Below, one piece after another: positions 1-64,000 of a stretch of 64,000 nt of DNA. Each line of letters opens with the position of its first letter. The stretch's first letter is position 1. Location of the stretch: NCBI RefSeq assembly GCF_030818485.1, contig NZ_JAUTAJ010000003.1:62001-126000 (forward strand), written 5' to 3'. Position numbers and translations under genes: made by a program. Source of the stretch: Pseudoroseomonas cervicalis. Its GTDB lineage: Bacteria; Pseudomonadota; Alphaproteobacteria; Acetobacterales; Acetobacteraceae. Under the pieces are notes generated by a model, which saw only the letters and a list, made by a program, of their open reading frames with translations, had not been told where the DNA came from and searched no databases.

Positions 1-816
1 GCCGCGGCGCTCTCCCGCCAGGCCTCGCTGCGCCTGGCGCGGCAGGAGGGCACGCGGGTGATGTATCTGATGCTGGGCCAGCGGCCCGAGCTGGCGCCCG
101 GCCGGCCCAACCCGCTGGCCGACCGGCGGGTGCGCCAGGCGCTGTCCCTGGCATTGGACCGCGCCGCGCTGGCACGCCAGGTGATGGATGGGGCGGCGGT
201 GCCGACGGCGCAGATCATGCCGCCCGACCGCGCCGCCGCCGAGCCGGCGCTGCGCCCGCCCCCGCCCGACCGCGACGCCGCCCGCCGCCTGCTGCGCGAG
301 GCCGGCTATGCGGAGGGCTTCACCCTGCCGCTGCTCGGCACCACCGACCGCTTCACCAATGACGAGCAGATCCTGCAGGCCGTGGCGCAGATGTGGCGCC
401 AGCTCGGCATCCAGGCCGAGGTCGAGGCGCTGCCCGCCGCCGCCTTCCTGCCGCGCTTCGCCGCCGGGCGCTATGGCGCGGCGCTGTTCGGCTGGCTGAC
501 CGGGCCCGGCGAGCCGAACAGCGTCTTCACCGCGCTGCTCTGCGGCCGCGACGCGGCGCGCGGCCGTGGCGCGCTGAACGGCACGGGCTATGCCAATGCG
601 CGGCTGGACGCGCTGGTCGACACCGCGCTGGCCAGCGCCGACAGCGCCGCCCGCCAGGCGCTGTGGCGGCAGGCGACGCGGCTGGCGCTGGCCGAGGATG
701 TCGCCATGCTGCCGCTGTTCCACCAGGCGAGCCTCTGGGCCTCGCGCCGCGGCATCGCCTATGCGCCGCGCATCGACAGCCTGACCCTGGCGATGGATGC
801 GCGGCCGGAGGGCTGA
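1..816 (+). CDS. Family 5 extracellular solute-binding protein, C-terminal part (5' end outside window)
   Basis: The reading frame is open from the first base and ends with TGA at 814-816, so only the C-terminal 271 residues are present. The sequence resembles the C-terminal lobe of SBP_bac_5 proteins, the periplasmic ligand-binding subunits of peptide or nickel ABC importers. Visible family features are the segment around LADRRVRQALSLALDR and the later block AGYAEGFTLPLLGTTDRF. It is clearly paralogous to the binding proteins at 1825-3435 and 40343-41947, which share the pattern of a DR residue pair followed by ND, an MW or MF pair, and a Gly-Tyr-x-Asn motif. No permease or ATPase gene is visible next to it. 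Family assignment is confident; the ligand is unknown. Confidence 0.85.
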   Translation, partial: AAALSRQASLRLARQEGTRVMYLMLGQRPELAPGRPNPLADRRVRQALSLALDRAALARQVMDGAAVPTAQIMPPDRAAAEPALRPPPPDRDAARRLLREAGYAEGFTLPLLGTTDRFTNDEQILQAVAQMWRQLGIQAEVEALPAAAFLPRFAAGRYGAALFGWLTGPGEPNSVFTALLCGRDAARGRGALNGTGYANARLDALVDTALASADSAARQALWRQATRLALAEDVAMLPLFHQASLWASRRGIAYAPRIDSLTLAMDARPEG

Positions 817-935
817 GCCGCCGCGTCGGGGAAGGACACGGCAGATGGAGACGGCGGCGCCCTGCGTGTAGAGAGCCGGCAGCGGCCCGCCGCCCCGCCC
901 TCCTGTCCGGGGCGTCCGCCGGGCCGGAGGAGCCC

Positions 936-1695
936 ATGCGCAGACACGACACGCCCCGCCTCGCCGCAGCCCCCGCCGCCATGCCCGCCGCGGCCCCGTC
1001 GCCCGCCGGGGAGGCGGCGCCGGAGGATCCGGTGCGGGCGCTGGAGACGGCGATCGCCGAGGATATCCATGCCGGGCTGCTGCCGCCCGGCACCTGGCTG
1101 AAGCAGATCATGCTGCAGGAGCGCTACGGCCAGAGCCGCGGCGATGTGCGCCGGGCGCTGGACCGGCTGGTGGCGCAGCGCCTGGTCGAGCACCTGCCGA
1201 ACCAGGGCCACCGGGTGCAGCTGATGGACCCGGCGCGGCTGGAGGAGTTGCGCCAGGTGCGCATGGTGCTGGAGGGCGCGGCGGCGGAGCTGGTGCCGCT
1301 GCCGGTGCCGCCCGCGCCGCTGGCCCGGCTGCGCGCCCTGGCCGATGCCTTCGCCGAGGCGGCCGCGCAGCGCACCATCCTGGACCAGAACGAGGCCAAC
1401 CTGGCCTTCCACGCCGCGCTGCTGGAGCTGTGCCCGAATCGCGAACTGGCCCGGCTGGTGATGGAGACGCGGCTGCGCATGCCCTCGGCGCCGCTGACGC
1501 AAATGGGCGCGGCCGGGCTGGGTGGCGGAATCGGCGCGCCAGCACCACGCCATGGTCGCGGCGCTGGAGGCGGCGGACCGCCCGGCCTTCTGCGCCCTGG
1601 TGCGCGGCCATATCCGCGCCGGCACGCCCCCCACGCCGCTGCCCGCCGCGGCCGCGCCGCGCCGCCCGCGCCGGGGCGCCGCGCCGCCGGGCTGA
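936..1695 (+). pseudogene. GntR family (FCD type) transcriptional regulator with a single-base frameshift
   Basis: From ATG 936, preceded by a GGAGGA box, the frame encodes an N-terminal winged helix of the GntR type (roughly residues 30-95; SRGDVRRALDRLVAQRLVEH and PNQGHRVQ) and then the start of an all-helical FCD effector domain (LEELRQVRMVLEGAAAELV). At 1501-1503 (AAA after a C) the protein stops resembling FCD. Removing one A restores a frame beginning QWARPGWVAESARQHHAMV, continuing with the expected AALEAADRPAF and ending at TGA 1693-1695, giving 252 residues. Unrepaired, the frame runs into the next gene as a non-FCD tail. It is either a recent pseudogene or a one-base sequencing or assembly error. 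Its likely target is the palindrome at 1723-1748. Confidence 0.8.
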
Positions 1696-1722
1696 GCCGG
1701 GTCGATGCTCACGGGCGATTGA

Positions 1723-1748
1723 CACCAAAATTGGTACCAGTTTTGATG
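1723..1748. promoter_or_regulatory. Palindromic operator, probable GntR/FCD binding site
   Basis: The core CAAAATTGGTACCAGTTTTG (1726-1745) is a near-perfect inverted repeat centred on GGTACC, with one mismatched pair (1731/1740). Two further pairs match outside it (1723/1748 and 1724/1747). It is AT-rich within very GC-rich surroundings and lies between the frameshifted GntR gene and the binding-protein gene starting at 1825. The TGGTACCA core resembles the TGGTnnnACCA-type sites of FCD-subfamily GntR regulators. The link to the upstream regulator is inferred from position. Confidence 0.6.
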
Positions 1749-1824
1749 CCGCTTCCGGGGCGCGCCGATGCGCGGCGGGCGGCGCGACGCGCCCCGTCTT
1801 CCCCGCAAGAGGAGTGTCCGCCCG

Positions 1825-3435
1825 ATGTCCCGTCCCGCTCTCACCCGCCGCGGCCTCGGCCGCGCCGCGCTGGCCCTGCCGCTGCTCGCCGGCCCGGCCT
1901 GGCTGTCCGAGGCGCTGGCGCAGGCGGGGGGCGGCCAGGGCGGGCGGCTGCGGGTCGGCATGGCCGCGCCCAACACCACGCTGGACCCGCATTTCCAGAG
2001 CAACGCGCCGAACAACGCGGTGGCCAGCCACATCTTCGACGCGCTGGTGACCAATGACCCGGCCTCGCGCTCGCAGCCCGGCCTGGCCGAGAGCTGGCGC
2101 ACCGAGGGCGATACGCGCTGGATCCTGACGCTGCGCCAGGGCGTGCGCTTCAGCGATGGCAGCCCCTTCACCGCCGAGGACGCGATGGTCTCGCTGAAGC
2201 GGGCCAACGACCTGCCCAGCACCGCCTCCTTCCGCACCTACACGCGCAGCATCAAGGCGATGTCGGCCCCCGATCCGCACACGCTGGTGCTGGAGACCGA
2301 TGGCCCCGACCCGCTGCTGCCGAATTCGCTGAGCCGCATCCGCATCATCAGCGCGAAGCAGGCGGAAGCCACGACGGCGCAGTTCAACGATGGCAGCGCC
2401 GCCATCGGCACCGGCCCCTTCATCTTGCGCGAATACATCCCCGGCAACCGCATCCGCCTCGCGCGCAACCCGCATTGGTGGGGCGGCGCCCTGCCCTGGG
2501 AGGAGGTGATCCTGGTGCCGGCCACCGATGATGGCGGGCGGCTGGCCTCGCTGCTCTCGGGCGATCTCGACATCATCGAGGCGGTGCCGTCGCAGAGCAG
2601 CGCGCGGGTCAAGGCCAATCCGCGCTTCCAGCTGATCCGCGGCATCTCCGGCCGCGTCGTCTATCTGGCGCTGGACCAGGCGCGCGACGTCACCCCCTTC
2701 ATCACCGACCGAGCCGGCCGCCCGCTGGAGCGCAACCCGCTGAAGGACATCCGGGTGCGGCAGGCGCTGAACCTGGCGATCAGCCGCCAGGCGCTGGTCG
2801 AGCGGGTGATGGAGGGCGATGCCGTCGCCGCCTCCCAGTTCCTGCCGAAGGGTGGCGCCGGCACCTCGGATGCGCTGGAGGTGCCCGCCTATGATCCCAA
2901 CCGCGCCCGCGCCCTGCTGGCCGAGGCCGGCTATCCGGACGGGTTCCGCATGGTGGTGCACGGGCCGAATGACCGCTACGTCAACGACGCCAAGATCGTG
3001 CAGGGCATCGCGCAGATGTTCACCCGCATCGGCATCGAGGCCCAGGCCGATGTCATGCCCTGGTCGGTCTATTCCGGCCGCAGCTCCCGCGCGGATTTCA
3101 GCCTCTCCCTGGTCTCCTGGGGGGTGAACACCGGCGAGACCTCGAACCCGCTGAAGGCGATCCTCGCGACCTATGACCGCGCCGCCGGCATGGGCGCCAG
3201 CAACACCGGCCGCTACAGCAATCCGGAGCTGGACCGCCGCCTGCAGCAGGCGCTGCGCACCATGGACGACAGCGCCCGCAACGCGCTGCTGGCCGAGGCC
3301 TGCGAGATCGGCTTCCGCGACCAGGCCATCCTGCCGCTGCACCATGAGGTCTCGGTCTGGGCGGCGCGCCAGGGCCTGACCTATGCGACGCGCGCCGACC
3401 AGTACACCCTTGCCATGGGCGTGGGCCAGGGCTGA
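1825..3435 (+). CDS. Family 5 peptide ABC transporter substrate-binding protein
   Basis: This 536-residue protein is a full-length SBP_bac_5 periplasmic binding protein. The start at ATG 1825 is chosen because it follows an AAGAGGAG ribosome-binding site and places a Tat-like signal at the N-terminus: twin arginine in TRRGLGRAAL, a hydrophobic stretch and ALAQA. The mature part begins GGRLRVGMAAPNTTLDPHF, a usual family opening, followed by GLAESW and the FSDGSPFTAEDA block. No permease genes are adjacent. Instead it is followed by an alpha/beta hydrolase (33 bases downstream) and gamma-glutamyltransferase, which suggests uptake of a peptide or gamma-glutamyl compound that these enzymes process. 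An operator-like palindrome sits about 80 bases upstream. Specificity is not determinable here. Confidence 0.9.
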   Translation: MSRPALTRRGLGRAALALPLLAGPAWLSEALAQAGGGQGGRLRVGMAAPNTTLDPHFQSNAPNNAVASHIFDALVTNDPASRSQPGLAESWRTEGDTRWILTLRQGVRFSDGSPFTAEDAMVSLKRANDLPSTASFRTYTRSIKAMSAPDPHTLVLETDGPDPLLPNSLSRIRIISAKQAEATTAQFNDGSAAIGTGPFILREYIPGNRIRLARNPHWWGGALPWEEVILVPATDDGGRLASLLSGDLDIIEAVPSQSSARVKANPRFQLIRGISGRVVYLALDQARDVTPFITDRAGRPLERNPLKDIRVRQALNLAISRQALVERVMEGDAVAASQFLPKGGAGTSDALEVPAYDPNRARALLAEAGYPDGFRMVVHGPNDRYVNDAKIVQGIAQMFTRIGIEAQADVMPWSVYSGRSSRADFSLSLVSWGVNTGETSNPLKAILATYDRAAGMGASNTGRYSNPELDRRLQQALRTMDDSARNALLAEACEIGFRDQAILPLHHEVSVWAARQGLTYATRADQYTLAMGVGQG

Positions 3436-3467
3436 GCCCGGGCCGACGCCGCACCAGGACCAGCCGC

Positions 3468-4331
3468 ATGACCGACGCCCCGGCCACCGCCGAAGCCACC
3501 GCGCGCGCCCGCGCCATCTATGATCTCGGCCCCACCGTCATCTTCTCCTGCAAGGCGGATCCGCGCTTCCAGTACTGCCTCTATGTGCCGCCGCAGGTGG
3601 GCAAGGGGGCGAAGGTGGATCTGCTGGTGGCGGTGCATGGCACCGGCCGCACCTCCTTCCTCGATTTCCGCGACGGCTTCTCGGAGTTCGGGCGCTGGAA
3701 CGATGTCGCCATCCTCTGCCCGATCTTCCCGGTCGGCGTGCGCGGCGATGGCGCGCGCAGCGGCTACAAATACATGCAGGAGGGCGAGATCCGCTACGAT
3801 CTGCTGCTGCTGCAGATGGTCGAGGAAGTGGCGGAAAAATACGGCCAGGACTGGTCGCGCTTCGCCATGTTCGGCTTCTCCGGCGGCGGGCATTTCACGC
3901 ATCGCTTCGCCATCCTGCACCCGCAGAAACTCTGGGCGGCCAGCATCGGCGCGCCGGGCTCGGTGACGCTGCTCGACCCGGCGCGCGACTGGTGGGTCGG
4001 CATCCGCGACATCGGCGCGCGCTTCGGCATCGACTTCAATGCTGCTGCATTGGCGCAGGTGCCGGTGCAGATGGTGGTGGGCGATGCCGATCTCGAGACC
4101 TGGGAGATCACCCACAAGCCCGGCGGCACCTACTGGATGGAAGGCGCCAATGATGCCGGCCGCACCAGGCCTGAGCGGCTGGCGACACTCGCAGAATCCT
4201 TCCGCCAGGCGGGGGTGTCGGTGCAGCTCGACCTGGTGCCGGGCGTGTCGCATGACCGCATCAAGGTGCTCGACCGGGTGAAGGACTTTCTGGCCGATGT
4301 GCTGGCCCGGCGCCGGGGCCAGGCGGCATGA
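3468..4331 (+). CDS. Alpha/beta hydrolase, esterase/PHB-depolymerase-like
   Basis: The 287-residue product has the alpha/beta-hydrolase pattern. VDLLVAVHGTGR forms the oxyanion-loop region, GFSGGGH carries the predicted nucleophile Ser138, VGDADLETW holds a likely acid, and GVSHD near the C-terminus supplies the catalytic His. There is no signal peptide, so it is expected in the cytoplasm. It lies in the same direction as the upstream binding protein and overlaps the gamma-glutamyltransferase start by four bases (ATGA), so the three genes are probably one transcript. The overall layout resembles poly(3-hydroxybutyrate) depolymerase-like and dienelactone-like hydrolases. The substrate is unknown; an ester or amide group on the imported compound is the contextual guess. 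Confidence 0.8.
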   Translation: MTDAPATAEATARARAIYDLGPTVIFSCKADPRFQYCLYVPPQVGKGAKVDLLVAVHGTGRTSFLDFRDGFSEFGRWNDVAILCPIFPVGVRGDGARSGYKYMQEGEIRYDLLLLQMVEEVAEKYGQDWSRFAMFGFSGGGHFTHRFAILHPQKLWAASIGAPGSVTLLDPARDWWVGIRDIGARFGIDFNAAALAQVPVQMVVGDADLETWEITHKPGGTYWMEGANDAGRTRPERLATLAESFRQAGVSVQLDLVPGVSHDRIKVLDRVKDFLADVLARRRGQAA

Positions 4332-5932
4332 AGGGCATGATCGTCGCGCCGCAGCCCGAGGCGGCGGAGGCCGGCGCCGCGGTGCTGAAGCGCGGCGGCA
4401 ATGCGGTGGACGCCGCCATCGCCGCCGCCTTCGTGCAGGGCGTGGTCGACCCGCTGATGTGCGGCATTGGCGGCTTCGGCTCCATGCAGGTCTATATGCC
4501 GAAGCGCAACCGGCACGAGATCCTGGAATTCTACGCCCGCGCCCCGCTGGCGGCGACGCCCGATATGTGGCTGGACCGGCTGCGCGGCCAGTCGCGCGAC
4601 GGCTTCGCCTTCCTGCTGGAGGGCGGCATCAGCGAGCAGGGGCATCTGGCCGTCTGCACGCCCGGCAATGTGCGCGGCTATGCCGAGGCGCTGTCGCGCT
4701 ACGGCACCATCGGCTGGGAGGAGGCGATGGCGCCGGCCATCGCCGAGGCGCGACGCGGCGTCATGGTGCGGCCGCATATGCACTGGTTCTGGACGCAGGA
4801 TCAGGCCGCCAGCGGCCAGGTCAACACCGCCGACAAGCTGCGCCTGACCGCGACCGGCCGGCGCGTTTTTTTCCGTGAGGATGGCAGCCCGAAGCGTCCC
4901 GGCGACATCCTCCACAACCCCGACCTGACCCGCACGCTGGAGCGTCTGGCGAAGGGCGGGCCGGAGCTGTTCTACCAGGGCGAGCTGGCCGAGGAGATCG
5001 AGGCCGATTTCATCGCCCAGGGCGGGCTGCTGCGCGCCGAGGATCTGGCGGCCTATCGCCTCTCCGTCGCCGCGCCCATCTGGGGCGAGTATCGCGGCCA
5101 CCGCATCGCCACCAGCCCGCCGCCGGCCAGCGGCCTGTCCATGCTGCAGATCCTGCAGATGCTGGAGCATTTCGACCTCGGCGCGCTGGAGCACAATGGG
5201 GTGGAGCATGTGCGGCTGCTGGCGGAAGCCATGAAGCGCATGACGCTCGACAAGGACCGCCATATGGGCGACCCGGATTATGTCGAGGTGCCGGTCGAAC
5301 GCCTGCTGTCGAAGGAGTATGCCGCCGAGCAGGCCGAGGCGATCCGCCGCGGCGAGCGCGCGGTGGTCAGGCGCCTCGACCGCTCGCAGCGGGAGACGAC
5401 GCATCTCTCCGTGGTGGATGGGGAGGGCAATGCGGTCGCGATGACGCACACGCTGGGCAGCCCGTCGGGCGCCATCACCGAGGGGCTCGGCTTCATCTAC
5501 AACGGCACGATGAGCCGCTTCGACCCGCGCCCGGGCCGCGCCGCCTCGATCGCGCCGGGCAAGCGCCGCGCCAGCTCCGCCGCCCCCACCATCGTTTTCA
5601 GGGACGACAAGCCGCTGATCGTGATCGGCGCGCCGGGCGGCAGCTACATCGCGCCCGCGGTGGCCCAGGGCATCATGAACGTCATCGATTTCGGCATGTC
5701 GATGACCGAGGCCGTGGCGGCGCCGCGCATCGTCGCCGTCTCCGACAGCATCGATGTCTCGAACCGCGTGCAGCGTTCCGTCACCGACGCGCTGCAGGCC
5801 GAGGGCTATGACGTCAAGCGCTCCTGGCAGAGCTACGCCTTCGCGGCGCTGCACGGCATCCTGCTGCGCGATGGCGTGCCGCAGGGCGGCGCCGACCCGC
5901 AGCGCGACGGCATGGCGCTGGCGGTGCGCTGA
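4328..5932 (+). CDS. ggt: Gamma-glutamyltransferase
   Basis: This 534-residue protein belongs to the N-terminal nucleophile hydrolase family that cleaves or transfers gamma-glutamyl groups from glutathione and related compounds. The N-terminus shows the usual AEAGAAVLKRGGNAVDAAIA segment. The processing site is TTHLSVVDGEGNAVAMTHTL, in which the first Thr (Thr357) corresponds to the N-terminal catalytic residue of the small subunit. The later GAPGGSYI block is also typical. Unlike many bacterial homologs it has no signal peptide, so the enzyme probably works in the cytoplasm on imported material. Its start overlaps the end of the hydrolase gene, which suggests translational coupling. Family assignment is firm. 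Confidence 0.92.
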   Translation: MKGMIVAPQPEAAEAGAAVLKRGGNAVDAAIAAAFVQGVVDPLMCGIGGFGSMQVYMPKRNRHEILEFYARAPLAATPDMWLDRLRGQSRDGFAFLLEGGISEQGHLAVCTPGNVRGYAEALSRYGTIGWEEAMAPAIAEARRGVMVRPHMHWFWTQDQAASGQVNTADKLRLTATGRRVFFREDGSPKRPGDILHNPDLTRTLERLAKGGPELFYQGELAEEIEADFIAQGGLLRAEDLAAYRLSVAAPIWGEYRGHRIATSPPPASGLSMLQILQMLEHFDLGALEHNGVEHVRLLAEAMKRMTLDKDRHMGDPDYVEVPVERLLSKEYAAEQAEAIRRGERAVVRRLDRSQRETTHLSVVDGEGNAVAMTHTLGSPSGAITEGLGFIYNGTMSRFDPRPGRAASIAPGKRRASSAAPTIVFRDDKPLIVIGAPGGSYIAPAVAQGIMNVIDFGMSMTEAVAAPRIVAVSDSIDVSNRVQRSVTDALQAEGYDVKRSWQSYAFAALHGILLRDGVPQGGADPQRDGMALAVR

Positions 5933-5949
5933 AGGCGCGTCCGGGCCGG

Positions 5950-5970
5950 CTGGTTAGCGCTGCTAACCAG
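5950..5970. promoter_or_regulatory. Perfect 9-bp inverted repeat, probable operator
   Basis: CTGGTTAGC and GCTAACCAG are perfect complements separated by GCT. The site lies 18 bases after the ggt stop and about 110 bases before the Atu4866-family gene. It has no following T tract, and compact symmetry of this kind is typical of TetR- or MarR-type operators. A role in control of the gene at 6078 is inferred from position only. Confidence 0.5.
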
Positions 5971-6077
5971 TGCGTCCAGGCCTGGCGGGCTGCCGCCGCG
6001 GCGGCGAAGGGGCCAGATGGGCAGGCATCCGCAATCGCGGGGCCGGCCCGGCCCCGCCAGCCCGAAAGGTCCGAATC

Positions 6078-6422
6078 ATGGCCCAGACCAAGCTCCGCCG
6101 CCCCCTGCTGGTCGGCCTGACGGCAATGGCCGCCGGCCTGGCCGAACCCGTCGCCGCCCAGCCTGGAACGGCCCAACCCGCCGCGCCGCACCCCTATGTC
6201 GGCATGTGGGTGACGCAGGACAATCGCGTGCGGCACGAGCTGCTGCCCGACAACCGCTATGTCGAGGCGCGCGGCCAGCGCGAGGCCGCCTATCGCGGCC
6301 GCTACGAGGTGCGCGGCGACGAGATCTTCTACTGGGACGACACCGGCTTCACCGCCGATGGCCGCTTCATCGACGGCGTGCTGCATCATGGCGGCATGAT
6401 CCTCTACCGCCGCACCCCCTGA
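6078..6422 (+). CDS. Atu4866-family small exported protein
   Basis: The 114-residue product begins MAQTKLRRPLLVGLTAMAAG and has a probable Sec signal ending near PVAAQ. The mature part, PYVGMWVTQDNRVRHELLPD through RYVEARGQREAAYRGRY, then YWDDTGFTADGRF and VLHHGGMILYR, matches the Atu4866 family as I know it: small beta-barrel proteins of streptavidin-like shape found mainly in Proteobacteria. The molecular function of the family is not established. The start is chosen at ATG 6078 because it gives the signal peptide; a longer frame upstream is GC-driven. It stands alone, with an operator-like repeat before it and a strong hairpin after it. Family members outside this window are often cytoplasmic, so the signal sequence is worth noting. 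Confidence 0.8.
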   Translation: MAQTKLRRPLLVGLTAMAAGLAEPVAAQPGTAQPAAPHPYVGMWVTQDNRVRHELLPDNRYVEARGQREAAYRGRYEVRGDEIFYWDDTGFTADGRFIDGVLHHGGMILYRRTP

Positions 6423-6434
6423 CCCGCGGCGCGA

Positions 6435-6468
6435 GCGGGGCGCTGCCCTGGCCAGGCCAGCGCCCCGC
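6435..6468 (+). terminator. Strong hairpin after the Atu4866-family gene
   Basis: GCGGGGCGCTG and CAGCGCCCCGC form an 11-bp perfect stem starting 13 bases after the stop codon. The 12-base loop itself contains the palindrome CCTGGCCAGG. There is no U tract, so it is a terminator or RNA-stabilising hairpin of the GC-rich kind. Confidence 0.45.
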
Positions 6469-6526
6469 CGGCTATCCTGGGGGGCGCGCCGCCGCCGGGG
6501 GGGCGCCCAGAGACAGGTCCGCGCCG

Positions 6527-7576
6527 ATGCATGGCGAATACAAGGTTCAGGGCGGCAAGCTCGTCACCGTCGATGTCGAGGTCGAGGGCGGCATCATCCG
6601 CCAGGCGCAGATCGCCGGCGATTTCTTCCTGGAGCCGGCCGAGGCGCTGGACGACATCCGCGCCGCCATCGAGGGGCTGCCGGCAGATGCCAGTTCCGAG
6701 GCCATCGCCGCCGCCATCCGCGCGAAGCTGCGCCCCGATGCGGCGCTGATCGGCTTCAGCGCCGAGGCGGTGGCCATGGCGGTGCGCCGCGCGCTCGGCA
6801 TGAGCAATTCCTGGCGCGACCATGACTGGCAGATCATCGAGACGCCGCCGCTCGCCCCCGCCCTGCATCTGGCGCTGGACGAGGTGCTGGCGCGCGAGGT
6901 GGCTTCCGGCCGCCGCGCGCCCACGCTGCGCTTCTGGGAATGGCAGCGCCCGGCCATCATCATCGGCGCCTTCCAGTCGCTGCGCAACGAGGTGGACCTG
7001 GCCGCCGCCGCGCAATTCGGCATCGAGACGGTGCGCCGCGTCACCGGCGGCGGCGCCATGCTGGCCGAGCCGGGCAACAGTGTCACCTATTCGCTCTACG
7101 CGCCGGGCGCGCTGGTGCGCGACCTGACCTTCGCCGATTCCTACGCCTTCCTCGATTCCTGGGTGCTGCAGGCGCTGATCTCGCTCGGCATCGACGCCGT
7201 CTACAAGCCGCTGAACGACATCTCCAGCAGCAAGGGCAAGATCGGCGGCGCGGCGCAGAAGCGCTATTCGGCCGGCACCGTGCTGCACCATGTGACCATG
7301 GCCTATGACATGGACGCGGAGAAGATGGTGCAGGTGCTGCGCATCGGCCGCGAGAAGCTCAGCGACAAGGGCACCACCAGCGCGGTGAAGCGCGTCGACC
7401 CGCTGCGCAGCCAGACCGGCCTGCCGCGCGAGGAGATCATCCGCCGCATGCGCGAGACCTTCGTCGCGCTGCATGGCGGCACCGCCGGCCAGATCACGCC
7501 CGGGGAATGGGCCGCGGCCGAGACCCTGGCGGCGGAGAAATTCTCGTCCGAGGCCTGGCTGCGCCACGTGCCCTGA
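6527..7576 (+). CDS. lplA: Lipoate-protein ligase with N-terminal accessory domain
   Basis: The 349-residue product attaches lipoate to lipoyl domains of oxo-acid dehydrogenases or the glycine cleavage system. Residues 1-85 (EYKVQGGKLVTVDVEVEGGI, GDFFLEPAEAL) match the lipoate-ligase C-terminal accessory domain, here placed at the N-terminus. Residues 95-349 are the BPL/LPL catalytic domain with RRVTGGGAMLAEPGNSVTYS and the lysine region SSSKGKIGGAAQKR (Lys238 as the likely catalytic lysine). The start at ATG 6527 gives the complete accessory domain. In E. coli the accessory domain is C-terminal and in some archaea it is a separate protein, so this order is a fused LplB-LplA form. No lipoylated enzyme gene is nearby. 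Confidence 0.85.
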   Translation: MHGEYKVQGGKLVTVDVEVEGGIIRQAQIAGDFFLEPAEALDDIRAAIEGLPADASSEAIAAAIRAKLRPDAALIGFSAEAVAMAVRRALGMSNSWRDHDWQIIETPPLAPALHLALDEVLAREVASGRRAPTLRFWEWQRPAIIIGAFQSLRNEVDLAAAAQFGIETVRRVTGGGAMLAEPGNSVTYSLYAPGALVRDLTFADSYAFLDSWVLQALISLGIDAVYKPLNDISSSKGKIGGAAQKRYSAGTVLHHVTMAYDMDAEKMVQVLRIGREKLSDKGTTSAVKRVDPLRSQTGLPREEIIRRMRETFVALHGGTAGQITPGEWAAAETLAAEKFSSEAWLRHVP

Positions 7577-7672
7577 CGCGCCGCGGCAGGCGGGCCGGGA
7601 ACCCGGCACGGGGTCAGGCGGTATAGGCTGGGTGCGGCCGGCCTCGGCCGCCCTGCCCAGTGGAGGAGCCCG

Positions 7673-7867
7673 ATGCGCGCCAACGCCCCCGGACCGAGCC
7701 ATGAGGCGCTGCGGCGCCGCGCCCAGGCGATCCTGGACGGTGCCGAGGACCCGATGCTGGACCTGTTCCCCGAGGATCGGGCGAAGGTGATGGAGGAGCT
7801 GCGCCGGCTGCGCCAGCAGGCCGCCGAGCCCGGCCCGCCGGAACCGGTGCCCGGGCTGCGCCTCTAG
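7673..7867 (+). CDS. Small hypothetical protein, 64 residues
   Basis: A short frame begins at ATG 7673, preceded by GGAGGA with good spacing, and encodes a charged, largely helical peptide (HEALRRRAQAILDGAEDPMLDLF, then KVMEELRRLRQQA). It has no signal peptide, membrane segment or cysteine. It is read in the same direction as its neighbours and is closed by a strong hairpin starting at its stop codon, which supports a real gene. I do not recognise the family. Confidence 0.6.
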   Translation: MRANAPGPSHEALRRRAQAILDGAEDPMLDLFPEDRAKVMEELRRLRQQAAEPGPPEPVPGLRL

Positions 7868-7905
7868 CCGCAGCCGGCACGGGAGGCCGCAACCCCGGCT
7901 GCGGC
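7867..7905 (+). terminator. Hairpin terminator after the 64-residue gene
   Basis: GCCGCAGCCGG (7867-7877) pairs perfectly with CCGGCTGCGGC (7895-7905) across a 17-base loop. It begins on the last base of the stop codon. There is no long U tract, but an AT-rich stretch (ACATTAAAT) follows, which may also hold the promoter of the next gene. Confidence 0.5.
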
Positions 7906-7943
7906 GCAACATTAAATCCCCGTAAGTTTTGGAGGCGGGGCGC

Positions 7944-8939
7944 ATGGCGGTGCAGGGATCGGTGGTGGTGGTGACGGGCGCCTCGGCCGGGGTGGGGCGG
8001 GCGACCGCGCTGCGCCTGGCGCGGCAGGGCTGGCGGGTCGGGCTGATCGCCCGCGACGCCGCGGCGCTGCGGGCGCTGGCGGCCGAGATCCGCGCCGCCG
8101 GCGGCCGGGCCCTGCCGCTGCGCTGCGATGTGGCGGAGGCCGAGGCGGTGTTCGCCGCCGCCGCGCAGGCCGAGCGCGAACTGGGCCCGATCGAGGCCTG
8201 GGTGAACAACGCCATGGTCACCGTCTTCGCGCCGGTCGCCGACCTCACCCCGGAGGAATTCCGCCGCGTCACCGAGGTCACCTATCTCGGCACGGTGCAT
8301 GGCAGCATGGCGGCGCTGCGCCATATGCGCCCGCGCGGGCGGGGCGTGCTGTTGCAGGTGGGCTCGGCCCTGGCCTATCGCGGCATCCCGCTGCAGAGCG
8401 CCTATTGCGGCGCCAAGCACGCCATTGTCGGCTTCACCGATTCCCTGCGCACCGAGCTGCGCCATGAGGGCAGCGCCATCGCGGTGACCGAGGTGCATCT
8501 GCCGGCGGTGAACACGCCGCAATTCGGCTGGGCGCGCACCACCTTGCCGCGCGCCCCGCGCCCGGCCGGCGGCACGGTCACCCCCGACACCGCGGCCCGC
8601 GCCATTGCCGCCGCCCTGCGCCGCCCCGTGCGGGAGGTCTGGCTGGGCGGCTCCAGCCTGGTCGCCATCCTCGGCAACATGCTGGCCCCCGTGCTGGCCG
8701 ACCGGCATCTGGGCCGCAACGGGGTGCGGGGGCAGATGGATGACCGCCCGCTGGACCGGCCGGCGGAGGGCAATCTCTTCGCGCCGGTGCCCGGGCGGCA
8801 CCGCAGCGAGGGCGAGTATCCCGGGCGCGACGGCGCGCTGCGCCTCTCCGGCCAGGCGGCGCGGCTCGGCGCGGCGGGGCTCGGCCTGGCGGCGGCCGGG
8901 CTGGCGGGCTGGCTGCTCGGCCGCGCGGGGCCGCGCTGA
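7944..8939 (+). CDS. Short-chain dehydrogenase/reductase with C-terminal membrane segment
   Basis: The 331-residue protein has a classical SDR core: the nucleotide-binding TGASAGVG near the N-terminus, the NNA motif (WVNNAMV), a catalytic Ser region at GSALAY and the YxxxK pair in AYCGAKHAIVGF. After about residue 260 the sequence leaves the SDR fold and ends with a Gly/Ala/Leu-rich hydrophobic helix (LGLAAAGLAGWLLG), so the enzyme may be membrane anchored. Start ATG 7944 follows GGAGGCGGGG. The last base of its stop codon is the first base of the GH15 start (TGATG), so the two are translationally coupled. Substrate is unknown. Confidence 0.85.
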   Translation: MAVQGSVVVVTGASAGVGRATALRLARQGWRVGLIARDAAALRALAAEIRAAGGRALPLRCDVAEAEAVFAAAAQAERELGPIEAWVNNAMVTVFAPVADLTPEEFRRVTEVTYLGTVHGSMAALRHMRPRGRGVLLQVGSALAYRGIPLQSAYCGAKHAIVGFTDSLRTELRHEGSAIAVTEVHLPAVNTPQFGWARTTLPRAPRPAGGTVTPDTAARAIAAALRRPVREVWLGGSSLVAILGNMLAPVLADRHLGRNGVRGQMDDRPLDRPAEGNLFAPVPGRHRSEGEYPGRDGALRLSGQAARLGAAGLGLAAAGLAGWLLGRAGPR

Positions 8940-10831
8940 TGCCGGGGCAGGGCGGCTTCGACCTGCCGGCGGTGCCGGATCTCGACCCGGCGCGCCGCGA
9001 CTACCGGCCCATCGCCGAATACGGCTTCATCGGCGACGGCCATGGCAGCGCGCTGATCGCCGCCGATGGCTCGATCGACTGGGCCTGCCTGGAGCGCTTC
9101 GACGCGCCGCCGATCTTCTCCCGCCTGCTCGACCGCCGGCGCGGCGGTTTCTTCCAGATCCGCCCGGCGGCATCCTGCCGGGTGGAGCGCCGCTATGCCG
9201 AGGCCACCAAGACGCTGGAGACCCGCTTCACCACGCCCGGCGGCGCCGTGCTGCTGCGCGACGCGCTGGTGCATGGGCCGGAGGCGGAGGGGTTCGACCG
9301 GCTGTTCCGCGGCCTGCTGGGGCTGCGCGGCGAGGTCGTGCTGCTGCTGCGCTACCAGCCGCTGCGCGGCTTCGCGACCGAATTCCCGGCGCTGTCGGCC
9401 GGTGCCGGCCCGGTCGCCATGGCGGGCGGCCCCTGGCTGCACGGCGCCGCCGGGTGGCAGCCGGACGGGCAGGGGCTGGTCGCCACGCTGCGCCTGGCCT
9501 CGGGCGGCCAGCAGGATTTCGTCCTCACCCCGCAGGCGGAGGACCGGCCGGAGTGCTTCGCCGCGCTGCAGGCGGAGTCCGAGGCGCGCTGGCATGGCTG
9601 GAGCCGCCAGGGCCGCTACACCGGGCGGTGGGAGGCGATGGTGCGCCGCTCCGCCATGGTGCTGAAGGCGCTGACCTATCGGCCCACCGGCGCGCTGGTG
9701 GCGGCGCCCACCACCTCGCTGCCCGAGGAAATCGGCGGGGTGCGCAACTGGGATTATCGCTATTGCTGGCTGCGCGATGCCTGCCTGTCCTTCTACGCGC
9801 TGAAGAAATACGGGCAGCTGCAGGAGGCGGAGGCGTTTCTCGGCTTCATCCGCCGCCTGCCGCACCGGCCCGGCCAGCCGCTGCCGCCGCTCTTCGACCT
9901 CGAGGGCCGCACCGAGCTGGCCGAGGCGGAGATCGCGCATTTCGAGGGCTATCGCGGCAGCCGCCCCGTGCGCACCGGCAACGAGGCCGCCCAGCAGCAC
10001 CAATACGACGTCTATGGCCAGGTGCTGGACCTGTTGCATCTGCACCGGGCGCTGGGCGGCGAGCTGGACGCGGCGCTGACCGGCATCGGCACCAGCATGG
10101 CCGATCTGGTGGCCGCCAGCTGGCGCGAGCCGGATGCCGGGCTGTGGGAGCCGCGCCTCGAGCCGCAGCGCTATGTGCATGCGGCGATGATGAACTGGGT
10201 GGCGCTGGACCGCGCCATCCGCCTGTTCGGCGACCGGCCGCACTGGGTGGCCGAGCGCGACGCCATCCTTGAGGCGGTGCGCAGCCAGGGCGTGCATCGC
10301 GAGGGCCACCTGACCCAGGTGATGGGCGGCGAGGCGGTGGATGCCGCGCTGCTGCTGGCGCCGATGCTGGGCTTCCCGCTCGGCCGCGCTGTGCTGGCCC
10401 GCACGGTGGACCGGGTGATCGCCGAGCTGGGCGAGGGCCCGCTGGTCCATCGCTACCGGCATGAGGACGGCCTGCCGGGGCAGGAGGGCAGTTTTGTGCT
10501 GTGCGCCTTCTGGCTGGTCGATGCGCTGCTGGTGCTCGACCGGGTCGAGGAGGCGCGGGGGCGGTTCGACGCGCTGCTGGCCATGGCCAACGACCTCGGC
10601 CTCTATGCCGAGGAGATGGATGCGGATGGCAGCTTCCTCGGCAATTTCCCGCAGGCCTTCAGCCATCTCGGCCTGATCCACAGCGCCCTGCTGATGGATC
10701 TGTACGAGGAAGGCGGCAGCGCGGCGCTGCGCGGCAGCTATGCCGACCGCGCCCTGCGCGAGACCGCACGGCGCCGCACCGCCGCCCGTGGCGGCCCGGC
10801 GCTCAGCCCTGCGCCACCAGCACCTCGGTGA
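8939..10831 (+). CDS. Glycoside hydrolase family 15 protein (glucoamylase/trehalase-like)
   Basis: The 630-residue product is a full-length GH15 protein without a signal peptide. The N-terminal beta domain opens with YGFIGDGHGSALIAADGSID and the FDAPPIFSRLLD block typical of bacterial glucan 1,4-alpha-glucosidase/trehalase-like members. The (alpha/alpha)6 barrel shows LPEEIGGVRNWDYRYCWLRD and, late in the chain, GLYAEEMDADGSFLGNFPQA, which contains the expected catalytic carboxylate region. It is coupled to the upstream SDR gene by a one-base overlap. The C-terminus overlaps the convergent DeoR gene by 29 bases. Substrates for this group include trehalose and short alpha-glucans; which applies here cannot be told from sequence. 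Confidence 0.87.
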   Translation: MPGQGGFDLPAVPDLDPARRDYRPIAEYGFIGDGHGSALIAADGSIDWACLERFDAPPIFSRLLDRRRGGFFQIRPAASCRVERRYAEATKTLETRFTTPGGAVLLRDALVHGPEAEGFDRLFRGLLGLRGEVVLLLRYQPLRGFATEFPALSAGAGPVAMAGGPWLHGAAGWQPDGQGLVATLRLASGGQQDFVLTPQAEDRPECFAALQAESEARWHGWSRQGRYTGRWEAMVRRSAMVLKALTYRPTGALVAAPTTSLPEEIGGVRNWDYRYCWLRDACLSFYALKKYGQLQEAEAFLGFIRRLPHRPGQPLPPLFDLEGRTELAEAEIAHFEGYRGSRPVRTGNEAAQQHQYDVYGQVLDLLHLHRALGGELDAALTGIGTSMADLVAASWREPDAGLWEPRLEPQRYVHAAMMNWVALDRAIRLFGDRPHWVAERDAILEAVRSQGVHREGHLTQVMGGEAVDAALLLAPMLGFPLGRAVLARTVDRVIAELGEGPLVHRYRHEDGLPGQEGSFVLCAFWLVDALLVLDRVEEARGRFDALLAMANDLGLYAEEMDADGSFLGNFPQAFSHLGLIHSALLMDLYEEGGSAALRGSYADRALRETARRRTAARGGPALSPAPPAPR

Positions 10832-11570
10832 TGCCGGCCTGGCGGAAGCTCTCCGCCATCTCGCCGCCCTGGCTGTCGGTGACCAGGGTGTGGACGCCGC
10901 TGCAGCCACAGATCTGCAGCCGGCTGACGCGGCCGAGCTTGGCATGGTCGGCCAGCAGCACGGGGCGGCGGCTGCGCTGCAGCATCAGCCGCGCGATCTC
11001 CGCCTCGGCCTGCATGAAATTGGTCGCGCCCTCCCGCGGGTCGAGCCCGACCGGCGAGACGAAGGCCAGGTCGACATGGTAGCGCGCCAGCTCGGCCATG
11101 GTGGCCTCGCCGCAGAGGCCCGGCATCTCGGCGCTCAGCACGCCGCCCACCAGCCGCGTCAGCGCTGTTCCGGGCCGGCCGCGCAGCGCCTGCGCCACCT
11201 CCAGCGAATTGGTGATCACGGTCAGCTCCGGTATCGGCCGCAGCGCGGCGGCCAGCAGGGCGGTGGTGCTGCCGGCATCGATGAAGCAGCTCTGCCCCGG
11301 GCGTGGCAGGGCCGCGGCGGCGCGGGCGATCGCCTCCTTCTCGGCGCGGCGCTGCTGCAGCCGGTGCGCCAGTGGCGGCTCCGGCTGCGCCTCGACCAGC
11401 ACGGCGCCGCCATGCACGCGGCGCAGTAGCCCCGCCTGCTCCAGCTCCACCAGGTCGCGCCGCACCGTCTCGCGCGAGACGGCGAGTTCCTGCGCCAGCA
11501 GATCGGCCGAGAGCTGCCGCTGCGCGCGCAGCCGCTCGACGATCAGGCGATGCCGTTCCTGGGACCACAT
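10803..11570 (-). CDS. DeoR family transcriptional repressor
   Basis: The 255-residue product has an N-terminal DeoR helix-turn-helix (RHRLIVERLRAQRQ, then LAVSRETVRRDLVELEQAG and LLRRVHGGAVL). A C-terminal sugar-phosphate-sensing domain follows, with the FIDAGSTTALLAAAL and ITNSLEVAQAL motifs. I chose the start at 11570 (MWSQERHRLI) because family members begin just before the helix-turn-helix; the frame extends 12 codons further upstream. It faces the giant gene at 11731 across a 160-base region containing four related half-sites, so autoregulation and control of that gene are likely. It converges with and overlaps the GH15 gene by 29 bases. Confidence 0.9.
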   Translation of the reverse strand: MWSQERHRLIVERLRAQRQLSADLLAQELAVSRETVRRDLVELEQAGLLRRVHGGAVLVEAQPEPPLAHRLQQRRAEKEAIARAAAALPRPGQSCFIDAGSTTALLAAALRPIPELTVITNSLEVAQALRGRPGTALTRLVGGVLSAEMPGLCGEATMAELARYHVDLAFVSPVGLDPREGATNFMQAEAEIARLMLQRSRRPVLLADHAKLGRVSRLQICGCSGVHTLVTDSQGGEMAESFRQAGITEVLVAQG

Positions 11571-11617
11571 GGCCGGAGCTTTGCCGTCCGGCCGGGCGGC
11601 CCGCAAGCCGCATTTTG

Positions 11618-11685
11618 CGTTTGTGTGGAATTTTGACGGTTTGGGCCGATAAAACCAAAAAACTCCACAAACGTCATCAAACCGT
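11618..11685. promoter_or_regulatory. Two nested inverted repeats (DeoR-type operator)
   Basis: CGTTTGTG (11618-11625) is repeated in inverse orientation as CACAAACG (11666-11673). ACGGTTTG (11636-11643) is repeated inversely as CAAACCGT (11678-11685). All four share the pattern CG(T/G)TTG. The cluster is AT-rich and lies between the divergent DeoR gene and the 2261-residue protein gene, so it is a strong candidate for the DeoR binding region and both promoters. Confidence 0.6.
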
Positions 11686-11730
11686 TATCGAAGCCGGGGA
11701 TGCTCCGCCGCCTCTCAAGGACGGATTCCC

Positions 11731-14700
11731 ATGGCGACGACAGTCTTCACCGATCTCCAGAGCCAGTCCCTCCCGGCCCTGCCGGGCGGCGCGGACCAGG
11801 CGCTGCGCTTCCCCGCCGCCACTGCGGAGGGCGGTTTCCACGTGCGGCCGGGCCTGTCGGGCAGCCTGACCAGCTACAGCCTGGTCTATGACCTGCTGAT
11901 CCCCGCCGGCGCCGAGAGCCGCTTCACCGCGCTGCTGCAGACCGATCTCGGCAATGCCAGCGATGGCGACCTGTTCATCCGCAACGACACCGGCAGCGGC
12001 GGGATCGGCATCGGCGGCACCTATGAGGGCGAGATGGGCTTCGGCGCCTGGCACCGCCTGGCCTTCACCTTCTCCGATCTCGGCAATGGCAAGACGCTGC
12101 TGGCCAAGTACATCGATGGCGAACTGGCCGGCCGGCAGGAGGTGGAGACGGCGCGCTACGCCATCGACGGCCAGCAGGGTTTCCTGATCCTGGCCGATGA
12201 GGATGGCGAGACCAATGCCGGCGCGCTGGGCGGTTTCCTGTTCCAGCCCGGCGTGCTGAGCGCCGAGCAGGTCGCGGCGCTGGGCGGCCCGCGGAGCGGC
12301 GGCATCCTGCCGGAGGGCGAGGCCGCCACGGGCGCGACGCAGTTCGATTTCGCGGGCGGCGATCTCGGCGCCGGCTATGGCCCCGGCAGCCTGGCGCCGC
12401 GCGACCCGGCGCAGGCGGGCGAGGTGGGGGAGCTGGGCCAACTCGGCCTGCCGCCGCTGCCCGACGCGCCGGAAGGCGTGCTGCGCCACCCCGCCGCCGA
12501 CAGCCAGCAGGGCTATCTGGTGAAGCCGGGCATCGCCGGCCCGATCACCAGCTACAGCCTGGTCTATGACCTGCAGATCGACCCGGCGAGCATGGCCAAT
12601 TACGCCGCCCTGTTCCAGACCGATCTCAGCAATGGCAGCGATGCCGAGCTGTTCCTGCGCTGGACCGGGGAGGGGGTCTACGGCACCGGCATTTCCGGCC
12701 AGTATGAAGGCGCCGCCAGCGGCGCCGGCTGGCACCGCATCGGCTTCACCCTGGCCGACCAGGGCGACGGCAATTCGCTGCTGATGAAATACATCGACGG
12801 CGTGCTGGTCGGGCAGCAGAGCGTCTCCACCGCGCGCTTCACCATCGATGGCGATCGCGGCTTCCTGCTGCTGACCGATGAGGATGGCGAGGTCGCCGCC
12901 GGCTTCCTGGCCGGTTTCGCCTTCACCGATGTGGCGCTCTCGGCGGCGCAGATGCAGGCGCTGGGCGGCACGCAGCCGGGCGGCATCTTCGCCGCCGGCA
13001 GCGCGCCCGGCCATGCCACCCAGTTCGATTTCGAGGGCGGCGATTTCGCCGCCAGCTTCGGCGACGGCACGATGAACCGCCGCACCGTCGATGGCAGCGT
13101 CATCGGCGAGGCCGGCCAGCTGGGCGCGACGCCGCTGCCCGGCAGCCGCAACGAAGCGGTGATCGGCTTCCCCGCGACCGAGCCGGGCGATGGCTATGCC
13201 ATCCTGCCGGGCGGCGAGGCGCCGCTCTCCAGCTACACCCTGGTCTATGACCTGCTGATCCCGCAGGGGCAGGCGGGCGAGTATGGCGCCCTGCTGCAGA
13301 CCGGCCGCGAGAATGGCGGCGATGCCGAGCTGTTCCTGCGGCTGGCGGCGGATGGCACGATCGGCCTCGGCATCGCCGGCCAGTATGATGGCGCGATGCG
13401 CTTCGACAGCTGGCACCGTGTCGCCATCACCGTGCAGGATGCCGGCGACGGCACGGCGCGGCTCGGCAAATATATCGACGGCGTCAAGGTCGGCGAGCAG
13501 AGCGTCGATGCGGCGCGCTTCACCATCGACGCCGCGAAGGGCTTCATGGTCTTCGCCGATGATGATGGCGAGACCTGGTCGGGCTGGCTGAACAGCCTGC
13601 ATGTCACCGACCGCGCCATGGCGGAGGGCGAGATCGCGGCGCTTGGCGGCGCGCAGGCCGGCGGCGTGCTGCCCACCGCCCCGGCCGAGGGCCACGCCAC
13701 CCAGTTCGACTTCACCGGCGGCGCGCTGAGCCCGAGCTATGGCGAGGGGCAGATGGTGGAGGTCGGCCTCTCTGCCGGCCCGGTGCTGCTGCGGGGCCTG
13801 GCCGACCAGCGCGTCACGCCGGCGCAGCAGAGCCTGGAGCTCGATCTCGACGGCGTCTTCCAGGGCGAGGGGCTGAACTACAGCGTCACCACCTCGGATG
13901 GCCGCACGGTGACGGGCGCCACGGTGCAGGATGGCAGGCTGGTGCTGAGCCTCGGCGCCATCGGCTATGACGATGTCACCCTCACCGCGACCGATGCGGC
14001 GGGCAACAGCGTCTCCGACAATTTCCGCCTGCGCATGGCGGGGGAGAATGCCTACACCATCGCGGTGATGCCCGACACGCAGGATTACGTCTTCGCCGGC
14101 AATGGCCAGAAGATCCTGAACGGCATGACGCAATGGCTGGCCGACAATGCCGCGACGATGAATCTGCGCTTCGTGATGAGCGTGGGCGATGTCGTGGCCA
14201 GCAACCAGCCGGCGCAATGGGACATCGCCAAGCAGGCCTTCGCCACGCTGAACGGCATCACCCCGTACTCGGTGCTGCCGGGCAATCACGACCAGGGCAG
14301 CAATGGCAGCGCCAACCAGTACACCTCGCTGCTGGACCAGTATTTCACCGCCGACTACATGCGCGAGCATTCGACGCTGGGCGGCACCTATGACCAGGAA
14401 GCCGGCTCCACCAACAATGCCTGGTACGGTTTCGAGGGCGCCGACGGCACGCAATGGATCGTGCTGGCGCTGGAATTCGGCGCACGCGACGATGTGCTGC
14501 GCTGGGCCGGCGAGGTGCTGGATGCCCACCCGCAGGCGCGCGCCATCCTGACCACCCACCACTACACCAATATGGGCACGCGCGCCGACAACTACTCCGG
14601 CCCGCTCTTCGCCGAGGGCACCGGCAAGGATTACGGCATCGGCAGCAGCGCCGAGAACGCCAATGACGGCGAGGATATGTGGCAGGGCTTCGTCTCGAAG

Positions 14701-17700
14701 CACAGCAACATCTCCTTCGTCTTCTCCGGCCATGTGTTCGGCGACGGGGCGGAGACCATCGTCAGCTACAACGAGGCCGGCCAGCCGGTCTACCAGATGT
14801 TCGTCAACTACCAGAACGGCGTGGCGACCGAGGTCACCGGCAATGGCAACCCGGCCGAGGGCGGCAATGGCGGCAATGGCGCCATCCGCCTGGTGACCAT
14901 CGACCCCGACAACAACGCCGTCTACACCGAGACCTATCTGAGCGCGAAGGGCGAGTACCTGACCGGCGCGCGCGGCGATGCCGAGCCCTCGCGCGATGGC
15001 TCCGGCGGCGGCGCCGGCGGCCCGCAGATCCCGATCCAGCCGATCCAGTTCGGCAGCACCACCGAGCTCGGCCTGCCCGCCCTGCCGGATGGCGAGGGCC
15101 ACGCGATCAGCGCGCCGAAATTCGACCCGAATAACGGGTTGCGGGTGAAGCCGGGCTTCGCCCCGGCCGATGGCGGCGGCAATTTCGACGCCTACACCCT
15201 GGTCTATGACCTCCATCTGCCGGAGCAGGGCGGTCTGGCCTCGCTGTTCCAGAGCGACCTGAACAACATCACCGATGGTGATCTCTGGCTGAACTTCCGC
15301 GACGGCCACGCGCTGATCGGCACCGATGGCCAGGATGAGGGACGGCTGCCGCTGGAGGGCTGGCATCGCCTCGCCATCACGCTGGAGCGGATCGGCGAGG
15401 GCGGCTCGACCTTCACCATGAACAAGTATGTCGACGGCGTGCTGCAGGGCAGCCAGACCGTCGGCGCCGCCTACAATATCGGCGAGCAGGGCTTCCTGAT
15501 CTTCGCCGATGACAGCGGCGAGACGCCGCTGTTCTCGCTTTCCTCCTTCGCCTTCCTCGACACCGCGCTGAGCGGCGAGCAGGTGGCGGCGCTGGGCGGC
15601 GTCACCGCTGCCGGCCCCTTCGCGGCGCCGCCCGCCGGCGCGCGCGGCGTGCAGTTCGATTTCGAGGGCGGCGACCTCGCCCCGAGCTTCGGCGATGGCA
15701 GCCTGTCGCAATCGATCGGCAGCGGCGGCCAGCAGCAGCTGACCGGGCGCTATCGCGAGCATGAGGAGACGCTGCTGGGCGCCGATCTTGGCACGCCGGG
15801 CGTGCAGTTTCGCGCCAGGGCCGGCGATGACCAGGTGGTGGAGGCCGCCGGCGCGGAGGGCGCGCTGGTGATGCTGGATGGCAGCCGCTCGGTCGACGCG
15901 CTGCGCCAGGTGGTGCGCTATGAGTGGCTGGACGCCGATGGCACGGTGATCGCGACCGGCGCGCGGGCGGAGCTGTCGCTGGAGGCCGGGCTGCACCGGC
16001 TGACGCTGCGCGCGACCGATGCGCGCGGCACCGCCAGCACCGATGCGGTGAAGATCGCCGTCACCGATGGCGACACGCTGTTCTTCGACAATTTCGACGA
16101 TGGCGACGCGCTGGGCTGGCGCAGCCCGGGCGGCAATTGGCAGGTCAAGGGCAGCGTGCATTCGCGCGACGTCGCGATCGAGGGCATCGCGGCGCCCGAG
16201 GGCATGCTGCGCGCCTATGATGGCGCCTCCGGCATCATGAGCTGGCAGGGCCAGGGCAGCGCCGAATGGTCGGGCTACACCGTCTCCGCCACGCTGCAGG
16301 CCGAGGACCAGCGCGCCTTCGGCCTGGTCGCCTACTACCAGGACGATGCCAACCACTACCGGCTGAGCTTCGATGTGGCGCGGCATGAGCGGCTGCTGGT
16401 CAAGGTGCAGAATGGCACCGAGACGGTGCTGGCGCGCGAGACCGCGACCAGCCCCTTCGACCGCGACATGGCGGTGGAGCTGGCGCTGCGGGACGGCCAG
16501 CTGCTGGCGACCCTGGATGGCGAGGCGCTGTTCGGCGGCCCGGTGCGCGACGCCACGGCGCCGCTCTCCGGCGGCACGGTCGGCTTCTACAGCGAGGGGC
16601 AGCGCCAGGTGCTGTTCGACGACCTGATGGTGCACAAGGGCACGCTGCTGGCCGATGCCGGCAAGGCGGTGCGCGTCATCGACAGCGATGGCGACGGGGT
16701 GGCGGAGATCGATCTCTCGGCGCTCGCCAGCCTCGGCCTGGACGAGGCCAGCACCATCCGCTGGAGCCTGGACGGACAGACCCTGGCCGAGGGGGCGGAG
16801 GCGCGCGTCACGCTCGGCACCGGCACGCATCTGCTGCGCCTCGACCTCGACGGCGCGGGCGGGCATGACAGCGACATGGTGCAGGTCACCGTCACCGCCG
16901 CCGAGGATCTGCTGCTGCGCGAGGATTTCTCGGCCGGCAGCCCCGCCGGCTGGCGCTTCGTCGATGAGGGCGAGATCGGCCTGGAGGCGCAGTGGAGCGT
17001 GGTGGACGGGGCGCTGCAGCAGAGCTCCAACCGCTACAGCCGCCAGCTCGGCGGCAGCGGCGACACGGCGCCGAGCTCGGAATGGAACCTGAACTGGAGC
17101 CCGCTCGGCGATGGCATCTTCGCCCTGCGCAAGGGCAGCTATGCGGTCTATGAGGGGGAGGGGGCGTCCGCCTGGGCCGATTACGCGGTGGAGCTGCGCT
17201 TCACCGCGCCTTCCGGCGGCGGCGCCGGTGTGCTGCTGCACTACAAGGACGCGAAGAACTACTACAAGCTGGAATTCGACAACCAGACCGGCCTGGCGCA
17301 GCTCTTCAGCCTGAAGGACGGCATCGAGCAGACGTTGTGGCAGGGTCCGGTGCGCTACGATGCCGATGGCGACAACCATCTGCGCACCGAGATCGCCGGC
17401 GGCCGGCTGCAGGCCTGGCTGGACGGCACCGCGCTGTTCACCAGGCCGATCGAGATCCACGACACCGAGCAGGGCAGCGTCGCGCTCTACAATTGGGGCA
17501 ATGCCGGCATCCGCTATGATGATGTGCAGGTGACGCGGCTGGAGGCGGCGCCGGGGGTGCGGCAGGTGCTGGGCGGCGCCGGCGACGACCTGCTGCAGGC
17601 CGGCAGCGGCAATGTGCTGGTCGATGGCAAGGCGGGCCACGACACGGTGGTGCTGGGCGGCGCGATCGCCGACTACCAGATGCTGCGCCAGGGCGACGAG

Positions 17701-18516
17701 CTGATGCTGAGCGCCGAGGCGGGCGCGGTGACGCTGCGCAATATTGAGGCGGTGCGCTTCGCCGATGGGCTGGTCGATCTCGCGGGCCCGGGGCTGTTCG
17801 ACGCGCTGCACTACATGCAGGCCAATCCGGATGTGCTGGCCTCCGGCCTGTCGGCGGCAGCGCATTACCAGCAATTCGGCTGGCGCGAGGGGCGCGACCC
17901 CAATGCGGTGTTCTCCACCAGCGGCTATCTCTCGGCGCATGGCGATGTGGCGGCGGCCGGCATCGACCCGCTGCAGCACTATCTGCAGTTCGGCGCGCGG
18001 GAAGGGCGCGACCCCTCGGCGCAGTTCGACGCGCAGGGCTATCTGGCGCGCAACGCCGATGTGGCCGAGGCCGGCATCGGCGCGCTGGAGCATTACCTGC
18101 ATTTCGGCCTGGCCGAGGGCCGCGGCGCCAGCCCCGCCATCGGCCAGCGCATCGAGGCCGGGTTCGACGCGGAATACTACCTGCTAGCCAATGCCGATAT
18201 CGGCGCGGCGGGGCTGGATGCGCGCAGCCACTGGCTGCAATTCGGCCAGGCGGAGGGGCGCAATCCCAACGCCCATTTCGACACCGATTTCTATCTGGCG
18301 GCCAATCAGGATGTCGCGGCGGCGGGGGTCGACCCGCTGGCGCATTACATGAGCTTCGGCTGGAAGGAGGGCCGCGATCCCTCCGCCGGCTTCGATGCCG
18401 AGGCCTATCTGCGCGCCCATGCCGATGTCGCCGCGGCCGGGGTGAACCCGCTGGAGCATTACCTGGTCTTCGGCCATCTGGAGGGCCGGGCGCTGAGCGA
18501 CCAGCCGCTGGGCTGA
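11731..18516 (+). CDS. Giant mosaic extracellular protein: LamG-like repeats, metallophosphatase, RTX remnant
   Basis: The 2261-residue protein has no N-terminal signal peptide. Domains in order: three LamG/jellyroll-like units (about residues 1-230, 234-450, 457-675), each with SY(S/T)LVYDL, KYIDG and TQFDF; an Ig-like segment (680-770); a calcineurin-like metallophosphatase (771-1077) with PDTQ (Asp782), GNHD (851-854), TTHHY and SGHVF; a fourth LamG-like unit (1107-1328); a PKD-like domain (about 1357-1449); a ConA-like domain (1451-1637); an Ig-like segment; a second ConA-like domain (1730-1939); two or three RTX-type nonapeptides (GGAGDDLLQ); and six repeats ending HYxxFGxxEGR. Such C-termini are typical of type I secreted alphaproteobacterial proteins. 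No type I exporter for it is adjacent. The enzymatic substrate is unknown. Confidence 0.85.
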   Translation: MATTVFTDLQSQSLPALPGGADQALRFPAATAEGGFHVRPGLSGSLTSYSLVYDLLIPAGAESRFTALLQTDLGNASDGDLFIRNDTGSGGIGIGGTYEGEMGFGAWHRLAFTFSDLGNGKTLLAKYIDGELAGRQEVETARYAIDGQQGFLILADEDGETNAGALGGFLFQPGVLSAEQVAALGGPRSGGILPEGEAATGATQFDFAGGDLGAGYGPGSLAPRDPAQAGEVGELGQLGLPPLPDAPEGVLRHPAADSQQGYLVKPGIAGPITSYSLVYDLQIDPASMANYAALFQTDLSNGSDAELFLRWTGEGVYGTGISGQYEGAASGAGWHRIGFTLADQGDGNSLLMKYIDGVLVGQQSVSTARFTIDGDRGFLLLTDEDGEVAAGFLAGFAFTDVALSAAQMQALGGTQPGGIFAAGSAPGHATQFDFEGGDFAASFGDGTMNRRTVDGSVIGEAGQLGATPLPGSRNEAVIGFPATEPGDGYAILPGGEAPLSSYTLVYDLLIPQGQAGEYGALLQTGRENGGDAELFLRLAADGTIGLGIAGQYDGAMRFDSWHRVAITVQDAGDGTARLGKYIDGVKVGEQSVDAARFTIDAAKGFMVFADDDGETWSGWLNSLHVTDRAMAEGEIAALGGAQAGGVLPTAPAEGHATQFDFTGGALSPSYGEGQMVEVGLSAGPVLLRGLADQRVTPAQQSLELDLDGVFQGEGLNYSVTTSDGRTVTGATVQDGRLVLSLGAIGYDDVTLTATDAAGNSVSDNFRLRMAGENAYTIAVMPDTQDYVFAGNGQKILNGMTQWLADNAATMNLRFVMSVGDVVASNQPAQWDIAKQAFATLNGITPYSVLPGNHDQGSNGSANQYTSLLDQYFTADYMREHSTLGGTYDQEAGSTNNAWYGFEGADGTQWIVLALEFGARDDVLRWAGEVLDAHPQARAILTTHHYTNMGTRADNYSGPLFAEGTGKDYGIGSSAENANDGEDMWQGFVSKHSNISFVFSGHVFGDGAETIVSYNEAGQPVYQMFVNYQNGVATEVTGNGNPAEGGNGGNGAIRLVTIDPDNNAVYTETYLSAKGEYLTGARGDAEPSRDGSGGGAGGPQIPIQPIQFGSTTELGLPALPDGEGHAISAPKFDPNNGLRVKPGFAPADGGGNFDAYTLVYDLHLPEQGGLASLFQSDLNNITDGDLWLNFRDGHALIGTDGQDEGRLPLEGWHRLAITLERIGEGGSTFTMNKYVDGVLQGSQTVGAAYNIGEQGFLIFADDSGETPLFSLSSFAFLDTALSGEQVAALGGVTAAGPFAAPPAGARGVQFDFEGGDLAPSFGDGSLSQSIGSGGQQQLTGRYREHEETLLGADLGTPGVQFRARAGDDQVVEAAGAEGALVMLDGSRSVDALRQVVRYEWLDADGTVIATGARAELSLEAGLHRLTLRATDARGTASTDAVKIAVTDGDTLFFDNFDDGDALGWRSPGGNWQVKGSVHSRDVAIEGIAAPEGMLRAYDGASGIMSWQGQGSAEWSGYTVSATLQAEDQRAFGLVAYYQDDANHYRLSFDVARHERLLVKVQNGTETVLARETATSPFDRDMAVELALRDGQLLATLDGEALFGGPVRDATAPLSGGTVGFYSEGQRQVLFDDLMVHKGTLLADAGKAVRVIDSDGDGVAEIDLSALASLGLDEASTIRWSLDGQTLAEGAEARVTLGTGTHLLRLDLDGAGGHDSDMVQVTVTAAEDLLLREDFSAGSPAGWRFVDEGEIGLEAQWSVVDGALQQSSNRYSRQLGGSGDTAPSSEWNLNWSPLGDGIFALRKGSYAVYEGEGASAWADYAVELRFTAPSGGGAGVLLHYKDAKNYYKLEFDNQTGLAQLFSLKDGIEQTLWQGPVRYDADGDNHLRTEIAGGRLQAWLDGTALFTRPIEIHDTEQGSVALYNWGNAGIRYDDVQVTRLEAAPGVRQVLGGAGDDLLQAGSGNVLVDGKAGHDTVVLGGAIADYQMLRQGDELMLSAEAGAVTLRNIEAVRFADGLVDLAGPGLFDALHYMQANPDVLASGLSAAAHYQQFGWREGRDPNAVFSTSGYLSAHGDVAAAGIDPLQHYLQFGAREGRDPSAQFDAQGYLARNADVAEAGIGALEHYLHFGLAEGRGASPAIGQRIEAGFDAEYYLLANADIGAAGLDARSHWLQFGQAEGRNPNAHFDTDFYLAANQDVAAAGVDPLAHYMSFGWKEGRDPSAGFDAEAYLRAHADVAAAGVNPLEHYLVFGHLEGRALSDQPLG
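17800..18500 (+). repeat. Six protein-level HYxxFGxxEGR repeats
   Basis: The last 235 residues of the giant protein contain six units of 39 to 50 residues. Each contains a segment like YLxANxDVAAAG followed by HYxxFGxxEGRxP. Examples of the signature are HYQQFGWREGRDP, HYLQFGAREGRDP and HWLQFGQAEGRNP. Units vary at the DNA level, so they are an old domain array rather than a recent tandem duplication. Comparable arrays occur at the ends of RTX-type exported proteins. Confidence 0.75.
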
Positions 18517-18521
18517 GCGGG

Positions 18522-18540
18522 GGGCGGGCGCAGCCCGCCC
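18522..18540 (+). terminator. GC-rich hairpin after the giant gene
   Basis: GGGCGGGC (18522-18529) pairs perfectly with GCCCGCCC (18533-18540) over a three-base loop, six bases after the stop codon. It lacks a U tract. It is the probable 3' end of the 6.8-kb gene's transcript. Confidence 0.45.
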
Positions 18541-18557
18541 GCCCTCCGGTTGCGGGC

Positions 18558-18585
18558 GCCGTGCCGGGAGCGATCCCGGCATGGC
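18558..18585 (+). other. Second hairpin with GCGA tetraloop
   Basis: TGCCGGGA and TCCCGGCA form an 8-bp stem closed by GCGA, a GNRA-type tetraloop. One G-T wobble and three more pairs extend the stem outward. It lies between the first hairpin and an AT-rich stretch. It may add to termination or stabilise the 3' end of the upstream mRNA. Apart from the two hairpins and the AT-rich island, the 350-base gap 18517-18866 shows nothing else recognisable. Confidence 0.35.
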
Positions 18586-18624
18586 GCTCCGGGCCGGGCG
18601 GCAAGGCCGCATGGCGGCGTTCGC

Positions 18625-18660
18625 AATTCTCCAATAAGAATAGTTATGTAAAATTCTTTG
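18625..18660 (+). promoter_or_regulatory. AT-rich island, promoter candidate for the TPR-glycosyltransferase gene
   Basis: A 36-base stretch with about 70 percent A+T (including ATTCTCCAATAAGAAT and TAGTTATGTAAAAT) interrupts sequence of far higher GC. It begins about 240 bases before the next start codon. The TATGTAAAAT element could serve as a -10 region. No convincing -35 element is apparent. The call rests on composition and position. Confidence 0.35.
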
Positions 18661-18866
18661 GGTGCTGGGCGGCGCCGGCCTTTTTGCGGCGCGCCGACCG
18701 CCCGCGCGTCAGGCGCCTTGCCAGCCGCGCTTGCCTCCTTCCGCCGGGTATGAATTAACGGGACGACATATCCAGGGCCTGGCCCTGCAAGCCGGATCTT
18801 TCGTCCCATGCCGCCTGCCTCGCCTTCGCTGCCTGTCGCGCCGAACAGTGCCGGGGCGTCCTGCGC

Positions 18867-21170
18867 ATGACGGGCGTCGCGCTGCTGGAACAGGCCGAGG
18901 CGGCGCTGCGGCGCGGCGACGGCGCGGAGGCCGAGGCTCTGCTCCGCCGCGCCGCCGAAGGTCCGCGCCCCGGCCGCGCGCGGCTGCGCCTGGCCCGGCT
19001 GCTGCTCGACCAGGAGCGGCTGGCGGAGGCGGAGGCGCCTCTCCAGGCCCTGCTGTCCGCCCAGCCCGCCCCCGGCGAGGCGCTGGGCCTGCTGGCCGAG
19101 CTGCGCCAGCGCCAGGGCGCCCTGGCGGAGGCCGAGGCGGCGCTGCGCCAATGGCAGGGCGGGCAGCCGGAAGCGCTGAGCCCGGCACTGGCCCTGGCCC
19201 GGCTGCTGCGCCACCAGGGACGCGACGCGGCGGCGCTGGCCGGCCTGCAGGCGGCGCGGCTGCACCACCCCGACAACCCCAAGCTGCTGCTGCCCCTGGC
19301 CGAGCTGCTGCAGCGCTGCGGCCGGCCGGCCGAGGCCGCGCCGCTGCTGGCGCGGCTCGGCACCGTGCCGCATGGCCCCGCCAGCGGGCTGCGCCTGGCG
19401 AAGTTGCTGCTGGCCGCGGAACAGCCCGCAGCGGCCGAGACCCTGCTGCGCAGCCTGGCGGAGCAGGCGCCGCGGCCCGCCGTGCTGGAGATGCTGGGCC
19501 GCCTGCTGGAGCGCCGGGGCCAGAGGGCGGAGGCCGAGGCGGTGCAGCGCCGGCTGCTGGCCGCGGCCGATGATCCGGTGCCGCCGGCGCTGCGTCTGGC
19601 CCGGCGGCTCACCGCCGATGGCCGGGTTGCGGAGGCCGCAGCCCTGCTGCAGGCGCGGCTGGCGGACGCGCCCGAGCAGCCGCAGCTGCTCCTGGCCCTC
19701 GCCCGGCTGCGTCTGCGGCAGCATGAGGACGAGGCGGCGCTGGCCCTCTTCGAGCGTGCCGTGGCGCAGGCCGGGGCCCCGGCCGAGGCCTGGATCGGCC
19801 TGGCGCGCGCCTCGGCGCGCCTGTTGCCGATGGTCGAGGTGCTGGAGCGGCTTCGCCGGGCCCGTCGCGTCGCCGCCCCCCATCCCGGGCTGGACCGGGA
19901 GCTGGCGAGCAAGCTGCTGCGTTTCGGCGCCTGGGACGAGGCGGAACGCCTCCTGGCCACGGCCAGGGCCCGCTTCCCGGAGGATGCGGAGCTGCTCCGC
20001 CTCCGCCAGCGCCTGGTCCTGCTGAAAGGCGGCCATGCCGAGGCCGAGGCGCTGATCCAGGACCTGCCCGCCGCCACGCCGGCGCAGCGCCAGCTCCGGC
20101 TGCGCCTCCTGGCCGGGCTGCGCAAGGCGCAATGGCGGCTGGAGGAAGCGCTGGCGCTGCAGGAGCAGGCCAGCGCCGCGGAGGGCGCGCAGGCCCAGGA
20201 TTTCCGCAGCCTGGCCGAGCTGCGGCTGATGACACTCGACACGCCGGGGGCGCGAAGGGCCCTGGCGCGCGCGCTGCAGCTCGACCGCCACAGGCGGCAG
20301 AGCAATGTGTCACAGAGCCTGGCTGGCGAGATCCTGAACGATTTCGCGACGGATTCCGAGGCGCTGGAGGCCGCGCGGGCGGCGCGCGGGCTGCAGGATT
20401 GGCGGCAGGTCCTGGACAGCTTCCCCCACCATACCGGCTGCGCCATGGCCTTCCTGATCGCCCTGCGCCGCGAAGGGCTGCTGGCGCCGCGGCCGGCGGG
20501 CTCCGGCCAGGCCATCCCGCGCCGCATCCACCAGTTCTGGGACGCGCCGCCGCCCCCGGCGGATGTCGCGGCGCTGGTCGGCAGCTGGCAGGCCTGCAAC
20601 CCGGGATGGGAGCACCGGCTCTACTCGGCCGAGGCGGCGCGCGGCATCCTGGCCGCGCAGCCCGATGCCCGGCTGCTGCGCGCCTTCCGGCGGCTGCCCT
20701 CGGTGACCGGCCAGGCGGATCTGTTCCGCCTGGCATTGCTCTTCAGCGAAGGGGGCGTCTATGCCGATGCCGATGACCGCTGCGTGGCGCCGCTGGACGG
20801 GCTGGTGGCCGGGCGCGAGCTGGTGCTGCGGCAGGAGCATTACGGCTCCGCCGGCAACAACATCATCGCCGTGCGGCCGCGCCACCCGGTGATCGGCGCG
20901 GCGCTGGAGCAAGCGGTGCAGGCCGTGCTGCGCGGCGACCGCGAATCGATCTGGCTGTCCAGCGGACCCGGGCTGCTGACTCGCTGCCTGGCGGCGCATC
21001 TCGCGGCGGATGCGGCGCATCTGGAACAGCTGGGCCAGGGCGTGCTGCTGCTCGACCTGCATGAGATGCAGCGCCACTGCGTCTCCGGCTGCAATGCCTC
21101 CTACAAGCAGTCGCCGGACTACTGGCAGGCGCGCGAATTCCAGCGTCAGGACGGGCCGGCGGCGCGCTGA
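18867..21170 (+). CDS. TPR-rich protein with C-terminal GT32-type glycosyltransferase domain
   Basis: The 767-residue product has about 450 residues of Ala/Leu-rich helical repeats that read as tetratricopeptide-like units (for example RLRLARLLLDQERLAEAEAP and similar segments every 33-36 residues). A C-terminal catalytic domain begins near residue 549 with IPRRIHQFWD. It carries the DXD motif in YADADD (Asp634-Asp636-Asp637) and GNNIIAVRPRHPV, as in the sugar-binding DXD (Gly_transf_sug, GT32/OCH1-like) family. There is no signal peptide or membrane segment. The likely job is transfer of a sugar to a polysaccharide or protein acceptor, with the TPR part binding partner or acceptor. It is flanked by unrelated genes, so the pathway is unknown. 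Confidence 0.8.
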   Translation: MTGVALLEQAEAALRRGDGAEAEALLRRAAEGPRPGRARLRLARLLLDQERLAEAEAPLQALLSAQPAPGEALGLLAELRQRQGALAEAEAALRQWQGGQPEALSPALALARLLRHQGRDAAALAGLQAARLHHPDNPKLLLPLAELLQRCGRPAEAAPLLARLGTVPHGPASGLRLAKLLLAAEQPAAAETLLRSLAEQAPRPAVLEMLGRLLERRGQRAEAEAVQRRLLAAADDPVPPALRLARRLTADGRVAEAAALLQARLADAPEQPQLLLALARLRLRQHEDEAALALFERAVAQAGAPAEAWIGLARASARLLPMVEVLERLRRARRVAAPHPGLDRELASKLLRFGAWDEAERLLATARARFPEDAELLRLRQRLVLLKGGHAEAEALIQDLPAATPAQRQLRLRLLAGLRKAQWRLEEALALQEQASAAEGAQAQDFRSLAELRLMTLDTPGARRALARALQLDRHRRQSNVSQSLAGEILNDFATDSEALEAARAARGLQDWRQVLDSFPHHTGCAMAFLIALRREGLLAPRPAGSGQAIPRRIHQFWDAPPPPADVAALVGSWQACNPGWEHRLYSAEAARGILAAQPDARLLRAFRRLPSVTGQADLFRLALLFSEGGVYADADDRCVAPLDGLVAGRELVLRQEHYGSAGNNIIAVRPRHPVIGAALEQAVQAVLRGDRESIWLSSGPGLLTRCLAAHLAADAAHLEQLGQGVLLLDLHEMQRHCVSGCNASYKQSPDYWQAREFQRQDGPAAR

Positions 21171-21277
21171 GCCATGGCCGCGCCTGCGCCGCGCTTCACG
21201 CAGCCTTGTCCGCCCCCTGTCGCATTGCCGCCCGATTTGGCCGTTGCTCTGGCGCGATCGTTCAGGAGAGGAAACCG

Positions 21278-21901
21278 ATGCGCCCGATCATGCACGCCCT
21301 GCTCGCCGGCTGCGCCCTGCTGCCGCTGACCGCTGCCTCCGCCCTGGCCCAGAACGCCGCCCCGCTGCCGCAGCCGGGCGCCGGCGCGCCGCCGCCGCGG
21401 CTGGTGATCGGCGCGCCCGGGCGCTGCGAGATGACGGTGGAGGGCGATCCGCGCCCCTGCACCAGCGGGCTGGTCTATGTGCAGAACGCGCAAGGGGTGA
21501 TCCTGCTCTCGGTGCAGTCGGGGCCCGAGGTGACCATCGGCTTCCAGGTGGCGAGCGACCGCCAGCCGCGGCCGGAGGAATACCACATGACGCTGTCGCG
21601 CATGCACACCTCGATCAATGGCCAGACCGCCGCCAAGGATGTCGAGGGCAGCTGCGAGCTGAGCCTGTCGACCGATGGGCAGATCTGGCACCGCGCCGTC
21701 TGCCGCGCGACGGATCGCAGCCGGCGCACCACGGTGGTGACCTTCACCGGCAATGGCCAGCCGGTGCGCGCGGCGCGGCCGGGGCAGGAGGACGCGCCCC
21801 AGGGCGGTGCGGCGCCCGATGGCGCCGCCCCGGGTGGCGCGCCGCAGGATCAGGCGCCGCGGCCCGCCGCGCCGCAGGCACCGGCCGGCCGGCCGGGCTG
21901 A
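21278..21901 (+). CDS. Secreted hypothetical protein with Pro/Ala-rich tail
   Basis: The 207-residue product starts at ATG 21278 behind AGGAGAGG. It has a clear Sec signal peptide, MRPIMHALLAGCALLPLTAA ending at ALAQ. The mature part has a compact domain with four cysteines (GRCEM, RPCTSG, GSCEL, AVCRA), suggesting two disulfide bonds in the periplasm. The last 45 residues are low-complexity Pro/Ala/Gly/Gln. I do not recognise the family. It is closed on both sides by intergenic space, with no operon partner evident. Confidence 0.65.
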   Translation: MRPIMHALLAGCALLPLTAASALAQNAAPLPQPGAGAPPPRLVIGAPGRCEMTVEGDPRPCTSGLVYVQNAQGVILLSVQSGPEVTIGFQVASDRQPRPEEYHMTLSRMHTSINGQTAAKDVEGSCELSLSTDGQIWHRAVCRATDRSRRTTVVTFTGNGQPVRAARPGQEDAPQGGAAPDGAAPGGAPQDQAPRPAAPQAPAGRPG

Positions 21902-21903
21902 GC

Positions 21904-21958
21904 GCCGGAACACGTTCCGGCCAGCGCCATTGCGTTTCGGCAACGGCAGAACACGTTC
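21904..21958. promoter_or_regulatory. Paired GAACACGTTC sites upstream of the hydrolase
   Basis: The first site is an 8-bp perfect inverted repeat, GCCGGAAC and GTTCCGGC, around a two-base AC spacer (21904-21921). The second, GAACACGTTC at 21949-21958, repeats the same ten-base core exactly 41 bases (about four helical turns) downstream on the same DNA face. They lie between the secreted-protein stop and the start of the hydrolase at 22067. A dimeric repressor or activator with two sites is likely; no cognate regulator is next to it. Confidence 0.5.
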
Positions 21959-22066
21959 GCCCTGGACAAGCGCGCGGGGGGAAGCGGCCGTAGGGTGCGG
22001 CCACCGGGTGGCGGCCCGCGATCGGCGCGGCGCCGCATCCGCCCCGCCCGCACAGGAGATCCGTGC

Positions 22067-22888
22067 ATGCCTCGCTTCACCGCCAAGGACGGCACCAGCC
22101 TCTACTACAAGGATTGGGGCAGCGGCCGCCCCGTGGTCTTCAGCCATGGCTGGCCGCTGTCGAGCGATGCCTGGGAGGCGCAGATGCACTTCCTGGCCGG
22201 CCAGGGCTTCCGCTGCATCGCGCATGACCGGCGCGGCCATGGACGTTCCGAGCAGCCCTATGCCGGCAACGAGATGGATACCTATGCCGACGATCTCTAC
22301 ACGCTGCTCGAGCTGCTCGACCTGAAGGATGCCGTGCTGGTCGGCCATTCCACCGGCGGCGGCGAGGTGGCGCACACCATCGGCCGGCACGGCACCAGCC
22401 GCATCGCCAAGGCCGTGCTGGTCGGCGCGGTGACGCCGAGCATGGTGAAGAGCGCCAGCAACCCCGATGGCGTGCCGATGGAGGTGTTCGACGGCATCCG
22501 CGCCGGCCTGCTGAAGGACCGTTCGCAGCTGTTCCACGACTTCACCGACCCGTTCTTCGGTGGCAACCGCCCCGGCCACCAGGTCAGCCAGGGCATGCGC
22601 GACAGCTTCTGGGTGCAGGGCATGGCCGCCGGCCTGACCAATCTGTATGACTGCGTGAAGGCCTTCTCGGAGACCGATTTCACCGAGGATCTGCGCCGCA
22701 TGGACATCCCCGTGCTGGTGATCCATGGCGATGACGACCAGATCGTGCCGATCGACATCACCGCCCGCCGCGTGCTGACCCTGGCGCCGAAGGCGGAGCT
22801 GAAGGTCTATCCGGGCGGCTCGCACGCCCTGGCCGACACGATGCGCGACAGGCTGAACGCCGACCTGCTGGCGTTCCTGCGCGGCTGA
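22067..22888 (+). CDS. Alpha/beta hydrolase of the non-heme chloroperoxidase/arylesterase group
   Basis: The 273-residue product starts at ATG 22067 after AGGAG and has all the family marks: [25 protein letters not shown] (oxyanion loop), [10 protein letters not shown], the nucleophile elbow GHSTGGGE with Ser95, the acid in [10 protein letters not shown] and the catalytic His in GGSHAL. The length and the SHGWPL motif match bacterial cofactor-free haloperoxidases and related arylesterases, which hydrolyse esters and make peracids as a side activity. It is cytoplasmic. It stands alone, with paired palindromic sites upstream and a terminator-like palindrome downstream. The natural substrate is unknown. 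Confidence 0.9.
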
Positions 22889-22898
22889 ACCCTGGCGG

Positions 22899-22920
22899 AG
22901 GGGGCGCGGCCGCGCCCCCT
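22899..22920. terminator. Bidirectional GC palindrome between convergent genes
   Basis: The sequence from AGGGGGCGCGG to its exact complement CCGCGCCCCCT forms a 22-base perfect palindrome with no loop bases. It sits 10 bases after the hydrolase stop and 42 bases before the end of the convergent oxidase gene. Such a site can end transcripts from either side. Confidence 0.45.
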
Positions 22921-22962
22921 TCCCTCGCCTGCCTGCCCCCGCCCCTGCCCCTGGCCCCCGCC

Positions 22963-24219
22963 TCAGGCCAGCAGGTTGCGGTCCAGCCCCGCCAGATCGG
23001 CCTGCCCGGCGAGCGCCAGGGTCAGGTCCAGCTCCGCCGCCAGGGCCTGCAGCACGGCGCGCACCCCCGCCTCGCCGCCCAGCGCCAGGCCATAGACATA
23101 GGGCCGGCCCAGCAGCACCGCGCGGGCGCCGAGCGCCAGCGCCTTGGCGATGTCGGCCCCGGTGCGGATGCCGCCATCGAACAGCACCGGCACCCTGCCC
23201 CCCACCGCCTGCACCACCGGCCCCAGCGCGTCCAGCGAGGCGATGGCGCCATCCACCTGCCGCCCGCCATGGTTGGAGACGATGACGCCATCCATCCCGG
23301 CGGCGAGCGCCCGCTGCGCATCCTCCGGGTGCAGGATGCCCTTCAGCAGGATCGGCAGCCGCGTCATCCGCCGCAGCCGCGGCAGGTCGGCCCAGGTCAG
23401 GTCGGGGCGCGAATACAGCGCGATGAAGCGGCGCACCGCCTGCACCGCCGCGGCCGGATCGGCCAGCGCCGCCCGCGTGCCGAGCGGCCAGTGGCGCAGC
23501 AGCTCCAGCAGCGCCGGCAGGGCGCGCAGCCCGACCGGCGGCCGCTCCGCGCCATCCTCGGCCGGCAATGGCAGGGTCGGGAACACCGGGTCGGACAGGT
23601 AATTGGCCAGGCCGCGGCCGCGCAGGAAGGGCAGATAGGCGCCATCCAGATCCATCGGCCGCCAGCCGAGCTGGGTGGTGTCCAGCGTCACCACCACCGC
23701 CTCATAGCCCGCCGCCTCGGCGCGGCGCAGGAAGCTCCCGGCCAGCGCGTCGCTGGCCGACCAGTAGAGCTGGAACCAGCGCGGCCCGGCGCCGCCGGCC
23801 TCGGCGATGGCCTCGATCGGGTGCGAGGCCTGGCTGGAGGCGATGAAGGGCAGCCCCTCGGCCGCGGCGGCGCGGGCGGCGGCGAGATCCGCCTGGCGAT
23901 GCGCCAGCTCCAGCACGCCGATCGGCGCCAGCAGCAGCGGCAGCGGCAGGGTGCGGCCGAACAGCGTCACCGAGAGGTCGCGCCGCGACACGTCGCGCAG
24001 CATGCGCGGCACCAGGGCGTGGCGGTCGAAGGCGGCGCGGTTGGCCGCCATGGTCCGCCCCGCCCCGGCGCCGCCCGCCACATAGGCCCAGGCGCGGCGG
24101 CTCATGCGCCGCTCCGCCGCGCGCTCCAGCGCCTCGGCCGCGACCGGCAGGGCGGGGCGCCGCCCGGCGAAGCCGCCGGTGAAGATGCGCGCCTGAAGGC
24201 GGCGGCCGAAGCCTGTCAT
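22963..24219 (-). CDS. FMN-dependent alpha-hydroxy-acid oxidase (lactate 2-monooxygenase-like)
   Basis: The 418-residue protein is a TIM-barrel FMN enzyme of the (S)-2-hydroxy-acid oxidase family. Diagnostic segments are [15 protein letters not shown] and [11 protein letters not shown] near the N-terminus, the lysine in [14 protein letters not shown], the active-site [10 protein letters not shown] with catalytic His and Arg, and the phosphate-binding [13 protein letters not shown] and [12 protein letters not shown]. An extended N-terminus and long loops are closer to lactate 2-monooxygenase than to the short glycolate oxidases. The start at 24219 was chosen because it gives the expected N-terminus ([20 protein letters not shown]); the frame stays open far upstream only because of base composition. 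It oxidises an L-2-hydroxy acid; which one is unknown. Confidence 0.88.
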
Positions 24220-24462
24220 GGTCCCTGCTCCCCGCTCCCTGCACGCGGCCGAGCATGGGTGAGGCCGGCGCCGGCGGCAACCGCGCGCCGCCTGCGGCGT
24301 CATCCCTCCGGAAGGTCGGCGGCATCCGGCGCGGCCCCGGGCGCGGCCCCGGGCGGGCTGACCCGTCCGGCGCGATCCCCTATGCTGGCCGCAAGGGCCG
24401 CCGCGGCCGAGGGCGCGGGCGGCCCATGCCGCCGGGCTCACCGGCGCAGCGGAGGACAGGCG

Positions 24463-25599
24463 ATGCAGGAGCAGCAGGGCATCATCACCGGAGCCGGGGC
24501 GAGCATGGCGGCGCCCGGCAGCGCCGCGCAGATCATCCCGCCCTTCCCGGTGCCGGCGAATGAAGCGGAGCGGCTGGCGGCGCTGCGCAGCTACCAGGTG
24601 CTGGACGCCGTCTGCGAGACCGCCTTCGACAACATCGCCCGGCTGGCGGCGCAGATCACCGGCAGCCCGATCTCGCTGATCACCTTCCTGGATGCCGAGC
24701 GGCAATGGTTCAAGGCGCGCATCGGCCTTGACCTGACCGACGCGCCGCGCAGCCTGTCCTTCTGCACCCATGCCATCATGACGCCGGACGAGGTGATGGT
24801 GGTGCCGGACACGCGGCAGGATCCGCGCTTCGCCGAGAACCCCTATGTCACCAACCAGCCGCCGATGCGCTTCTATGCCGGGGCGCCGCTGGTCAATCCG
24901 GACGGCGCCGCGCTCGGCACGCTCTGCGTGCTCGACTGCCAGCCGCGCGAGCTGAGCGGCGAGGCGCGGCAGACGCTGCGGCTGCTGGCCGAGATGGTGA
25001 TCACCACGCTGGAGCTGCGCCGCGCCACGCGCCGCATCCACGACCTGGCGGTGCAGGACGCGCTGACCGGCATCGGCAACCGCATCGCCCTGATCAGCGG
25101 GGTGGAGGCGGCGATCGCCGAGGCGCGCCAGGGTGGCCCTGACGGGGGGCGCGGCTTCGCCCTGGTCTATCTCGACCTCGACGGCTTCAAGGCGGTGAAT
25201 GACCGCCAGGGCCATTCGGCCGGCGACCGCGTGCTGCAGGAGGTGGCGCGCTGCCTGGCCGGGCTGGCGCCCCCCGGGGCGCTGGCGGCGCGGCTGGGCG
25301 GCGACGAATTCGCCCTGCTGCTGCCCGGCGCCGGGCAGGAGGCGGCGGAGCAGATGGCCGAGCGCGCCCGCGCCGCCATCGCCGCGCGCATGGCGGAAAT
25401 CGGCCAGGCGGTCACCGCCTCGGTCGGCGCGGTGGGCTTCGCGCAGCCGCCGGCCTCGGCCGATGCGGCGCTGGCCTCGGCCGATCTGCTGATGTACGCG
25501 GCCAAGGCCGGCGGCAAGAACCGCGTGCAGGCGCTGCCCGCCGCGGCGGCGGCCGCCTGGCAGGACAGCGCCCTGCTGCAGGGGCGCGGGGCGGGCTGA
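24463..25599 (+). CDS. GAF-GGDEF diguanylate cyclase
   Basis: The 378-residue protein combines a GAF sensor domain (about residues 45-185; [20 protein letters not shown], then [22 protein letters not shown]) with a C-terminal GGDEF domain (about 200-365). The signature Gly279-Gly-Asp-Glu-Phe283 is intact ([13 protein letters not shown]), with LTGIGNR and [12 protein letters not shown] upstream, so active c-di-GMP synthesis is expected. No RxxD inhibitory site is present in the five-residue-upstream position. There is no membrane segment, so it is a soluble cyclase answering a cytoplasmic ligand or redox signal. It ends 23 bases from the convergent aldehyde dehydrogenase gene. Confidence 0.9.
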
Positions 25600-25622
25600 G
25601 AGCCCGCCGCCGCGCCGTCCTC

Positions 25623-27203
25623 TCAGTCGCGGCCCAGCACGCCGTCGGTGCGGCGCCACAGCCCCATCGGGTTGCCCTGGCGCAGCGCCTCGGGCAGCAG
25701 CGAATCGGGGAAGTCCTGGTAGCTCACCGGGCGCAGGAAGCGCCGGATCGCCAGCGTGCCGACCGAGGTGGTGCGGCCATCCGAGGTCGCCGGCCACGGC
25801 CCGCCATGCACCATGGCGTGGCCGACCTCGACACCGGTCGGGTAGCCATTGACCAGGATGCGGCCGACCTTGCGCTCCAGCACCGGCACCAGGCGGCGCG
25901 CCAGCTCGAGATCGCCCTCCTCCATCTGGATGGTGGCGGTCAGCTGGCCCTCGATCTGCTGCGCCAGGCGCAGCATCGTCGCCTCGTCCGGGCAGCGGAT
26001 GATCAGCGAGGCGGCGCCGAACACCTCCTCCAGCAGCGAATGGTCGGCGGCGAAATGCTCGGCCGTGGTGCTGAACAGGGCGGCGCGGCCCTGATAGGGG
26101 CCGGGGCCGGCGACGCCCTCGGCCAGGGTCTGCACCCGGTTGTTGCTGGCCAGACGGGCCACGCCCTCGACATAGGCCTTGTGGATGCCGGGCGTCAGCA
26201 TGGTCTGCGCCGCCGCGCCCTGCAGCGCGCCGGTCGCGGCCTGGGCGAAGGCGTCGAGCGCCGCGCCCTCCACGCCCAGCACCAGGCCCGGATTGGTGCA
26301 GAACTGGCCGGCGCCCAGCGTCAGCGAGCCGACGAAGCCCTGGCCGATCGCCGCGGCGCGCTTCGCCAGCGCGCCGGGCAGCAGGAAGACCGGGTTGATG
26401 CTGCTCATCTCGGCATAGACCGGGATGGGCTGCGGGCGCGACTGCGCCACCTTCAGCAGCGCCGTGCCGCCGGCGAAGGAGCCGGTGAAGCCCACCGACT
26501 GGATGCGCGGATCGGCCACCAGCGCCGAGCCCACCTTGGCGCCCGAGCCGAACAGCAGGCTGAACACCCCCTCCGGCAGGCCGCACGCCTTGACGGCGGA
26601 CTGGATGGCGCGGCCGACCAGCTCCGAGGTGCCGGGATGCGCCGAATGCGCCTTCACCACCACCGGGCAGCCGGCGGCCAGCGCCGAGGCGGTGTCGCCG
26701 CCGCCCACCGAGAAGGCGAGCGGGAAATTGCTGGCGCCGAACACGGCGACGGGGCCGACCGGGATCTGCCGCAGCCGGATATCGGCGCGCGGCAGGGGCT
26801 GGCGCTGCGGCTGGGCCGGGTCGATGCGGGCATCGAGCCAGCCGCCATCGCGCACCTCCTGGGCGAAGAGGCGCAGCTGGCCGACGGTGCGACCGCGCTC
26901 GCCCTCGATGCGGCCGCGCGGCAGGCCGCTCTCGGCGCAGGCGCGCTCCACCAGCTCGTCGCCGAGGTCGAGGATCGCCTGGGCGCAGGCTTCGAGGAAG
27001 GCCGCGCGCTGCGCCGGCGTGGTCTCGCGATAGGGGCCGAAGGCGGCCTCGGCCAGGGCGCAGGCGCGCTCCACCTCGGCCGCGCCGCCGCCGCCGAAGG
27101 CGGGCGCCATGGTCTCGCCCGTGGCAGGGTTGACGGCATGGATATCGCCCTCGGTCCCGCGCAGCGTCGCGGCGCCGATCAGCATCTCCCCGGTCACGGG
27201 CAT
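25623..27203 (-). CDS. Alpha-ketoglutaric semialdehyde dehydrogenase (2,5-dioxovalerate dehydrogenase)
   Basis: The 526-residue product is an NADP-type aldehyde dehydrogenase of the KGSADH group, which oxidises 2,5-dioxopentanoate to 2-oxoglutarate in non-phosphorylating pentose, glucarate or hydroxyproline breakdown. Typical features are [45 protein letters not shown], the general base in [15 protein letters not shown] and the nucleophile in [12 protein letters not shown]. The length is as expected for this group. The start at 27203 follows TGAGGAGA on the minus strand; the frame reaches 27233 but that adds only an atypical lysine-rich leader. No other gene of those pathways is adjacent. Confidence 0.9.
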
Positions 27204-27288
27204 GGCAGTCTCCTCACGCTTTGGCCAGGGCACGCGCGGACCGCCCGTGCCGTTGGCGCGCAGGAAACCCCATCCGGCCGCCCCCGCC

Positions 27289-27324
27289 TACCCCGCCAGG
27301 GGGTCCGGCGGGGTATGATGATAC
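27289..27324. promoter_or_regulatory. Inverted repeat and GTAT/ATAC dyad upstream of the aldehyde dehydrogenase
   Basis: TACCCCGCC and GGCGGGGTA (27289-27297 and 27307-27315) form a 9-bp perfect inverted repeat with a 9-base centre. It overlaps a small dyad GTAT-GATG-ATAC (27313-27324). Both lie 85-120 bases upstream of the minus-strand start at 27203, in the only AT-containing part of the gap. An operator is more likely than a terminator, but the evidence is positional. Confidence 0.35.
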
Positions 27325-27350
27325 GATCTCTCGAAAGCGTGAGCGGCGTG

Positions 27351-27368
27351 GGGGGCGGACCCGCCCCC
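27351..27368 (-). terminator. GC hairpin downstream of the small membrane-protein gene
   Basis: GGGGGCGG and CCGCCCCC are exact complements separated by AC, beginning 11 bases beyond the minus-strand stop at 27379. It is a plausible end point for that short transcript. Confidence 0.35.
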
Positions 27369-27378
27369 TCCCCCCGGC

Positions 27379-27597
27379 TCAGGCGGCGGGGCTGTCCGCC
27401 AGCGGCGCGGGGTGGCGGCGCTCATCCTCCCACATCAGGATCATGCTGGCGGCGCAGGCGAAGATGGCCAGCGCATGGCCCCAATGCTGATAGGCGGAGA
27501 CCAGGGCGAGCAAGGTGCAGCCCAGCATGCAGAGCCAGGGATGGCTGCGCAGCATCTGGCCGAAGGGCGCGAGGAGGGCGGCGAAGATCTTCATCAT
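27379..27597 (-). CDS. Small two-helix membrane protein, 72 residues
   Basis: The frame beginning MMKIFAALLAPFGQMLRSHP encodes two hydrophobic helices (about residues 20-35 and 40-56; WLCMLGCTLLALVSA and ALAIFACAASMILM) and a short polar tail. It is therefore predicted to be a small integral inner-membrane protein. It is divergent from the exported lyase at 27811, with a 14-bp palindrome between them, and is closed by a hairpin. I do not recognise the family. It lies inside a longer minus-strand open frame caused by base composition. Confidence 0.55.
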   Translation of the reverse strand: MMKIFAALLAPFGQMLRSHPWLCMLGCTLLALVSAYQHWGHALAIFACAASMILMWEDERRHPAPLADSPAA

Positions 27598-27715
27598 GGG
27601 ATGGACGCTCCTGCCCGCCGGGTTCCCGCCCTGCGGGATATGGTGACCCGGCCCCTCCTGCTTGCGCTTCGCGCGGGCCGCGGCGCAAGCGCGGCGCGGT
27701 GCCATGGCCAATTTG

Positions 27716-27729
27716 TCACGGCGCCGTGA
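27716..27729. promoter_or_regulatory. 14-bp palindrome in a divergent promoter region
   Basis: TCACGGCGCCGTGA is a perfect palindrome between the small membrane-protein gene (minus strand, start 27597) and the lyase gene (plus strand, start 27811). Its place makes it a candidate operator for one or both genes. Confidence 0.35.
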
Positions 27730-27810
27730 GCCGCCCGCCAGCTTCCGCATTCCCGGCCAGGCGCTAGGCTGGCGCGCCGCGCCGGCGCGGCCGAAGCGGG
27801 AGGAAGCACC

Positions 27811-29400
27811 ATGTCGAGATTCGGACCCTGCCTGGGCGCGCTGCTGCTGGGCTGCATGCCCCTGCTGGCCGCCCAGGCGCAGCCTGCGCAGAGCCCCGGA
27901 CAGAACCGCATGACCCAGCCCGCCCCCGCCGCCGCGCCCGCCCCGGCCGCGCAGCCCCAGGCGCCGCGGCGCGACGAATTCTTCTGGCTGGGCGAGATCA
28001 ACAAGGCCAGCGCCGTCATCAACACCGGGCAAGGGCTGCTCGACCGCGCGCTCGCGCCGCGCATCGCCGCCGGGCTGCAGCGCGTGCTGCAGGCGGGCGA
28101 CCAGCCGGGCGGCCGCCGGCCCACGCTGGTCATCACCTTCGAGCCGCTGCTGATCGAGGCCGCCGGCGTGGAGGCCACGCTGCTGCATGCCGGGCGCTCC
28201 AGCCAGGACATGCTGTCCACCGTGCGCGCCGCCATGCTGCGCGACGCGCTGCTGGCGCTGTCCGACCAGCTGCGCCGCACCACCGCGACCATGCTGGCCC
28301 TGGCCGAGCGGCACCGCGAGACCGCCGTGCCCAACTACACCAATGGCGTCGCGGCGCAGCCCAACAGCTATGGCCATTACCTGCTCGGCCATATCGCCGG
28401 GCTGCAGCGCGATGCGGAACGTCTGCAGCAGGCCTTCGCGCGGCTCGACCGCTCGCCCATGGGCACCACCGTGCTGAACGGCACCAGCTGGCCACTGGAC
28501 CGCGAGCGCATGGCGCGCGCGCTCGGCTTCCCGGCCGTGGTCGACAACGCCTATGACGCGGCGCAGATCGCGGCGGCCGAGATCCCCACCGAGCTCGGCG
28601 CCGTCACCACCGGCATGGCGCTGCATGCCGGCGCCTTCATCGAGGATGTGATGACGCAATATGCGCAGCCGCGTCCCTGGATCCTGCTGCAGGAGGGCGG
28701 CGGCAACACCTATGTCTCCAGCGCCATGCCGCAGAAGCGCAATCCCGGCCTGCTGAACGACACGCGCGGCCAGGCCTCCAACGTCATCGCCCTCGGCTTC
28801 GGCCGCGTGCTGCAGGCGCACAACATCCCGCCCGGCATGAACGACGCCAAGAGCGTGCGCGACAACACCGCGCTGCTGGCCGCCGCGGCGCGCATGCTGG
28901 AAAGCTGGGACCGCATCCTGGGCGCGCTGGTGATCAGCCCCGAGCGGGCGCTGGAGGAGCTGAACAGCGACTGGACCGCCTCGCAGGAGATCGCCGACAT
29001 CCTGATGCGCCAGCATGGCCTGCCCTTCCGCGTCGGGCATCATTTCGCCTCGGCCATCGTCGACCACGCCAAGGCGCAGGACATCCGCCCCAGCGACTTC
29101 CCCTACGCCGAGGCGCAGCGGATCTATGCCGAGACGCTGCGGCATGAGATGGGCACGGCCGATGGCCAGCTGCCGATGAGCGAGGCCGCGTTCCGCGCCG
29201 CCCTCGACCCCGCCGCCATCATCCGCAACCGCGCCACCTCCGGCGGGCCGCAGCCGGCGGAGATGACCCGCATGCTGGCCGCGGCGCGGGAGAATCTGGC
29301 GGCGCAGCAGCGCTGGACCGAGGAACGCCGCGGCCGCATCGACGCGGCGCTGGCCGCGCTGGATGGCGAGTTCCGCAAGCTGCTGGCGCAGGCGAACTGA
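27811..29400 (+). CDS. Exported lyase of the fumarase/argininosuccinate lyase superfamily
   Basis: The 529-residue product begins with a Sec-type signal peptide (MSRFGPCLGALLLGCMPLLA, with AQAQ as probable cleavage region) and a Pro/Ala-rich linker to about residue 50. The rest is a full helical lyase: HAGRSSQDMLSTVRAAMLRD, LNGTSWPLDRERMA, and the superfamily signature SSAMPQKRNPG near residue 303, with the catalytic serine loop. The closest named relative by motif is argininosuccinate lyase, but true argininosuccinate lyases are cytoplasmic, so this is probably a periplasmic enzyme acting on another fumarate- or dicarboxylate-type adduct. LLLGC also resembles a weak lipobox. No pathway partner is adjacent. 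Confidence 0.8.
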   Translation: MSRFGPCLGALLLGCMPLLAAQAQPAQSPGQNRMTQPAPAAAPAPAAQPQAPRRDEFFWLGEINKASAVINTGQGLLDRALAPRIAAGLQRVLQAGDQPGGRRPTLVITFEPLLIEAAGVEATLLHAGRSSQDMLSTVRAAMLRDALLALSDQLRRTTATMLALAERHRETAVPNYTNGVAAQPNSYGHYLLGHIAGLQRDAERLQQAFARLDRSPMGTTVLNGTSWPLDRERMARALGFPAVVDNAYDAAQIAAAEIPTELGAVTTGMALHAGAFIEDVMTQYAQPRPWILLQEGGGNTYVSSAMPQKRNPGLLNDTRGQASNVIALGFGRVLQAHNIPPGMNDAKSVRDNTALLAAAARMLESWDRILGALVISPERALEELNSDWTASQEIADILMRQHGLPFRVGHHFASAIVDHAKAQDIRPSDFPYAEAQRIYAETLRHEMGTADGQLPMSEAAFRAALDPAAIIRNRATSGGPQPAEMTRMLAAARENLAAQQRWTEERRGRIDAALAALDGEFRKLLAQAN

Positions 29401-29525
29401 AGCGGCGGGACGGTCCGGCGGCGTCCGCCGCCGCCGCTGGCCGGCCCGCAGGCCGATCTCCGGCCAGGAGACCGGCGGCCGCCGTCACGCCGCATCCCGG
29501 CCCTGCTCCACAGGAGGCTCCGAGG

Positions 29526-29969
29526 TCACGATCGGGGGCGTGCGACCGTCACCCCGATCGCCTGCCCGAAGGACAGTTCCAGCGTGTGGCCATCCGGGTC
29601 GGCGATGTAGGTCCAGAGGCCGACCGGGGGCCCGTCATCGCGCGGCGCCGAGCGCAGGATGCCGCGGCGCCTGGCTTCGGCGGCGCGGCGATGGATCACC
29701 TCCGGGCTGGCGCAGGCAATGCCGATATGGCCGAAAGGCCCGAGCGGCGTGTCGCGAAGGCGGGACGAGCCGACCAGGACCAGCGCGAAGGGACGCAGGC
29801 CGTCGGCCAGCCAGGCGACCTCTTCGACATCGCCCCCGGCGGCCCGGCGATGGGCCAGCTGGAGATCGGCGAACTCCCGATAGAAGGCGATGCTGGCATC
29901 GAGGTCCCGGACCACGAGGGCGAGATGCGACAGGCCGAGATCGGTCGGGGTCGGGGGCGGTTGGGCCAT
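29526..29969 (-). CDS. VOC family (glyoxalase/dioxygenase-type) protein
   Basis: The 147-residue product has the two-module vicinal oxygen chelate fold pattern: LSHLALVVRDLDASIAFYRE at the start, FGHIGIACASPEVIHRRA in the middle and TYIADPDGHTLELSFGQ at the end. The His and Glu residues at LSHLAL, GHIGI and LELSF are the expected metal ligands. The gene is divergent from a LysR regulator 72 bases away, which very likely controls it. The reaction cannot be told from the fold; isomerase, lyase and dioxygenase activities all occur. Confidence 0.85.
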   Translation of the reverse strand: MAQPPPTPTDLGLSHLALVVRDLDASIAFYREFADLQLAHRRAAGGDVEEVAWLADGLRPFALVLVGSSRLRDTPLGPFGHIGIACASPEVIHRRAAEARRRGILRSAPRDDGPPVGLWTYIADPDGHTLELSFGQAIGVTVARPRS

Positions 29970-30000
29970 GCTGCTTTCTCCTCTCCGCCCTCCCTGAGAC

Positions 30001-30015
30001 ATTGACAGGCCGAAT
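30001..30015. promoter_or_regulatory. LysR-type T-N11-A motif between VOC and lysR genes
   Basis: ATTGACAGGCCGAAT has inverted ends ATT and AAT and contains T-N11-A (T30002, A30014), the general pattern bound by LysR regulators. It lies in the 72-base gap between the divergent VOC and LysR-type genes. The motif is short, so the call is tentative. Confidence 0.35.
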
Positions 30016-30041
30016 GGAAATCCTCGATCCATACGGTCGCC

Positions 30042-30992
30042 ATGCATGAGAAGAATAATCTCAACCCCGCCGATCTGAGCCTGCTGCCGATCCTGGAAGC
30101 GCTGATCGAGGAGCGTCATGTCTCGCGGGCGGCCCTGCGGCTGCATCGCTCGCAGCCGGCGGTCAGCCATGCCCTGGCCAGGCTGAGGGACCTGTTCCAG
30201 GACCCGCTGCTGGTCCGTGGCGAAGGCGGGCTGCAGCCCACCGCCCGTGCGCTGCAGCTCGCCGAGCCGCTGGGGGAAGCGCTGGCCCTGCTGCGCTCCA
30301 TGCTCGACCAGCAGCGCTTCGACCCGGCGCAATGCCGCCGCCATATCCGCCTCTCCCTGTCGGATTACGGGGCGGCGATCCTGCTGCCGGAGCTTGTTCC
30401 GCGGCTGCGGCACGCCGCGCCGCTGATGGACATCTCGGTCGTGTCCTATGGCAGGGACCGCGCGCTCGCCGCGCTGACCGATGGCGAGATCGAGCTGGCG
30501 GTCGGCGTCTACCCCGCTCTGCGGGATGCCTCCCAGGGCGACCTCCGAAGCGCCCTGCTCTTCGAGGAAGACTTCGCCTGCCTGTTCGACGGGGCGGGCG
30601 GACAGGGCGCGCTCTCCCTGGGCGAATACCTGGCGCGGCCGCATCTGCGGGTCGCCGTCGCCTGGCAGGATGACAGCGAGGTCGATGACGCGCTGGCGCG
30701 CCTCGGCCACAAGCGCCGCGTCGCGGTGCAGATCCCGCATTGGTCCGCTGCGCCGGGCCTCGTCCGGGGAACCGATCTGGTCCTGACCGCGGCACGGCGC
30801 AGCATCGAGCCTCTCGGCCAGGCAGGCCTGCGCTGCGGCGATCTGCCATTCCGGCTGAACCGCTTTCCCTTTGTCCAGACATGGCATCGCCGCCGTGACA
30901 AGGACGCGCCGCACCGATGGCTGCGGGACGAGATCTCCCGGATCGCCGCGGCGGGGGGGCAGAGCCCGCAGATCGCGTCACCGGCCGGCTGA
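30042..30992 (+). CDS. LysR family transcriptional regulator
   Basis: The 316-residue protein has the N-terminal LysR winged helix (LLPILEALIEERHVSRAALR, RSQPAVSHALARLRDLFQDPLLVR) and a PBP2-type effector domain with LRLSLSDYGAAILLPEL-like and EIELAVGVYP segments, similar to the NodD/LeuO subgroup. It starts at ATG 30042, 72 bases from the divergent VOC gene at 29969, the usual arrangement for a LysR regulator and its target. The effector is unknown but is probably the substrate or product of the VOC enzyme. Confidence 0.9.
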   Translation: MHEKNNLNPADLSLLPILEALIEERHVSRAALRLHRSQPAVSHALARLRDLFQDPLLVRGEGGLQPTARALQLAEPLGEALALLRSMLDQQRFDPAQCRRHIRLSLSDYGAAILLPELVPRLRHAAPLMDISVVSYGRDRALAALTDGEIELAVGVYPALRDASQGDLRSALLFEEDFACLFDGAGGQGALSLGEYLARPHLRVAVAWQDDSEVDDALARLGHKRRVAVQIPHWSAAPGLVRGTDLVLTAARRSIEPLGQAGLRCGDLPFRLNRFPFVQTWHRRRDKDAPHRWLRDEISRIAAAGGQSPQIASPAG

Positions 30993-31037
30993 GCATTAGC
31001 GGGGCCCGTCGGCGAGCCGCGCGGCAGCGATGCGCCC

Positions 31038-31751
31038 TCAGCCCGGGCTGGTGGCCAGGCCGAAGGCGCGGTCCAGCATCCGCGCCCCCGCCGGCGTCAC
31101 CGCGAGCGCGCGGGTGCCGGGCAGCCGGCGCATCCAGCCCTGGTCGAGGCAGGCGCTGCACAGGGCGGCGCCCAGCGCCCCGGCCAGGTGCGGGCGCCGC
31201 TCGCTCCAGTCGAGGCAGGGGCGGCAGAACAGCCGCCCGCGCTTCGCCCTGGCCGCCTGCAGCCCGACGCCGAGCCCTTCCAGGAAGGCCGTTCCGGCCT
31301 CGGTCAGCGCGCCGCCATCGGGGGAAAGCTCCAGCTCGCCCCGCGCCACCATGCGCGCGGCCATGCCGACGGCCAGCTCCCCGGCCAGATGGTCGTAGCA
31401 GGTGCGGGCGCGGCGCAGCGCGCGGTCGCGCGGGCCCACCGGCAGCGGCTTGCGCGGCTGTGGCGGCGCCGGACGCTCGGCGGCGACCGAGGCGATGCTC
31501 TCCAGCATCTGCGCCACCATCGGCGTCGCCAGGCTGTGGTAGCGATGCCGCCCCTGGCGCTGCACCGCCAGCAGCCCGGCGGCGCAGAGCCGCGCCAGAT
31601 GGCCGCTGGCGGTCTGCGGCGTGATGCCGGCGATGCGCGCCAGCTCCGCCGCCGTCAGGGCGCGGCCATCCATCAGCGCGTCCAGCATGCCGGCGCGGGC
31701 GGGGTCGCCCACCAGGGCGGCGATTTCGGCGAAGGCGGCGGTGCTCGGCAT
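31038..31751 (-). CDS. ArsR-type winged-helix regulator with extended C-terminal domain
   Basis: The 237-residue product starts with an ArsR-like DNA-binding domain (AALVGDPARAGMLDALMDGR, LTAAELARIAGITPQTASGH, LLAVQRQGRHRYHSLA). A longer C-terminal part containing three cysteines near the end (LFCRPCLDW, CSACLDQGW) follows; these could bind metal or sense redox state. It is longer than the usual 100-residue ArsR proteins and resembles the group annotated as helix-turn-helix regulators of ArsR type with a DUF-like tail. It is divergent from the DUF1127 gene at 31854, with a 7-bp inverted repeat between them, and lies upstream of the hydrolase-XapX-amidohydrolase block that it may control. Confidence 0.82.
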   Translation of the reverse strand: MPSTAAFAEIAALVGDPARAGMLDALMDGRALTAAELARIAGITPQTASGHLARLCAAGLLAVQRQGRHRYHSLATPMVAQMLESIASVAAERPAPPQPRKPLPVGPRDRALRRARTCYDHLAGELAVGMAARMVARGELELSPDGGALTEAGTAFLEGLGVGLQAARAKRGRLFCRPCLDWSERRPHLAGALGAALCSACLDQGWMRRLPGTRALAVTPAGARMLDRAFGLATSPG

Positions 31752-31782
31752 GGCGGCAGGATAGACCGGATGCGGCGCGGAT

Positions 31783-31802
31783 GCTTCGGCGCATTCCGAA
31801 GC
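31783..31802. promoter_or_regulatory. Inverted repeat between arsR-type and DUF1127 genes
   Basis: GCTTCGG (31783-31789) and CCGAAGC (31796-31802) are perfect complements separated by six bases. They sit midway between the divergent starts at 31751 and 31854. The spacing is suited to a dimeric winged-helix protein, so it is a likely site for the ArsR-type regulator. Confidence 0.5.
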
Positions 31803-31853
31803 GGCGCGCCGCGCCGGCGCGGCAGGGTGCGGCCATCCCGAAGGAGAGACGCC

Positions 31854-32114
31854 ATGACCGCCGCCACACGCCGCCTGCCCGCCACGCTGCGCGCCCTGCT
31901 GCCCGCCCTTCCTGCGCGCCGCGCCGCCGCCCCGCCGGCCGAACGCCGCGGCCCCGCGGGCGAAGGCGCGCTGGCCCGCGCCCTGCGCTGGATCGCCGAT
32001 CGCGAGCACCTTGCCGAGCTGGAGCCGCGCCTGCTGCGCGATGTCGGCCTGACGGCAGAGGAGCTGCGTCGTGGCACCCCCTTCCCGCCGCCGGACACGC
32101 CGCGCCGGCTGTGA
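31854..32114 (+). CDS. DUF1127 domain small protein
   Basis: The 86-residue product is Ala/Arg-rich and ends with the DUF1127 pattern: RALRWIADREHLAELEPRLL, then RDVGLTAEEL. DUF1127 proteins are small and arginine-rich, common in alphaproteobacteria; in other species some have been linked to RNA binding and phosphate or carbon metabolism. Here the start ATG 31854 is preceded by GAAGGAGA. It is divergent from an ArsR-type gene and upstream, in the same direction, of the cysteine hydrolase gene. Its role here is unknown. Confidence 0.75.
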   Translation: MTAATRRLPATLRALLPALPARRAAAPPAERRGPAGEGALARALRWIADREHLAELEPRLLRDVGLTAEELRRGTPFPPPDTPRRL

Positions 32115-32245
32115 TCGCGGCCGGCGCGCTTCAGGTCGCAGGCGTGCAAGAAGCGCTGCACCGCATCCGCCATCCTGCGGCGCGTCGCGCCCGCCCACCC
32201 CGTGCCGGGACAGGGGCGGCGCCGCCGAACGGAAGGATTGCCCCG

Positions 32246-32899
32246 ATGCCCGCGACCGCCACGCCGACCCCCGGCAAGCTGCTGCTGAGCCCCGCCGACC
32301 ACACGCTGATCATGATCGACTTCCAGTCGCAGATGGCCTTCGCGACCAACTCGATCGACCCGGTGCAGCTGCGCAACAACGCGGCGCTGGTGGCCAAGGC
32401 GGCGGCGGGCTTCGGCGCCTCCACCATCCTGACCACGGTCGCCGAGAAGAGCTTCTCCGGCCCGATGTTCACCGAGGTGACGGAGCCCTTCCCCGGCCAG
32501 AAGCTGCTCGACCGCACCTCGATGAACACCTGGGAGGATGCGGCGGTGATCGAGGAGGTCAACCGCATCGGCAAGAGCCGCATCGTGCTGGCCGGGCTGT
32601 GGACCTCGGTCTGCATCGTGGGCCCCGCCCTGTCGGCCATCGACCAGGGCTTCGAGGTCTATGTCATTGCGGACGCCTGCGGTGACGTCTCGGACGAGGC
32701 GCATGAGCGCGCCATGCAGCGCATGATCCAGGCCGGCGCCCGGCCGATCACCGCGCTGCAATACCTGCTGGAGCTGCAGCGCGACTGGGCGCGCGGCGAG
32801 ACCTACGACATGACCACCGGCATCGCCAGGCAGCATGGCGGCGGCTACGGCATCGGCATCACCTACGCCAAGACCATGTTCAACGCCCACGAGGGCTGA
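32246..32899 (+). CDS. Isochorismatase-like cysteine hydrolase (YcaC type)
   Basis: The 217-residue product belongs to the isochorismatase superfamily. The catalytic triad is visible as Asp25 in LIMIDFQSQM, Lys in TVAEKSF, and Cys123 in LWTSVCIVGPAL, with the usual cis-peptide region before the cysteine. The sequence TSMNTWEDAAV and the long C-terminal tail match YcaC-like hydrolases, which form large homo-oligomers and whose substrates are mostly unknown. Start ATG 32246 follows GGAAGGA. The gene leads a same-strand row (XapX, amidohydrolase, DoxX, MFS), with only 26 bases to the next start, so it probably heads that operon. Confidence 0.87.
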   Translation: MPATATPTPGKLLLSPADHTLIMIDFQSQMAFATNSIDPVQLRNNAALVAKAAAGFGASTILTTVAEKSFSGPMFTEVTEPFPGQKLLDRTSMNTWEDAAVIEEVNRIGKSRIVLAGLWTSVCIVGPALSAIDQGFEVYVIADACGDVSDEAHERAMQRMIQAGARPITALQYLLELQRDWARGETYDMTTGIARQHGGGYGIGITYAKTMFNAHEG

Positions 32900-32925
32900 G
32901 CGTCACGCACAGCGCGGAGGCCGCG

Positions 32926-33213
32926 ATGCAGACCTATCTTCTCTCGCTTGGCGCCGGGATCCTGGTGGGCGTGGTCTACAGCCTGCTGAATGTCCGCTCG
33001 CCGGCGCCGCCGATGGTCGCGCTGCTCGGCCTCCTCGGCATCCTGCTGGGCGAGCAGCTGCTGCCGGTGGCCAAGCGGCTGCTGGCCGGCCACCCGCCCA
33101 GCCTGTCGATGCTGCGCGAGGAATGCGCGCAGCATCTGTTCGGCGCGCTGCCCGCCCGGGCGCCCGCGCCGCGGCAGGACGCCGCCCGGCGCGGCGAAGG
33201 GGGTGCGGCATGA
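32926..33213 (+). CDS. XapX domain membrane protein
   Basis: The 95-residue protein has two hydrophobic segments in its first 55 residues and the XapX (DUF1427) signature: LGAGILVGVVYSLLNVRSPA, then PPMVALLGLLGILLGEQLLP. XapX proteins are small and of unknown function and often accompany hydrolases and transporters. The C-terminal 40 residues are polar and probably cytoplasmic. It overlaps the amidohydrolase start by four bases (ATGA), so the two are translationally coupled. Confidence 0.87.
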   Translation: MQTYLLSLGAGILVGVVYSLLNVRSPAPPMVALLGLLGILLGEQLLPVAKRLLAGHPPSLSMLREECAQHLFGALPARAPAPRQDAARRGEGGAA

Positions 33214-35165
33214 GCCGCGCCCTGCCCCGCCGCGACCTCGCCGCGGGCCTGGCCGGCCTCGGCCTCGCCCTTTCCAGCCGGAGTACCGCCATGGCCGCCG
33301 ATGCCGCCCCCGACATGATCCTGCACAATGGCCGGATCACCACGCTGGACCGCGCCACCCCGGCGCCGCAGGCCGTGGCCATCACCGCCGGGCGCTTCAG
33401 CGCGGTGGGCGAGGCGCGCGAGATCCTGCCGACCGCCGGCCCCGCCACGCGCATCGTCGATCTCGGCGGGCGGCGGCTGATCCCCGGCCTGTTCGACAAC
33501 CACCTGCACATCATCCGCGGCGGGCTGAACTACAATATGGAGCTGCGCTGGGATGGGGTGCGCAGCCTGGCCGATGCCATGGCCATGCTGAAGCGCCAGG
33601 CGGCGGAGACGCCGCCGCCGCAATGGGTGCGCATCGTGGGCGGCTTCACCGAGCACCAATTCGTCGAGAAGCGCCTGCCGACGCTGGACGAGATCAACGC
33701 CGCCGCCCCCGACACGCCGGTCTTCATCCTGCATCTCTACGATCGCGCGCTGCTGAATGCCGCCGCGCTGCGCGCCGTGGGCTATGACAAGGACACGCCC
33801 AACCCGCCGGGCGGCGAGATCCAGCGCGGCCCCGACGGCACGCCGACCGGCCTGCTGCTGGCGAAACCCAACGCCACCATCCTCTACGCCACCCTGGCGC
33901 GCGGGCCGAAGCTGCCCTTCGACTACCAGCTGAACTCGACGCGGCATTTCATGCGCGACCTGAACCGGCTCGGCGTCACCAGCGCCATCGATGCCGGCGG
34001 CGGCTCGCAGAACTACCCCGAGGATTACGAGGTGATCCGCAAGCTGGCCGAGGATGGCCAGCTGACCCTGCGCCTGGCCTACAATCTGTTCACCCAGAAG
34101 CCGCAGCAGGAGAAGGAGGACTTTCTTCGGTGGACGTCTGAGAACAGATACCAGCAGGGCGACGATTATTTCCGCCTGAACGGCGCCGGCGAGATGCTGG
34201 TCTACTCCGCCGCGGATTTCGAGGATTTCCGCGTCGAGCGCCCGGACATGCCGCCGCAGATGGAGGCGGAGCTGGAAGGCGTGGTGCGGGTGCTGGTGCA
34301 GAATCGCTGGCCCTGGCGGCTGCACGCCACCTATGACGAGACCATCTCCCGCGCCCTCGACGTGTTCGAGAAGGTCGATGCCGAGATGCCGATCGGCGAC
34401 CTGCACTGGATCTTCGACCATGCGGAGACGGTGAGCGACAAATCGCTGGAGCGCATCGCCCGCCTCGGCGGCGGCGTCGCCGTGCAGCACCGCATGGCCT
34501 TCCAGGGCGAGTATTTCGTCGAGCGCTACGGCGCCCGCGCCGCCGAGGCGACGCCGCCGGTCGCCAAGATGCTGGAGATGGGCGTCAAGGTCTCGGCGGG
34601 GACGGATGCGACGCGCGTCGCCTCCTACAACCCCTGGGTCGCGCTCTACTGGCTGACCACCGGCCGCACCCTGGGCGGGCTGCGCATCACGCCCGAGCGC
34701 AACACGCTGGACCGCGAGACGGCCTTGCGCATGCTGACCGAGAAGGTCACCTGGTTCTCCAACGAGGAAGGCCGCAAGGGCCAGATCATGGTCGGCCAGC
34801 TCGCCGATCTCGCCGTGCTGGACCGCGACTATTTCAACGTGCCCGGCGACGAGATCCAGGACATCAGCGCGGTGCTGACCGTGCTGGGCGGCAAGGTGGT
34901 CTATGGCACGGGCGACTATGCGCCGCTCGATCCCGGCCTGCCGCCGGCCATGCCGGACTGGTCGCCGGTGCGCCGCTTCGGCGGCTACCAGCAGCGCCGG
35001 GCGGAGGCGCCGCGCAGGGGCGGGTTCGCGTCGCTGGCCGCCTGCTGCGCCACCTCCTGCGGCGTGCATGGCCATGACCATGCGCGCGCCTGGGGCGCCG
35101 CCACCCCGGCCGGGCAGGATGCCGGCTTCTGGGGGGCGCTCGGCTGCTCCTGCTGGGCCTTCTGA
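33210..35165 (+). CDS. Exported amidohydrolase (YtcJ-like) with Cys/His-rich C-terminal tail
   Basis: The 651-residue product opens with a Tat-type signal (RRDLAAGLAGLGLALSS, cleavage near AMAAD) and then a metal-dependent amidohydrolase_3 fold: LHNGRITTLD, LIPGLFDNHLHI with the metal-binding HLH, IFDHAETVSDKS, and VSAGTDATRVASYNP with the late Asp. The GQLADLAVLDRDYF block is typical of YtcJ-like enzymes. After residue 610 there is an unusual tail with five cysteines and three histidines (ACCATSCGVHGHDHA, LGCSCW) that could bind metal or carry a lipid or thiol link. It sits in the XapX-DoxX-MFS operon. The amide or carbamate substrate is unknown. Confidence 0.87.
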   Translation: MSRALPRRDLAAGLAGLGLALSSRSTAMAADAAPDMILHNGRITTLDRATPAPQAVAITAGRFSAVGEAREILPTAGPATRIVDLGGRRLIPGLFDNHLHIIRGGLNYNMELRWDGVRSLADAMAMLKRQAAETPPPQWVRIVGGFTEHQFVEKRLPTLDEINAAAPDTPVFILHLYDRALLNAAALRAVGYDKDTPNPPGGEIQRGPDGTPTGLLLAKPNATILYATLARGPKLPFDYQLNSTRHFMRDLNRLGVTSAIDAGGGSQNYPEDYEVIRKLAEDGQLTLRLAYNLFTQKPQQEKEDFLRWTSENRYQQGDDYFRLNGAGEMLVYSAADFEDFRVERPDMPPQMEAELEGVVRVLVQNRWPWRLHATYDETISRALDVFEKVDAEMPIGDLHWIFDHAETVSDKSLERIARLGGGVAVQHRMAFQGEYFVERYGARAAEATPPVAKMLEMGVKVSAGTDATRVASYNPWVALYWLTTGRTLGGLRITPERNTLDRETALRMLTEKVTWFSNEEGRKGQIMVGQLADLAVLDRDYFNVPGDEIQDISAVLTVLGGKVVYGTGDYAPLDPGLPPAMPDWSPVRRFGGYQQRRAEAPRRGGFASLAACCATSCGVHGHDHARAWGAATPAGQDAGFWGALGCSCWAF

Positions 35166-35167
35166 GC

Positions 35168-35557
35168 ATGGCCCGCTGGAACCCCGCCCTGCTCTGGCTC
35201 GGCCTGCTCGGCCTCTGCGCCGCCTATCTGCAGGGCGGGCTGAACAAGCTGCTCGATTTCAACGGCGCGGTCGCCGAGGCCACGCATTTCGGCCTGCCTT
35301 TGCCGGTGGTGACGGCGGCGCTGACCATCGCGCTGGAGCTCGCTGCCAGCGCGATGATCCTGAGCGGCCGGCTGCGCTGGCTGGGCGCGCTGGCGCTCTG
35401 CCTCTTCACCCTGGCGGCGACCTTCATCGCCAATCGCTACTGGACACTGCCGCCGGGGCAGGAGCGCTTCATGATGGCCAATGCCTTCTACGAGCATCTG
35501 GGCCTGGCCGGCGCCTTCCTGCTGGTCTTCGCCTGGGACCGTGGCCATGAGCGGTAA
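35168..35557 (+). CDS. DoxX family membrane protein
   Basis: The 129-residue protein has four predicted membrane helices and the DoxX layout: GLCAAYLQGGLNKLLDFNGA after the first helix, then ALTIALELAASAMILSGRLR, a third helix (LGALALCLFTLAATFIANRYW) and a last one ending in FLLVFAWDRG. DoxX relatives are small inner-membrane proteins linked in other bacteria to redox or thiosulfate metabolism. It begins two bases after the amidohydrolase stop and overlaps the MFS gene by 11 bases, so it is part of the same transcript. Confidence 0.85.
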   Translation: MARWNPALLWLGLLGLCAAYLQGGLNKLLDFNGAVAEATHFGLPLPVVTAALTIALELAASAMILSGRLRWLGALALCLFTLAATFIANRYWTLPPGQERFMMANAFYEHLGLAGAFLLVFAWDRGHER

Positions 35558-37154
35558 GCAAGCCCCGGCGCAGCAGGCCACTGGCGGCAGCTTCGCGCCG
35601 CTGGCCCAGCCGGTCTTCGCCCTGCTCTGGGCGGCGACCATCATCGGCAATATCGGCAGCTTCATGCGCGACGTCGCCAGCGCCTGGCTGGTGACCGAGC
35701 TGGCCGCCGGCCCCGCCGCCGTGGCGCTGATCCAGGCGGCGGCCACCCTGCCGGTCTTCCTGCTGGCGATCCCGGCCGGGGTGCTGTCCGACATCCTCGA
35801 CCGCCGGCGCTTCCTGATCGGCGTGCAGGTGATGCTGGGGCTGGTCAGCCTGGCGCTGCTGCTGCTGGCGCAATCGGGGCAGATCTCGGTCGCGGCGCTG
35901 GCCGGGCTGACCTTCCTGGGCGGCGTCGGCGCCGCGCTGGCCGCGCCCACCTGGCAGGCCATCGTGCCGGAGCTGGTGCCGCCGCGCGACCTGCGCAACG
36001 CCGTGGCGCTGAACTCGCTCGGCATCAACATCGCCCGCGCCATCGGCCCGGCCGCCGGCGGGCTGCTGCTGGCCAGCTTCGGCGCCGTCGCCACCTATGG
36101 CGCCGATGTCGCCAGCTATGTCGTGGTGATCGGCGCGCTGCTGCTCTGGCGCCGCCCCGCCTCGGCCGAGGACCCGCTGTCGGAGCGGTTCGCCGGCGCC
36201 TTCCGCGCGGGTCTGCGCTATGCCCGCGCCAGCCGCGAGCTGCACCGCGTGCTGCTGCGCGCCGCGCTGTTCTTCCTGCTGGCCAGCGCCGTCTGGGCGC
36301 TGCTGCCGCTGGTGGCGCGCCAGCTGCTGGGCGGCGATGCCGGTTTCTACGGGCTGCTGCTGGGCGCGGTCGGCGCCGGCGCCATCCTGGGCGCGCTGCT
36401 GCTGCCGCGGCTGCGGCCGCATCTCTCGGCCGATGGGCTGCTGCTGCTCTCGGCGCTGCTGAGTGCCGCGGTGATGGCGGTGCTGGCGCTCGCCCCGCCG
36501 CGCGCCGTGGCGCTCGGCGTGCTGCTGCTGCTCGGCATCGCCTGGATCATCGCGCTGACCACGCTGAACGGCACGGCGCAGGCCATCCTGCCCAACTGGG
36601 TGCGCGGCCGGGCGCTGGCCGTCTACCTCACCGTGTTCAACGGCGCGATGACGGCGGGCAGCCTGGCCTGGGGTGCCGTCGCCGAGGGCATCGGCGTGCC
36701 GGCCACGCTGCTGGTGGCGGCGCTGGCGCTGGCGCTCTCCTCCACCCTGCTGCACCGGCTGAAGCTGCCGCGCGGCGAGGCCGATCTTGCCCCCTCCAAC
36801 CACTGGCCGGAGCCGCTGCTGGCCGCGCCGGTGGAGCAGGATCGCGGCCCGGTCATGATCCTGATCGAATACGACGTGCCGCCGGAGCTACGGCGGGACT
36901 TCCTGGCCGCGGTGCACCGCCTCTCCGACGCAAGGCGGCGCGACGGCGCCTACAACTGGGGCGTCACCGAGGATTCGGCCGAGCCGCGCCGCATGGTCGA
37001 ATGGTTCATGGTGGAATCCTGGGCCGAGCATCTGCGCCAGCATCGCCGCGTCTCGCAGACCGACGCCGATCTGCAGGCGGAGCTGCGGCGCTTCCATGCG
37101 GGCGAGGCGCCGCCGCGCGTGCAGCACCTGCTGGCCTGCGGGCCGAAGGGCTGA
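35547..37154 (+). CDS. MFS exporter (MFS_3/EntS type) fused to a C-terminal monooxygenase-like domain
   Basis: The 535-residue protein has about twelve membrane segments over residues 1-410 with the MFS_3 pattern (LLWAATIIGNIGSFMRDVAS, AGVLSDILDRRRFLIG, GPAAGGLLLASFGA). This is the group of enterobactin-exporter-like transporters. Residues 425-535 form a soluble domain (VMILIEYDVPPELRRDFLAA, WGVTEDSAEPRRMVEWFMVE, SWAEHLRQHRRV) of the antibiotic-biosynthesis-monooxygenase/dimeric ferredoxin-like type. Such fusions are known for this transporter family; the attached domain may bind the transported compound. It is the last gene of the operon and is followed directly by a strong terminator. Confidence 0.87.
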   Translation: MSGKQAPAQQATGGSFAPLAQPVFALLWAATIIGNIGSFMRDVASAWLVTELAAGPAAVALIQAAATLPVFLLAIPAGVLSDILDRRRFLIGVQVMLGLVSLALLLLAQSGQISVAALAGLTFLGGVGAALAAPTWQAIVPELVPPRDLRNAVALNSLGINIARAIGPAAGGLLLASFGAVATYGADVASYVVVIGALLLWRRPASAEDPLSERFAGAFRAGLRYARASRELHRVLLRAALFFLLASAVWALLPLVARQLLGGDAGFYGLLLGAVGAGAILGALLLPRLRPHLSADGLLLLSALLSAAVMAVLALAPPRAVALGVLLLLGIAWIIALTTLNGTAQAILPNWVRGRALAVYLTVFNGAMTAGSLAWGAVAEGIGVPATLLVAALALALSSTLLHRLKLPRGEADLAPSNHWPEPLLAAPVEQDRGPVMILIEYDVPPELRRDFLAAVHRLSDARRRDGAYNWGVTEDSAEPRRMVEWFMVESWAEHLRQHRRVSQTDADLQAELRRFHAGEAPPRVQHLLACGPKG

Positions 37155-37158
37155 AGGA

Positions 37159-37181
37159 TTGAGGGGGCTTTGCCCCCTCAA
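37159..37181 (+). terminator. Perfect 10-bp stem terminator after the MFS gene
   Basis: TTGAGGGGGC pairs with GCCCCCTCAA across a TTT loop, starting four bases after the stop codon. It is followed by a TCTCCCCC stretch rather than a T run. The position makes it the probable end of the hydrolase-XapX-amidohydrolase-DoxX-MFS operon. Confidence 0.6.
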
Positions 37182-37248
37182 TCTCCCCCGGCGGGGGCCC
37201 CGGGCAATGAGGGGGTCCCCTGCACCGCCTTCGGTTGGCGCCGCGCGC

Positions 37249-37273
37249 TTCACGCGAATTCACAGCGATTCAC
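37249..37273. promoter_or_regulatory. Three TTCAC direct repeats at 10-bp spacing
   Basis: TTCAC occurs at 37249, 37259 and 37269, exactly one helical turn apart, with partly conserved GCGA between copies (TTCACGCGAA, TTCACAGCGA, TTCACTCGCG). The array is 75 bases upstream of the AraC-type gene. Direct, helically phased repeats are what AraC-family proteins bind, so autoregulation by that gene is a reasonable inference. Confidence 0.5.
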
Positions 37274-37346
37274 TCGCGCCGGGCGGGTCCGCCGGGGAAG
37301 CTTGGCCATGGCGCCAACAGGGCGCCCCCAGCAGGAGCATCGCCCC

Positions 37347-37742
37347 ATGCCCCGGCCCATCGACGCCGAACCCACCTCCAGCCCCGGCGGGCTGGCCCCC
37401 TGGCAGGTCGCCCGGATCACCCGCCATATCGACGGCCATCTGGCCGAGCCGCTCAGCGTCGCCGGCCTGGCCGCGCTGCTCGGCCTCAGCGCCGGCTATT
37501 TCTCGCGCGCCTTCCGCGCCAGCACGGCGATGCCGCCGCACGCCTATATCCTGGCCCGCCGCCTGGCCCGCGCCCGCGCCATGATGCTGGCGACGCCGCG
37601 CGGCCTGTCGCAGATCGCCCTCGATTGCGGCTTCTGCGACCAGCCGCATCTGACCCGCCGCTTCCGCCGCGCCCATGGCATGAGCCCCGCCGCCTGGCGC
37701 CGCAGCCAGGAGGAGGGCGCGGCGCTGCCGCTGGCCGCCTGA
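37347..37742 (+). CDS. Stand-alone AraC-type DNA-binding protein
   Basis: The 131-residue product consists almost only of the double helix-turn-helix of the AraC family: HIDGHLAEPLSVAGLAALLG, LSAGYFSRAFRASTAMPPHA, then RARAMMLATPRGLSQIALDC and GFCDQPHLTRRFRRAHGMSP. No effector domain is present, as in MarA/SoxS-type regulators. I chose ATG 37347 because of the AGGAG box 10 bases upstream; an in-frame ATG at 37308 would add only a short unstructured leader. Three helically phased TTCAC repeats lie upstream. Target genes are unknown, but the M20 peptidase operon is downstream on the same strand. Confidence 0.87.
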   Translation: MPRPIDAEPTSSPGGLAPWQVARITRHIDGHLAEPLSVAGLAALLGLSAGYFSRAFRASTAMPPHAYILARRLARARAMMLATPRGLSQIALDCGFCDQPHLTRRFRRAHGMSPAAWRRSQEEGAALPLAA

Positions 37743-37771
37743 GCGGCCCGCGCCGGCGCTGGCAGACGGTG

Positions 37772-38509
37772 CTAGCAGACATAGCCCGCCGGGCAGGCGG
37801 GCGCCGCCCAGGCGCCGACCACCGGCCCGCCGCCCTCATAGGCGCGGTCCAGCGGGCTGGCGGGCCGGGCGGCCATGGCATAGCCCGCCGGCGCGGCGGC
37901 GGCGTAGCCGATGCGCGGCGCGATGCGGGCGACATAATTCTCCGTCTCGTCCGGCAGGATCTGCGCGCCGGAGAGGTAGTTCGCCACCCGGTCCGGCCCG
38001 GCATTGTAGGCCGCCAGGAACAGCGGCGCGCCGAAGCGGTCATACATGGCGCGCAGATAGGCGGTGCCGGCCAGGATGTTGTCGCGCGGCTCATAGGGAT
38101 CGGGGCCGAGGCCGAGCGAGGGGCGCAGCCGGTCATAGGTCGCCGGCATCACCTGCATCAGCCCCATCGCCCCGGCCGGCGAGGTGATCGGCAGCCCGTC
38201 CGAACCATAGAGGCGGAAGCCGCTCTCCTGCCGCATCACCTCCCGCACCCAGGGCTCGGGCACGGCGAAACGGGCGGCGGCCTCGCGGATATAGGGACCC
38301 CAGGGGTCGTCGGGCGGGCCGGGCACGCTGTAGACCGGGCTGGCGAGCGCCCGATAGGCGCCGGCCTCGGCCCGGTTGGCGGCCGGGTCATAGCCATAGT
38401 CGCCAAGCCCGTCATAGCCGCGCCGCCCATCCCAGGCGACCGGCCCGGGACCGCCACAGGCGGCGAGCAGCGGCAGCAGGGCCAGAAACGCGGCCAGGCG
38501 CAGGCGCAT
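37772..38509 (-). CDS. Lytic murein transglycosylase, lipoprotein, SLT family
   Basis: The 245-residue product is a probable outer-membrane-linked peptidoglycan lyase. The signal MRLRLAAFLALLPLLAACGG carries a lipobox (LAAC) for lipidation. The SLT goose-lysozyme-like domain follows from about residue 85: VREVMRQESGFRLYGSDG with the catalytic Glu, AGAMGLMQVMPATYDRL and FLAAYNAGPDRV. The last 40 residues are Ala/Pro/Gly-rich with two cysteines. I placed the start at 38509, where GGGGGA precedes the signal peptide by seven bases; the frame could also start at 38527, six codons earlier. It is divergent from the M20 peptidase gene. Confidence 0.87.
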   Translation of the reverse strand: MRLRLAAFLALLPLLAACGGPGPVAWDGRRGYDGLGDYGYDPAANRAEAGAYRALASPVYSVPGPPDDPWGPYIREAAARFAVPEPWVREVMRQESGFRLYGSDGLPITSPAGAMGLMQVMPATYDRLRPSLGLGPDPYEPRDNILAGTAYLRAMYDRFGAPLFLAAYNAGPDRVANYLSGAQILPDETENYVARIAPRIGYAAAAPAGYAMAARPASPLDRAYEGGGPVVGAWAAPACPAGYVC

Positions 38510-38576
38510 CGTGACATCCCCCATCATGTCCCCGGCGCCCCGGATAGCGCGGCCGCGCTGGGACGGCCAGCCTGGC

Positions 38577-38598
38577 GTGCCGGGCCGCGGCCCGGCAC
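38577..38598. terminator. 22-base perfect GC palindrome in a divergent gap
   Basis: GTGCCGGGCCG and its exact complement CGGCCCGGCAC form a gapless palindrome between the lytic transglycosylase gene (minus strand) and the M20 gene (plus strand). As both genes point away from it, a terminator role is not obvious. It may be a cruciform or operator-like element. The type is uncertain. Confidence 0.3.
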
Positions 38599-38689
38599 TG
38601 GAACTCCTTGCGCAGGCGGAGCGGCCAGCCCGCGCGGTTGCGGGACCGGTGCGAGGGTCCTAAGCAGGCGCTGTCCCGGCCTGCTCTTT

Positions 38690-38759
38690 CCCCTTCTCCC
38701 TGCCCCCTTCTCCCTGCCCCCTTCTCCCTGCCCCCTTCTCCCTGCCCCCTTCTCCCTGC
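38690..38759 (+). repeat. Five tandem copies of a 14-bp pyrimidine repeat
   Basis: CCCCTTCTCCCTGC is repeated five times without a single change (38690-38703, 38704-38717, 38718-38731, 38732-38745, 38746-38759). The array ends directly at the GAGG ribosome-binding site (38760-38763) of the M20 gene starting at 38771. The opposite strand is purine-rich with ten G runs. Exact identity of copies suggests recent expansion, and copy number may vary. Confidence 0.9.
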
Positions 38760-38770
38760 GAGGTTCCGGC

Positions 38771-40213
38771 ATGCGCAACGATCCGCTTTCCCTCACCACC
38801 CTGTCCGAGGCGGTGGAGCGCAAGAGCCCGGCCTTCACCGCCATGTCCGACCGCATCTGGGGCCATGCCGAGCTGCGCTTCGCCGAGCACAAATCGGTCG
38901 AGGAGCAGATCGCGCTGCTGGAGGCGGAGGGCTTCCGCATCACCCGCAATGTCGGCGGCATCCCGACCGCCTTCATGGCCGAGGCTGGCTCCGGCGGCCC
39001 GGTGATCGGCTTCCTGGGCGAGTTCGACGCGCTGGCGGGGCTCAGCCAGGAGGCCGGCATCGCCGAGCCGCGCGCCATCACCCCGGGCGCCACGGGGCAT
39101 GGCTGCGGCCACAATCTGCTGGGCGCCGGCGCCATGCTGGCCGCGGTTGCCGCGCGCGACGAGCTGGCCGCCAACAACCTCTCCGGCACGGTGCGCTATT
39201 ATGGCTGCCCCGGCGAGGAAGGCGGCTCCGGCAAGACCTTCATGGCGCGCGAAGGCGCCTTCGACGACATCGATGCGGCGGTGTCCTGGCATCCGGGCGT
39301 GGTCAGCAGCGTGAACTCGCAGCGCAGCATGGCCAATTTCCAGGTCTATTTCCGGTTCAAGGGCCGCGCCTCGCACGCCGCCGGCTCGCCCTGGCTGGGC
39401 CGCTCGGCGCTGGACGCCGTCGAGATCATGAATGTCGGCGTCAACTACCTGCGCGAGCACATGCCGCTGGATTGCCGCGTGCACTACGCCATCACCAATT
39501 CCGGCGGCAATTCGCCCAATGTGGTGCAGGCCGATGCCGAGGTGCTCTACCTGATCCGCGGCCCCAAGGTGCGCGACGCCCAGGCGCTGTTCGAGCGTGT
39601 GAAGGCCTGCGCCGAGGGCGCCGCCATCATGACCGGCACGACCATGTCGATGGAGATCGACAAGGCCTGCTCCGACACCATCCCGAACACGGCGCTGGAG
39701 ATGCGCATGTTCGAGAATCTTTCCCGGCTTGGCGCCCCCGCCTTCGACGAGGCCGACCGCGCTTTCGCGGCCGAACTCCGGAAAAGCCTGTCGGAGGAGG
39801 ACATCGCCGACAGCCTGCGCAGCTTCGGCGCGCCGGAGGCACTGGGAGCCGCGCCGCTGCATGAGGGCGTGCTGCCCTTCGACGGCACCTCGCTGCCCGG
39901 CAATGGCTCGACCGATGTCGGCGATGTCAGCCAGATCGTGCCGGTGGTGCAGTGCTGGGGCGCCACCTGGGCGATCGGCACGCCCTTCCACACCTGGCAG
40001 GCGGTCGCCCAGGGCAAGAGCCCGCACGCCCACAAGGGCATGGTGCAGGCGGCCAAGGCGATGGCGGCCACCGCCCTCGACGCCTTCCGCGACCCGGAGC
40101 TGCTGGCCCGTGCCAAGGCCGAGCTGGCGAGCCGCACCGGCGGCCGCGCCTATGCCTGCCCGATCCCGGCCGAGGTGCTGGCGCCGCCGCTGCGCGCCCC
40201 CCGCCAGGCCTGA
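38771..40213 (+). CDS. M20 family amidohydrolase (aminobenzoyl-glutamate hydrolase-like)
   Basis: The 480-residue product is an M20D-type metallo-amidohydrolase. Its layout matches AbgB-like p-aminobenzoyl-glutamate hydrolases: an opening metal-ligand region (IWGHAELRFAEHKSVEEQIA), GFLGEFDALAGLSQEAG with Asp/Glu ligands, GHGCGHNLLGAGA, CPGEEGGSGKTFMAREG, and the dimerisation domain around FKGRASHAAGSPWLGRSALD. The start ATG 38771 follows GAGG and an unusual tandem-repeat array. It has no signal peptide. It is followed on the same strand by a family 5 binding protein, suggesting uptake and hydrolysis of an N-acyl or aryl-glutamate type compound. The exact substrate is unknown. Confidence 0.88.
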   Translation: MRNDPLSLTTLSEAVERKSPAFTAMSDRIWGHAELRFAEHKSVEEQIALLEAEGFRITRNVGGIPTAFMAEAGSGGPVIGFLGEFDALAGLSQEAGIAEPRAITPGATGHGCGHNLLGAGAMLAAVAARDELAANNLSGTVRYYGCPGEEGGSGKTFMAREGAFDDIDAAVSWHPGVVSSVNSQRSMANFQVYFRFKGRASHAAGSPWLGRSALDAVEIMNVGVNYLREHMPLDCRVHYAITNSGGNSPNVVQADAEVLYLIRGPKVRDAQALFERVKACAEGAAIMTGTTMSMEIDKACSDTIPNTALEMRMFENLSRLGAPAFDEADRAFAAELRKSLSEEDIADSLRSFGAPEALGAAPLHEGVLPFDGTSLPGNGSTDVGDVSQIVPVVQCWGATWAIGTPFHTWQAVAQGKSPHAHKGMVQAAKAMAATALDAFRDPELLARAKAELASRTGGRAYACPIPAEVLAPPLRAPRQA

Positions 40214-40247
40214 TTTTTTTCAGTGGCGGGCCGCGCTGCGGCCCGCC
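40214..40247 (+). other. T7 run at the stop codon followed by a strong hairpin
   Basis: Seven T residues (40214-40220) follow the M20 stop codon directly, and then GGCGGGCCGC (40225-40234) pairs with GCGGCCCGCC (40238-40247) across GCT. The T run is on the wrong side for a standard terminator on either strand, so the function is unclear. A pause or partial-termination signal between the two genes is one reading. Confidence 0.35.
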
Positions 40248-40342
40248 GCGAACCACCGCACCGCATCGCGCCGGCGCAGCCGGCGCGCGTTTCCCCGGCA
40301 AGAGGCAAAGCCCGGCCGGGACGCCAGACTGAAGGAACCGCC

Positions 40343-41947
40343 ATGTCCCGCACCCTCCCGCCGCGCGGCCCCGCCGCGCGCGTCGCCCCGCCTGTTGCCG
40401 CCGCGCTGGCGATGCTGGCCCTCGCCGCCCCGGCCGCGGCGCAGAACCTTACCTTCGGCGTCGGCTCGCAGGTCACCTCGATGGACCCGCACTACCACAA
40501 CCTGACGCCGAACAGCGCCGTCGCCGGCATGATCTTCGGCACGCTGGTGCAGACCGATGGCCGCGCCCGGCTGCAGCCCGGCCTGGCGGAATCCTGGCGC
40601 GCGGTGGACGACACCACCTGGGAATTCCGCCTGCGCGAGGGCGTGCGCTTCCATGACGGCCGGCCGATGACGGCCGAGGATGTGGCCTTCACCCTGGCCC
40701 GCGTGCCGAATGTGCCGAACTCGCCCTCCTCCTTCGCGCAATTCGTGCGTGCGGTGAAGCAGGTGGAGATCCTCGACGCCCGCACCCTGCGGCTGCACAC
40801 CGACGGCCCCTACCCGCTGCTGCCGAACGACCTGTCCAGCGTGATGATGCTGCAGCACGAGACGCATCGCGACGTGACGACGGAGGCCTTCAACAGCGGC
40901 GCCGCCGCCATCGGCACCGGGCCGTTCCGCCTCGTCTCCTACCGCCATGGCGACCGCATCGAGCTGGAGCGCAACGACGCCTATTGGGGCCCGAATCCGC
41001 ATTGGCAGCGCGTCACCTACCGCATGGTCACCAGCGACGCGGCGCGCAGCTCGGCGCTGCTGGCGGGCGATGTCGACATCATCGACCAGGTGCCCACCAG
41101 CGATCTGCGGCGCCTGCGCGCCGACAGCCGGCTGCGGGTGCAGGAGACGGTCGGGCTGCGGCTGATCTACCTGGCGCTGGACCATGCCAGCGAGGGCGAT
41201 TCGCCCTTCGTCACCGGCCCGGACGGCCAGAAGCTCGGCCGCAATCCGCTGCGCGACGCCCGCGTCCGCCGCGCTTTGTCGCTGGCCATGGACCGCGAGG
41301 CGATCGCGGCGCGGCTGATGGAGGATGCCTCGGTGCCGACCGGGCAGATCATGGCCGAGGGCACCTTCGGTTATGTGCCCGACCTGCCGGCGCCGCGCGC
41401 CGATGCCGAGGCGGCGAAGCGCCTGCTGGCCGAGGCCGGCTATCCGAACGGCTTCCGCATGACGCTGCACGGGCCGAGCGACCGCTACATGAACGATGCC
41501 CGCATCATCCAGGCGGTCGGCCAGATGTGGACCCGCATCGGCGTGCGCACCCAGGTGGAGGCGCAGCCCTTCACCACCTTCATCGCCCGCGCCGGGCGCG
41601 GCGAGACCAGCGCGCATCTGATGGGGCTGGCGGCGACCAGCGGCGAGGCCTCCACCATGCTGCGCGCGCTGGTGGCGACGCAGAGCCGCGAGGCCGGCAC
41701 CGGCGCCTCGAACCGCGGCCGCTATTCCAACCCGGCGCTGGATGCCGAGCTGGCCACGGCGATGCGCACCCTGGATGACGGCCAGCGCGAGGCGATGCTG
41801 CAGCAGGTGACGCGGCGCGCCATCGAGGACCAGGCGCTGATCCCGGTGCATATCCAGAAGAATGCCTGGGCGATGCGCCGCGACCTGACCATCGACGCCC
41901 GCGCCGATGAGTACACCCGCGCCCAGGATGTCCGCCCGGCCGAGTGA
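40343..41947 (+). CDS. Family 5 peptide ABC transporter substrate-binding protein
   Basis: The 534-residue product is a periplasmic SBP_bac_5 protein with a Sec signal (PPVAAALAMLALAAPAAAQ) and mature start NLTFGVGSQVTSMDPHYHN. Other family blocks are GLAESWRAVDDTTWEFRLRE, FHDGRPMTAEDV and IGTGPFRLVSY. It is strongly similar in layout to the binding protein at 1825-3435, including RRALSLAMDREA, GYPNGFRMTLHGPSDRYMND and GASNRGRYSNPALD. Permease genes are absent here, so it either uses a distant permease or serves only as a receptor. It follows the M20 amidohydrolase by 129 bases and probably binds a substrate of that enzyme. Confidence 0.9.
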   Translation: MSRTLPPRGPAARVAPPVAAALAMLALAAPAAAQNLTFGVGSQVTSMDPHYHNLTPNSAVAGMIFGTLVQTDGRARLQPGLAESWRAVDDTTWEFRLREGVRFHDGRPMTAEDVAFTLARVPNVPNSPSSFAQFVRAVKQVEILDARTLRLHTDGPYPLLPNDLSSVMMLQHETHRDVTTEAFNSGAAAIGTGPFRLVSYRHGDRIELERNDAYWGPNPHWQRVTYRMVTSDAARSSALLAGDVDIIDQVPTSDLRRLRADSRLRVQETVGLRLIYLALDHASEGDSPFVTGPDGQKLGRNPLRDARVRRALSLAMDREAIAARLMEDASVPTGQIMAEGTFGYVPDLPAPRADAEAAKRLLAEAGYPNGFRMTLHGPSDRYMNDARIIQAVGQMWTRIGVRTQVEAQPFTTFIARAGRGETSAHLMGLAATSGEASTMLRALVATQSREAGTGASNRGRYSNPALDAELATAMRTLDDGQREAMLQQVTRRAIEDQALIPVHIQKNAWAMRRDLTIDARADEYTRAQDVRPAE

Positions 41948-41976
41948 GGCGGGGCGCCAGGGGGGACGCTGTAGGG

Positions 41977-42052
41977 GGCCGCTGGAGCGGCCGTCATTTG
42001 GAAAGCCGGGCGGGATTGAGTATCAACCCCGCCCGGCCCATTGGCTTTTTTT
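41977..42052 (+). terminator. Two hairpins with a T7 tract before the DUF3297 gene
   Basis: A first stem, GGCCGCT and AGCGGCC (41977-41992), is followed by GCCGGGCGGG (42005-42014) pairing with CCCGCCCGGC (42028-42037). AAAGCC at 42002-42007 can pair with GGCTTT at 42043-42048 to lengthen the second stem, and TTTTTTT runs at 42046-42052. This is a good intrinsic terminator for the binding-protein transcript. It ends only 16 bases before the DUF3297 start codon, so it might also act as an attenuator for that gene. Confidence 0.6.
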
Positions 42053-42067
42053 GTTAAGGCATCCGCG

Positions 42068-42325
42068 ATGAGCGACACCCCGCCCGACCGCCTCTCCTCC
42101 AACCCCAAGAGCCCGTTCTACGACGCCGCCCTGCTGGAGCGCGGCATCGGCGTGCGCTTCAAGGGCGTCGAGAAGAACAATGTCGACGAATACTGCGTCA
42201 GCGAGGGCTGGGTGCGGCTGACCGTCGGCAGCACGCTGGACCGCAAGGGCAACCCGATGACCATCAAGCTGCAGGGCACGGTCGAGCCCTATTTCCGCGA
42301 CCAGGCCGGCAGCGCCGAGGGCTGA
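42068..42325 (+). CDS. DUF3297 family protein
   Basis: The 85-residue soluble protein matches DUF3297 over its whole length: PPDRLSSNPKSPFYDAALLE, RGIGVRFKGVEKNNVDEYCV, SEGWVRLTVGSTLDRKGNPM and TIKLQGTVEPYF. Members are short, cytoplasmic and of unknown function, and are common in alphaproteobacteria. The start at ATG 42068 follows AAGG with eight bases of spacing. It is preceded at very short distance by a hairpin and T tract, so its own transcription start must lie in or very near that structure, or it is attenuated. Confidence 0.85.
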   Translation: MSDTPPDRLSSNPKSPFYDAALLERGIGVRFKGVEKNNVDEYCVSEGWVRLTVGSTLDRKGNPMTIKLQGTVEPYFRDQAGSAEG

Positions 42326-43062
42326 TCCGGGCCGGGCGGCGGCGCGCGGCCGGGCCGGCGGCGAAGATGACGCCGTTGAAACCGATCCTGCCGCGATCTT
42401 GCGTCGTCAGGACGGCATGGTGGCCCTATGCTGCGCCGGCCGCCCAGGTGGCGGCCATGCCCGGACCCGAAGGAAGCCCCCACCCTTGAATCTGTCCCGC
42501 GCCCAGGTGCAGGCCGCGCAGGCGAATGGCCGCCAGTTCCTCCCCGCCGATCCCGCCCAGGTGGCGCGGCTGAGCATGCAGCGACGGATCTTCTGGGTGG
42601 AAGGCCGGCCCTGCCTGGCGCAGCGCGAGGATGGCTTCCTGGAGACGGCGGCGACGCTGGAACAGTTCCTGGAGGAGGTCGCGCCCGGCGCGGCCACGGC
42701 GCCGGACGCGCCGCAGGCGGTGCCGGAGCCGCCCCTGGCCGCCCCGGCCAGCGAACCCGCCGCCGCGGCGGACATGGCGGCGGAGCCCGATATCGCGCCC
42801 GCGGCCGAGGCCACCATCGCCCCCGCGGCCGAAGCCGCCATCGAACCCCTGGCCCTGCCCGCCGCCGGGCTGCCCGCTTCCCTGCCGCCAGGGCTGCCGC
42901 CGGCCAGCCGCTCCGCCCTGGCCGAGACGGCGGCGCTGGCCGCCGCCTATGCCGCCCGCGCCCAGCTGCCCTGGCAGGAGCTGCCGGAGCTGATCCGCCA
43001 GGTGCATCAGGGCCTGGCGCGGCTGCGGCCGGCGGCGGCGCTGCCGGCCGCCGGCCCGGCCC

Positions 43063-44163
<1,101 letters not shown>

Positions 44164-44225
44164 GCGGGATCCTGTCATGCCGCGCGGCGAGGGGGCCCGG
44201 CGGCGGCGCTGCGGGAGGAAGGGCT

Positions 44226-44289
44226 TTCTAGAACGCCCGATATAGAAATCGGATAAAGCCATGGCGCCGGGCCTGTCAAGGATTCTATA
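44226..44289. promoter_or_regulatory. TTCTAGAA and TATAGAA/TTCTATA inverted repeats (TetR-type operator)
   Basis: TTCTAGAA (44226-44233) is a palindrome. TATAGAA (44241-44247) is repeated inversely as TTCTATA (44283-44289), the second copy touching the ATG of the TetR gene. All share TAGAA. The cluster is AT-rich and lies between the divergent oxidoreductase and TetR genes, where a repressor would block both promoters. Confidence 0.55.
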
Positions 44290-44925
44290 ATGACCGGTAT
44301 GGAAAGCCCCTCGCCCCCTGCCCGGCGCGGCCGACCGCCCGGCTTCGACCGCGCCGAGGCGCTGCGCCGCGCTCTGCTGCTCTTCTGGGAGAAGGGCTAT
44401 GAGGCCGCGACCATGGCGCAGCTGCGCCAGGCCATGGGGGGGCTCTGCGCGCCCAGCCTCTACGCCGCCTTCGGCTCGAAGGAGCAGCTGTTCCGCGCCG
44501 CGCTCGACCTCTACCAGCAGGAGGCCTGCGCCTGGTCCGGCGCCGCGCTGCAGCAGCCGACGGCGCGGCAGGCGGTGCAGGCGCTGCTGGAGCAGGCCGC
44601 GCTGCACTACAGCACCGAGGGGCAGCCGGCCGGCTGCCTGCTCGACCTGGCGCTGGCCGGCCATTCGGCGGAGACGGCGCCGATCGCCGCGCTGCTGCGG
44701 GAGCGGCGCCTGGCGGGGCAGGAAGCCCTGCGCGCCCGGCTGGCCGCCGGCCAGGCGGCGGGGGAGCTGCCGCCGGGCGCCGATCTGGACGCCATGGCCG
44801 GCTTCTACCGCGCCGTGCTGGTGGGGCTGTCCTCCCAGGCGCAGGATGGCGCCTCGCGCCAGCAGCTGCTGGCCATCGCCGCCGCCGCGATGCGCGCCTG
44901 GGACGGGTGGGCCAACCCGGCCTAG
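44290..44925 (+). CDS. TetR family transcriptional regulator
   Basis: The 211-residue product has an N-terminal TetR helix-turn-helix: [40 protein letters not shown] and [20 protein letters not shown]. The C-terminal helical ligand-binding domain (with [15 protein letters not shown]) is of the TetR_C type seen in regulators of reductases and efflux genes. Start ATG 44290 follows AAGGA by seven bases; a second ATG three codons in is possible. It is divergent from the old yellow enzyme gene, which it probably represses. Glycerol kinase follows on the same strand but with its own context. Confidence 0.9.
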
Positions 44926-45013
44926 CCAGCCCTCCCCCGAGCGGGGGCCCCTTCCCTCGCCCCTCCGGCTGCGGCAGCCTGCGCGGCCCTTCCGGATGGA
45001 GTTGCTTCTGCCG

Positions 45014-46534
45014 ATGGCCAGCGCCGGCGCGATCCTCGCCCTCGACCAGGGCACCACCTCGACCCGCTCCATGCTGTTCCGCCCGCCCGGGCTGCAGCCC
45101 ATCGGCCTGGCGCAGCAGGAGATCGCCCAGCACTACCCCGCCCCGGGCTGGGTCGAGCACGATCCGGAGGAGATCTGGCGGAGCGCCCTGGCCACGATGC
45201 GCCAGGCGATCGCCGGGGCCGGGCTGGAGGCCTCCGACATCGCCGCCATCGGCATCGCCAACCAGCGCGAGACGGTGCTGCTGTGGGACCGCGCGACCGG
45301 CCGGCCGCTGCACCGCGCCATCGTCTGGCAGGACCGCCGCACTGCCCCCGCCTGCGCCCGGCTGCGGCAGGAAGGGCATGGCGCCGCGGTCGAGGCCCGC
45401 ACCGGCCTGCTGATCGACCCCTATTTTTCCGCGACGAAACTGGCCTGGCTGCTGAAAGAAATTCCCGGCGCCCGCGCCGCGGCGGAGCGCGGCGCGCTGG
45501 CCTTCGGCACCGTCGACAGCTGGCTGCTCTGGCGGCTGACCGGCGGCCGCGTGCATGCGACGGATGCCACCAACGCCGCGCGCACGCTGCTGTTCGACAT
45601 CCATCGCGGCGAATGGGATGCGGAGATGCTGGCGCTGTTCGGCATCCCCGAGGCATTGCTGCCGGAGGTGCGCGACTGCGCCGCCGAATTCGGCACCACC
45701 GACCCGGCGCTGCTCGGCGCCGCCATCCCGGTGCGCGGCATCGCCGGCGACCAGCAGGCGGCGACCATCGGCCAGGCCTGCTTCGCCCCCGGCATGGCCA
45801 AGGTCACCTATGGCACCGGCGCCTTCGCCCTGCTGCACACCGGCGATCGCCCGGTGCGCTCGCGCAACCGGCTGCTGACCACCATCGCCTGCCAGCTCGG
45901 CGGCCACCGGACCTATGCGCTGGAGGGCGCCATCTTCATCGCCGGCGCCGCCGTGCAATGGCTGCGCGACGGGCTCGGCCTGATCCGCGAGGCGAAGGAG
46001 AGCGGCAGCCTCGCCGCCGGCTCCGACCCGGGCCGGCGGCTCTATCTGGTGCCGGCCTTTGTCGGCCTCGGCGTGCCGCATTGGGATGCCGAGGCGCGCG
46101 GCGCCATCTTCGGCCTGACCCGCGATTCCGGCCCCGCCGATTTCGCCCGCGCCGCGCTGGAAAGCGTCGCCTTCCAGACCCGCGACCTGATGGAGGCGAT
46201 GCAGCGCGACCTGGCGGCGGAGCGCCACGCGGCGCAGGCCGAGGCGCCGGTGCTGCGCGTCGATGGCGGCATGACCGCCTCCGACTGGACCATGCAGGCG
46301 CTGGCCGATCTGCTGGACCGCCCGGTGGACCGGCCGCAGGTGGCCGAGACGACGGCGCTCGGCGCCGCCTATCTGGCCGGGCTGCAATCCGGCCTCTGCC
46401 CGGAACCGGCGGAATTCGCCCGCTTCTGGCAGCTGCAGCGCCGCTTCACCCCGTCCCTGCCGGCGGCGGAGCGCGAGGCCGCCTATGCGGGCTGGTGCGA
46501 TGCGGTGCGCCGCACCCTCTCCCGCCCCGGCTGA
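45014..46534 (+). CDS. glpK: Glycerol kinase
   Basis: The 506-residue product matches FGGY-family glycerol kinase, which converts glycerol and ATP to sn-glycerol 3-phosphate. Diagnostic segments are [18 protein letters not shown], the [20 protein letters not shown] block, [40 protein letters not shown] and [10 protein letters not shown], then [13 protein letters not shown]. The length is normal. The start is taken at ATG 45014, as homologs begin just before the DQGTTSTR segment; an in-frame ATG at 44996 adds six residues. No other glycerol genes are present nearby. The RiPP-like locus begins 128 bases downstream. Confidence 0.92.
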
Positions 46535-46662
46535 GACGTGGCCAATGGGGCCGCATCGGCCGCAGCGCGACGGCGGGCACAGGCAATGAGCCGGGGCGAA
46601 TAGGCATCCCCGCCGCCGCTGCGCTAGGATCACGGCTTCGCCAGGATGCAGGAGCAGGCGGC

Positions 46663-46974
46663 ATGCGGCCCGACGATGTCATGGACAGTTTCCGCCGCCT
46701 CTTCGCGGCGCGGCCGGAGACGGCGCAGGGCCTGGCCGAGGCGCGCGACCTCGACAGCGCCGCCGAGCTGCTGGACCGCATCGGCGCGCGCCACGGCATC
46801 GCCACCAGCGCCGCCGAGATCCGCGGCTATGTCCGCCGCCTGCGCGAGGAACTGTCGCGCGGTGAGCTTTCGACCGAGCAGCTGGACGGCATCGCCGCCG
46901 GCGGCACCGTGCCCGGCGGCAGCGACCTGGCGCTGATGCTCTCCGTCCTGGGACAGGACAGCGCGGTGCCGTGA
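46663..46974 (+). CDS. Nif11-like leader peptide precursor with GG cleavage site
   Basis: The 103-residue product has the layout of a Nif11-type leader. A helical stretch, MDSFRRLFAARPETAQGLAE, is followed by ELLDRIGARHGIATSAAEIR and the conserved end ELSRGELSTEQLDGIAAGG. The double glycine falls at residues 80-81, as in peptides cut by C39 peptidases during export. The remaining 22 residues begin TVPGGSDLALML; they contain Ser and Thr but no Cys. The start ATG 46663 follows GGAG. Its stop overlaps the GTG start of the HlyD-like gene (GTGA), so precursor and exporter are coupled. No modifying enzyme gene lies beside it. The exported product is inferred; its activity is unknown. Confidence 0.8.
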   Translation: MRPDDVMDSFRRLFAARPETAQGLAEARDLDSAAELLDRIGARHGIATSAAEIRGYVRRLREELSRGELSTEQLDGIAAGGTVPGGSDLALMLSVLGQDSAVP

Positions 46975-48230
46975 GCGGCAGCGCCCCGCTCACCCGCCCG
47001 CCCAGCCCGGAGCAGCTGGACCGCGCGCTGCGCGTGGTGCCGGGCCTGGCCTGGCTGTCGCTCTGGCTGCTGCTGGCGCTGATCCTGGCCGGGCTGGTCT
47101 GGAGCCTGCGCTCCACCGCCGCGGTGAAGACCCAGGCCCAGGGCGTGCTGCTGAGCGCCGGCGGCGTCGGCGATGTGGTGGCCCCCGCCCCGGGCCGGCT
47201 GCTGCGCCTGCTGGCCAGCCCCGGCGAGGCGGTGGCCGAGGGCCAGCTCGTCGCGCTGCTCGACCAGCCGGAGCTGGAGGCCGACCTCTCCCGCCGCCGC
47301 ACCGAGGCCGCCAGCCTGGAGGAGCAGGAGGCGCGGGTGCGCCGCTTCCTCGAGGGCGAGGCCGAGGCGCGCCGCCGCCTGGCCGAGGCGCGGCAGCAGG
47401 CCTTGCGCGCCCGCATCGCCTCGCTCGCCGCGCTCGAAGGCACGATGGGCGAGATGGCCTCGATCCAGCAGGGGCTGTTCGGCCGCGGCCTCGGCACGCG
47501 GGAGCGTTTCCTGGCCGCCCAGCAGCAATGGCAGGAGGTGCGCAGCCAGCGCAGCGAGGCCGAGAACAGCCTGGTGCAGATCGCTGCCGAGACCGAGGCG
47601 GAGCGCATCCGCGCCGAGCGCGAGCTGCTCGATCTCGGCATGCGCCGCGCCGCCGTGGCGCGCGAGATCGCCTGGACGGAGGGCGAGCTGGCCCGCCGCG
47701 GCCGCGTGCTGGCCCCCGCCCCGGGCATGCTGGTCGAGCAGGTGGCCAATCCGGGCGAGCTGGTCACCGCCGGCGCGCCGGTGCTGCGCTTCCTGGCCGG
47801 CCGCGCCGACGAGGCCGAGGGCCTGGTCGCCCTGCTCTATGTCCCGCCGGCCGATGGCAAGCGGGTGCAGCCCGGCATGCGGGTGCAGGTGATCCCCTCC
47901 ACCGCCCGGGTGCAGCGCGACGGCTTCATCGAGGGCGAGGTGGAGAGCGTCTCCGCCATCCCGGCGACGCGGGAGGGCATCCTGCGCACGCTGAAGAATG
48001 GCGCGCTGGTCGACCAGCTGATGCAATCCGGCCCGCCGGTGCTGGCGACGGTGCGGCTGGCGCGCGACCCGGCGGCGCCGGGCGGCTATCGCTGGTCCAC
48101 CGGCAGCGGCAAGGCGCTGGCGATCGGCAGCGGCACGCTGGCCGAGGGGCGCATCGTCGTCGACGACATCCCGCTGATCGCGCTGGTGCTGCCGGAGGCG
48201 GAGCGCCTGCTGGGCTGGATCGGGCTCTGA
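46971..48230 (+). CDS. NHLM-type bacteriocin/RiPP exporter, HlyD-like periplasmic adaptor
   Basis: The 419-residue product starts at GTG 46971. A short cytoplasmic segment (PSPEQLDRALRVVPGLAW) precedes one membrane helix (LSLWLLLALILAGLVW). Then come the biotinyl-lipoyl-like half (GVLLSAGGVGDVVAPAPGRL), a long coiled coil of Ala/Glu/Arg-rich helices (about residues 100-240), and the second half-motif (GRVLAPAPGMLVEQVANPGE) with a beta-barrel domain (VQPGMRVQVIPSTARVQRDG). This matches the HlyD proteins of NHLM secretion systems, which link paired ABC exporters to the outer membrane. It overlaps the leader-peptide gene and is one base from the next ABC gene. Confidence 0.87.
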   Translation: MSGSAPLTRPPSPEQLDRALRVVPGLAWLSLWLLLALILAGLVWSLRSTAAVKTQAQGVLLSAGGVGDVVAPAPGRLLRLLASPGEAVAEGQLVALLDQPELEADLSRRRTEAASLEEQEARVRRFLEGEAEARRRLAEARQQALRARIASLAALEGTMGEMASIQQGLFGRGLGTRERFLAAQQQWQEVRSQRSEAENSLVQIAAETEAERIRAERELLDLGMRRAAVAREIAWTEGELARRGRVLAPAPGMLVEQVANPGELVTAGAPVLRFLAGRADEAEGLVALLYVPPADGKRVQPGMRVQVIPSTARVQRDGFIEGEVESVSAIPATREGILRTLKNGALVDQLMQSGPPVLATVRLARDPAAPGGYRWSTGSGKALAIGSGTLAEGRIVVDDIPLIALVLPEAERLLGWIGL

Positions 48231-48231
48231 G

Positions 48232-50424
48232 ATGCAGGGCGTGATCGCCGGCGCCGCCGCCTCGCCCCAGGACGCCGCGCGGCGCCGCGCGCCCAGCATC
48301 CTGCAGCTGGAGGCGGTGGAATGCGGCGCCGCCTGCCTGGCCATGGTGCTGGCAGCGCATGGGCGCTGGGTGCCGCTGGCCGAGCTGCGCGTGGCCTGCG
48401 GCGTCTCCCGCGATGGCAGCAAGGCCGGCAACATCGTGCGCGCCGCGCGCCGCTATGGGCTGGAGGCGAAGGGCTTCCGGCATGAGCTGGCGGCGCTGAA
48501 GGCGCTGCCGAAGCCCGCCATCCTGTTCGTCAACCTGAACCATTTCGTGGTGCTGGAGGGTTTCGCGCGCGGCCGCGCCTGGATCAACGACCCGGCCGGC
48601 GGCCGCCGCGCCATGACCGAGGCGGAGCTGGACGAGATCTATTCCGGCATCGTGCTCACCTTCGAGCCGGGTCCGGATTTCGCCCCCGGCGGCGCCCCGC
48701 CGGCGCTGGCCGGGCGGCTCTTCGCCTGGCTGCGCGGCGGCGGCGAAAGCGCGCTGGCCTATGCGCTGGCCAGCGGCCTGGGCCTCGCCCTGATGGCGAT
48801 CCTGCTGCCCGGCTTCAGCCGCATCTTCATCGACCAGTATCTGGTGGAGGGGCAGCAGGATTGGGTGGGCTGGCTGCTGTTCGCCATGCTGGCGGCGGCG
48901 CTGGCGCAGGGCGGGCTGGTCTGGCTGAAGGGCAGCATCACGCACCGCCTGGCCACCTCGGTCGCGCTGCGCGCCGGGGCGCGCTTCGTCTGGCGCATGC
49001 TGCGCCTGCCCATCCCCTTCTTCACCCAGCGCTATGCCGGCAGCATCGGCAGCCGGGCGGAGCTGGCGCCGCTGCTCGGCCAGCACGCGGCGAAGGAGCC
49101 GGTGGTGCTGCTGGTCGAAGGCGCCTGCGTCGCCGTCTATCTCGGTGTCATGCTGCTCTATTCGCCGCTGCTGACGGCGGTGGCCGCCGCCATGGCGCTG
49201 GGCAACCTCGTGCTGTTCCTGGCGGCGCGGCGCGGCGTCGAGGAGCGCGAGCAGAAGGCGGCGCTGGACCAGGTGAAGCTCGGCGCCAAGACCATGCTCG
49301 GCCTGCAGATGATCGAATCGCTGAAGGCCACCGGCACCGACGGGCCCTTCTTCGAGGCCTGGGCCGGCCAGCACGCGCTGGTGGTGGGGCAGCAGCAATC
49401 GGTCGGCCGCGTCGCCGCTTTGTTCGCGACGCTGCCGGATTTCCTGGCCCAGGCCGGGGCGGCGCTGGTGCTGGTGCTGGGCGGTTTCCTGGTGATGCAG
49501 GGCCAGCTGACGCTGGGCACGCTGGTCGCCTTCCAGCTGCTGCAGGCCGGCATGACCCTGCCGCTGCGCGCGCTGATGCAGAACGCGGTGCAGATGCAGG
49601 CGGCGCGCGGCACGGTCGAGCAGATGGAGGATGTGCTGCTGCACCCTGAGGCGCCGGAATTCGCCGCCCCCGCGCCGGAGGAGGGCGCGGCGCGGCGCGA
49701 GCAGCGGCTCTCCGGCGCGCTCTCCCTGCAGGGGGTCAGCTTCGGCTACAGCCCGCTGGAGCCGGCGATGATCGAGGATTTTTCCCTGGATTTGGTGCCG
49801 GGGGCGCGGGTGGCGCTGGTCGGCCCCTCGGGCAGCGGCAAATCCACCGTGGGGCGGCTGGTCACCGGCCTATTCCCGCCCTGGTCCGGCGAGATCCGCC
49901 TGGATGGCCGGCCGATCGGCAGCCTGCCGCGCGGGCTGCTGCGCGATTCGCTCGCCGTGGTCGACCAGGAGATCGTGCTGTTCGAGGGCAGCGTGCGCGA
50001 CAACATCGCCCTCTGGGACGAGACCATGCCGGAGGCCGCCATCATCGCCGCGGCGCGCGATGCGGCGATCCATGACGACATCATCGCCCGCCCCGGCGGC
50101 TATGACGGCCGGGTCGAGGAGGGCGGGCGCAATTTCTCCGGCGGCCAGCGGCAGCGGCTGGAGATCGCCCGCGCCCTGGTGAACTCGCCGAGCCTGCTGG
50201 TGCTGGACGAGGCGACCAGCGCGCTGGACCCGATCGCCGAGAAGCAGGTGATGGACAATCTGCGCCGCCGCGGCTGCGCCTGCCTGATCATCGCCCACCG
50301 CCTGAGCACGGTGCGCGATTGCGACGAGATCATCGTCATGCATCGCGGCAAGGTGCTGGAGCGCGGCACGCATGAGGCGCTGCTGGCCGCCGGCGGTCCC
50401 TATAGCCGGCTGATCGAATCCTGA
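48232..50424 (+). CDS. NHLM-type ABC exporter with N-terminal C39 peptidase domain
   Basis: The 730-residue protein has a C39 peptidase domain (about residues 20-145) with Gln25, the nucleophile Cys31 in VECGAACLAMVL, the catalytic His in NHFVVLEGF and Asp in INDPAGG, so it should cut after the double glycine of a leader peptide. Six membrane helices follow (about 160-440; for example ALAYALASGLGLALMAILLP). The ATPase domain (about 480-725) has Walker A GPSGSGKSTVG, signature FSGGQRQRLEIARAL and Walker B LLVLDEATSALD. Layout and neighbours match the first ABC subunit of NHLM export systems. The last base of its stop is the first base of the next gene's start. Confidence 0.92.
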   Translation: MQGVIAGAAASPQDAARRRAPSILQLEAVECGAACLAMVLAAHGRWVPLAELRVACGVSRDGSKAGNIVRAARRYGLEAKGFRHELAALKALPKPAILFVNLNHFVVLEGFARGRAWINDPAGGRRAMTEAELDEIYSGIVLTFEPGPDFAPGGAPPALAGRLFAWLRGGGESALAYALASGLGLALMAILLPGFSRIFIDQYLVEGQQDWVGWLLFAMLAAALAQGGLVWLKGSITHRLATSVALRAGARFVWRMLRLPIPFFTQRYAGSIGSRAELAPLLGQHAAKEPVVLLVEGACVAVYLGVMLLYSPLLTAVAAAMALGNLVLFLAARRGVEEREQKAALDQVKLGAKTMLGLQMIESLKATGTDGPFFEAWAGQHALVVGQQQSVGRVAALFATLPDFLAQAGAALVLVLGGFLVMQGQLTLGTLVAFQLLQAGMTLPLRALMQNAVQMQAARGTVEQMEDVLLHPEAPEFAAPAPEEGAARREQRLSGALSLQGVSFGYSPLEPAMIEDFSLDLVPGARVALVGPSGSGKSTVGRLVTGLFPPWSGEIRLDGRPIGSLPRGLLRDSLAVVDQEIVLFEGSVRDNIALWDETMPEAAIIAAARDAAIHDDIIARPGGYDGRVEEGGRNFSGGQRQRLEIARALVNSPSLLVLDEATSALDPIAEKQVMDNLRRRGCACLIIAHRLSTVRDCDEIIVMHRGKVLERGTHEALLAAGGPYSRLIES

Positions 50425-53351
50425 TGGCCGAGACGCTGCTCCCGCCCGGCCTCGGCACGCCGCGCGCCATCGCCGGCAACACGCCGCTGCTGCTCGACCG
50501 CCCCGACCAGGCGCTGCTGGTGCTGGAGGGCGAGGTCGAGCTCTTCCTGGTGCCGCTGGAGGAGGGGCGCCCCGCCGGGCTGCGCCGGCATCTCTTCGGC
50601 CTGGGCCGCGGCGCGCTGCTGTTCGGCGTCGATGGCGCGGCGGAGGGGGTGGGGCTGCTGGCGGTCGGCCATGTCGGCACCAGGGTGGCCGAGCTGCCGC
50701 CGGGCGCGCTGCAGGGCTGGGCCGCCGACCCGGCGCGCCGGGCGGGGCTGGAGACGGCGCTGGAGCGCTGGGTGCAGGGGCTGACCGGCGCCATGGTGCG
50801 GCCGATCCAGCCGCGCCCGCGGCTGGAGACGCTGTTCCAGCCCGGCGAGACCGCCCGCCCCGCCGCCGGCCGCCGCGCCGGCCCCGCGCGCGGCATCGCC
50901 TGGGCGCGGCCGGAGGGCGCCGCCTTCTATCTCGACACCGGCGAGGTGGCGGCGGGCGAGACCCTGCCGCTGGCCGCCGGCGCCTGGCTGGAGCAGCCGC
51001 AGGACGCCCCCCTGCCCAGCCTGACCACCGGCGCGGCGCTGGAGCGGGGCCTGGCCTGGGCGGGGCTGGCGACGCTGCACCGGCTGATGCTGGAGATCCT
51101 GCCGCTGAACCTGATGCTGGCGGCGGCCGACGAGGCCAACCGCCAGCGCGCCCGGCACCATTCCGACCGCGAGGCCGGCGAGGCGGCGCTGCAGCGCCTG
51201 GCCGAGCCGCTGGCCGGCGCCCGCCCCTTCCGCCCCCCGGTGGAGGGGGAGCAGCCGCTGCTGCGCACCGTCGCCGCCATCGCCAGCCATCTCGGCCTGG
51301 CGCTGACCCCGCCGCCGCCGCGCCGCGAGCAGGGCGAGATCCGCCCCGCCACGCTGGGGGAGATCCTGCGCGCCAACCAGCTGCGGGCACGCGGGCTCAG
51401 GCTGCAGCCGGGCTGGTGGGGGCAGGATGCCGGGCCGCTGCTGCTGCTGCGCCAGGGCGATGGGCGGCCGCTGGCGCTGCTGCCGCGGCCGCTGCGCGGC
51501 GGCTGGCAGCTCTACGACCCGGTCGAGGAGAAGCTGGCGCCGCTTTCCGCCCGCGCCGCCGCGGCGCTGCGCGGCGAGGCCTTCCAGCTCTACGCGCCGC
51601 TGCCGGCGCGTCCGCTGCGCGGCCTCGACATCGGCGGCAACCTGCTGCGCTGGGCGAGGAGCGACGCGCTGGCGGTGGTGGGCCTCGGCGCCGCGGCCGG
51701 GCTGCTCAATCTCGGCGTGCCGCTGGCCACCGGCGTGCTGGTGGACAGCATCATCCCCGCCTATGACCTGCCGCGGCTGCTGGAGATGGCGCTGGTGCTG
51801 GGCCTGCTGGCGCTGGTCATGCTGGTGCTGCGCTACGCCGTGCAGATCGCCGCGCTGCGCATCGAGGGGCGCGCCGGCACCCGCCTGCAGGCGGCGGTGA
51901 TCGACCGGCTGCTGCGCCTGCCCATGGGCTTCTTCCGCGGCCATTCCGCCGGCATGCTGGCCAAGCGGGCGCTGGCCGTGCAGGTGATCGAGCGCGCCGT
52001 CGGCGGCGCGCTGATCGGCAGCCTGCTGACCGGGCTGCTCTCGCTGCTCTCGCTCGGGCTGATGGCCTGGTATTCCTGGCGGCTGACCCTGGTGGCGCTG
52101 GCCATGCTGGTGCTGCTGCTGGGCGTCACCCTGCTGCTGGGCTGGCTGCGCATCCGGCATGAGCGCGAGGTGGTGAGCCTCGGCGGCGAAAGCGCCGGGC
52201 TGCTGCTGCAGCTGGCCAGCGGCATCGCCAAGCTGCGCCTGGCGGCGGCCGAGCAGCGCGCCTTCCTGCGCTGGGCAAGGCTGCAGGCGAAGCTGGCGCG
52301 GCAGCGTTTCCTGGCCGAGCAGATCGGCACGCTGAGCGAGCTGTCCGGCACCCTGGCCCTGCCGCTGGCCACCGCCGCGCTGTTCCTGGCGATCCACTGG
52401 ATGGGGCTGGGCCATGCCGGCACGGGCACGGGCGCCGGCCAGCAGGGGCTGGCGCTGGGCGCGCTGCTGGCCTTCCTCAACGCCTTCAGCCAATCCCTGT
52501 CCGGCATCGCCGGGCTGGCCGGCGCGGCGGTGCAGATCGCGGCGCTTCGCCCGGTCTACGCCCATGCCGCGCCGATCCTGGAGACGGTGCCGGAGACCGG
52601 CGAGCACCGCGCCGATCCGGGCACGCTGAGCGGCGCGCTGGAGGTCAGCCGCGTCAGCTTCCGCTACGGCCAGGACGGGCCGCCGCTGTTCGACGATCTG
52701 TCACTCGGCATCGCCGCCGGCGAATATGTCGCCATTGTCGGCCCCTCGGGCAGCGGCAAGTCGAGCCTGCTGCGCCTGCTGCTGGGCTTCGAGCAGCCGC
52801 AGGCGGGCGCCATCCTCTATGACGGGCAGGATCTGAACGGGCTGGACCCGCAGGCGCTGCGCCGGCAGCTCGGCGTCGTGCTGCAGGGCGGGCGGCTGAT
52901 GCCGGGCAGCCTGCTGGAGAACATCCTCGGCCCCAATCTGCACCTGTCGGAGCGCGAGGCCTGGGCGGCGGCGGAACAGGTCGGCCTGGCCGAGGATCTG
53001 CGCGCCATGCCGATGGGCATGCAGACCGTGATCTCCGATTCCGGCAGCACCCTCTCCGGCGGCCAGGTGCAGCGCGTGCTGCTGGCCCGCGCCGTGGTGG
53101 CGCGGCCGCGCATCCTGCTGCTGGACGAGGCGACCAGCGCGCTCGACAACCGCACCCAGGCCCAGGTGACGGAGAGCCTGGACCGGCTGAACGCGACGCG
53201 CATCGTCATCGCCCACCGGCTCTCCACCGTGGTGCGGGCCGACCGCATCCTGGTGCTGCGCGAGGGGCGCATCTGCGAGAGCGGCCGCTATGAGGAGCTG
53301 ATCGCCGCCGGCGGTTTTTTCCGCGCCCTGGCCGAGCGGCAGCTGCTCTGA
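50424..53351 (+). CDS. NHLM-type second ABC exporter subunit with large N-terminal domain
   Basis: The 975-residue protein is the second ABC subunit of NHLM systems. Residues 1-130 resemble a cyclic-nucleotide-type beta barrel (PDQALLVLEGEVELFLVPLE, LGRGALLFGV). Residues 130-400 form an extra region that includes a degraded peptidase-like segment (LRTVAAIASHLGLALTPPPP, and LRGGWQLYDPVEEKLAPLSA). Six membrane helices follow (about 410-700), then the ATPase domain with GPSGSGKSSL near residue 773, signature LSGGQVQRVLLARAV and LLLDEATSALD. The N-terminal region has no C39 catalytic cysteine, so cleavage is left to the first subunit. It is translationally coupled to the gene before it. Confidence 0.9.
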   Translation: MAETLLPPGLGTPRAIAGNTPLLLDRPDQALLVLEGEVELFLVPLEEGRPAGLRRHLFGLGRGALLFGVDGAAEGVGLLAVGHVGTRVAELPPGALQGWAADPARRAGLETALERWVQGLTGAMVRPIQPRPRLETLFQPGETARPAAGRRAGPARGIAWARPEGAAFYLDTGEVAAGETLPLAAGAWLEQPQDAPLPSLTTGAALERGLAWAGLATLHRLMLEILPLNLMLAAADEANRQRARHHSDREAGEAALQRLAEPLAGARPFRPPVEGEQPLLRTVAAIASHLGLALTPPPPRREQGEIRPATLGEILRANQLRARGLRLQPGWWGQDAGPLLLLRQGDGRPLALLPRPLRGGWQLYDPVEEKLAPLSARAAAALRGEAFQLYAPLPARPLRGLDIGGNLLRWARSDALAVVGLGAAAGLLNLGVPLATGVLVDSIIPAYDLPRLLEMALVLGLLALVMLVLRYAVQIAALRIEGRAGTRLQAAVIDRLLRLPMGFFRGHSAGMLAKRALAVQVIERAVGGALIGSLLTGLLSLLSLGLMAWYSWRLTLVALAMLVLLLGVTLLLGWLRIRHEREVVSLGGESAGLLLQLASGIAKLRLAAAEQRAFLRWARLQAKLARQRFLAEQIGTLSELSGTLALPLATAALFLAIHWMGLGHAGTGTGAGQQGLALGALLAFLNAFSQSLSGIAGLAGAAVQIAALRPVYAHAAPILETVPETGEHRADPGTLSGALEVSRVSFRYGQDGPPLFDDLSLGIAAGEYVAIVGPSGSGKSSLLRLLLGFEQPQAGAILYDGQDLNGLDPQALRRQLGVVLQGGRLMPGSLLENILGPNLHLSEREAWAAAEQVGLAEDLRAMPMGMQTVISDSGSTLSGGQVQRVLLARAVVARPRILLLDEATSALDNRTQAQVTESLDRLNATRIVIAHRLSTVVRADRILVLREGRICESGRYEELIAAGGFFRALAERQLL

Positions 53352-53361
53352 ACGGCCCGGC

Positions 53362-54450
53362 CTAGAGCCGGCGGATCCAGCCCGTCGTCGCCGGCGCCTT
53401 CTCCTTGCCGCCCTCCTTCGCGGCCTCGGCGGGCGGTTCGGGGCGCAGCGGGCCGCCGGCCGGGCGGGTGCCGCCGGCCAGCCGCGCCTCGCGCGGGGAC
53501 ATGCCGAAGGCCTCGCGGAAGCTGCGGCTGAACGCCGCCTCGTTGCGGAAGCCCCAGCCATAGGCGATCTCGGCGATGCGCCGGCGCTCCGGCACCGCCG
53601 CGGTGATCTCCTGGAAGCAGCGCTCCAGCCGGCGCCGGCGGATATAGGAGGCGACGCCGCCATAGGGCTCGAACAGCCGGTACAGCGTCGGGCGGGAGAC
53701 GCCGAATTGCCGCGTCAGCATCTCGGGCGAGAGCTGCGGCGCCGCCAGGTTGCTTTCGATGAAGCGGCGGATCAGCACCAGGGAGGGCGTGTGCACCGGC
53801 GCATGCCCCTCCTGCCGCGCCGCCAGCACCGGCGTGGCGCAGGCGGCGACCAGCATGGCGGTGGCCTGCAGCAGCGGCTGCGCCTCGGCCTGGGTCAGCT
53901 GGCCGCCGCATTCCTGCAGGCCCACCAGATGCTCGCCCAGCAGCCGGCCGAGCGGCGTGCCGCCCTCCACCACCACGCCATGCAGCGCCTCGGGCTTGGG
54001 CACCAGCGGCGCCAGCGAGGCGCGCGGCATCACCAGGGTGATATTCTCGAAATCCTCGGCGCTGGTGTGCAGCGTCTGCGCCATGTCGAGGATGCAGACA
54101 TCGCCCGGCCGCACGGTGATCGGCAGTTCCCCGGCCACGCCCTGATAGCCGCCCTGGCGGTAGAGCTGGATCAGGAAATGATCGACGCCGGTGCGGGCGA
54201 TGGTGAAGGAGGAGCGGCGGAAGATCTGCGCGCTGGCGGCGATGCGGCCGATCACCACCCCGCCCAGATCATGGCTGTCGACGGCGACGCGGAAATGGTC
54301 CATCGCCTCCGGCGTCGGCAGCGCCACGTCGAAGAACACGGCGGCGATCTGCCGCCAGGTCCAGAAAGCCTGTTCGGGGGAGCCGGCCATCGCCCCATCG
54401 AACTGCATGGCGGCGGCTTGGGCAGGCGGGGCGGCAGGGGCATCCGGCAT
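53362..54450 (-). CDS. AraC family transcriptional regulator
   Basis: The 362-residue product has an N-terminal AraC-binding-like ligand domain (VVIGRIAASAQIFRRSSFTI, PGDVCILDMAQTLHTSAEDF) and a C-terminal double helix-turn-helix (LSPEMLTRQFGVSRPTLYRL, RRLERCFQEITA, RIAEIAYGWGFRNEAAFSRS, FREAFGMSPREAR). It is convergent with the exporter operon, ending 10 bases beyond the second ABC gene. A 9-bp inverted repeat lies about 80 bases upstream of its start. It may control either the exporter locus or the peptide-import operon behind it; orientation does not decide. Confidence 0.88.
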   Translation of the reverse strand: MPDAPAAPPAQAAAMQFDGAMAGSPEQAFWTWRQIAAVFFDVALPTPEAMDHFRVAVDSHDLGGVVIGRIAASAQIFRRSSFTIARTGVDHFLIQLYRQGGYQGVAGELPITVRPGDVCILDMAQTLHTSAEDFENITLVMPRASLAPLVPKPEALHGVVVEGGTPLGRLLGEHLVGLQECGGQLTQAEAQPLLQATAMLVAACATPVLAARQEGHAPVHTPSLVLIRRFIESNLAAPQLSPEMLTRQFGVSRPTLYRLFEPYGGVASYIRRRRLERCFQEITAAVPERRRIAEIAYGWGFRNEAAFSRSFREAFGMSPREARLAGGTRPAGGPLRPEPPAEAAKEGGKEKAPATTGWIRRL

Positions 54451-54526
54451 GGCAACGACCCTAACCCGATACCGTTGTCGCGACCAGGGTGGGAGGGGCG
54501 GCTCGGCGGCAGGCCAGGGTCATCGG

Positions 54527-54551
54527 CGATTCCGGTTCCATTCCGGAATCG
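54527..54551. promoter_or_regulatory. 9-bp inverted repeat with 7-base spacer
   Basis: CGATTCCGG (54527-54535) and CCGGAATCG (54543-54551) are perfect complements around TTCCATT. ATTCCGG also occurs twice as a direct repeat in the same site. It lies upstream of the AraC-family gene (start 54450) and downstream of the last importer gene (end 54584). No T tract follows on either strand, so an operator of the AraC gene is favoured over a terminator. Confidence 0.5.
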
Positions 54552-54583
54552 TTACAGCTTGACCGTGGCGCTGCCCAGCCCCC

Positions 54584-55393
54584 TTAGCGGAAGGGTGAAC
54601 GATCCGGGTCCGGGTCCGGCATGGCGGCCAGCAGGCTGCGCGCATAGTCGCTGCGCGGCGCCTGGAAGACCTGCCCGGTCTCCCCCTCCTCCACCAGCCG
54701 GCCGCGATAGATCAGCGCGACGCGGTCGCAGACATAGCGGATGACGCCGAGATCATGGCTGATGAAGAAATAGGTCAGCCCCAGCTGCTGCTGCAGCTCA
54801 TGCAGCAGGTTCAGCACCTGCGCCTGCACCGAGACGTCGAGCGCGCTGGTCGGCTCGTCCAGGATCAGCACCTCCGGCCCCGTGGCGAGCGCCCGGGCGA
54901 TGCCGATGCGCTGCCGCTGGCCGCCCGAGAATTCATGCGGGAAGCGCCCCAGATGCTGCGGGCCGAGGCCGACGCGCTCCAGCAGCTCCGCCGCGCGGTC
55001 GCGCCGCGCCCGGGCGCCGAGGCCGAGCCGTCCGCTGTGGATCTCCATCGGCTCGGTGACGATCTCGGCGATGCTGAGGCGCGGATTCAGCGAGGCATAG
55101 GGGTCCTGGAAGACGATCTGCATGCGCGCGCGCAAATTCCGCAGCCCGGCCGCCGAGAGGCGGGCGATATCCTCCCCCTCGAACAGGATGCGGCCCGCCG
55201 AGACCTCCTCCAGCCGCAGCAGGCAGCGCGTCAGCGTCGTCTTGCCGGAGCCGGATTCGCCCACCAGCCCGAAGCTCTCGCCGCGGCGGACGGAGAGGCT
55301 GACCTCGGACAGGGCGGTGACCTGCGGCGCGCGGCCGAAGAAGCCGCGCCGTTCGCCGCCATAGAGCTTGCTGACCCGCTCGACCGAGAGCAT
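54584..55393 (-). CDS. Peptide ABC importer ATP-binding protein (OppF/DppF type)
   Basis: The 269-residue ATPase has Walker A GLVGESGSGKTT, Q-loop MQIVFQDPYASLNPR, signature FSGGQRQRIGIARAL and Walker B VLILDEPTSALD. The H-loop lies in FFISHDLGVIRYV. The N-terminal segment VSKLYGG followed by GRAPQVTALSEVSL and the LNPRLSIAEIVTEP block are typical of OppF/DppF. The start is given as ATG 55393, overlapping the DppD-like stop by one base; a GTG one codon earlier is also possible. It is the last gene of the minus-strand importer operon. It is somewhat shorter than usual, without the long C-terminal oligopeptide extension. Confidence 0.9.
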   Translation of the reverse strand: MLSVERVSKLYGGERRGFFGRAPQVTALSEVSLSVRRGESFGLVGESGSGKTTLTRCLLRLEEVSAGRILFEGEDIARLSAAGLRNLRARMQIVFQDPYASLNPRLSIAEIVTEPMEIHSGRLGLGARARRDRAAELLERVGLGPQHLGRFPHEFSGGQRQRIGIARALATGPEVLILDEPTSALDVSVQAQVLNLLHELQQQLGLTYFFISHDLGVIRYVCDRVALIYRGRLVEEGETGQVFQAPRSDYARSLLAAMPDPDPDRSPFR

Positions 55394-56412
55394 CACGCCG
55401 CCTCCTCCGCCGCCACGAAACAGGCGGCGCCATGCTCCGGCCCATGCGGCACCATCGGCGGCACGCCGGATTGGCAGGAGGGCCGCGCCAGCCGGCAGCG
55501 GGAAAAGAACCGGCAGCCCGGCGGCGGCGCCAGCAGCGAGGGCACGGTGCCGGCCAGCCCCTGCAGCGCACCGCGCGCCAGGCCGGCGGTAGGCAGCGCC
55601 GCCAGCAGCGCCTGTGTGTAGGGGTGCACCGGCTGCTTCAGCACGCCGCGCACCGGCCCGGCCTCCACCACATTGCCGGCATACATCACCGCCACATGGG
55701 TGCAGAGCTGCGCCACCACGCCGAGATTGTGGGTGATGAACAGCACGCCGAGATCATGCTCGCGCACCAGATCATGGATCAGCCGCAGGATCTGCGCCTG
55801 CACCGAGACGTCGAGCGCGGTGGTCGGCTCATCGGCGATCAGCAGCCGCGGCCGGCCGATCAGCGCCATGGCGATCAGCACGCGCTGGCGCATGCCGCCC
55901 GAGAATTGGTGCGGGTAGTCCTGTAGGCGCGCGGCGGCATCGGGGATGCCGACATGCTCCAGCATGGAAAGCGCCCGTGCCTTCGCCGCGCGCTTCAGCG
56001 CGAAGCGCGAGGCACCAGGAGAAAGACCCAGCAGCGAAGGGTCGGCCCGCCCGGCATGCAGCGCCACATCGACCAGCTGCTCGCCCACCCGGAAGACCGG
56101 GTTCAGATTGGTGGTCGGGTCCTGGAAGATCATGCCGATGCGGCGGCCGCGCAGCGCGCGCATCCGCGCCTCGGAGGCGGCGAGCAGATCCTCCCCCTCC
56201 AGCAGGATCTGGCCACGCGCATAGCGGGCGGGCGGCGCCGGCACCAGGCGCGAGACGGAGAGGCCGGTGAGCGACTTGCCGCAGCCGGTCTCGCCCACCA
56301 CGCCCCAGATCTCGCCGCGCTCGACCTTCAGGTTGATGCCGTTGAGCACATGCGCCTCGCCATCGAAGGAGCGCATGTGCAGATGCAGGTCGCGGATCTC
56401 GAGGAGTGCCAT
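55393..56412 (-). CDS. Peptide ABC importer ATP-binding protein (OppD/DppD type)
   Basis: The 339-residue protein has a complete ATPase core: Walker [16 protein letters not shown]-loop [13 protein letters not shown], signature [15 protein letters not shown], Walker [13 protein letters not shown] and [13 protein letters not shown]. It also has the oligopeptide/dipeptide C-terminal extension ([20 protein letters not shown]) with the cysteine cluster [16 protein letters not shown]. In relatives that cluster can hold an iron-sulfur centre. It overlaps the permease gene upstream by one base and the OppF-like gene downstream, in the standard order of dpp/opp operons. Confidence 0.92.
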
Positions 56413-57266
56413 CAGCGGCGCGCCTTGGGGTCGAGCAAATCGCGCAGCCCGTCGCCCAGCAAATTGAAACCGAAAACTGCCAGAAAAATGGCCAGGCCCG
56501 GGAAGATCGCCGTCCACCAGTAATCCGGCATGTTCGCCCGCGCGACAGACAGCAAAGAGCCCCATTCCGGCGTCGGCGGCTTGACGCCGATGCCGACGAA
56601 GCCGAGCGAGGCGACGGTGAGGATGGCAAAGCCCATATCGAGCGACATCTTCACGATCACCGGGGAGATGATGTTCGGCAGGATATGCCGCCGCAGCAGC
56701 CGCGCGGGGCCCGCCCCCATGGCGCGGGCGGCGGTGACGAACTGCTCCTCCTTCTTCGCCATCACCTCGCCGCGCACGAGGCGCGCATAGCCTGGCCACC
56801 AGGAGAGCGCGATGGCGAAGATCATGTTGCCGGTGCCGGGGCCGAGCGCGGCGGCGACCGCCATGGCCAGGATCAGGCTCGGCACGGTCAGCATCAGGTC
56901 GGAGAGGCGCATCAGCACCTCATCCACCCAGCCGCCGAAGAAGCCGGCGACGGCACCGGCCAGCACGCCCACACCGGCGCCGACCAGCACCACCGCCATG
57001 CCGGCCAGCAGCGAGATGCGCGTGCCGGCCAGCGTCAGGGAGAAGACATCCTGCCCGACCTCATTGGTGCCGAACCACCATTCGGCGGAGGGCGGCTGGA
57101 AGCGCGCGCCGGTCTGCACCAGGCCTGCCACATGGTCGGGATGCGGCACGATGGCGGGGCCGAGGATGGCGACGGCCAGCAGCGCCAGCACGATCACCAG
57201 TCCGAGCACCGAGACCCAGGAGCGGCGGAAGCGGTAGAGGCCGCGGCGGAAACGCTCGCCGCTCAT
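56412..57266 (-). CDS. Peptide ABC importer permease (DppC type)
   Basis: The 284-residue inner-membrane protein has an N-terminal helix (SVLGLVIVLALLAVAILGPA), the DppC-specific periplasmic segment with WWFGTNEVGQDVFSLTLAGT, and a five-helix permease domain. The ATPase-contact loop is EEQFVTAARAMGAGPARLLR. It starts inside the last codons of the DppB-like gene (four-base overlap) and overlaps the DppD-like gene by one base. With DppB it forms the translocation channel of the importer fed by the binding protein at 58287-59849. Confidence 0.92.
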   Translation of the reverse strand: MSGERFRRGLYRFRRSWVSVLGLVIVLALLAVAILGPAIVPHPDHVAGLVQTGARFQPPSAEWWFGTNEVGQDVFSLTLAGTRISLLAGMAVVLVGAGVGVLAGAVAGFFGGWVDEVLMRLSDLMLTVPSLILAMAVAAALGPGTGNMIFAIALSWWPGYARLVRGEVMAKKEEQFVTAARAMGAGPARLLRRHILPNIISPVIVKMSLDMGFAILTVASLGFVGIGVKPPTPEWGSLLSVARANMPDYWWTAIFPGLAIFLAVFGFNLLGDGLRDLLDPKARR

Positions 57267-58270
57267 CGCAGGCGCACCCGCGGGTTCAGCAGACCATAGA
57301 GCAGGTCCACCAGCAGATTGACCAGCACGAAGAGCGTTCCGATGCAGAGCGTGACGCCGATGATCGGCATGAAATCCTGGGTCAGCACCGCCTGGGTGGC
57401 GTAGAGGCCGAGGCCCGGCCAGTCGAACACCGTCTCCACCAGCACGGTGCCGCCGAGCAGCCAGCCGAAATACAGGCCGATAACGGTGAGCGTCGCCGAG
57501 ACCGCGTTCTTCAGCACGTATTTGAACAGGATCAGCCGCGCGGAGAGGCCGAGGGCGCGCTCCGTCGTCACGTAATCCTGCTGCAGCACCTCGATGGTCG
57601 AGGCGCGCATCATGCGGGTGATGGTGGCCAGCGGCGAGAGCGACATGGCGATGGCCGGCAGCGCCAGATGCTGCAGGGCGATGCCGAAGGCGTGCCACTG
57701 GCCGGTGAGCAGCGCATCCACGGTCAGCAGCCCGGTGAGGGTGGCGGGCGGATCCTCAGTCAGCGGAAAACGGCCCGAGAGCGGCAGCCAGCCCAGCCAC
57801 ATGGCGAAGCCCAGCTGGAACAGCAGGCCGAGGAAGAAACGCGGCATGGAGATGGCGCCGAGCGAGACGGCGCGCGACAGGAAATCCGGCCAGCGATCGC
57901 GATACACCGCCGCCATCAGCCCGGCCGGAATGCCGATCAGCACGGCCAGCAGCATCGCCGCCAGCACCAGCTCCAGCGTCGCCGGCAGATAGGCCGCCAG
58001 ATCCTCGATGACGGGCCGGCGGCTGAAGATCGAGACGCCCCAATCGCCCTGCAGCAGACCCGTGACATAGTGCCAGTATTGCAGCGGCAGCGGCTGGTCG
58101 AGGCCGAATTCGCGCGCGACCTCGGCGACATCGGCGGCCGAGGCGTTGGGCCCCGCCGCCAGCCGCACCGGATCGCCCGGCAGCAGCCGGGCGATGGCAA
58201 AGACCAGCATGGACAGCCCCACCAGCACCGGCACCAGCAGCAGCAGCCGCCGCAGGATGTAGCGGATCAT
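57263..58270 (-). CDS. Peptide ABC importer permease (DppB type)
   Basis: The 335-residue protein begins with the usual DppB pattern MIRYILRRLLLLVPVLVGLS and LLPGDPVRL, then has five further membrane helices. The coupling loop is DYVTTERALGLSARLILFKY, followed by LKNAVSATLTVIG and LVETVFDWPGLGLYATQAV. It starts 16 bases after the binding protein gene and overlaps DppC by four bases. The gene order binding protein-B-C-D-F on one strand marks a complete importer. Confidence 0.92.
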   Translation of the reverse strand: MIRYILRRLLLLVPVLVGLSMLVFAIARLLPGDPVRLAAGPNASAADVAEVAREFGLDQPLPLQYWHYVTGLLQGDWGVSIFSRRPVIEDLAAYLPATLELVLAAMLLAVLIGIPAGLMAAVYRDRWPDFLSRAVSLGAISMPRFFLGLLFQLGFAMWLGWLPLSGRFPLTEDPPATLTGLLTVDALLTGQWHAFGIALQHLALPAIAMSLSPLATITRMMRASTIEVLQQDYVTTERALGLSARLILFKYVLKNAVSATLTVIGLYFGWLLGGTVLVETVFDWPGLGLYATQAVLTQDFMPIIGVTLCIGTLFVLVNLLVDLLYGLLNPRVRLR

Positions 58271-58286
58271 GCGGCGGCCCTCCCGC

Positions 58287-59849
58287 TCAGCCCAGCGACA
58301 GCGGGAACAGCTCCGGCGCGTTGGACGCGACGGGCGTGAAGACGAAGCCCCGGACGTTGTTGCGCAGCGCCAGCTTGCGCCGCTCCAGCACGCCGAAGAT
58401 GTCGCAGGCATCCTCCATCACGATGCGCTGGAATTCGGCATAGAGGGCGCGGCGCTTCGCCGGATCGGTCTCGGCGCGGGCCTGGACGATCAGCGCGTCG
58501 ACCTTGGGGTTCGAATAGACCGGGTTCTGCCAGTTGCCGTTGCGCGAGGAGTGGAAGCCCGCGAAGGCGAGGTTGTCCGCATCGCCGTAATTCGCCGTCT
58601 GGTAGACGGGGAAGAAATCCGCCAGCGTCTCCGGCGAGCGGCAGGAGGCGACGAGGTCCGGCCAGATGGCCGAGCGGATCTCCAGCTCGATATTCAGCGC
58701 GCGCAGGCTGTCGAGCAGGATCAGCGCCCAGCGCCGCTGCTGCTCCAGCCCCGAGACATGGGTGATGACCAGCTTGATGCCGCCATTCGGATGCGCCGAC
58801 TGCGCCAGGAACTGCTTGGCGCGGTCCAGATCGGTCCGCCAGGGCTGCAGGCTGGCGTCGAAGCCGTCGATGCTGTCGGGCAGCGGGCCCTTCATCAGAT
58901 CGGCATAGCCGGCGACATCCAGCATCGCCTGGTAGTTGAAGGCGCAGGAGATGGCGCGGCGCAGATTGGCGTCCATCAGCGGCCCGTGCCGCGTGTTCAT
59001 CTTGATCTGGAAGGTGCGGTATTCCGGCTCGATCACCAGATCAAGGCCGGGCCGGTTCTTCAGCGTGTCCATGTCCTCGCTGGTCAGGTCGAGGGCGATC
59101 TGCGCCTCGCCCCGCTGCACCATCAGCCGCTGCGTCGCCGTCTCGCGGGTGATCTTCCAGATGGCGCCGGTGAGGTTGCCGCCGCCCTGGCGCCAGCCAT
59201 TGGCGGCACGCTCCAGCTCGTAGAGATTGCCCGGCTCGGCGCGGCGCACGGCGAAGGCGCCGGAGCCGGCGATGTTGGCGCGCAGCCAGGACTGGCCGTC
59301 ATCGCTGCCCTTGTTGGCCTCGACCTGGCGCGGATTGACGATCCAGATCCAGGGCAGCACCTGCAGGAAGGGCACGAAGGCGTTGGCCAGGCGGAAGCGC
59401 ACCGTCTGCGCATCCACCGCCTCGACGCTGCCGGGGCGGACGATGCCGGCGATCATCCAGACATTGCCGCGATTGAGGCGCAGGATGCGCTCGAAGGAAT
59501 AGACGACCGCCTCGGCATCGACGGCGCTGCCATCATGGAACTTCGCCGCCGGGTTCAGCTTGAAGACGTATTCGCGGCCATCCTCGGAGATGGTCCAGGA
59601 GGACGCCAGATGCGGCACCGGCTTCGGCGGGTTGCCTTCGACCCGCACCAGCGAGTCGTAGACATTGCGCATCATCCAGCTGGTGGAATAGCCGGAGGCC
59701 AGATGCGGGTCGAAATTGGGGATGTCCTGGTTGCTGGCCAGCACCAGGATGCGGCGGCCCTGCGCGGCCGCCTCCCCATTCCCGAGCATCAGGGCCGACA
59801 CGGCGGCCGCGCCGCCGGCCAGCACGCCGCGCCTCGTCAGTTCCGTCAT
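58287..59849 (-). CDS. Family 5 substrate-binding protein of the peptide importer
   Basis: The 520-residue protein has a Tat-type signal (TRRGVLAGGAAAVSALMLGN, cleavage near AAAQG) and an SBP_bac_5 body: LASNQDIPNFDPHLASGYST, HLASSWTISEDGREYVFKLN, FHDGSAVDAEAVVYSFERIL and SGAFAVRRAEPG. It differs from the three orphan binding proteins of this window in its N-terminal and hinge segments and is the only one with its own permeases. Given its place directly downstream of the fused hydantoinase/oxoprolinase, the ligand may be a cyclic amide, oxoproline-containing peptide or hydantoin-like compound. That part is inference. Confidence 0.9.
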   Translation of the reverse strand: MTELTRRGVLAGGAAAVSALMLGNGEAAAQGRRILVLASNQDIPNFDPHLASGYSTSWMMRNVYDSLVRVEGNPPKPVPHLASSWTISEDGREYVFKLNPAAKFHDGSAVDAEAVVYSFERILRLNRGNVWMIAGIVRPGSVEAVDAQTVRFRLANAFVPFLQVLPWIWIVNPRQVEANKGSDDGQSWLRANIAGSGAFAVRRAEPGNLYELERAANGWRQGGGNLTGAIWKITRETATQRLMVQRGEAQIALDLTSEDMDTLKNRPGLDLVIEPEYRTFQIKMNTRHGPLMDANLRRAISCAFNYQAMLDVAGYADLMKGPLPDSIDGFDASLQPWRTDLDRAKQFLAQSAHPNGGIKLVITHVSGLEQQRRWALILLDSLRALNIELEIRSAIWPDLVASCRSPETLADFFPVYQTANYGDADNLAFAGFHSSRNGNWQNPVYSNPKVDALIVQARAETDPAKRRALYAEFQRIVMEDACDIFGVLERRKLALRNNVRGFVFTPVASNAPELFPLSLG

Positions 59850-59877
59850 CCTCAAGCCTCCTGTCTCGCGCGCCGGT

Positions 59878-62800
59878 TCAGGCCGGCTCCGCCTGCTTCT
59901 GCCGGGCCGCGGCATAGTCGCGCGCGGCGCCATCCTCGGTGACCATGCCCAGACGCACATCCCGTGCCACGGCCTCCGGCGCGCGCCGCGCCGGGTCGCC
60001 ATAGCCGGAGCCGCCGGCGATGCAGATCTCGACGATCTCGCCCGGGCCCTGCACCTGGACCAGGCGGCCGGTGCCGCAATCCTCCAGCAGCGCGCCCTTG
60101 GCGTCCAGCACGCGGCCACGCGCGCCGCGCCCGGCCTCGCCGCCGAACAGGCCGGGGATGGGGTTGCCCACGCCTTCCGGATAGACCGAGACGAAGCTCG
60201 CCAGCCCATCCTCTCGCAGCTTGCGCAGCCGCACCCGCTGGCCGAGGCCGCCGCGCTGCGCGCCGGGCCCGCCGCTGTCGGGCAGGTAGGCCTTCTCCAG
60301 CACCAGCACCGGCACCCGCGCCTCGAACAGCTCGATCGAGGTGTTGGAGGCGGAGGTCGGCCAGAGCAGGCCCGACTTGCCATCGCCATGCGCCGAGGCG
60401 CCCTGGCCGCCGCCGATGAACAGCATGTCGGAATAGGTGCGCCCCGCCTCGTCCTGGCCATAGACATAGGCGGCCATGGGCAGGCCGGTATTGGCCTGCA
60501 CCTTGTCCGGAGCGGCGCCCGACAGCGCGCGGAAGATGTTCGGCGCCAGGTACCAGCCGGTGCGGGTGCGCATGTTCACCGCCGCGGGCCGCTTCGCGTT
60601 CAGCACCGAGCCCTCCGGCGCCTTCACGGTGAAGGGACGGTAGCAGCCGGCATTGCCGCGCACGCCGGGGGTCAGCATGCATTTCAGCGGATAGGTGGCA
60701 TGCGCTGCGGTGTAGTTCATGGTGCTGTTCAGCCCGCCCTGCGGCAGCTGCGGCGGCGCGCCGTCGAAATCCAGCTCGATCGCATCGCCCTCGACCGTCA
60801 GCTTCAGCGGGTAGGACAGCACCTGGCCCAGCGGGTTGTTGCTGATGGTGGAGCGATAGATTCCGTCCGGCAGGGCGCGGATGGCCTCCCGCATCGCGGT
60901 TTCCGAACGGCGCTGCACCACGGTCGCCAGCGCCCGGAGGTCCTGCATGCCGTAATCGGCCATGAAGGCCAGCAGCCGCTCGGCGCCCAGGCGGTTGGCG
61001 GCGACGAAGGAATGCACGTCGCCCAGCACCTGCTCGGGGTTGCGCACATTCTCGCGCAGCAGGGCGAAGAGCGCCTCGCTGGGCTTGCCGGCCTCGTAGA
61101 GCTTCATGGGGGGGATCTGCAGCCCCTCCTCGAAGATCTCGCGCGCCCGCAGCGAATCCTTGGTGCCGCCAATGTCGGAGACATGGCCGACCGTGCCCAT
61201 CAGCCCGACCACCTTGCCATCCCGGAAGACCGGGGTGACGATGGCGATGTCGAAGAGATGCCCGGCGCAGAGCCAGGGATCATTGGTGATCAGCACATCG
61301 CCCGGCTGCAGCGTGTGCGAGGGATATTTCTGCAGCAGCGCCTTCACGGCGAGCGGCAGGCAGAGGTTGAACACCGGCATGGCGCGCGGCGAATGCGCCA
61401 GCGTCTCGCCCTCGGGGTCGAGCAGCTCGCAGGCGAAATCCTGGCTCTCGGAAATCACCAGGGAGAAGGCGGTGCGGCAGACCGTCAGCCACATCTCCTC
61501 CACCACCGTCACCAGGCGGGACCACATGATCTCCAGCGCGATCGGGTCGGCCTCGATGCGGGCGCAGGCTTCTTCAAGTGCCATGCCCGGCGTCACCAGC
61601 GCGCCGGCCTGGGCCGTGGCGGCGATGGCGATGCGCAGGTTGAGCCCGGCATCGACGGTGACGACATCGCCCGGCGGCACGATGGTGGTGGATTCGCGCT
61701 CCTCGATGATGGCGGGGCCGGGGATGCGGTCGCCGGCCACCAGCGCGTAGCGGTCATAGACCGTGGCCTCCTGCCAGCCGCCCTCGAACCAGGCGCGGCG
61801 GCTGCCCTTCACGCGGGCGGTGGCATCGCCGCCGCCGACCGCGCCGGTCAGCGACAGCACCGGCTCGGGGCCCACGCAGCGGACGCGGAAATTGATCGCC
61901 TCGATCCGCGCGCCCTCATAGAGCGAGGTGTAGCGCGCGGCGTAGACTTTTCCGAAGCTGACGCGGATCTCGTCCAGGGAGTCGCCGGTGATGGCGCCCT
62001 CCGGCAGCGGCACGGCGATGTCGTGCATCTGGCCGACCAGGCGCATATCGGCGCTGCGCTCCACCCGGATATCCTCCGGGGAGACGCCCGCTTCCAGCAG
62101 GCGGGCGCGGCCCTCCGCCGCCAGCTCTTCCAGCACGCCATTGACCAGGGCGGCGTCAAAATCGGCGGAGAATTCGACGGGCAGCGAGCGCGCCGTCTCG
62201 AAGGAGAGCGGTGCCGCCAGGAAACCCAGCGCCGAGGCGGCGCCGGAGGCGGGCGGGATGATCACCTCCCGCACGCCCAGCGCGCGGGCGACATCGGCGG
62301 CATGGGCCGGGCCGGCGCCGCCGAAGCCCACCATGGCATAGCCGCGCGGGTCCTTGCCCTTCTCCACCAGATGCACGCGGGCGGCGGCGGCCATGCTCTC
62401 CACCACCACCTTGTGGATGCCCCAGGCGGCGTCCATCACATCGAGCTTCAGCGGCGCCGCCACGCTCTCCACCGCGCGGCGCGCGGCGTCGAGGTCGAGG
62501 CGCATGCGCCCGCCCAGGAAGAAGCCGGGATCGTAATAGCCGAGGACGAGATTGGCGTCGGTCACGGTGGGCTTCACGCCCCCCATGCCGTAGCAGGCCG
62601 GCCCCGGGTCGGAGCCGGCGGAATGCGGCCCGACCTTCAGCAGCCCGACCGCGTCGATCTGCGCGATCGAGCCGCCGCCGGCGCCGATCTCGATCATGTC
62701 GATCACCGGCGCCTTGATCGGCAGGCCGGAGCCCTTGCTGAAGCGGTGCACGCGCCCCGCCTCCAGCATCGGCGCGATCTCGACGCGGCCATCCTCGATC

Positions 62801-63717
62801 ATGCAGGCCTTGGCGGTGGTGCCGCCCATGTCGAAGGAGATGACGTCCTTCTGGCCGGCCAGCGAGCCGAACAGGGCGGTCGCCAACCCGCCGCCGGCGG
62901 GGCCGCTTTCCAGCAGGCGGATCGGGAAGGCGCGCGCCGTCGCCGGCGAGACCAGCCCGCCGGCCGAATGCATCAGCCGCAGCGCGCCGGTGAAGCCGCG
63001 CGCCGCCAGCTCGCGTTCCAGCCGCTTCAGGTAGCGGTCCATCAGCGGCTGCACATAGGCATTGGCGCAGGTGGTGACGCTGCGCTGATACTCCCACATC
63101 TCCGCCACCACCTCGGCCGAGAGCGAGACGGAGAGAAGCGGAAACTCGCCACGGGCGATCTCGCCCACGCGCTTCTCATGCGCCGGGTTGCGATAGGCGT
63201 TGAGGAAGCAGACGGCCACCGCCTCCACCCCCTGCTCCACCAGGCGGCGCAGCGCGTCGCGCACCGCGCCCTCATCCAGGGCGGTGACGGCATTGCCGTC
63301 GCGGTCCATGCGCTCCGGCACCTCCAGGCGCAGGTCGCGCGGCACCAGCGGCTCGGGGAAGCCCAGGAACAGATCGTAGATGTCGTAGCGCTGCTCCGTG
63401 CCCATCTCGAGGATGTCGCGGAACCCCTCGGTGGTGATCAGGCCGAGCTTCGCGCCCTTGCGCTCGATCACCGCATTGGTCACCAGCGTGGTGCCGTGGA
63501 TGATCTCGCCGACATCGGCGAGCGCGATGCCGCCCATGGCCACCAGCTCCTCCAGCCCCTGCAGCGCGGCGATGGAGGGATCGTGCGGCGTGGTCAGCCG
63601 CTTGTGCAGCCGCACGCTGCCGGCGGCCGAATCATACAGGATGAAATCGGTGAAGGTGCCGCCGATATCGAAGCCGATGCGCCAGCGATGGCCGGCCTGT
63701 GGGGCGGAAGCGTTCAT
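59878..63717 (-). CDS. Fused HyuA-HyuB hydantoinase/5-oxoprolinase
   Basis: The 1279-residue protein joins both halves of the hydantoinase/oxoprolinase family. The HyuA half (about residues 1-705) has the ATP-binding GFDIGGTFTDFILYD, GTTLVTNAVIERKGAKLG, SFDMGGTTAKACMI and GFGGAGPAHAADVARALG. The HyuB half (about 715-1279) has DPIALEIMWSRLVTVVEEM, SLVISESQDFACELLDPEG, DVLITNDPWLCAGHLFDIAI and MNYTAAHATYPLKCML. The one-chain form and length resemble 5-oxoprolinase of eukaryotes and some bacteria, which opens 5-oxoproline to glutamate using ATP. N-methylhydantoinase or another cyclic amide hydrolase is possible. The gene lies between an IclR-type regulator and a binding protein, each less than 30 bases away. 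Confidence 0.9.
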   Translation of the reverse strand: MNASAPQAGHRWRIGFDIGGTFTDFILYDSAAGSVRLHKRLTTPHDPSIAALQGLEELVAMGGIALADVGEIIHGTTLVTNAVIERKGAKLGLITTEGFRDILEMGTEQRYDIYDLFLGFPEPLVPRDLRLEVPERMDRDGNAVTALDEGAVRDALRRLVEQGVEAVAVCFLNAYRNPAHEKRVGEIARGEFPLLSVSLSAEVVAEMWEYQRSVTTCANAYVQPLMDRYLKRLERELAARGFTGALRLMHSAGGLVSPATARAFPIRLLESGPAGGGLATALFGSLAGQKDVISFDMGGTTAKACMIEDGRVEIAPMLEAGRVHRFSKGSGLPIKAPVIDMIEIGAGGGSIAQIDAVGLLKVGPHSAGSDPGPACYGMGGVKPTVTDANLVLGYYDPGFFLGGRMRLDLDAARRAVESVAAPLKLDVMDAAWGIHKVVVESMAAAARVHLVEKGKDPRGYAMVGFGGAGPAHAADVARALGVREVIIPPASGAASALGFLAAPLSFETARSLPVEFSADFDAALVNGVLEELAAEGRARLLEAGVSPEDIRVERSADMRLVGQMHDIAVPLPEGAITGDSLDEIRVSFGKVYAARYTSLYEGARIEAINFRVRCVGPEPVLSLTGAVGGGDATARVKGSRRAWFEGGWQEATVYDRYALVAGDRIPGPAIIEERESTTIVPPGDVVTVDAGLNLRIAIAATAQAGALVTPGMALEEACARIEADPIALEIMWSRLVTVVEEMWLTVCRTAFSLVISESQDFACELLDPEGETLAHSPRAMPVFNLCLPLAVKALLQKYPSHTLQPGDVLITNDPWLCAGHLFDIAIVTPVFRDGKVVGLMGTVGHVSDIGGTKDSLRAREIFEEGLQIPPMKLYEAGKPSEALFALLRENVRNPEQVLGDVHSFVAANRLGAERLLAFMADYGMQDLRALATVVQRRSETAMREAIRALPDGIYRSTISNNPLGQVLSYPLKLTVEGDAIELDFDGAPPQLPQGGLNSTMNYTAAHATYPLKCMLTPGVRGNAGCYRPFTVKAPEGSVLNAKRPAAVNMRTRTGWYLAPNIFRALSGAAPDKVQANTGLPMAAYVYGQDEAGRTYSDMLFIGGGQGASAHGDGKSGLLWPTSASNTSIELFEARVPVLVLEKAYLPDSGGPGAQRGGLGQRVRLRKLREDGLASFVSVYPEGVGNPIPGLFGGEAGRGARGRVLDAKGALLEDCGTGRLVQVQGPGEIVEICIAGGSGYGDPARRAPEAVARDVRLGMVTEDGAARDYAAARQKQAEPA

Positions 63718-63726
63718 CAGGGATCC

Positions 63727-64000
63727 TCAGGGCTCAGCGGCGGCACCGCGGGCGGCAGGCGCCGCCCCGGGCCGGGTCTGGATGGCGCGCGCCTCGGCCA
63801 GCAGGGCGGCGATCATGCGGTCGCGCTCGGCGGCATCGACCAGGGACAGCGGATAGACGATGCAGAGGCAGGCATCCTCGCTGCCGCTGGCATTGCCCAG
63901 GGCGACGGCGATGCTGCCGACGCCGGGGTTGGATTCATCCTCGGCCAGCGCGTAGCCATCGCGCCGCACGGCTTCCAGCCGCTGCAGCAGCTCCTCCATG
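63727..64000 (-). CDS. IclR family transcriptional regulator, C-terminal part (5' end outside window)
   Basis: The frame is open to the end of the window and stops nine bases before the hydantoinase start. The 91 visible residues match the end of the IclR effector-binding domain: LQRLEAVRRDGYALAEDESN, then GVGSIAVALGNASGSEDACL and IVYPLSLVDAAERDRMIAAL. The DNA-binding domain lies beyond base 64000. It is read in the same direction as the hydantoinase-importer operon and may be its first gene and its regulator. Confidence 0.75.
   Translation of the reverse strand, partial: MEELLQRLEAVRRDGYALAEDESNPGVGSIAVALGNASGSEDACLCIVYPLSLVDAAERDRMIAALLAEARAIQTRPGAAPAARGAAAEP

What the first reader, a model, noticed from the sequence alone, without database searches (positions are those of the whole stretch)
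46663..53351. Nif11-like leader peptide coupled to an NHLM exporter with no modifying enzyme
A 103-residue Nif11-type precursor ending in IAAGG plus a 22-residue tail overlaps (GTGA) a HlyD adaptor gene, followed by a C39-peptidase ABC exporter and a second ABC exporter, all translationally coupled. NHLM systems normally accompany lanthipeptide, cyclodehydratase, radical-SAM or similar enzymes. Here the flanking genes are glycerol kinase and an AraC regulator. The locus may export an unmodified small peptide, or use an enzyme encoded elsewhere, and its product is undescribed to my knowledge.
Basis: partly seen in the sequence, partly recalled or inferred. Interest (0 to 1): 0.82.

Follow-up and report, generated by a model that had tools for sequence, protein, structure and literature searches.

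The report
One peptide exporter, many scattered precursors
A Roseomonas-like bacterium carries a peptide exporter that has no peptide-modifying enzyme beside it; its likely cargo is a dozen or so small, cysteine-free peptides whose genes are scattered around the chromosome, often share the exporter's promoter pattern and, within the genus, occur almost only where this exporter does.

Summary
Window 46663-53351 is an operon: a 103-aa small gene, HlyD, C39-peptidase ABC exporter and second ABC exporter. All three export proteins pass NCBI's NHLM cut-offs. The small protein matches no Nif11 model, but its five-member ortholog family is a remote homologue of Nif11 leaders. The literal GG is not conserved; the cut is probably after IAAG, leaving 23 residues.

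The same genome holds 15 Nif11-type genes outside the operon, 13 with a glycine cut site and 8-39-residue tails. Among 17 congeneric genomes, such genes (37) occur in exactly the five that have this exporter; one other genome has a single copy without a cut site. The five form one clade, so this may be a single gain. A bipartite promoter pattern, found post hoc, precedes 16 of 31 precursor or exporter units against 2 of 225 other genes. The 32 readable tails contain no Cys in 714 residues; LanC and YcaO were not found in these five genomes. Best reading: a trans-acting exporter that clips and secretes a dispersed family of probably unmodified, often amphipathic peptides. Export, cleavage and activity are inferred. 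New variant of the known N11P/NHLM kind.

The parts
46588..46630 (+). shared bipartite promoter pattern GAG[AC]-N31..33-CTAGNNT; -10-like TAGGAT at 46625-46630, 32 nt before the ATG
   Evidence: pattern found by eye, then counted: 15 of 41 precursor/operon upstream regions vs 2 of 225 other genes, 250 nt; 16 of 31 transcription units, 300 nt, background again 2 of 225 at 300 nt
46663..46902 (+). Nif11-like leader (80 aa, M..IAAG) of the operonic small protein
   Evidence: hhalign to dispersed Nif11 leaders prob 95.7, E 9.8e-9, 0 of 150 column-shuffled decoys as high
46903..46971 (+). predicted 23-aa mature tail GTVPGGSDLALMLSVLGQDSAVP; similar hydrophobic core ending in LG[QR] in the orthologs
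   Evidence: cut site inferred from the alignment, not shown
46971..48230 (+). NHLM HlyD-type adaptor (membrane fusion protein)
   Evidence: TIGR03794 276 bits, cut-off 156
48232..50424 (+). NHLM C39-peptidase/permease/ATPase exporter (ABC1), peptidase motifs ECGAAC, NHF and NDP present
   Evidence: TIGR03796 929 bits; C39 alignment
50424..53351 (+). NHLM second permease/ATPase (ABC2) with about 275 N-terminal residues outside the TIGR03797 model
   Evidence: TIGR03797 801 bits, residues 276-974
53362..54408 (-). AraC-family regulator next to the operon, also called in G154 and G162; candidate regulator of the shared promoter (inference only)
   Evidence: Pfam HTH_18, AraC_binding_2; synteny by eye

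Best explanation
The operon is the shared export station of a dispersed peptide system. ABC1, with its C39 peptidase, recognises Nif11-type leaders, cuts after the [AG]G at the end of a L[DE]-x-[VILF]-x-[AG]G motif, and with ABC2 and HlyD secretes the short C-terminal tails. Its substrates are the Nif11 precursors encoded at scattered, partly syntenic sites in the chromosome, plus probably the operon's own 103-aa Nif11-like protein. No modification is needed: the dispersed tails are Cys-free, low in Ser/Thr, aromatic-containing and often amphipathic, like unmodified class II bacteriocins or secreted signal peptides. Exporter and many precursors are expected to be switched on together by an activator that binds about 30 nt upstream of a TANNNT -10 box. 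Shown by computation: exporter family, leader homology, co-occurrence within the genus, shared promoter pattern, no LanC or YcaO match in these genomes, tail composition. Inferred: recognition in trans, cleavage, secretion, co-regulation, lack of modification, biological role.
Against: The five exporter genomes form one clade in a glycerol-kinase tree of 13 genomes (95/95), so the co-occurrence may be one event. The promoter pattern was found by eye on these same sequences after an unbiased dyad search gave no clear winner, so its counts are optimistic; 13 of 31 units lack even the relaxed form, including the G159 operon. Dispersed Nif11 genes also occur in three genomes of genus g4, whose exporters I could not search and whose stretches lack the pattern. 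G000 has two other NHLM-type exporters that could take some substrates. P0001 itself matches no Nif11 model, and its orthologs in G154, G162 and G159 have one Cys in the tail. Three genes in the five genomes lack a cut site. SPASM radical-SAM proteins occur in G154 and G162 (not G000, G152, G159); other RiPP enzymes (ATP-grasp, B12-radical SAM, cupin, epimerases) were not searched.
Confidence: 0.6

Rival explanations
1. The exporter serves only the 103-aa protein beside it; the dispersed Nif11 genes belong to some other pathway and co-occur because the clade inherited both.
For: The small gene is in 5 of 5 exporter loci and overlaps HlyD in the window; the five genomes are one clade; two other NHLM-type exporters exist in G000.
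Against: Promoter pattern shared between operon and many dispersed genes, not seen upstream of exporters B and C; B and C sit beside other, longer GG-leader proteins; congeners with only B- or C-like exporters lack Nif11 genes.
Confidence: 0.15
2. The 103-aa protein is not a precursor but an accessory or regulatory Nif11-like domain protein of the exporter, kept in one copy, while the dispersed genes are the true substrates.
For: Its leader changes less (dN 0.035 and 0.034) than its tail (0.097 and 0.186) in two pairs; it matches no leader model, and one of five orthologs has a weak hit to a three-helix-bundle domain, NF046112 E 0.0086; GG not conserved; one copy per operon.
Against: The [AG]G site and a similar tail are kept in orthologs; it aligns with precursor leaders through the cut site. 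Compatible with the main model apart from the fate of this one protein.
Confidence: 0.35
3. The peptides are modified by an enzyme of a class not searched here, encoded elsewhere, as the single ProcM modifies many prochlorosin precursors.
For: N11P precursors are usually described with modifying enzymes (Haft 2010, passages and one section read); SPASM proteins in G154 and G162; not every enzyme class was searched.
Against: No LanC in 17 genomes and no YcaO in the five; no SPASM in G000, G152, G159; no Cys and 13% Ser+Thr in tails; no such enzyme recognised by eye beside the precursor sites read.
Confidence: 0.2
4. Ordinary leftover: an exporter whose cluster lost its enzyme and is decaying.
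For: No enzyme in the cluster.
Against: Complete four-gene operon also in G154 and G162; in G152 ABC2 is interrupted by an N-run and G159's contig ends after ABC1, so these two cannot be judged. C39 motifs intact; dN below dS in the small gene; tandem of five Nif11 genes in G000.
Confidence: 0.05

Closest known systems
Nif11-derived peptides (N11P, TIGR03798) with the NHLM three-gene exporter (TIGR03794/03796/03797), Haft, Basu and Mitchell 2010, PMC2887384 (passages and one section read)
   Same: Same leader family, same three-gene exporter, large paralogous precursor families, glycine cut site ending family-wide similarity
   Different: Haft et al. [quoted passage not shown] here tails have no Cys, the host is a Roseomonas-type Acetobacteraceae, and LanC and YcaO were not found
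Prochlorosins of picocyanobacteria (PMC10783134, passages read)
   Same: Nif11-family leaders with hypervariable tails and many precursors
   Different: A single promiscuous ProcM lanthionine synthetase is the shared trans factor there; here the only shared trans factor seen is the exporter
Cyanobacterial bacteriocin clusters with C39 exporters (PMC3140520, passages read)
   Same: C39 ABC exporter, ABC without peptidase and HlyD, with N11P precursors nearby
   Different: Precursors there were sought within 20 kb of the clusters; here all but the operonic one in G000 lie elsewhere in the chromosome
C39 peptidase-containing bacteriocin transporter of PDB 4ry2 (the name PCAT1 is recalled)
   Same: Full-length alignment of ABC1 residues 21-727, 260.6 bits
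   Different: Here HlyD and a second ABC protein are added

Membership tests
NHLM exporter (TIGR03794/03796/03797) | all three subunits above NCBI cut-offs in one operon | tested here: met
   276/156, 929/853, 801/709 bits
NHLM exporter (TIGR03794/03796/03797) | C39 peptidase domain with Cys, His, Asp motifs | tested here: met
   PF03412 9.9e-32; ECGAAC, NHF, NDP in the alignment; that these are the catalytic residues is recalled
N11P / TIGR03798 leader_Nif11: dispersed genes | leader matches the TIGR03798 or PF07862 model | tested here: met
   21 of 21 leaders match TIGR03798 at E<=10, not all above its cut-off (member 1: 30.0 vs 32.3); 6 of 7 PF07862 matches in G000 marked over the cut-off, one of them only with its neighbours in the frame
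N11P / TIGR03798 leader_Nif11: dispersed genes | glycine cut site then variable tail | tested here: met
   of 37 genes in the five genomes 32 have a readable site (GG, AG or GA); 3 lack one, 2 run into N
N11P / TIGR03798 leader_Nif11: dispersed genes | tail rich in Cys, Gly, Ser (as described in 2010) | tested here: not met
   0 Cys; Ser 8%, Thr 6%, Gly 13% of 714 residues
N11P / TIGR03798: operonic P0001 | matches TIGR03798/PF07862 | tested here: not met
   no match of P0001 to either model at E<=10; none of 5 family members to TIGR03798
N11P / TIGR03798: operonic P0001 | homology to Nif11 leaders by profile comparison | tested here: met
   hhalign 95.7%; score 44.6 vs decoy maximum 15.2; without the cut-site motif 20.5 vs 14.7, probability only 23.9%
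Lanthipeptide (LanC-domain enzymes) | LanC-like enzyme in the genome | tested here: not met
   PF05147 0 of 17 genomes at E<=0.001
TOMM / azole peptide | YcaO cyclodehydratase in the genome | tested here: not met
   PF02624 1 of 17, G155, which lacks this exporter
SPASM radical-SAM RiPP | SPASM radical-SAM protein accompanying the precursor | tested here: not met
   none in G000, G152, G159; one each in G154 and G162, on contigs other than those of their precursors
Unmodified class II-type bacteriocin | unmodified secreted antimicrobial peptide | not testable with these tools
   needs mass spectrometry and activity assays

The most novel reading that the evidence does not exclude
A genome-wide regulon of unmodified secreted peptides: one NHLM exporter operon and a dozen dispersed Nif11-leader genes, many under one promoter type, with tails diversified site by site. 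Nif11 leaders would here serve purely as export tags for a combinatorial linear peptide repertoire, without any modifying enzyme.
Probability: 0.5. Interest if true: 0.75.

Novelty: new variant of a known kind. Interest (0 to 1): 0.62.

Why it matters
Genome mining for peptide natural products commonly starts from modifying enzymes and looks near them. This system would be missed twice: no such enzyme is linked to it, and the precursors are not beside the exporter. If right, it shows that Nif11 leaders can work as export tags alone, gives a promoter pattern for finding further members, and yields a list of 32 predicted short peptides (8-48 residues), most small enough to synthesise and test directly.

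Tried and rejected
Curated models for the small protein: nothing above cut-off; the only Pfam hit was TopoV_HHH, 0.018 and below its gathering score.

Ortholog search with P0001 alone in 150 family genomes gave one weak outside hit, G050 (5.1e-4), rejected because it lies inside a called 601-aa gene (taken by eye for a glycoside hydrolase).

De novo dyad searches in upstream regions gave no clear winner over shuffles or permutations; the bipartite pattern was spotted by eye and then counted. A first single-box version scored 7 of 36 vs 4 of 171.

Inverted-repeat test around the GAG box: best symmetry 0.39 vs mean 0.24, suggestive of ATTG-N10-CAAT, not pursued.

Odds for the 5-of-17 co-occurrence (1 in 6188, my arithmetic, in a note) are not used as evidence because the five are one clade.

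L070 (G159, 371-aa ORF) was dropped as a false Nif11 match. Gene calling failed for L038 and L144, ending the scripts with an error; the G163 kinase locus (L144) was still used in the tree. The gene caller also failed on most of L026; L026 and L150 were read only as ORF lists. In the PDB search with dispersed leaders the best total score was a TAL-effector repeat protein (7.3e-15, no single stretch passing), and more such repeat proteins followed; I took these for repeat artefacts. A PDB search with the operonic family gave only weak hits, best 0.0095.
Full report
What is there. Window 46663-53351 (+) is a four-gene operon: a 103-aa small protein, an HlyD adaptor, a C39-peptidase ABC exporter and a second ABC exporter. 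Stops and starts overlap at the first and third junctions and are 1 nt apart at the second. The three large proteins exceed NCBI's cut-offs for the NHLM exporter, and the C39 motifs are intact. The flanks are an FGGY-type kinase gene and an AraC regulator; I recognised no modifying enzyme among the genes called at 36000-64000.

The small protein. Alone it matches no Nif11 or NHLP model; its five-member family gives only weak hits. Orthologs were found in the four other genomes that carry this exporter (G152, G154, G159, G162), upstream of HlyD, 66-91% identical. A profile of 21 dispersed Nif11 leaders ranks the five orthologs among the top six of 2005 sequences (2000 shuffles; one shuffle scored between them). 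hhalign aligns the two families through the cut site at 95.7% probability. None of 150 column-shuffled decoys came near (44.6 vs 15.2), and the part before the cut-site motif still beats the decoys, though at 23.9% probability (20.5 vs 14.7). The site reads IAAG|G, IAAG|V, IAAG|Q and twice VSGG|, so [AG]G is conserved and GG is not. The leader changes less than the tail between close pairs (dN 0.035 vs 0.097, and 0.034 vs 0.186). Three of the five orthologs have one Cys in the tail. Whether this protein is a precursor or an accessory part is open.

The dispersed precursors. The window's genome (unnamed, G000) has seven Pfam Nif11 matches at E<=0.001 outside the window and 15 genes with the sensitive profile at E<=1e-5. 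Thirteen have a cut site and tails of 8-39 residues, for example VIRNFPYP, GWLWDRILATFNPHKNG and GLWDILNSVAAKAVPFLKAP; two lack the site. They sit at nine other places in the chromosome besides one tandem of five, where one of the two site-less genes lies. Two sites recur in all five genomes: beside lpxB and an oligopeptide ABC transporter, and beside a GlnQ-type ABC transporter (gene names by eye). No RiPP enzyme was recognised by eye in the stretches read around them (about 20 kb for six fetched places in G000, mostly 4-7 kb for the other sites). Several pairs keep the leader and change the tail (leader 93%, tail 27%; 83% and 25%; 73% and 20%), others keep both (85% and 85%; 87% and 90%; 86% and 72%), so tail variability is not uniform.

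Link to the exporter. Seventeen genomes of the genus are held. The window-type ABC1 (>=75% identity) is in five. Pfam Nif11 matches at E<=0.01 are in the same five and no others (one of the G159 matches is false). With the sensitive profile at E<=1e-5 those five have 15, 6, 5, 4 and 7 genes, G107 has one without a cut site, and the other 11 have none. G157 and G150 carry other NHLM-type exporters and no Nif11. The caveat is that the five form one clade in a glycerol-kinase tree of the 13 genomes that have the gene (95/95), so this may be a single gain. In 397 family genomes at E<=1e-4, eleven have a match (G162, a known positive, is not among them and was apparently not drawn): five from the genus and six from three other genera. 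Three g4 genomes have one dispersed gene each, G190 has one match plus a weaker second peptide right after an NHLM ABC2 that is cut by the contig edge (603 bits, cut-off 709), and G243 and G208 have one each, the G208 match without a cut site. In the 150-genome family sample, 12 have a TIGR03796 match at E<=1e-150, 5 of them over the cut-off, and only G000 a Pfam Nif11 match at E<=0.001. NHLM-type exporters in this family therefore often serve other substrates.

Shared promoter. GAG[AC]-N31..33-CTA[GTC]NNT lies within 300 nt of 16 of 31 transcription units (precursors and exporter operons of five genomes), 18 with a relaxed -10 (the N-broken G152 gene at C498:1101667 was left out of the 31). 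Among 225 other genes of 100 aa or more with an upstream gap in the same loci and two further genomes there are 2, with either 250 or 300 nt and with either form. By genome group the gene-level counts are 8 of 22 vs 2 of 138 and 7 of 19 vs 0 of 70. Of 25 distinct hits in the scanned loci, 17 precede a precursor or this operon. The operon promoter carries the strict form in G000, G152 and G154, the relaxed form in G162 and none in G159. The pattern was noticed by eye on these same sequences after unbiased searches gave no clear winner, so the numbers are optimistic. Exporters B and C of G000 lack it, as do the precursor beside its own exporter in G162 and the stretches from other genera.

Names and literature. 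Contig lengths identify G152 with Pseudoroseomonas cervicalis ATCC 49957 and G159 with Roseomonas sp. GC11 (inferred). Haft et al. 2010 (PMC2887384; passages and one section read) defined the leader family and exporter and described LanM and TOMM partners and Cys/Gly/Ser-rich tails. PMC3140520 and PMC10783134 were read as passages, as was PMC6959600 on Legionella. Full-text searches for nif11 with Acetobacteraceae and for Roseomonas cervicalis with bacteriocin returned no paper. Looser searches (listings and abstract starts seen, 25 of 52, 20 of 68, 20 of 20 and 6 of 6) showed none whose title or abstract start describes such a system in this group. The library is open-access only.

Verdict. 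Secretion, cleavage, co-regulation and function remain inferences.

Noticed in passing
L024 8363-16030 (G000 C4 about 3607400-3615000): A second NHLM-type exporter (850 bits, just under the TIGR03796 cut-off) with two GG-leader proteins of 145 and 235 aa (LPEDALE-x-VHGG) on the opposite strand.
   Followed up: partly
L025 5140-13969 (G000 C4 about 1976600-1985500): A third NHLM-like exporter (622 bits) beside a 731-aa protein that begins with a short GG leader (LPEDVLRRIVGG) and has no Pfam match at 0.01; L060 (G150) has a similar set by eye.
   Followed up: partly
L057 10219-11647 and L058 3730-5079 (G162, G154): RTX calcium-repeat proteins (Pfam confirmed for one), one per locus with an N-terminal GG leader ([LI]xSExLxKVVGG), beside a C39-containing NHLM-type exporter: RTX proteins apparently tagged for N-terminal cleavage.
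   Followed up: partly
L027 8788-10186 and L028 6070-7525 (G106, G015): NHLM exporter with a short acidic GG peptide and a 327-362-aa protein that looks ATP-grasp-like by eye (the L027 copy has no Pfam match at 0.01); possible graspetide-like cluster.
   Followed up: partly
L167, L168, L169 (genus g4) and G162 C22, G154 C175, G000 C4:426714: Nif11 peptides from two genera share a tail motif like N..[STK][SN]?P[FY][DN], so one tail type seems conserved across genera rather than hypervariable (by eye).
   Followed up: no
L171 1265-2735 (G190): Two Nif11-like GG peptides with long Gly/Ala-rich hydrophobic tails right after an NHLM ABC2; they look like pore-forming unmodified bacteriocins.
   Followed up: no
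window 27728-27770: The strict promoter pattern also lies upstream of a 529-aa ORF at 27811 (lyase-like by eye); chance or a further regulon member.
   Followed up: no
G000 C4:361266, G152 C498:1045004 and G107 C95:32871: Nif11 domains without any glycine cut site; the first two look like orthologs with similar C-termini and may have a non-precursor role.
   Followed up: no
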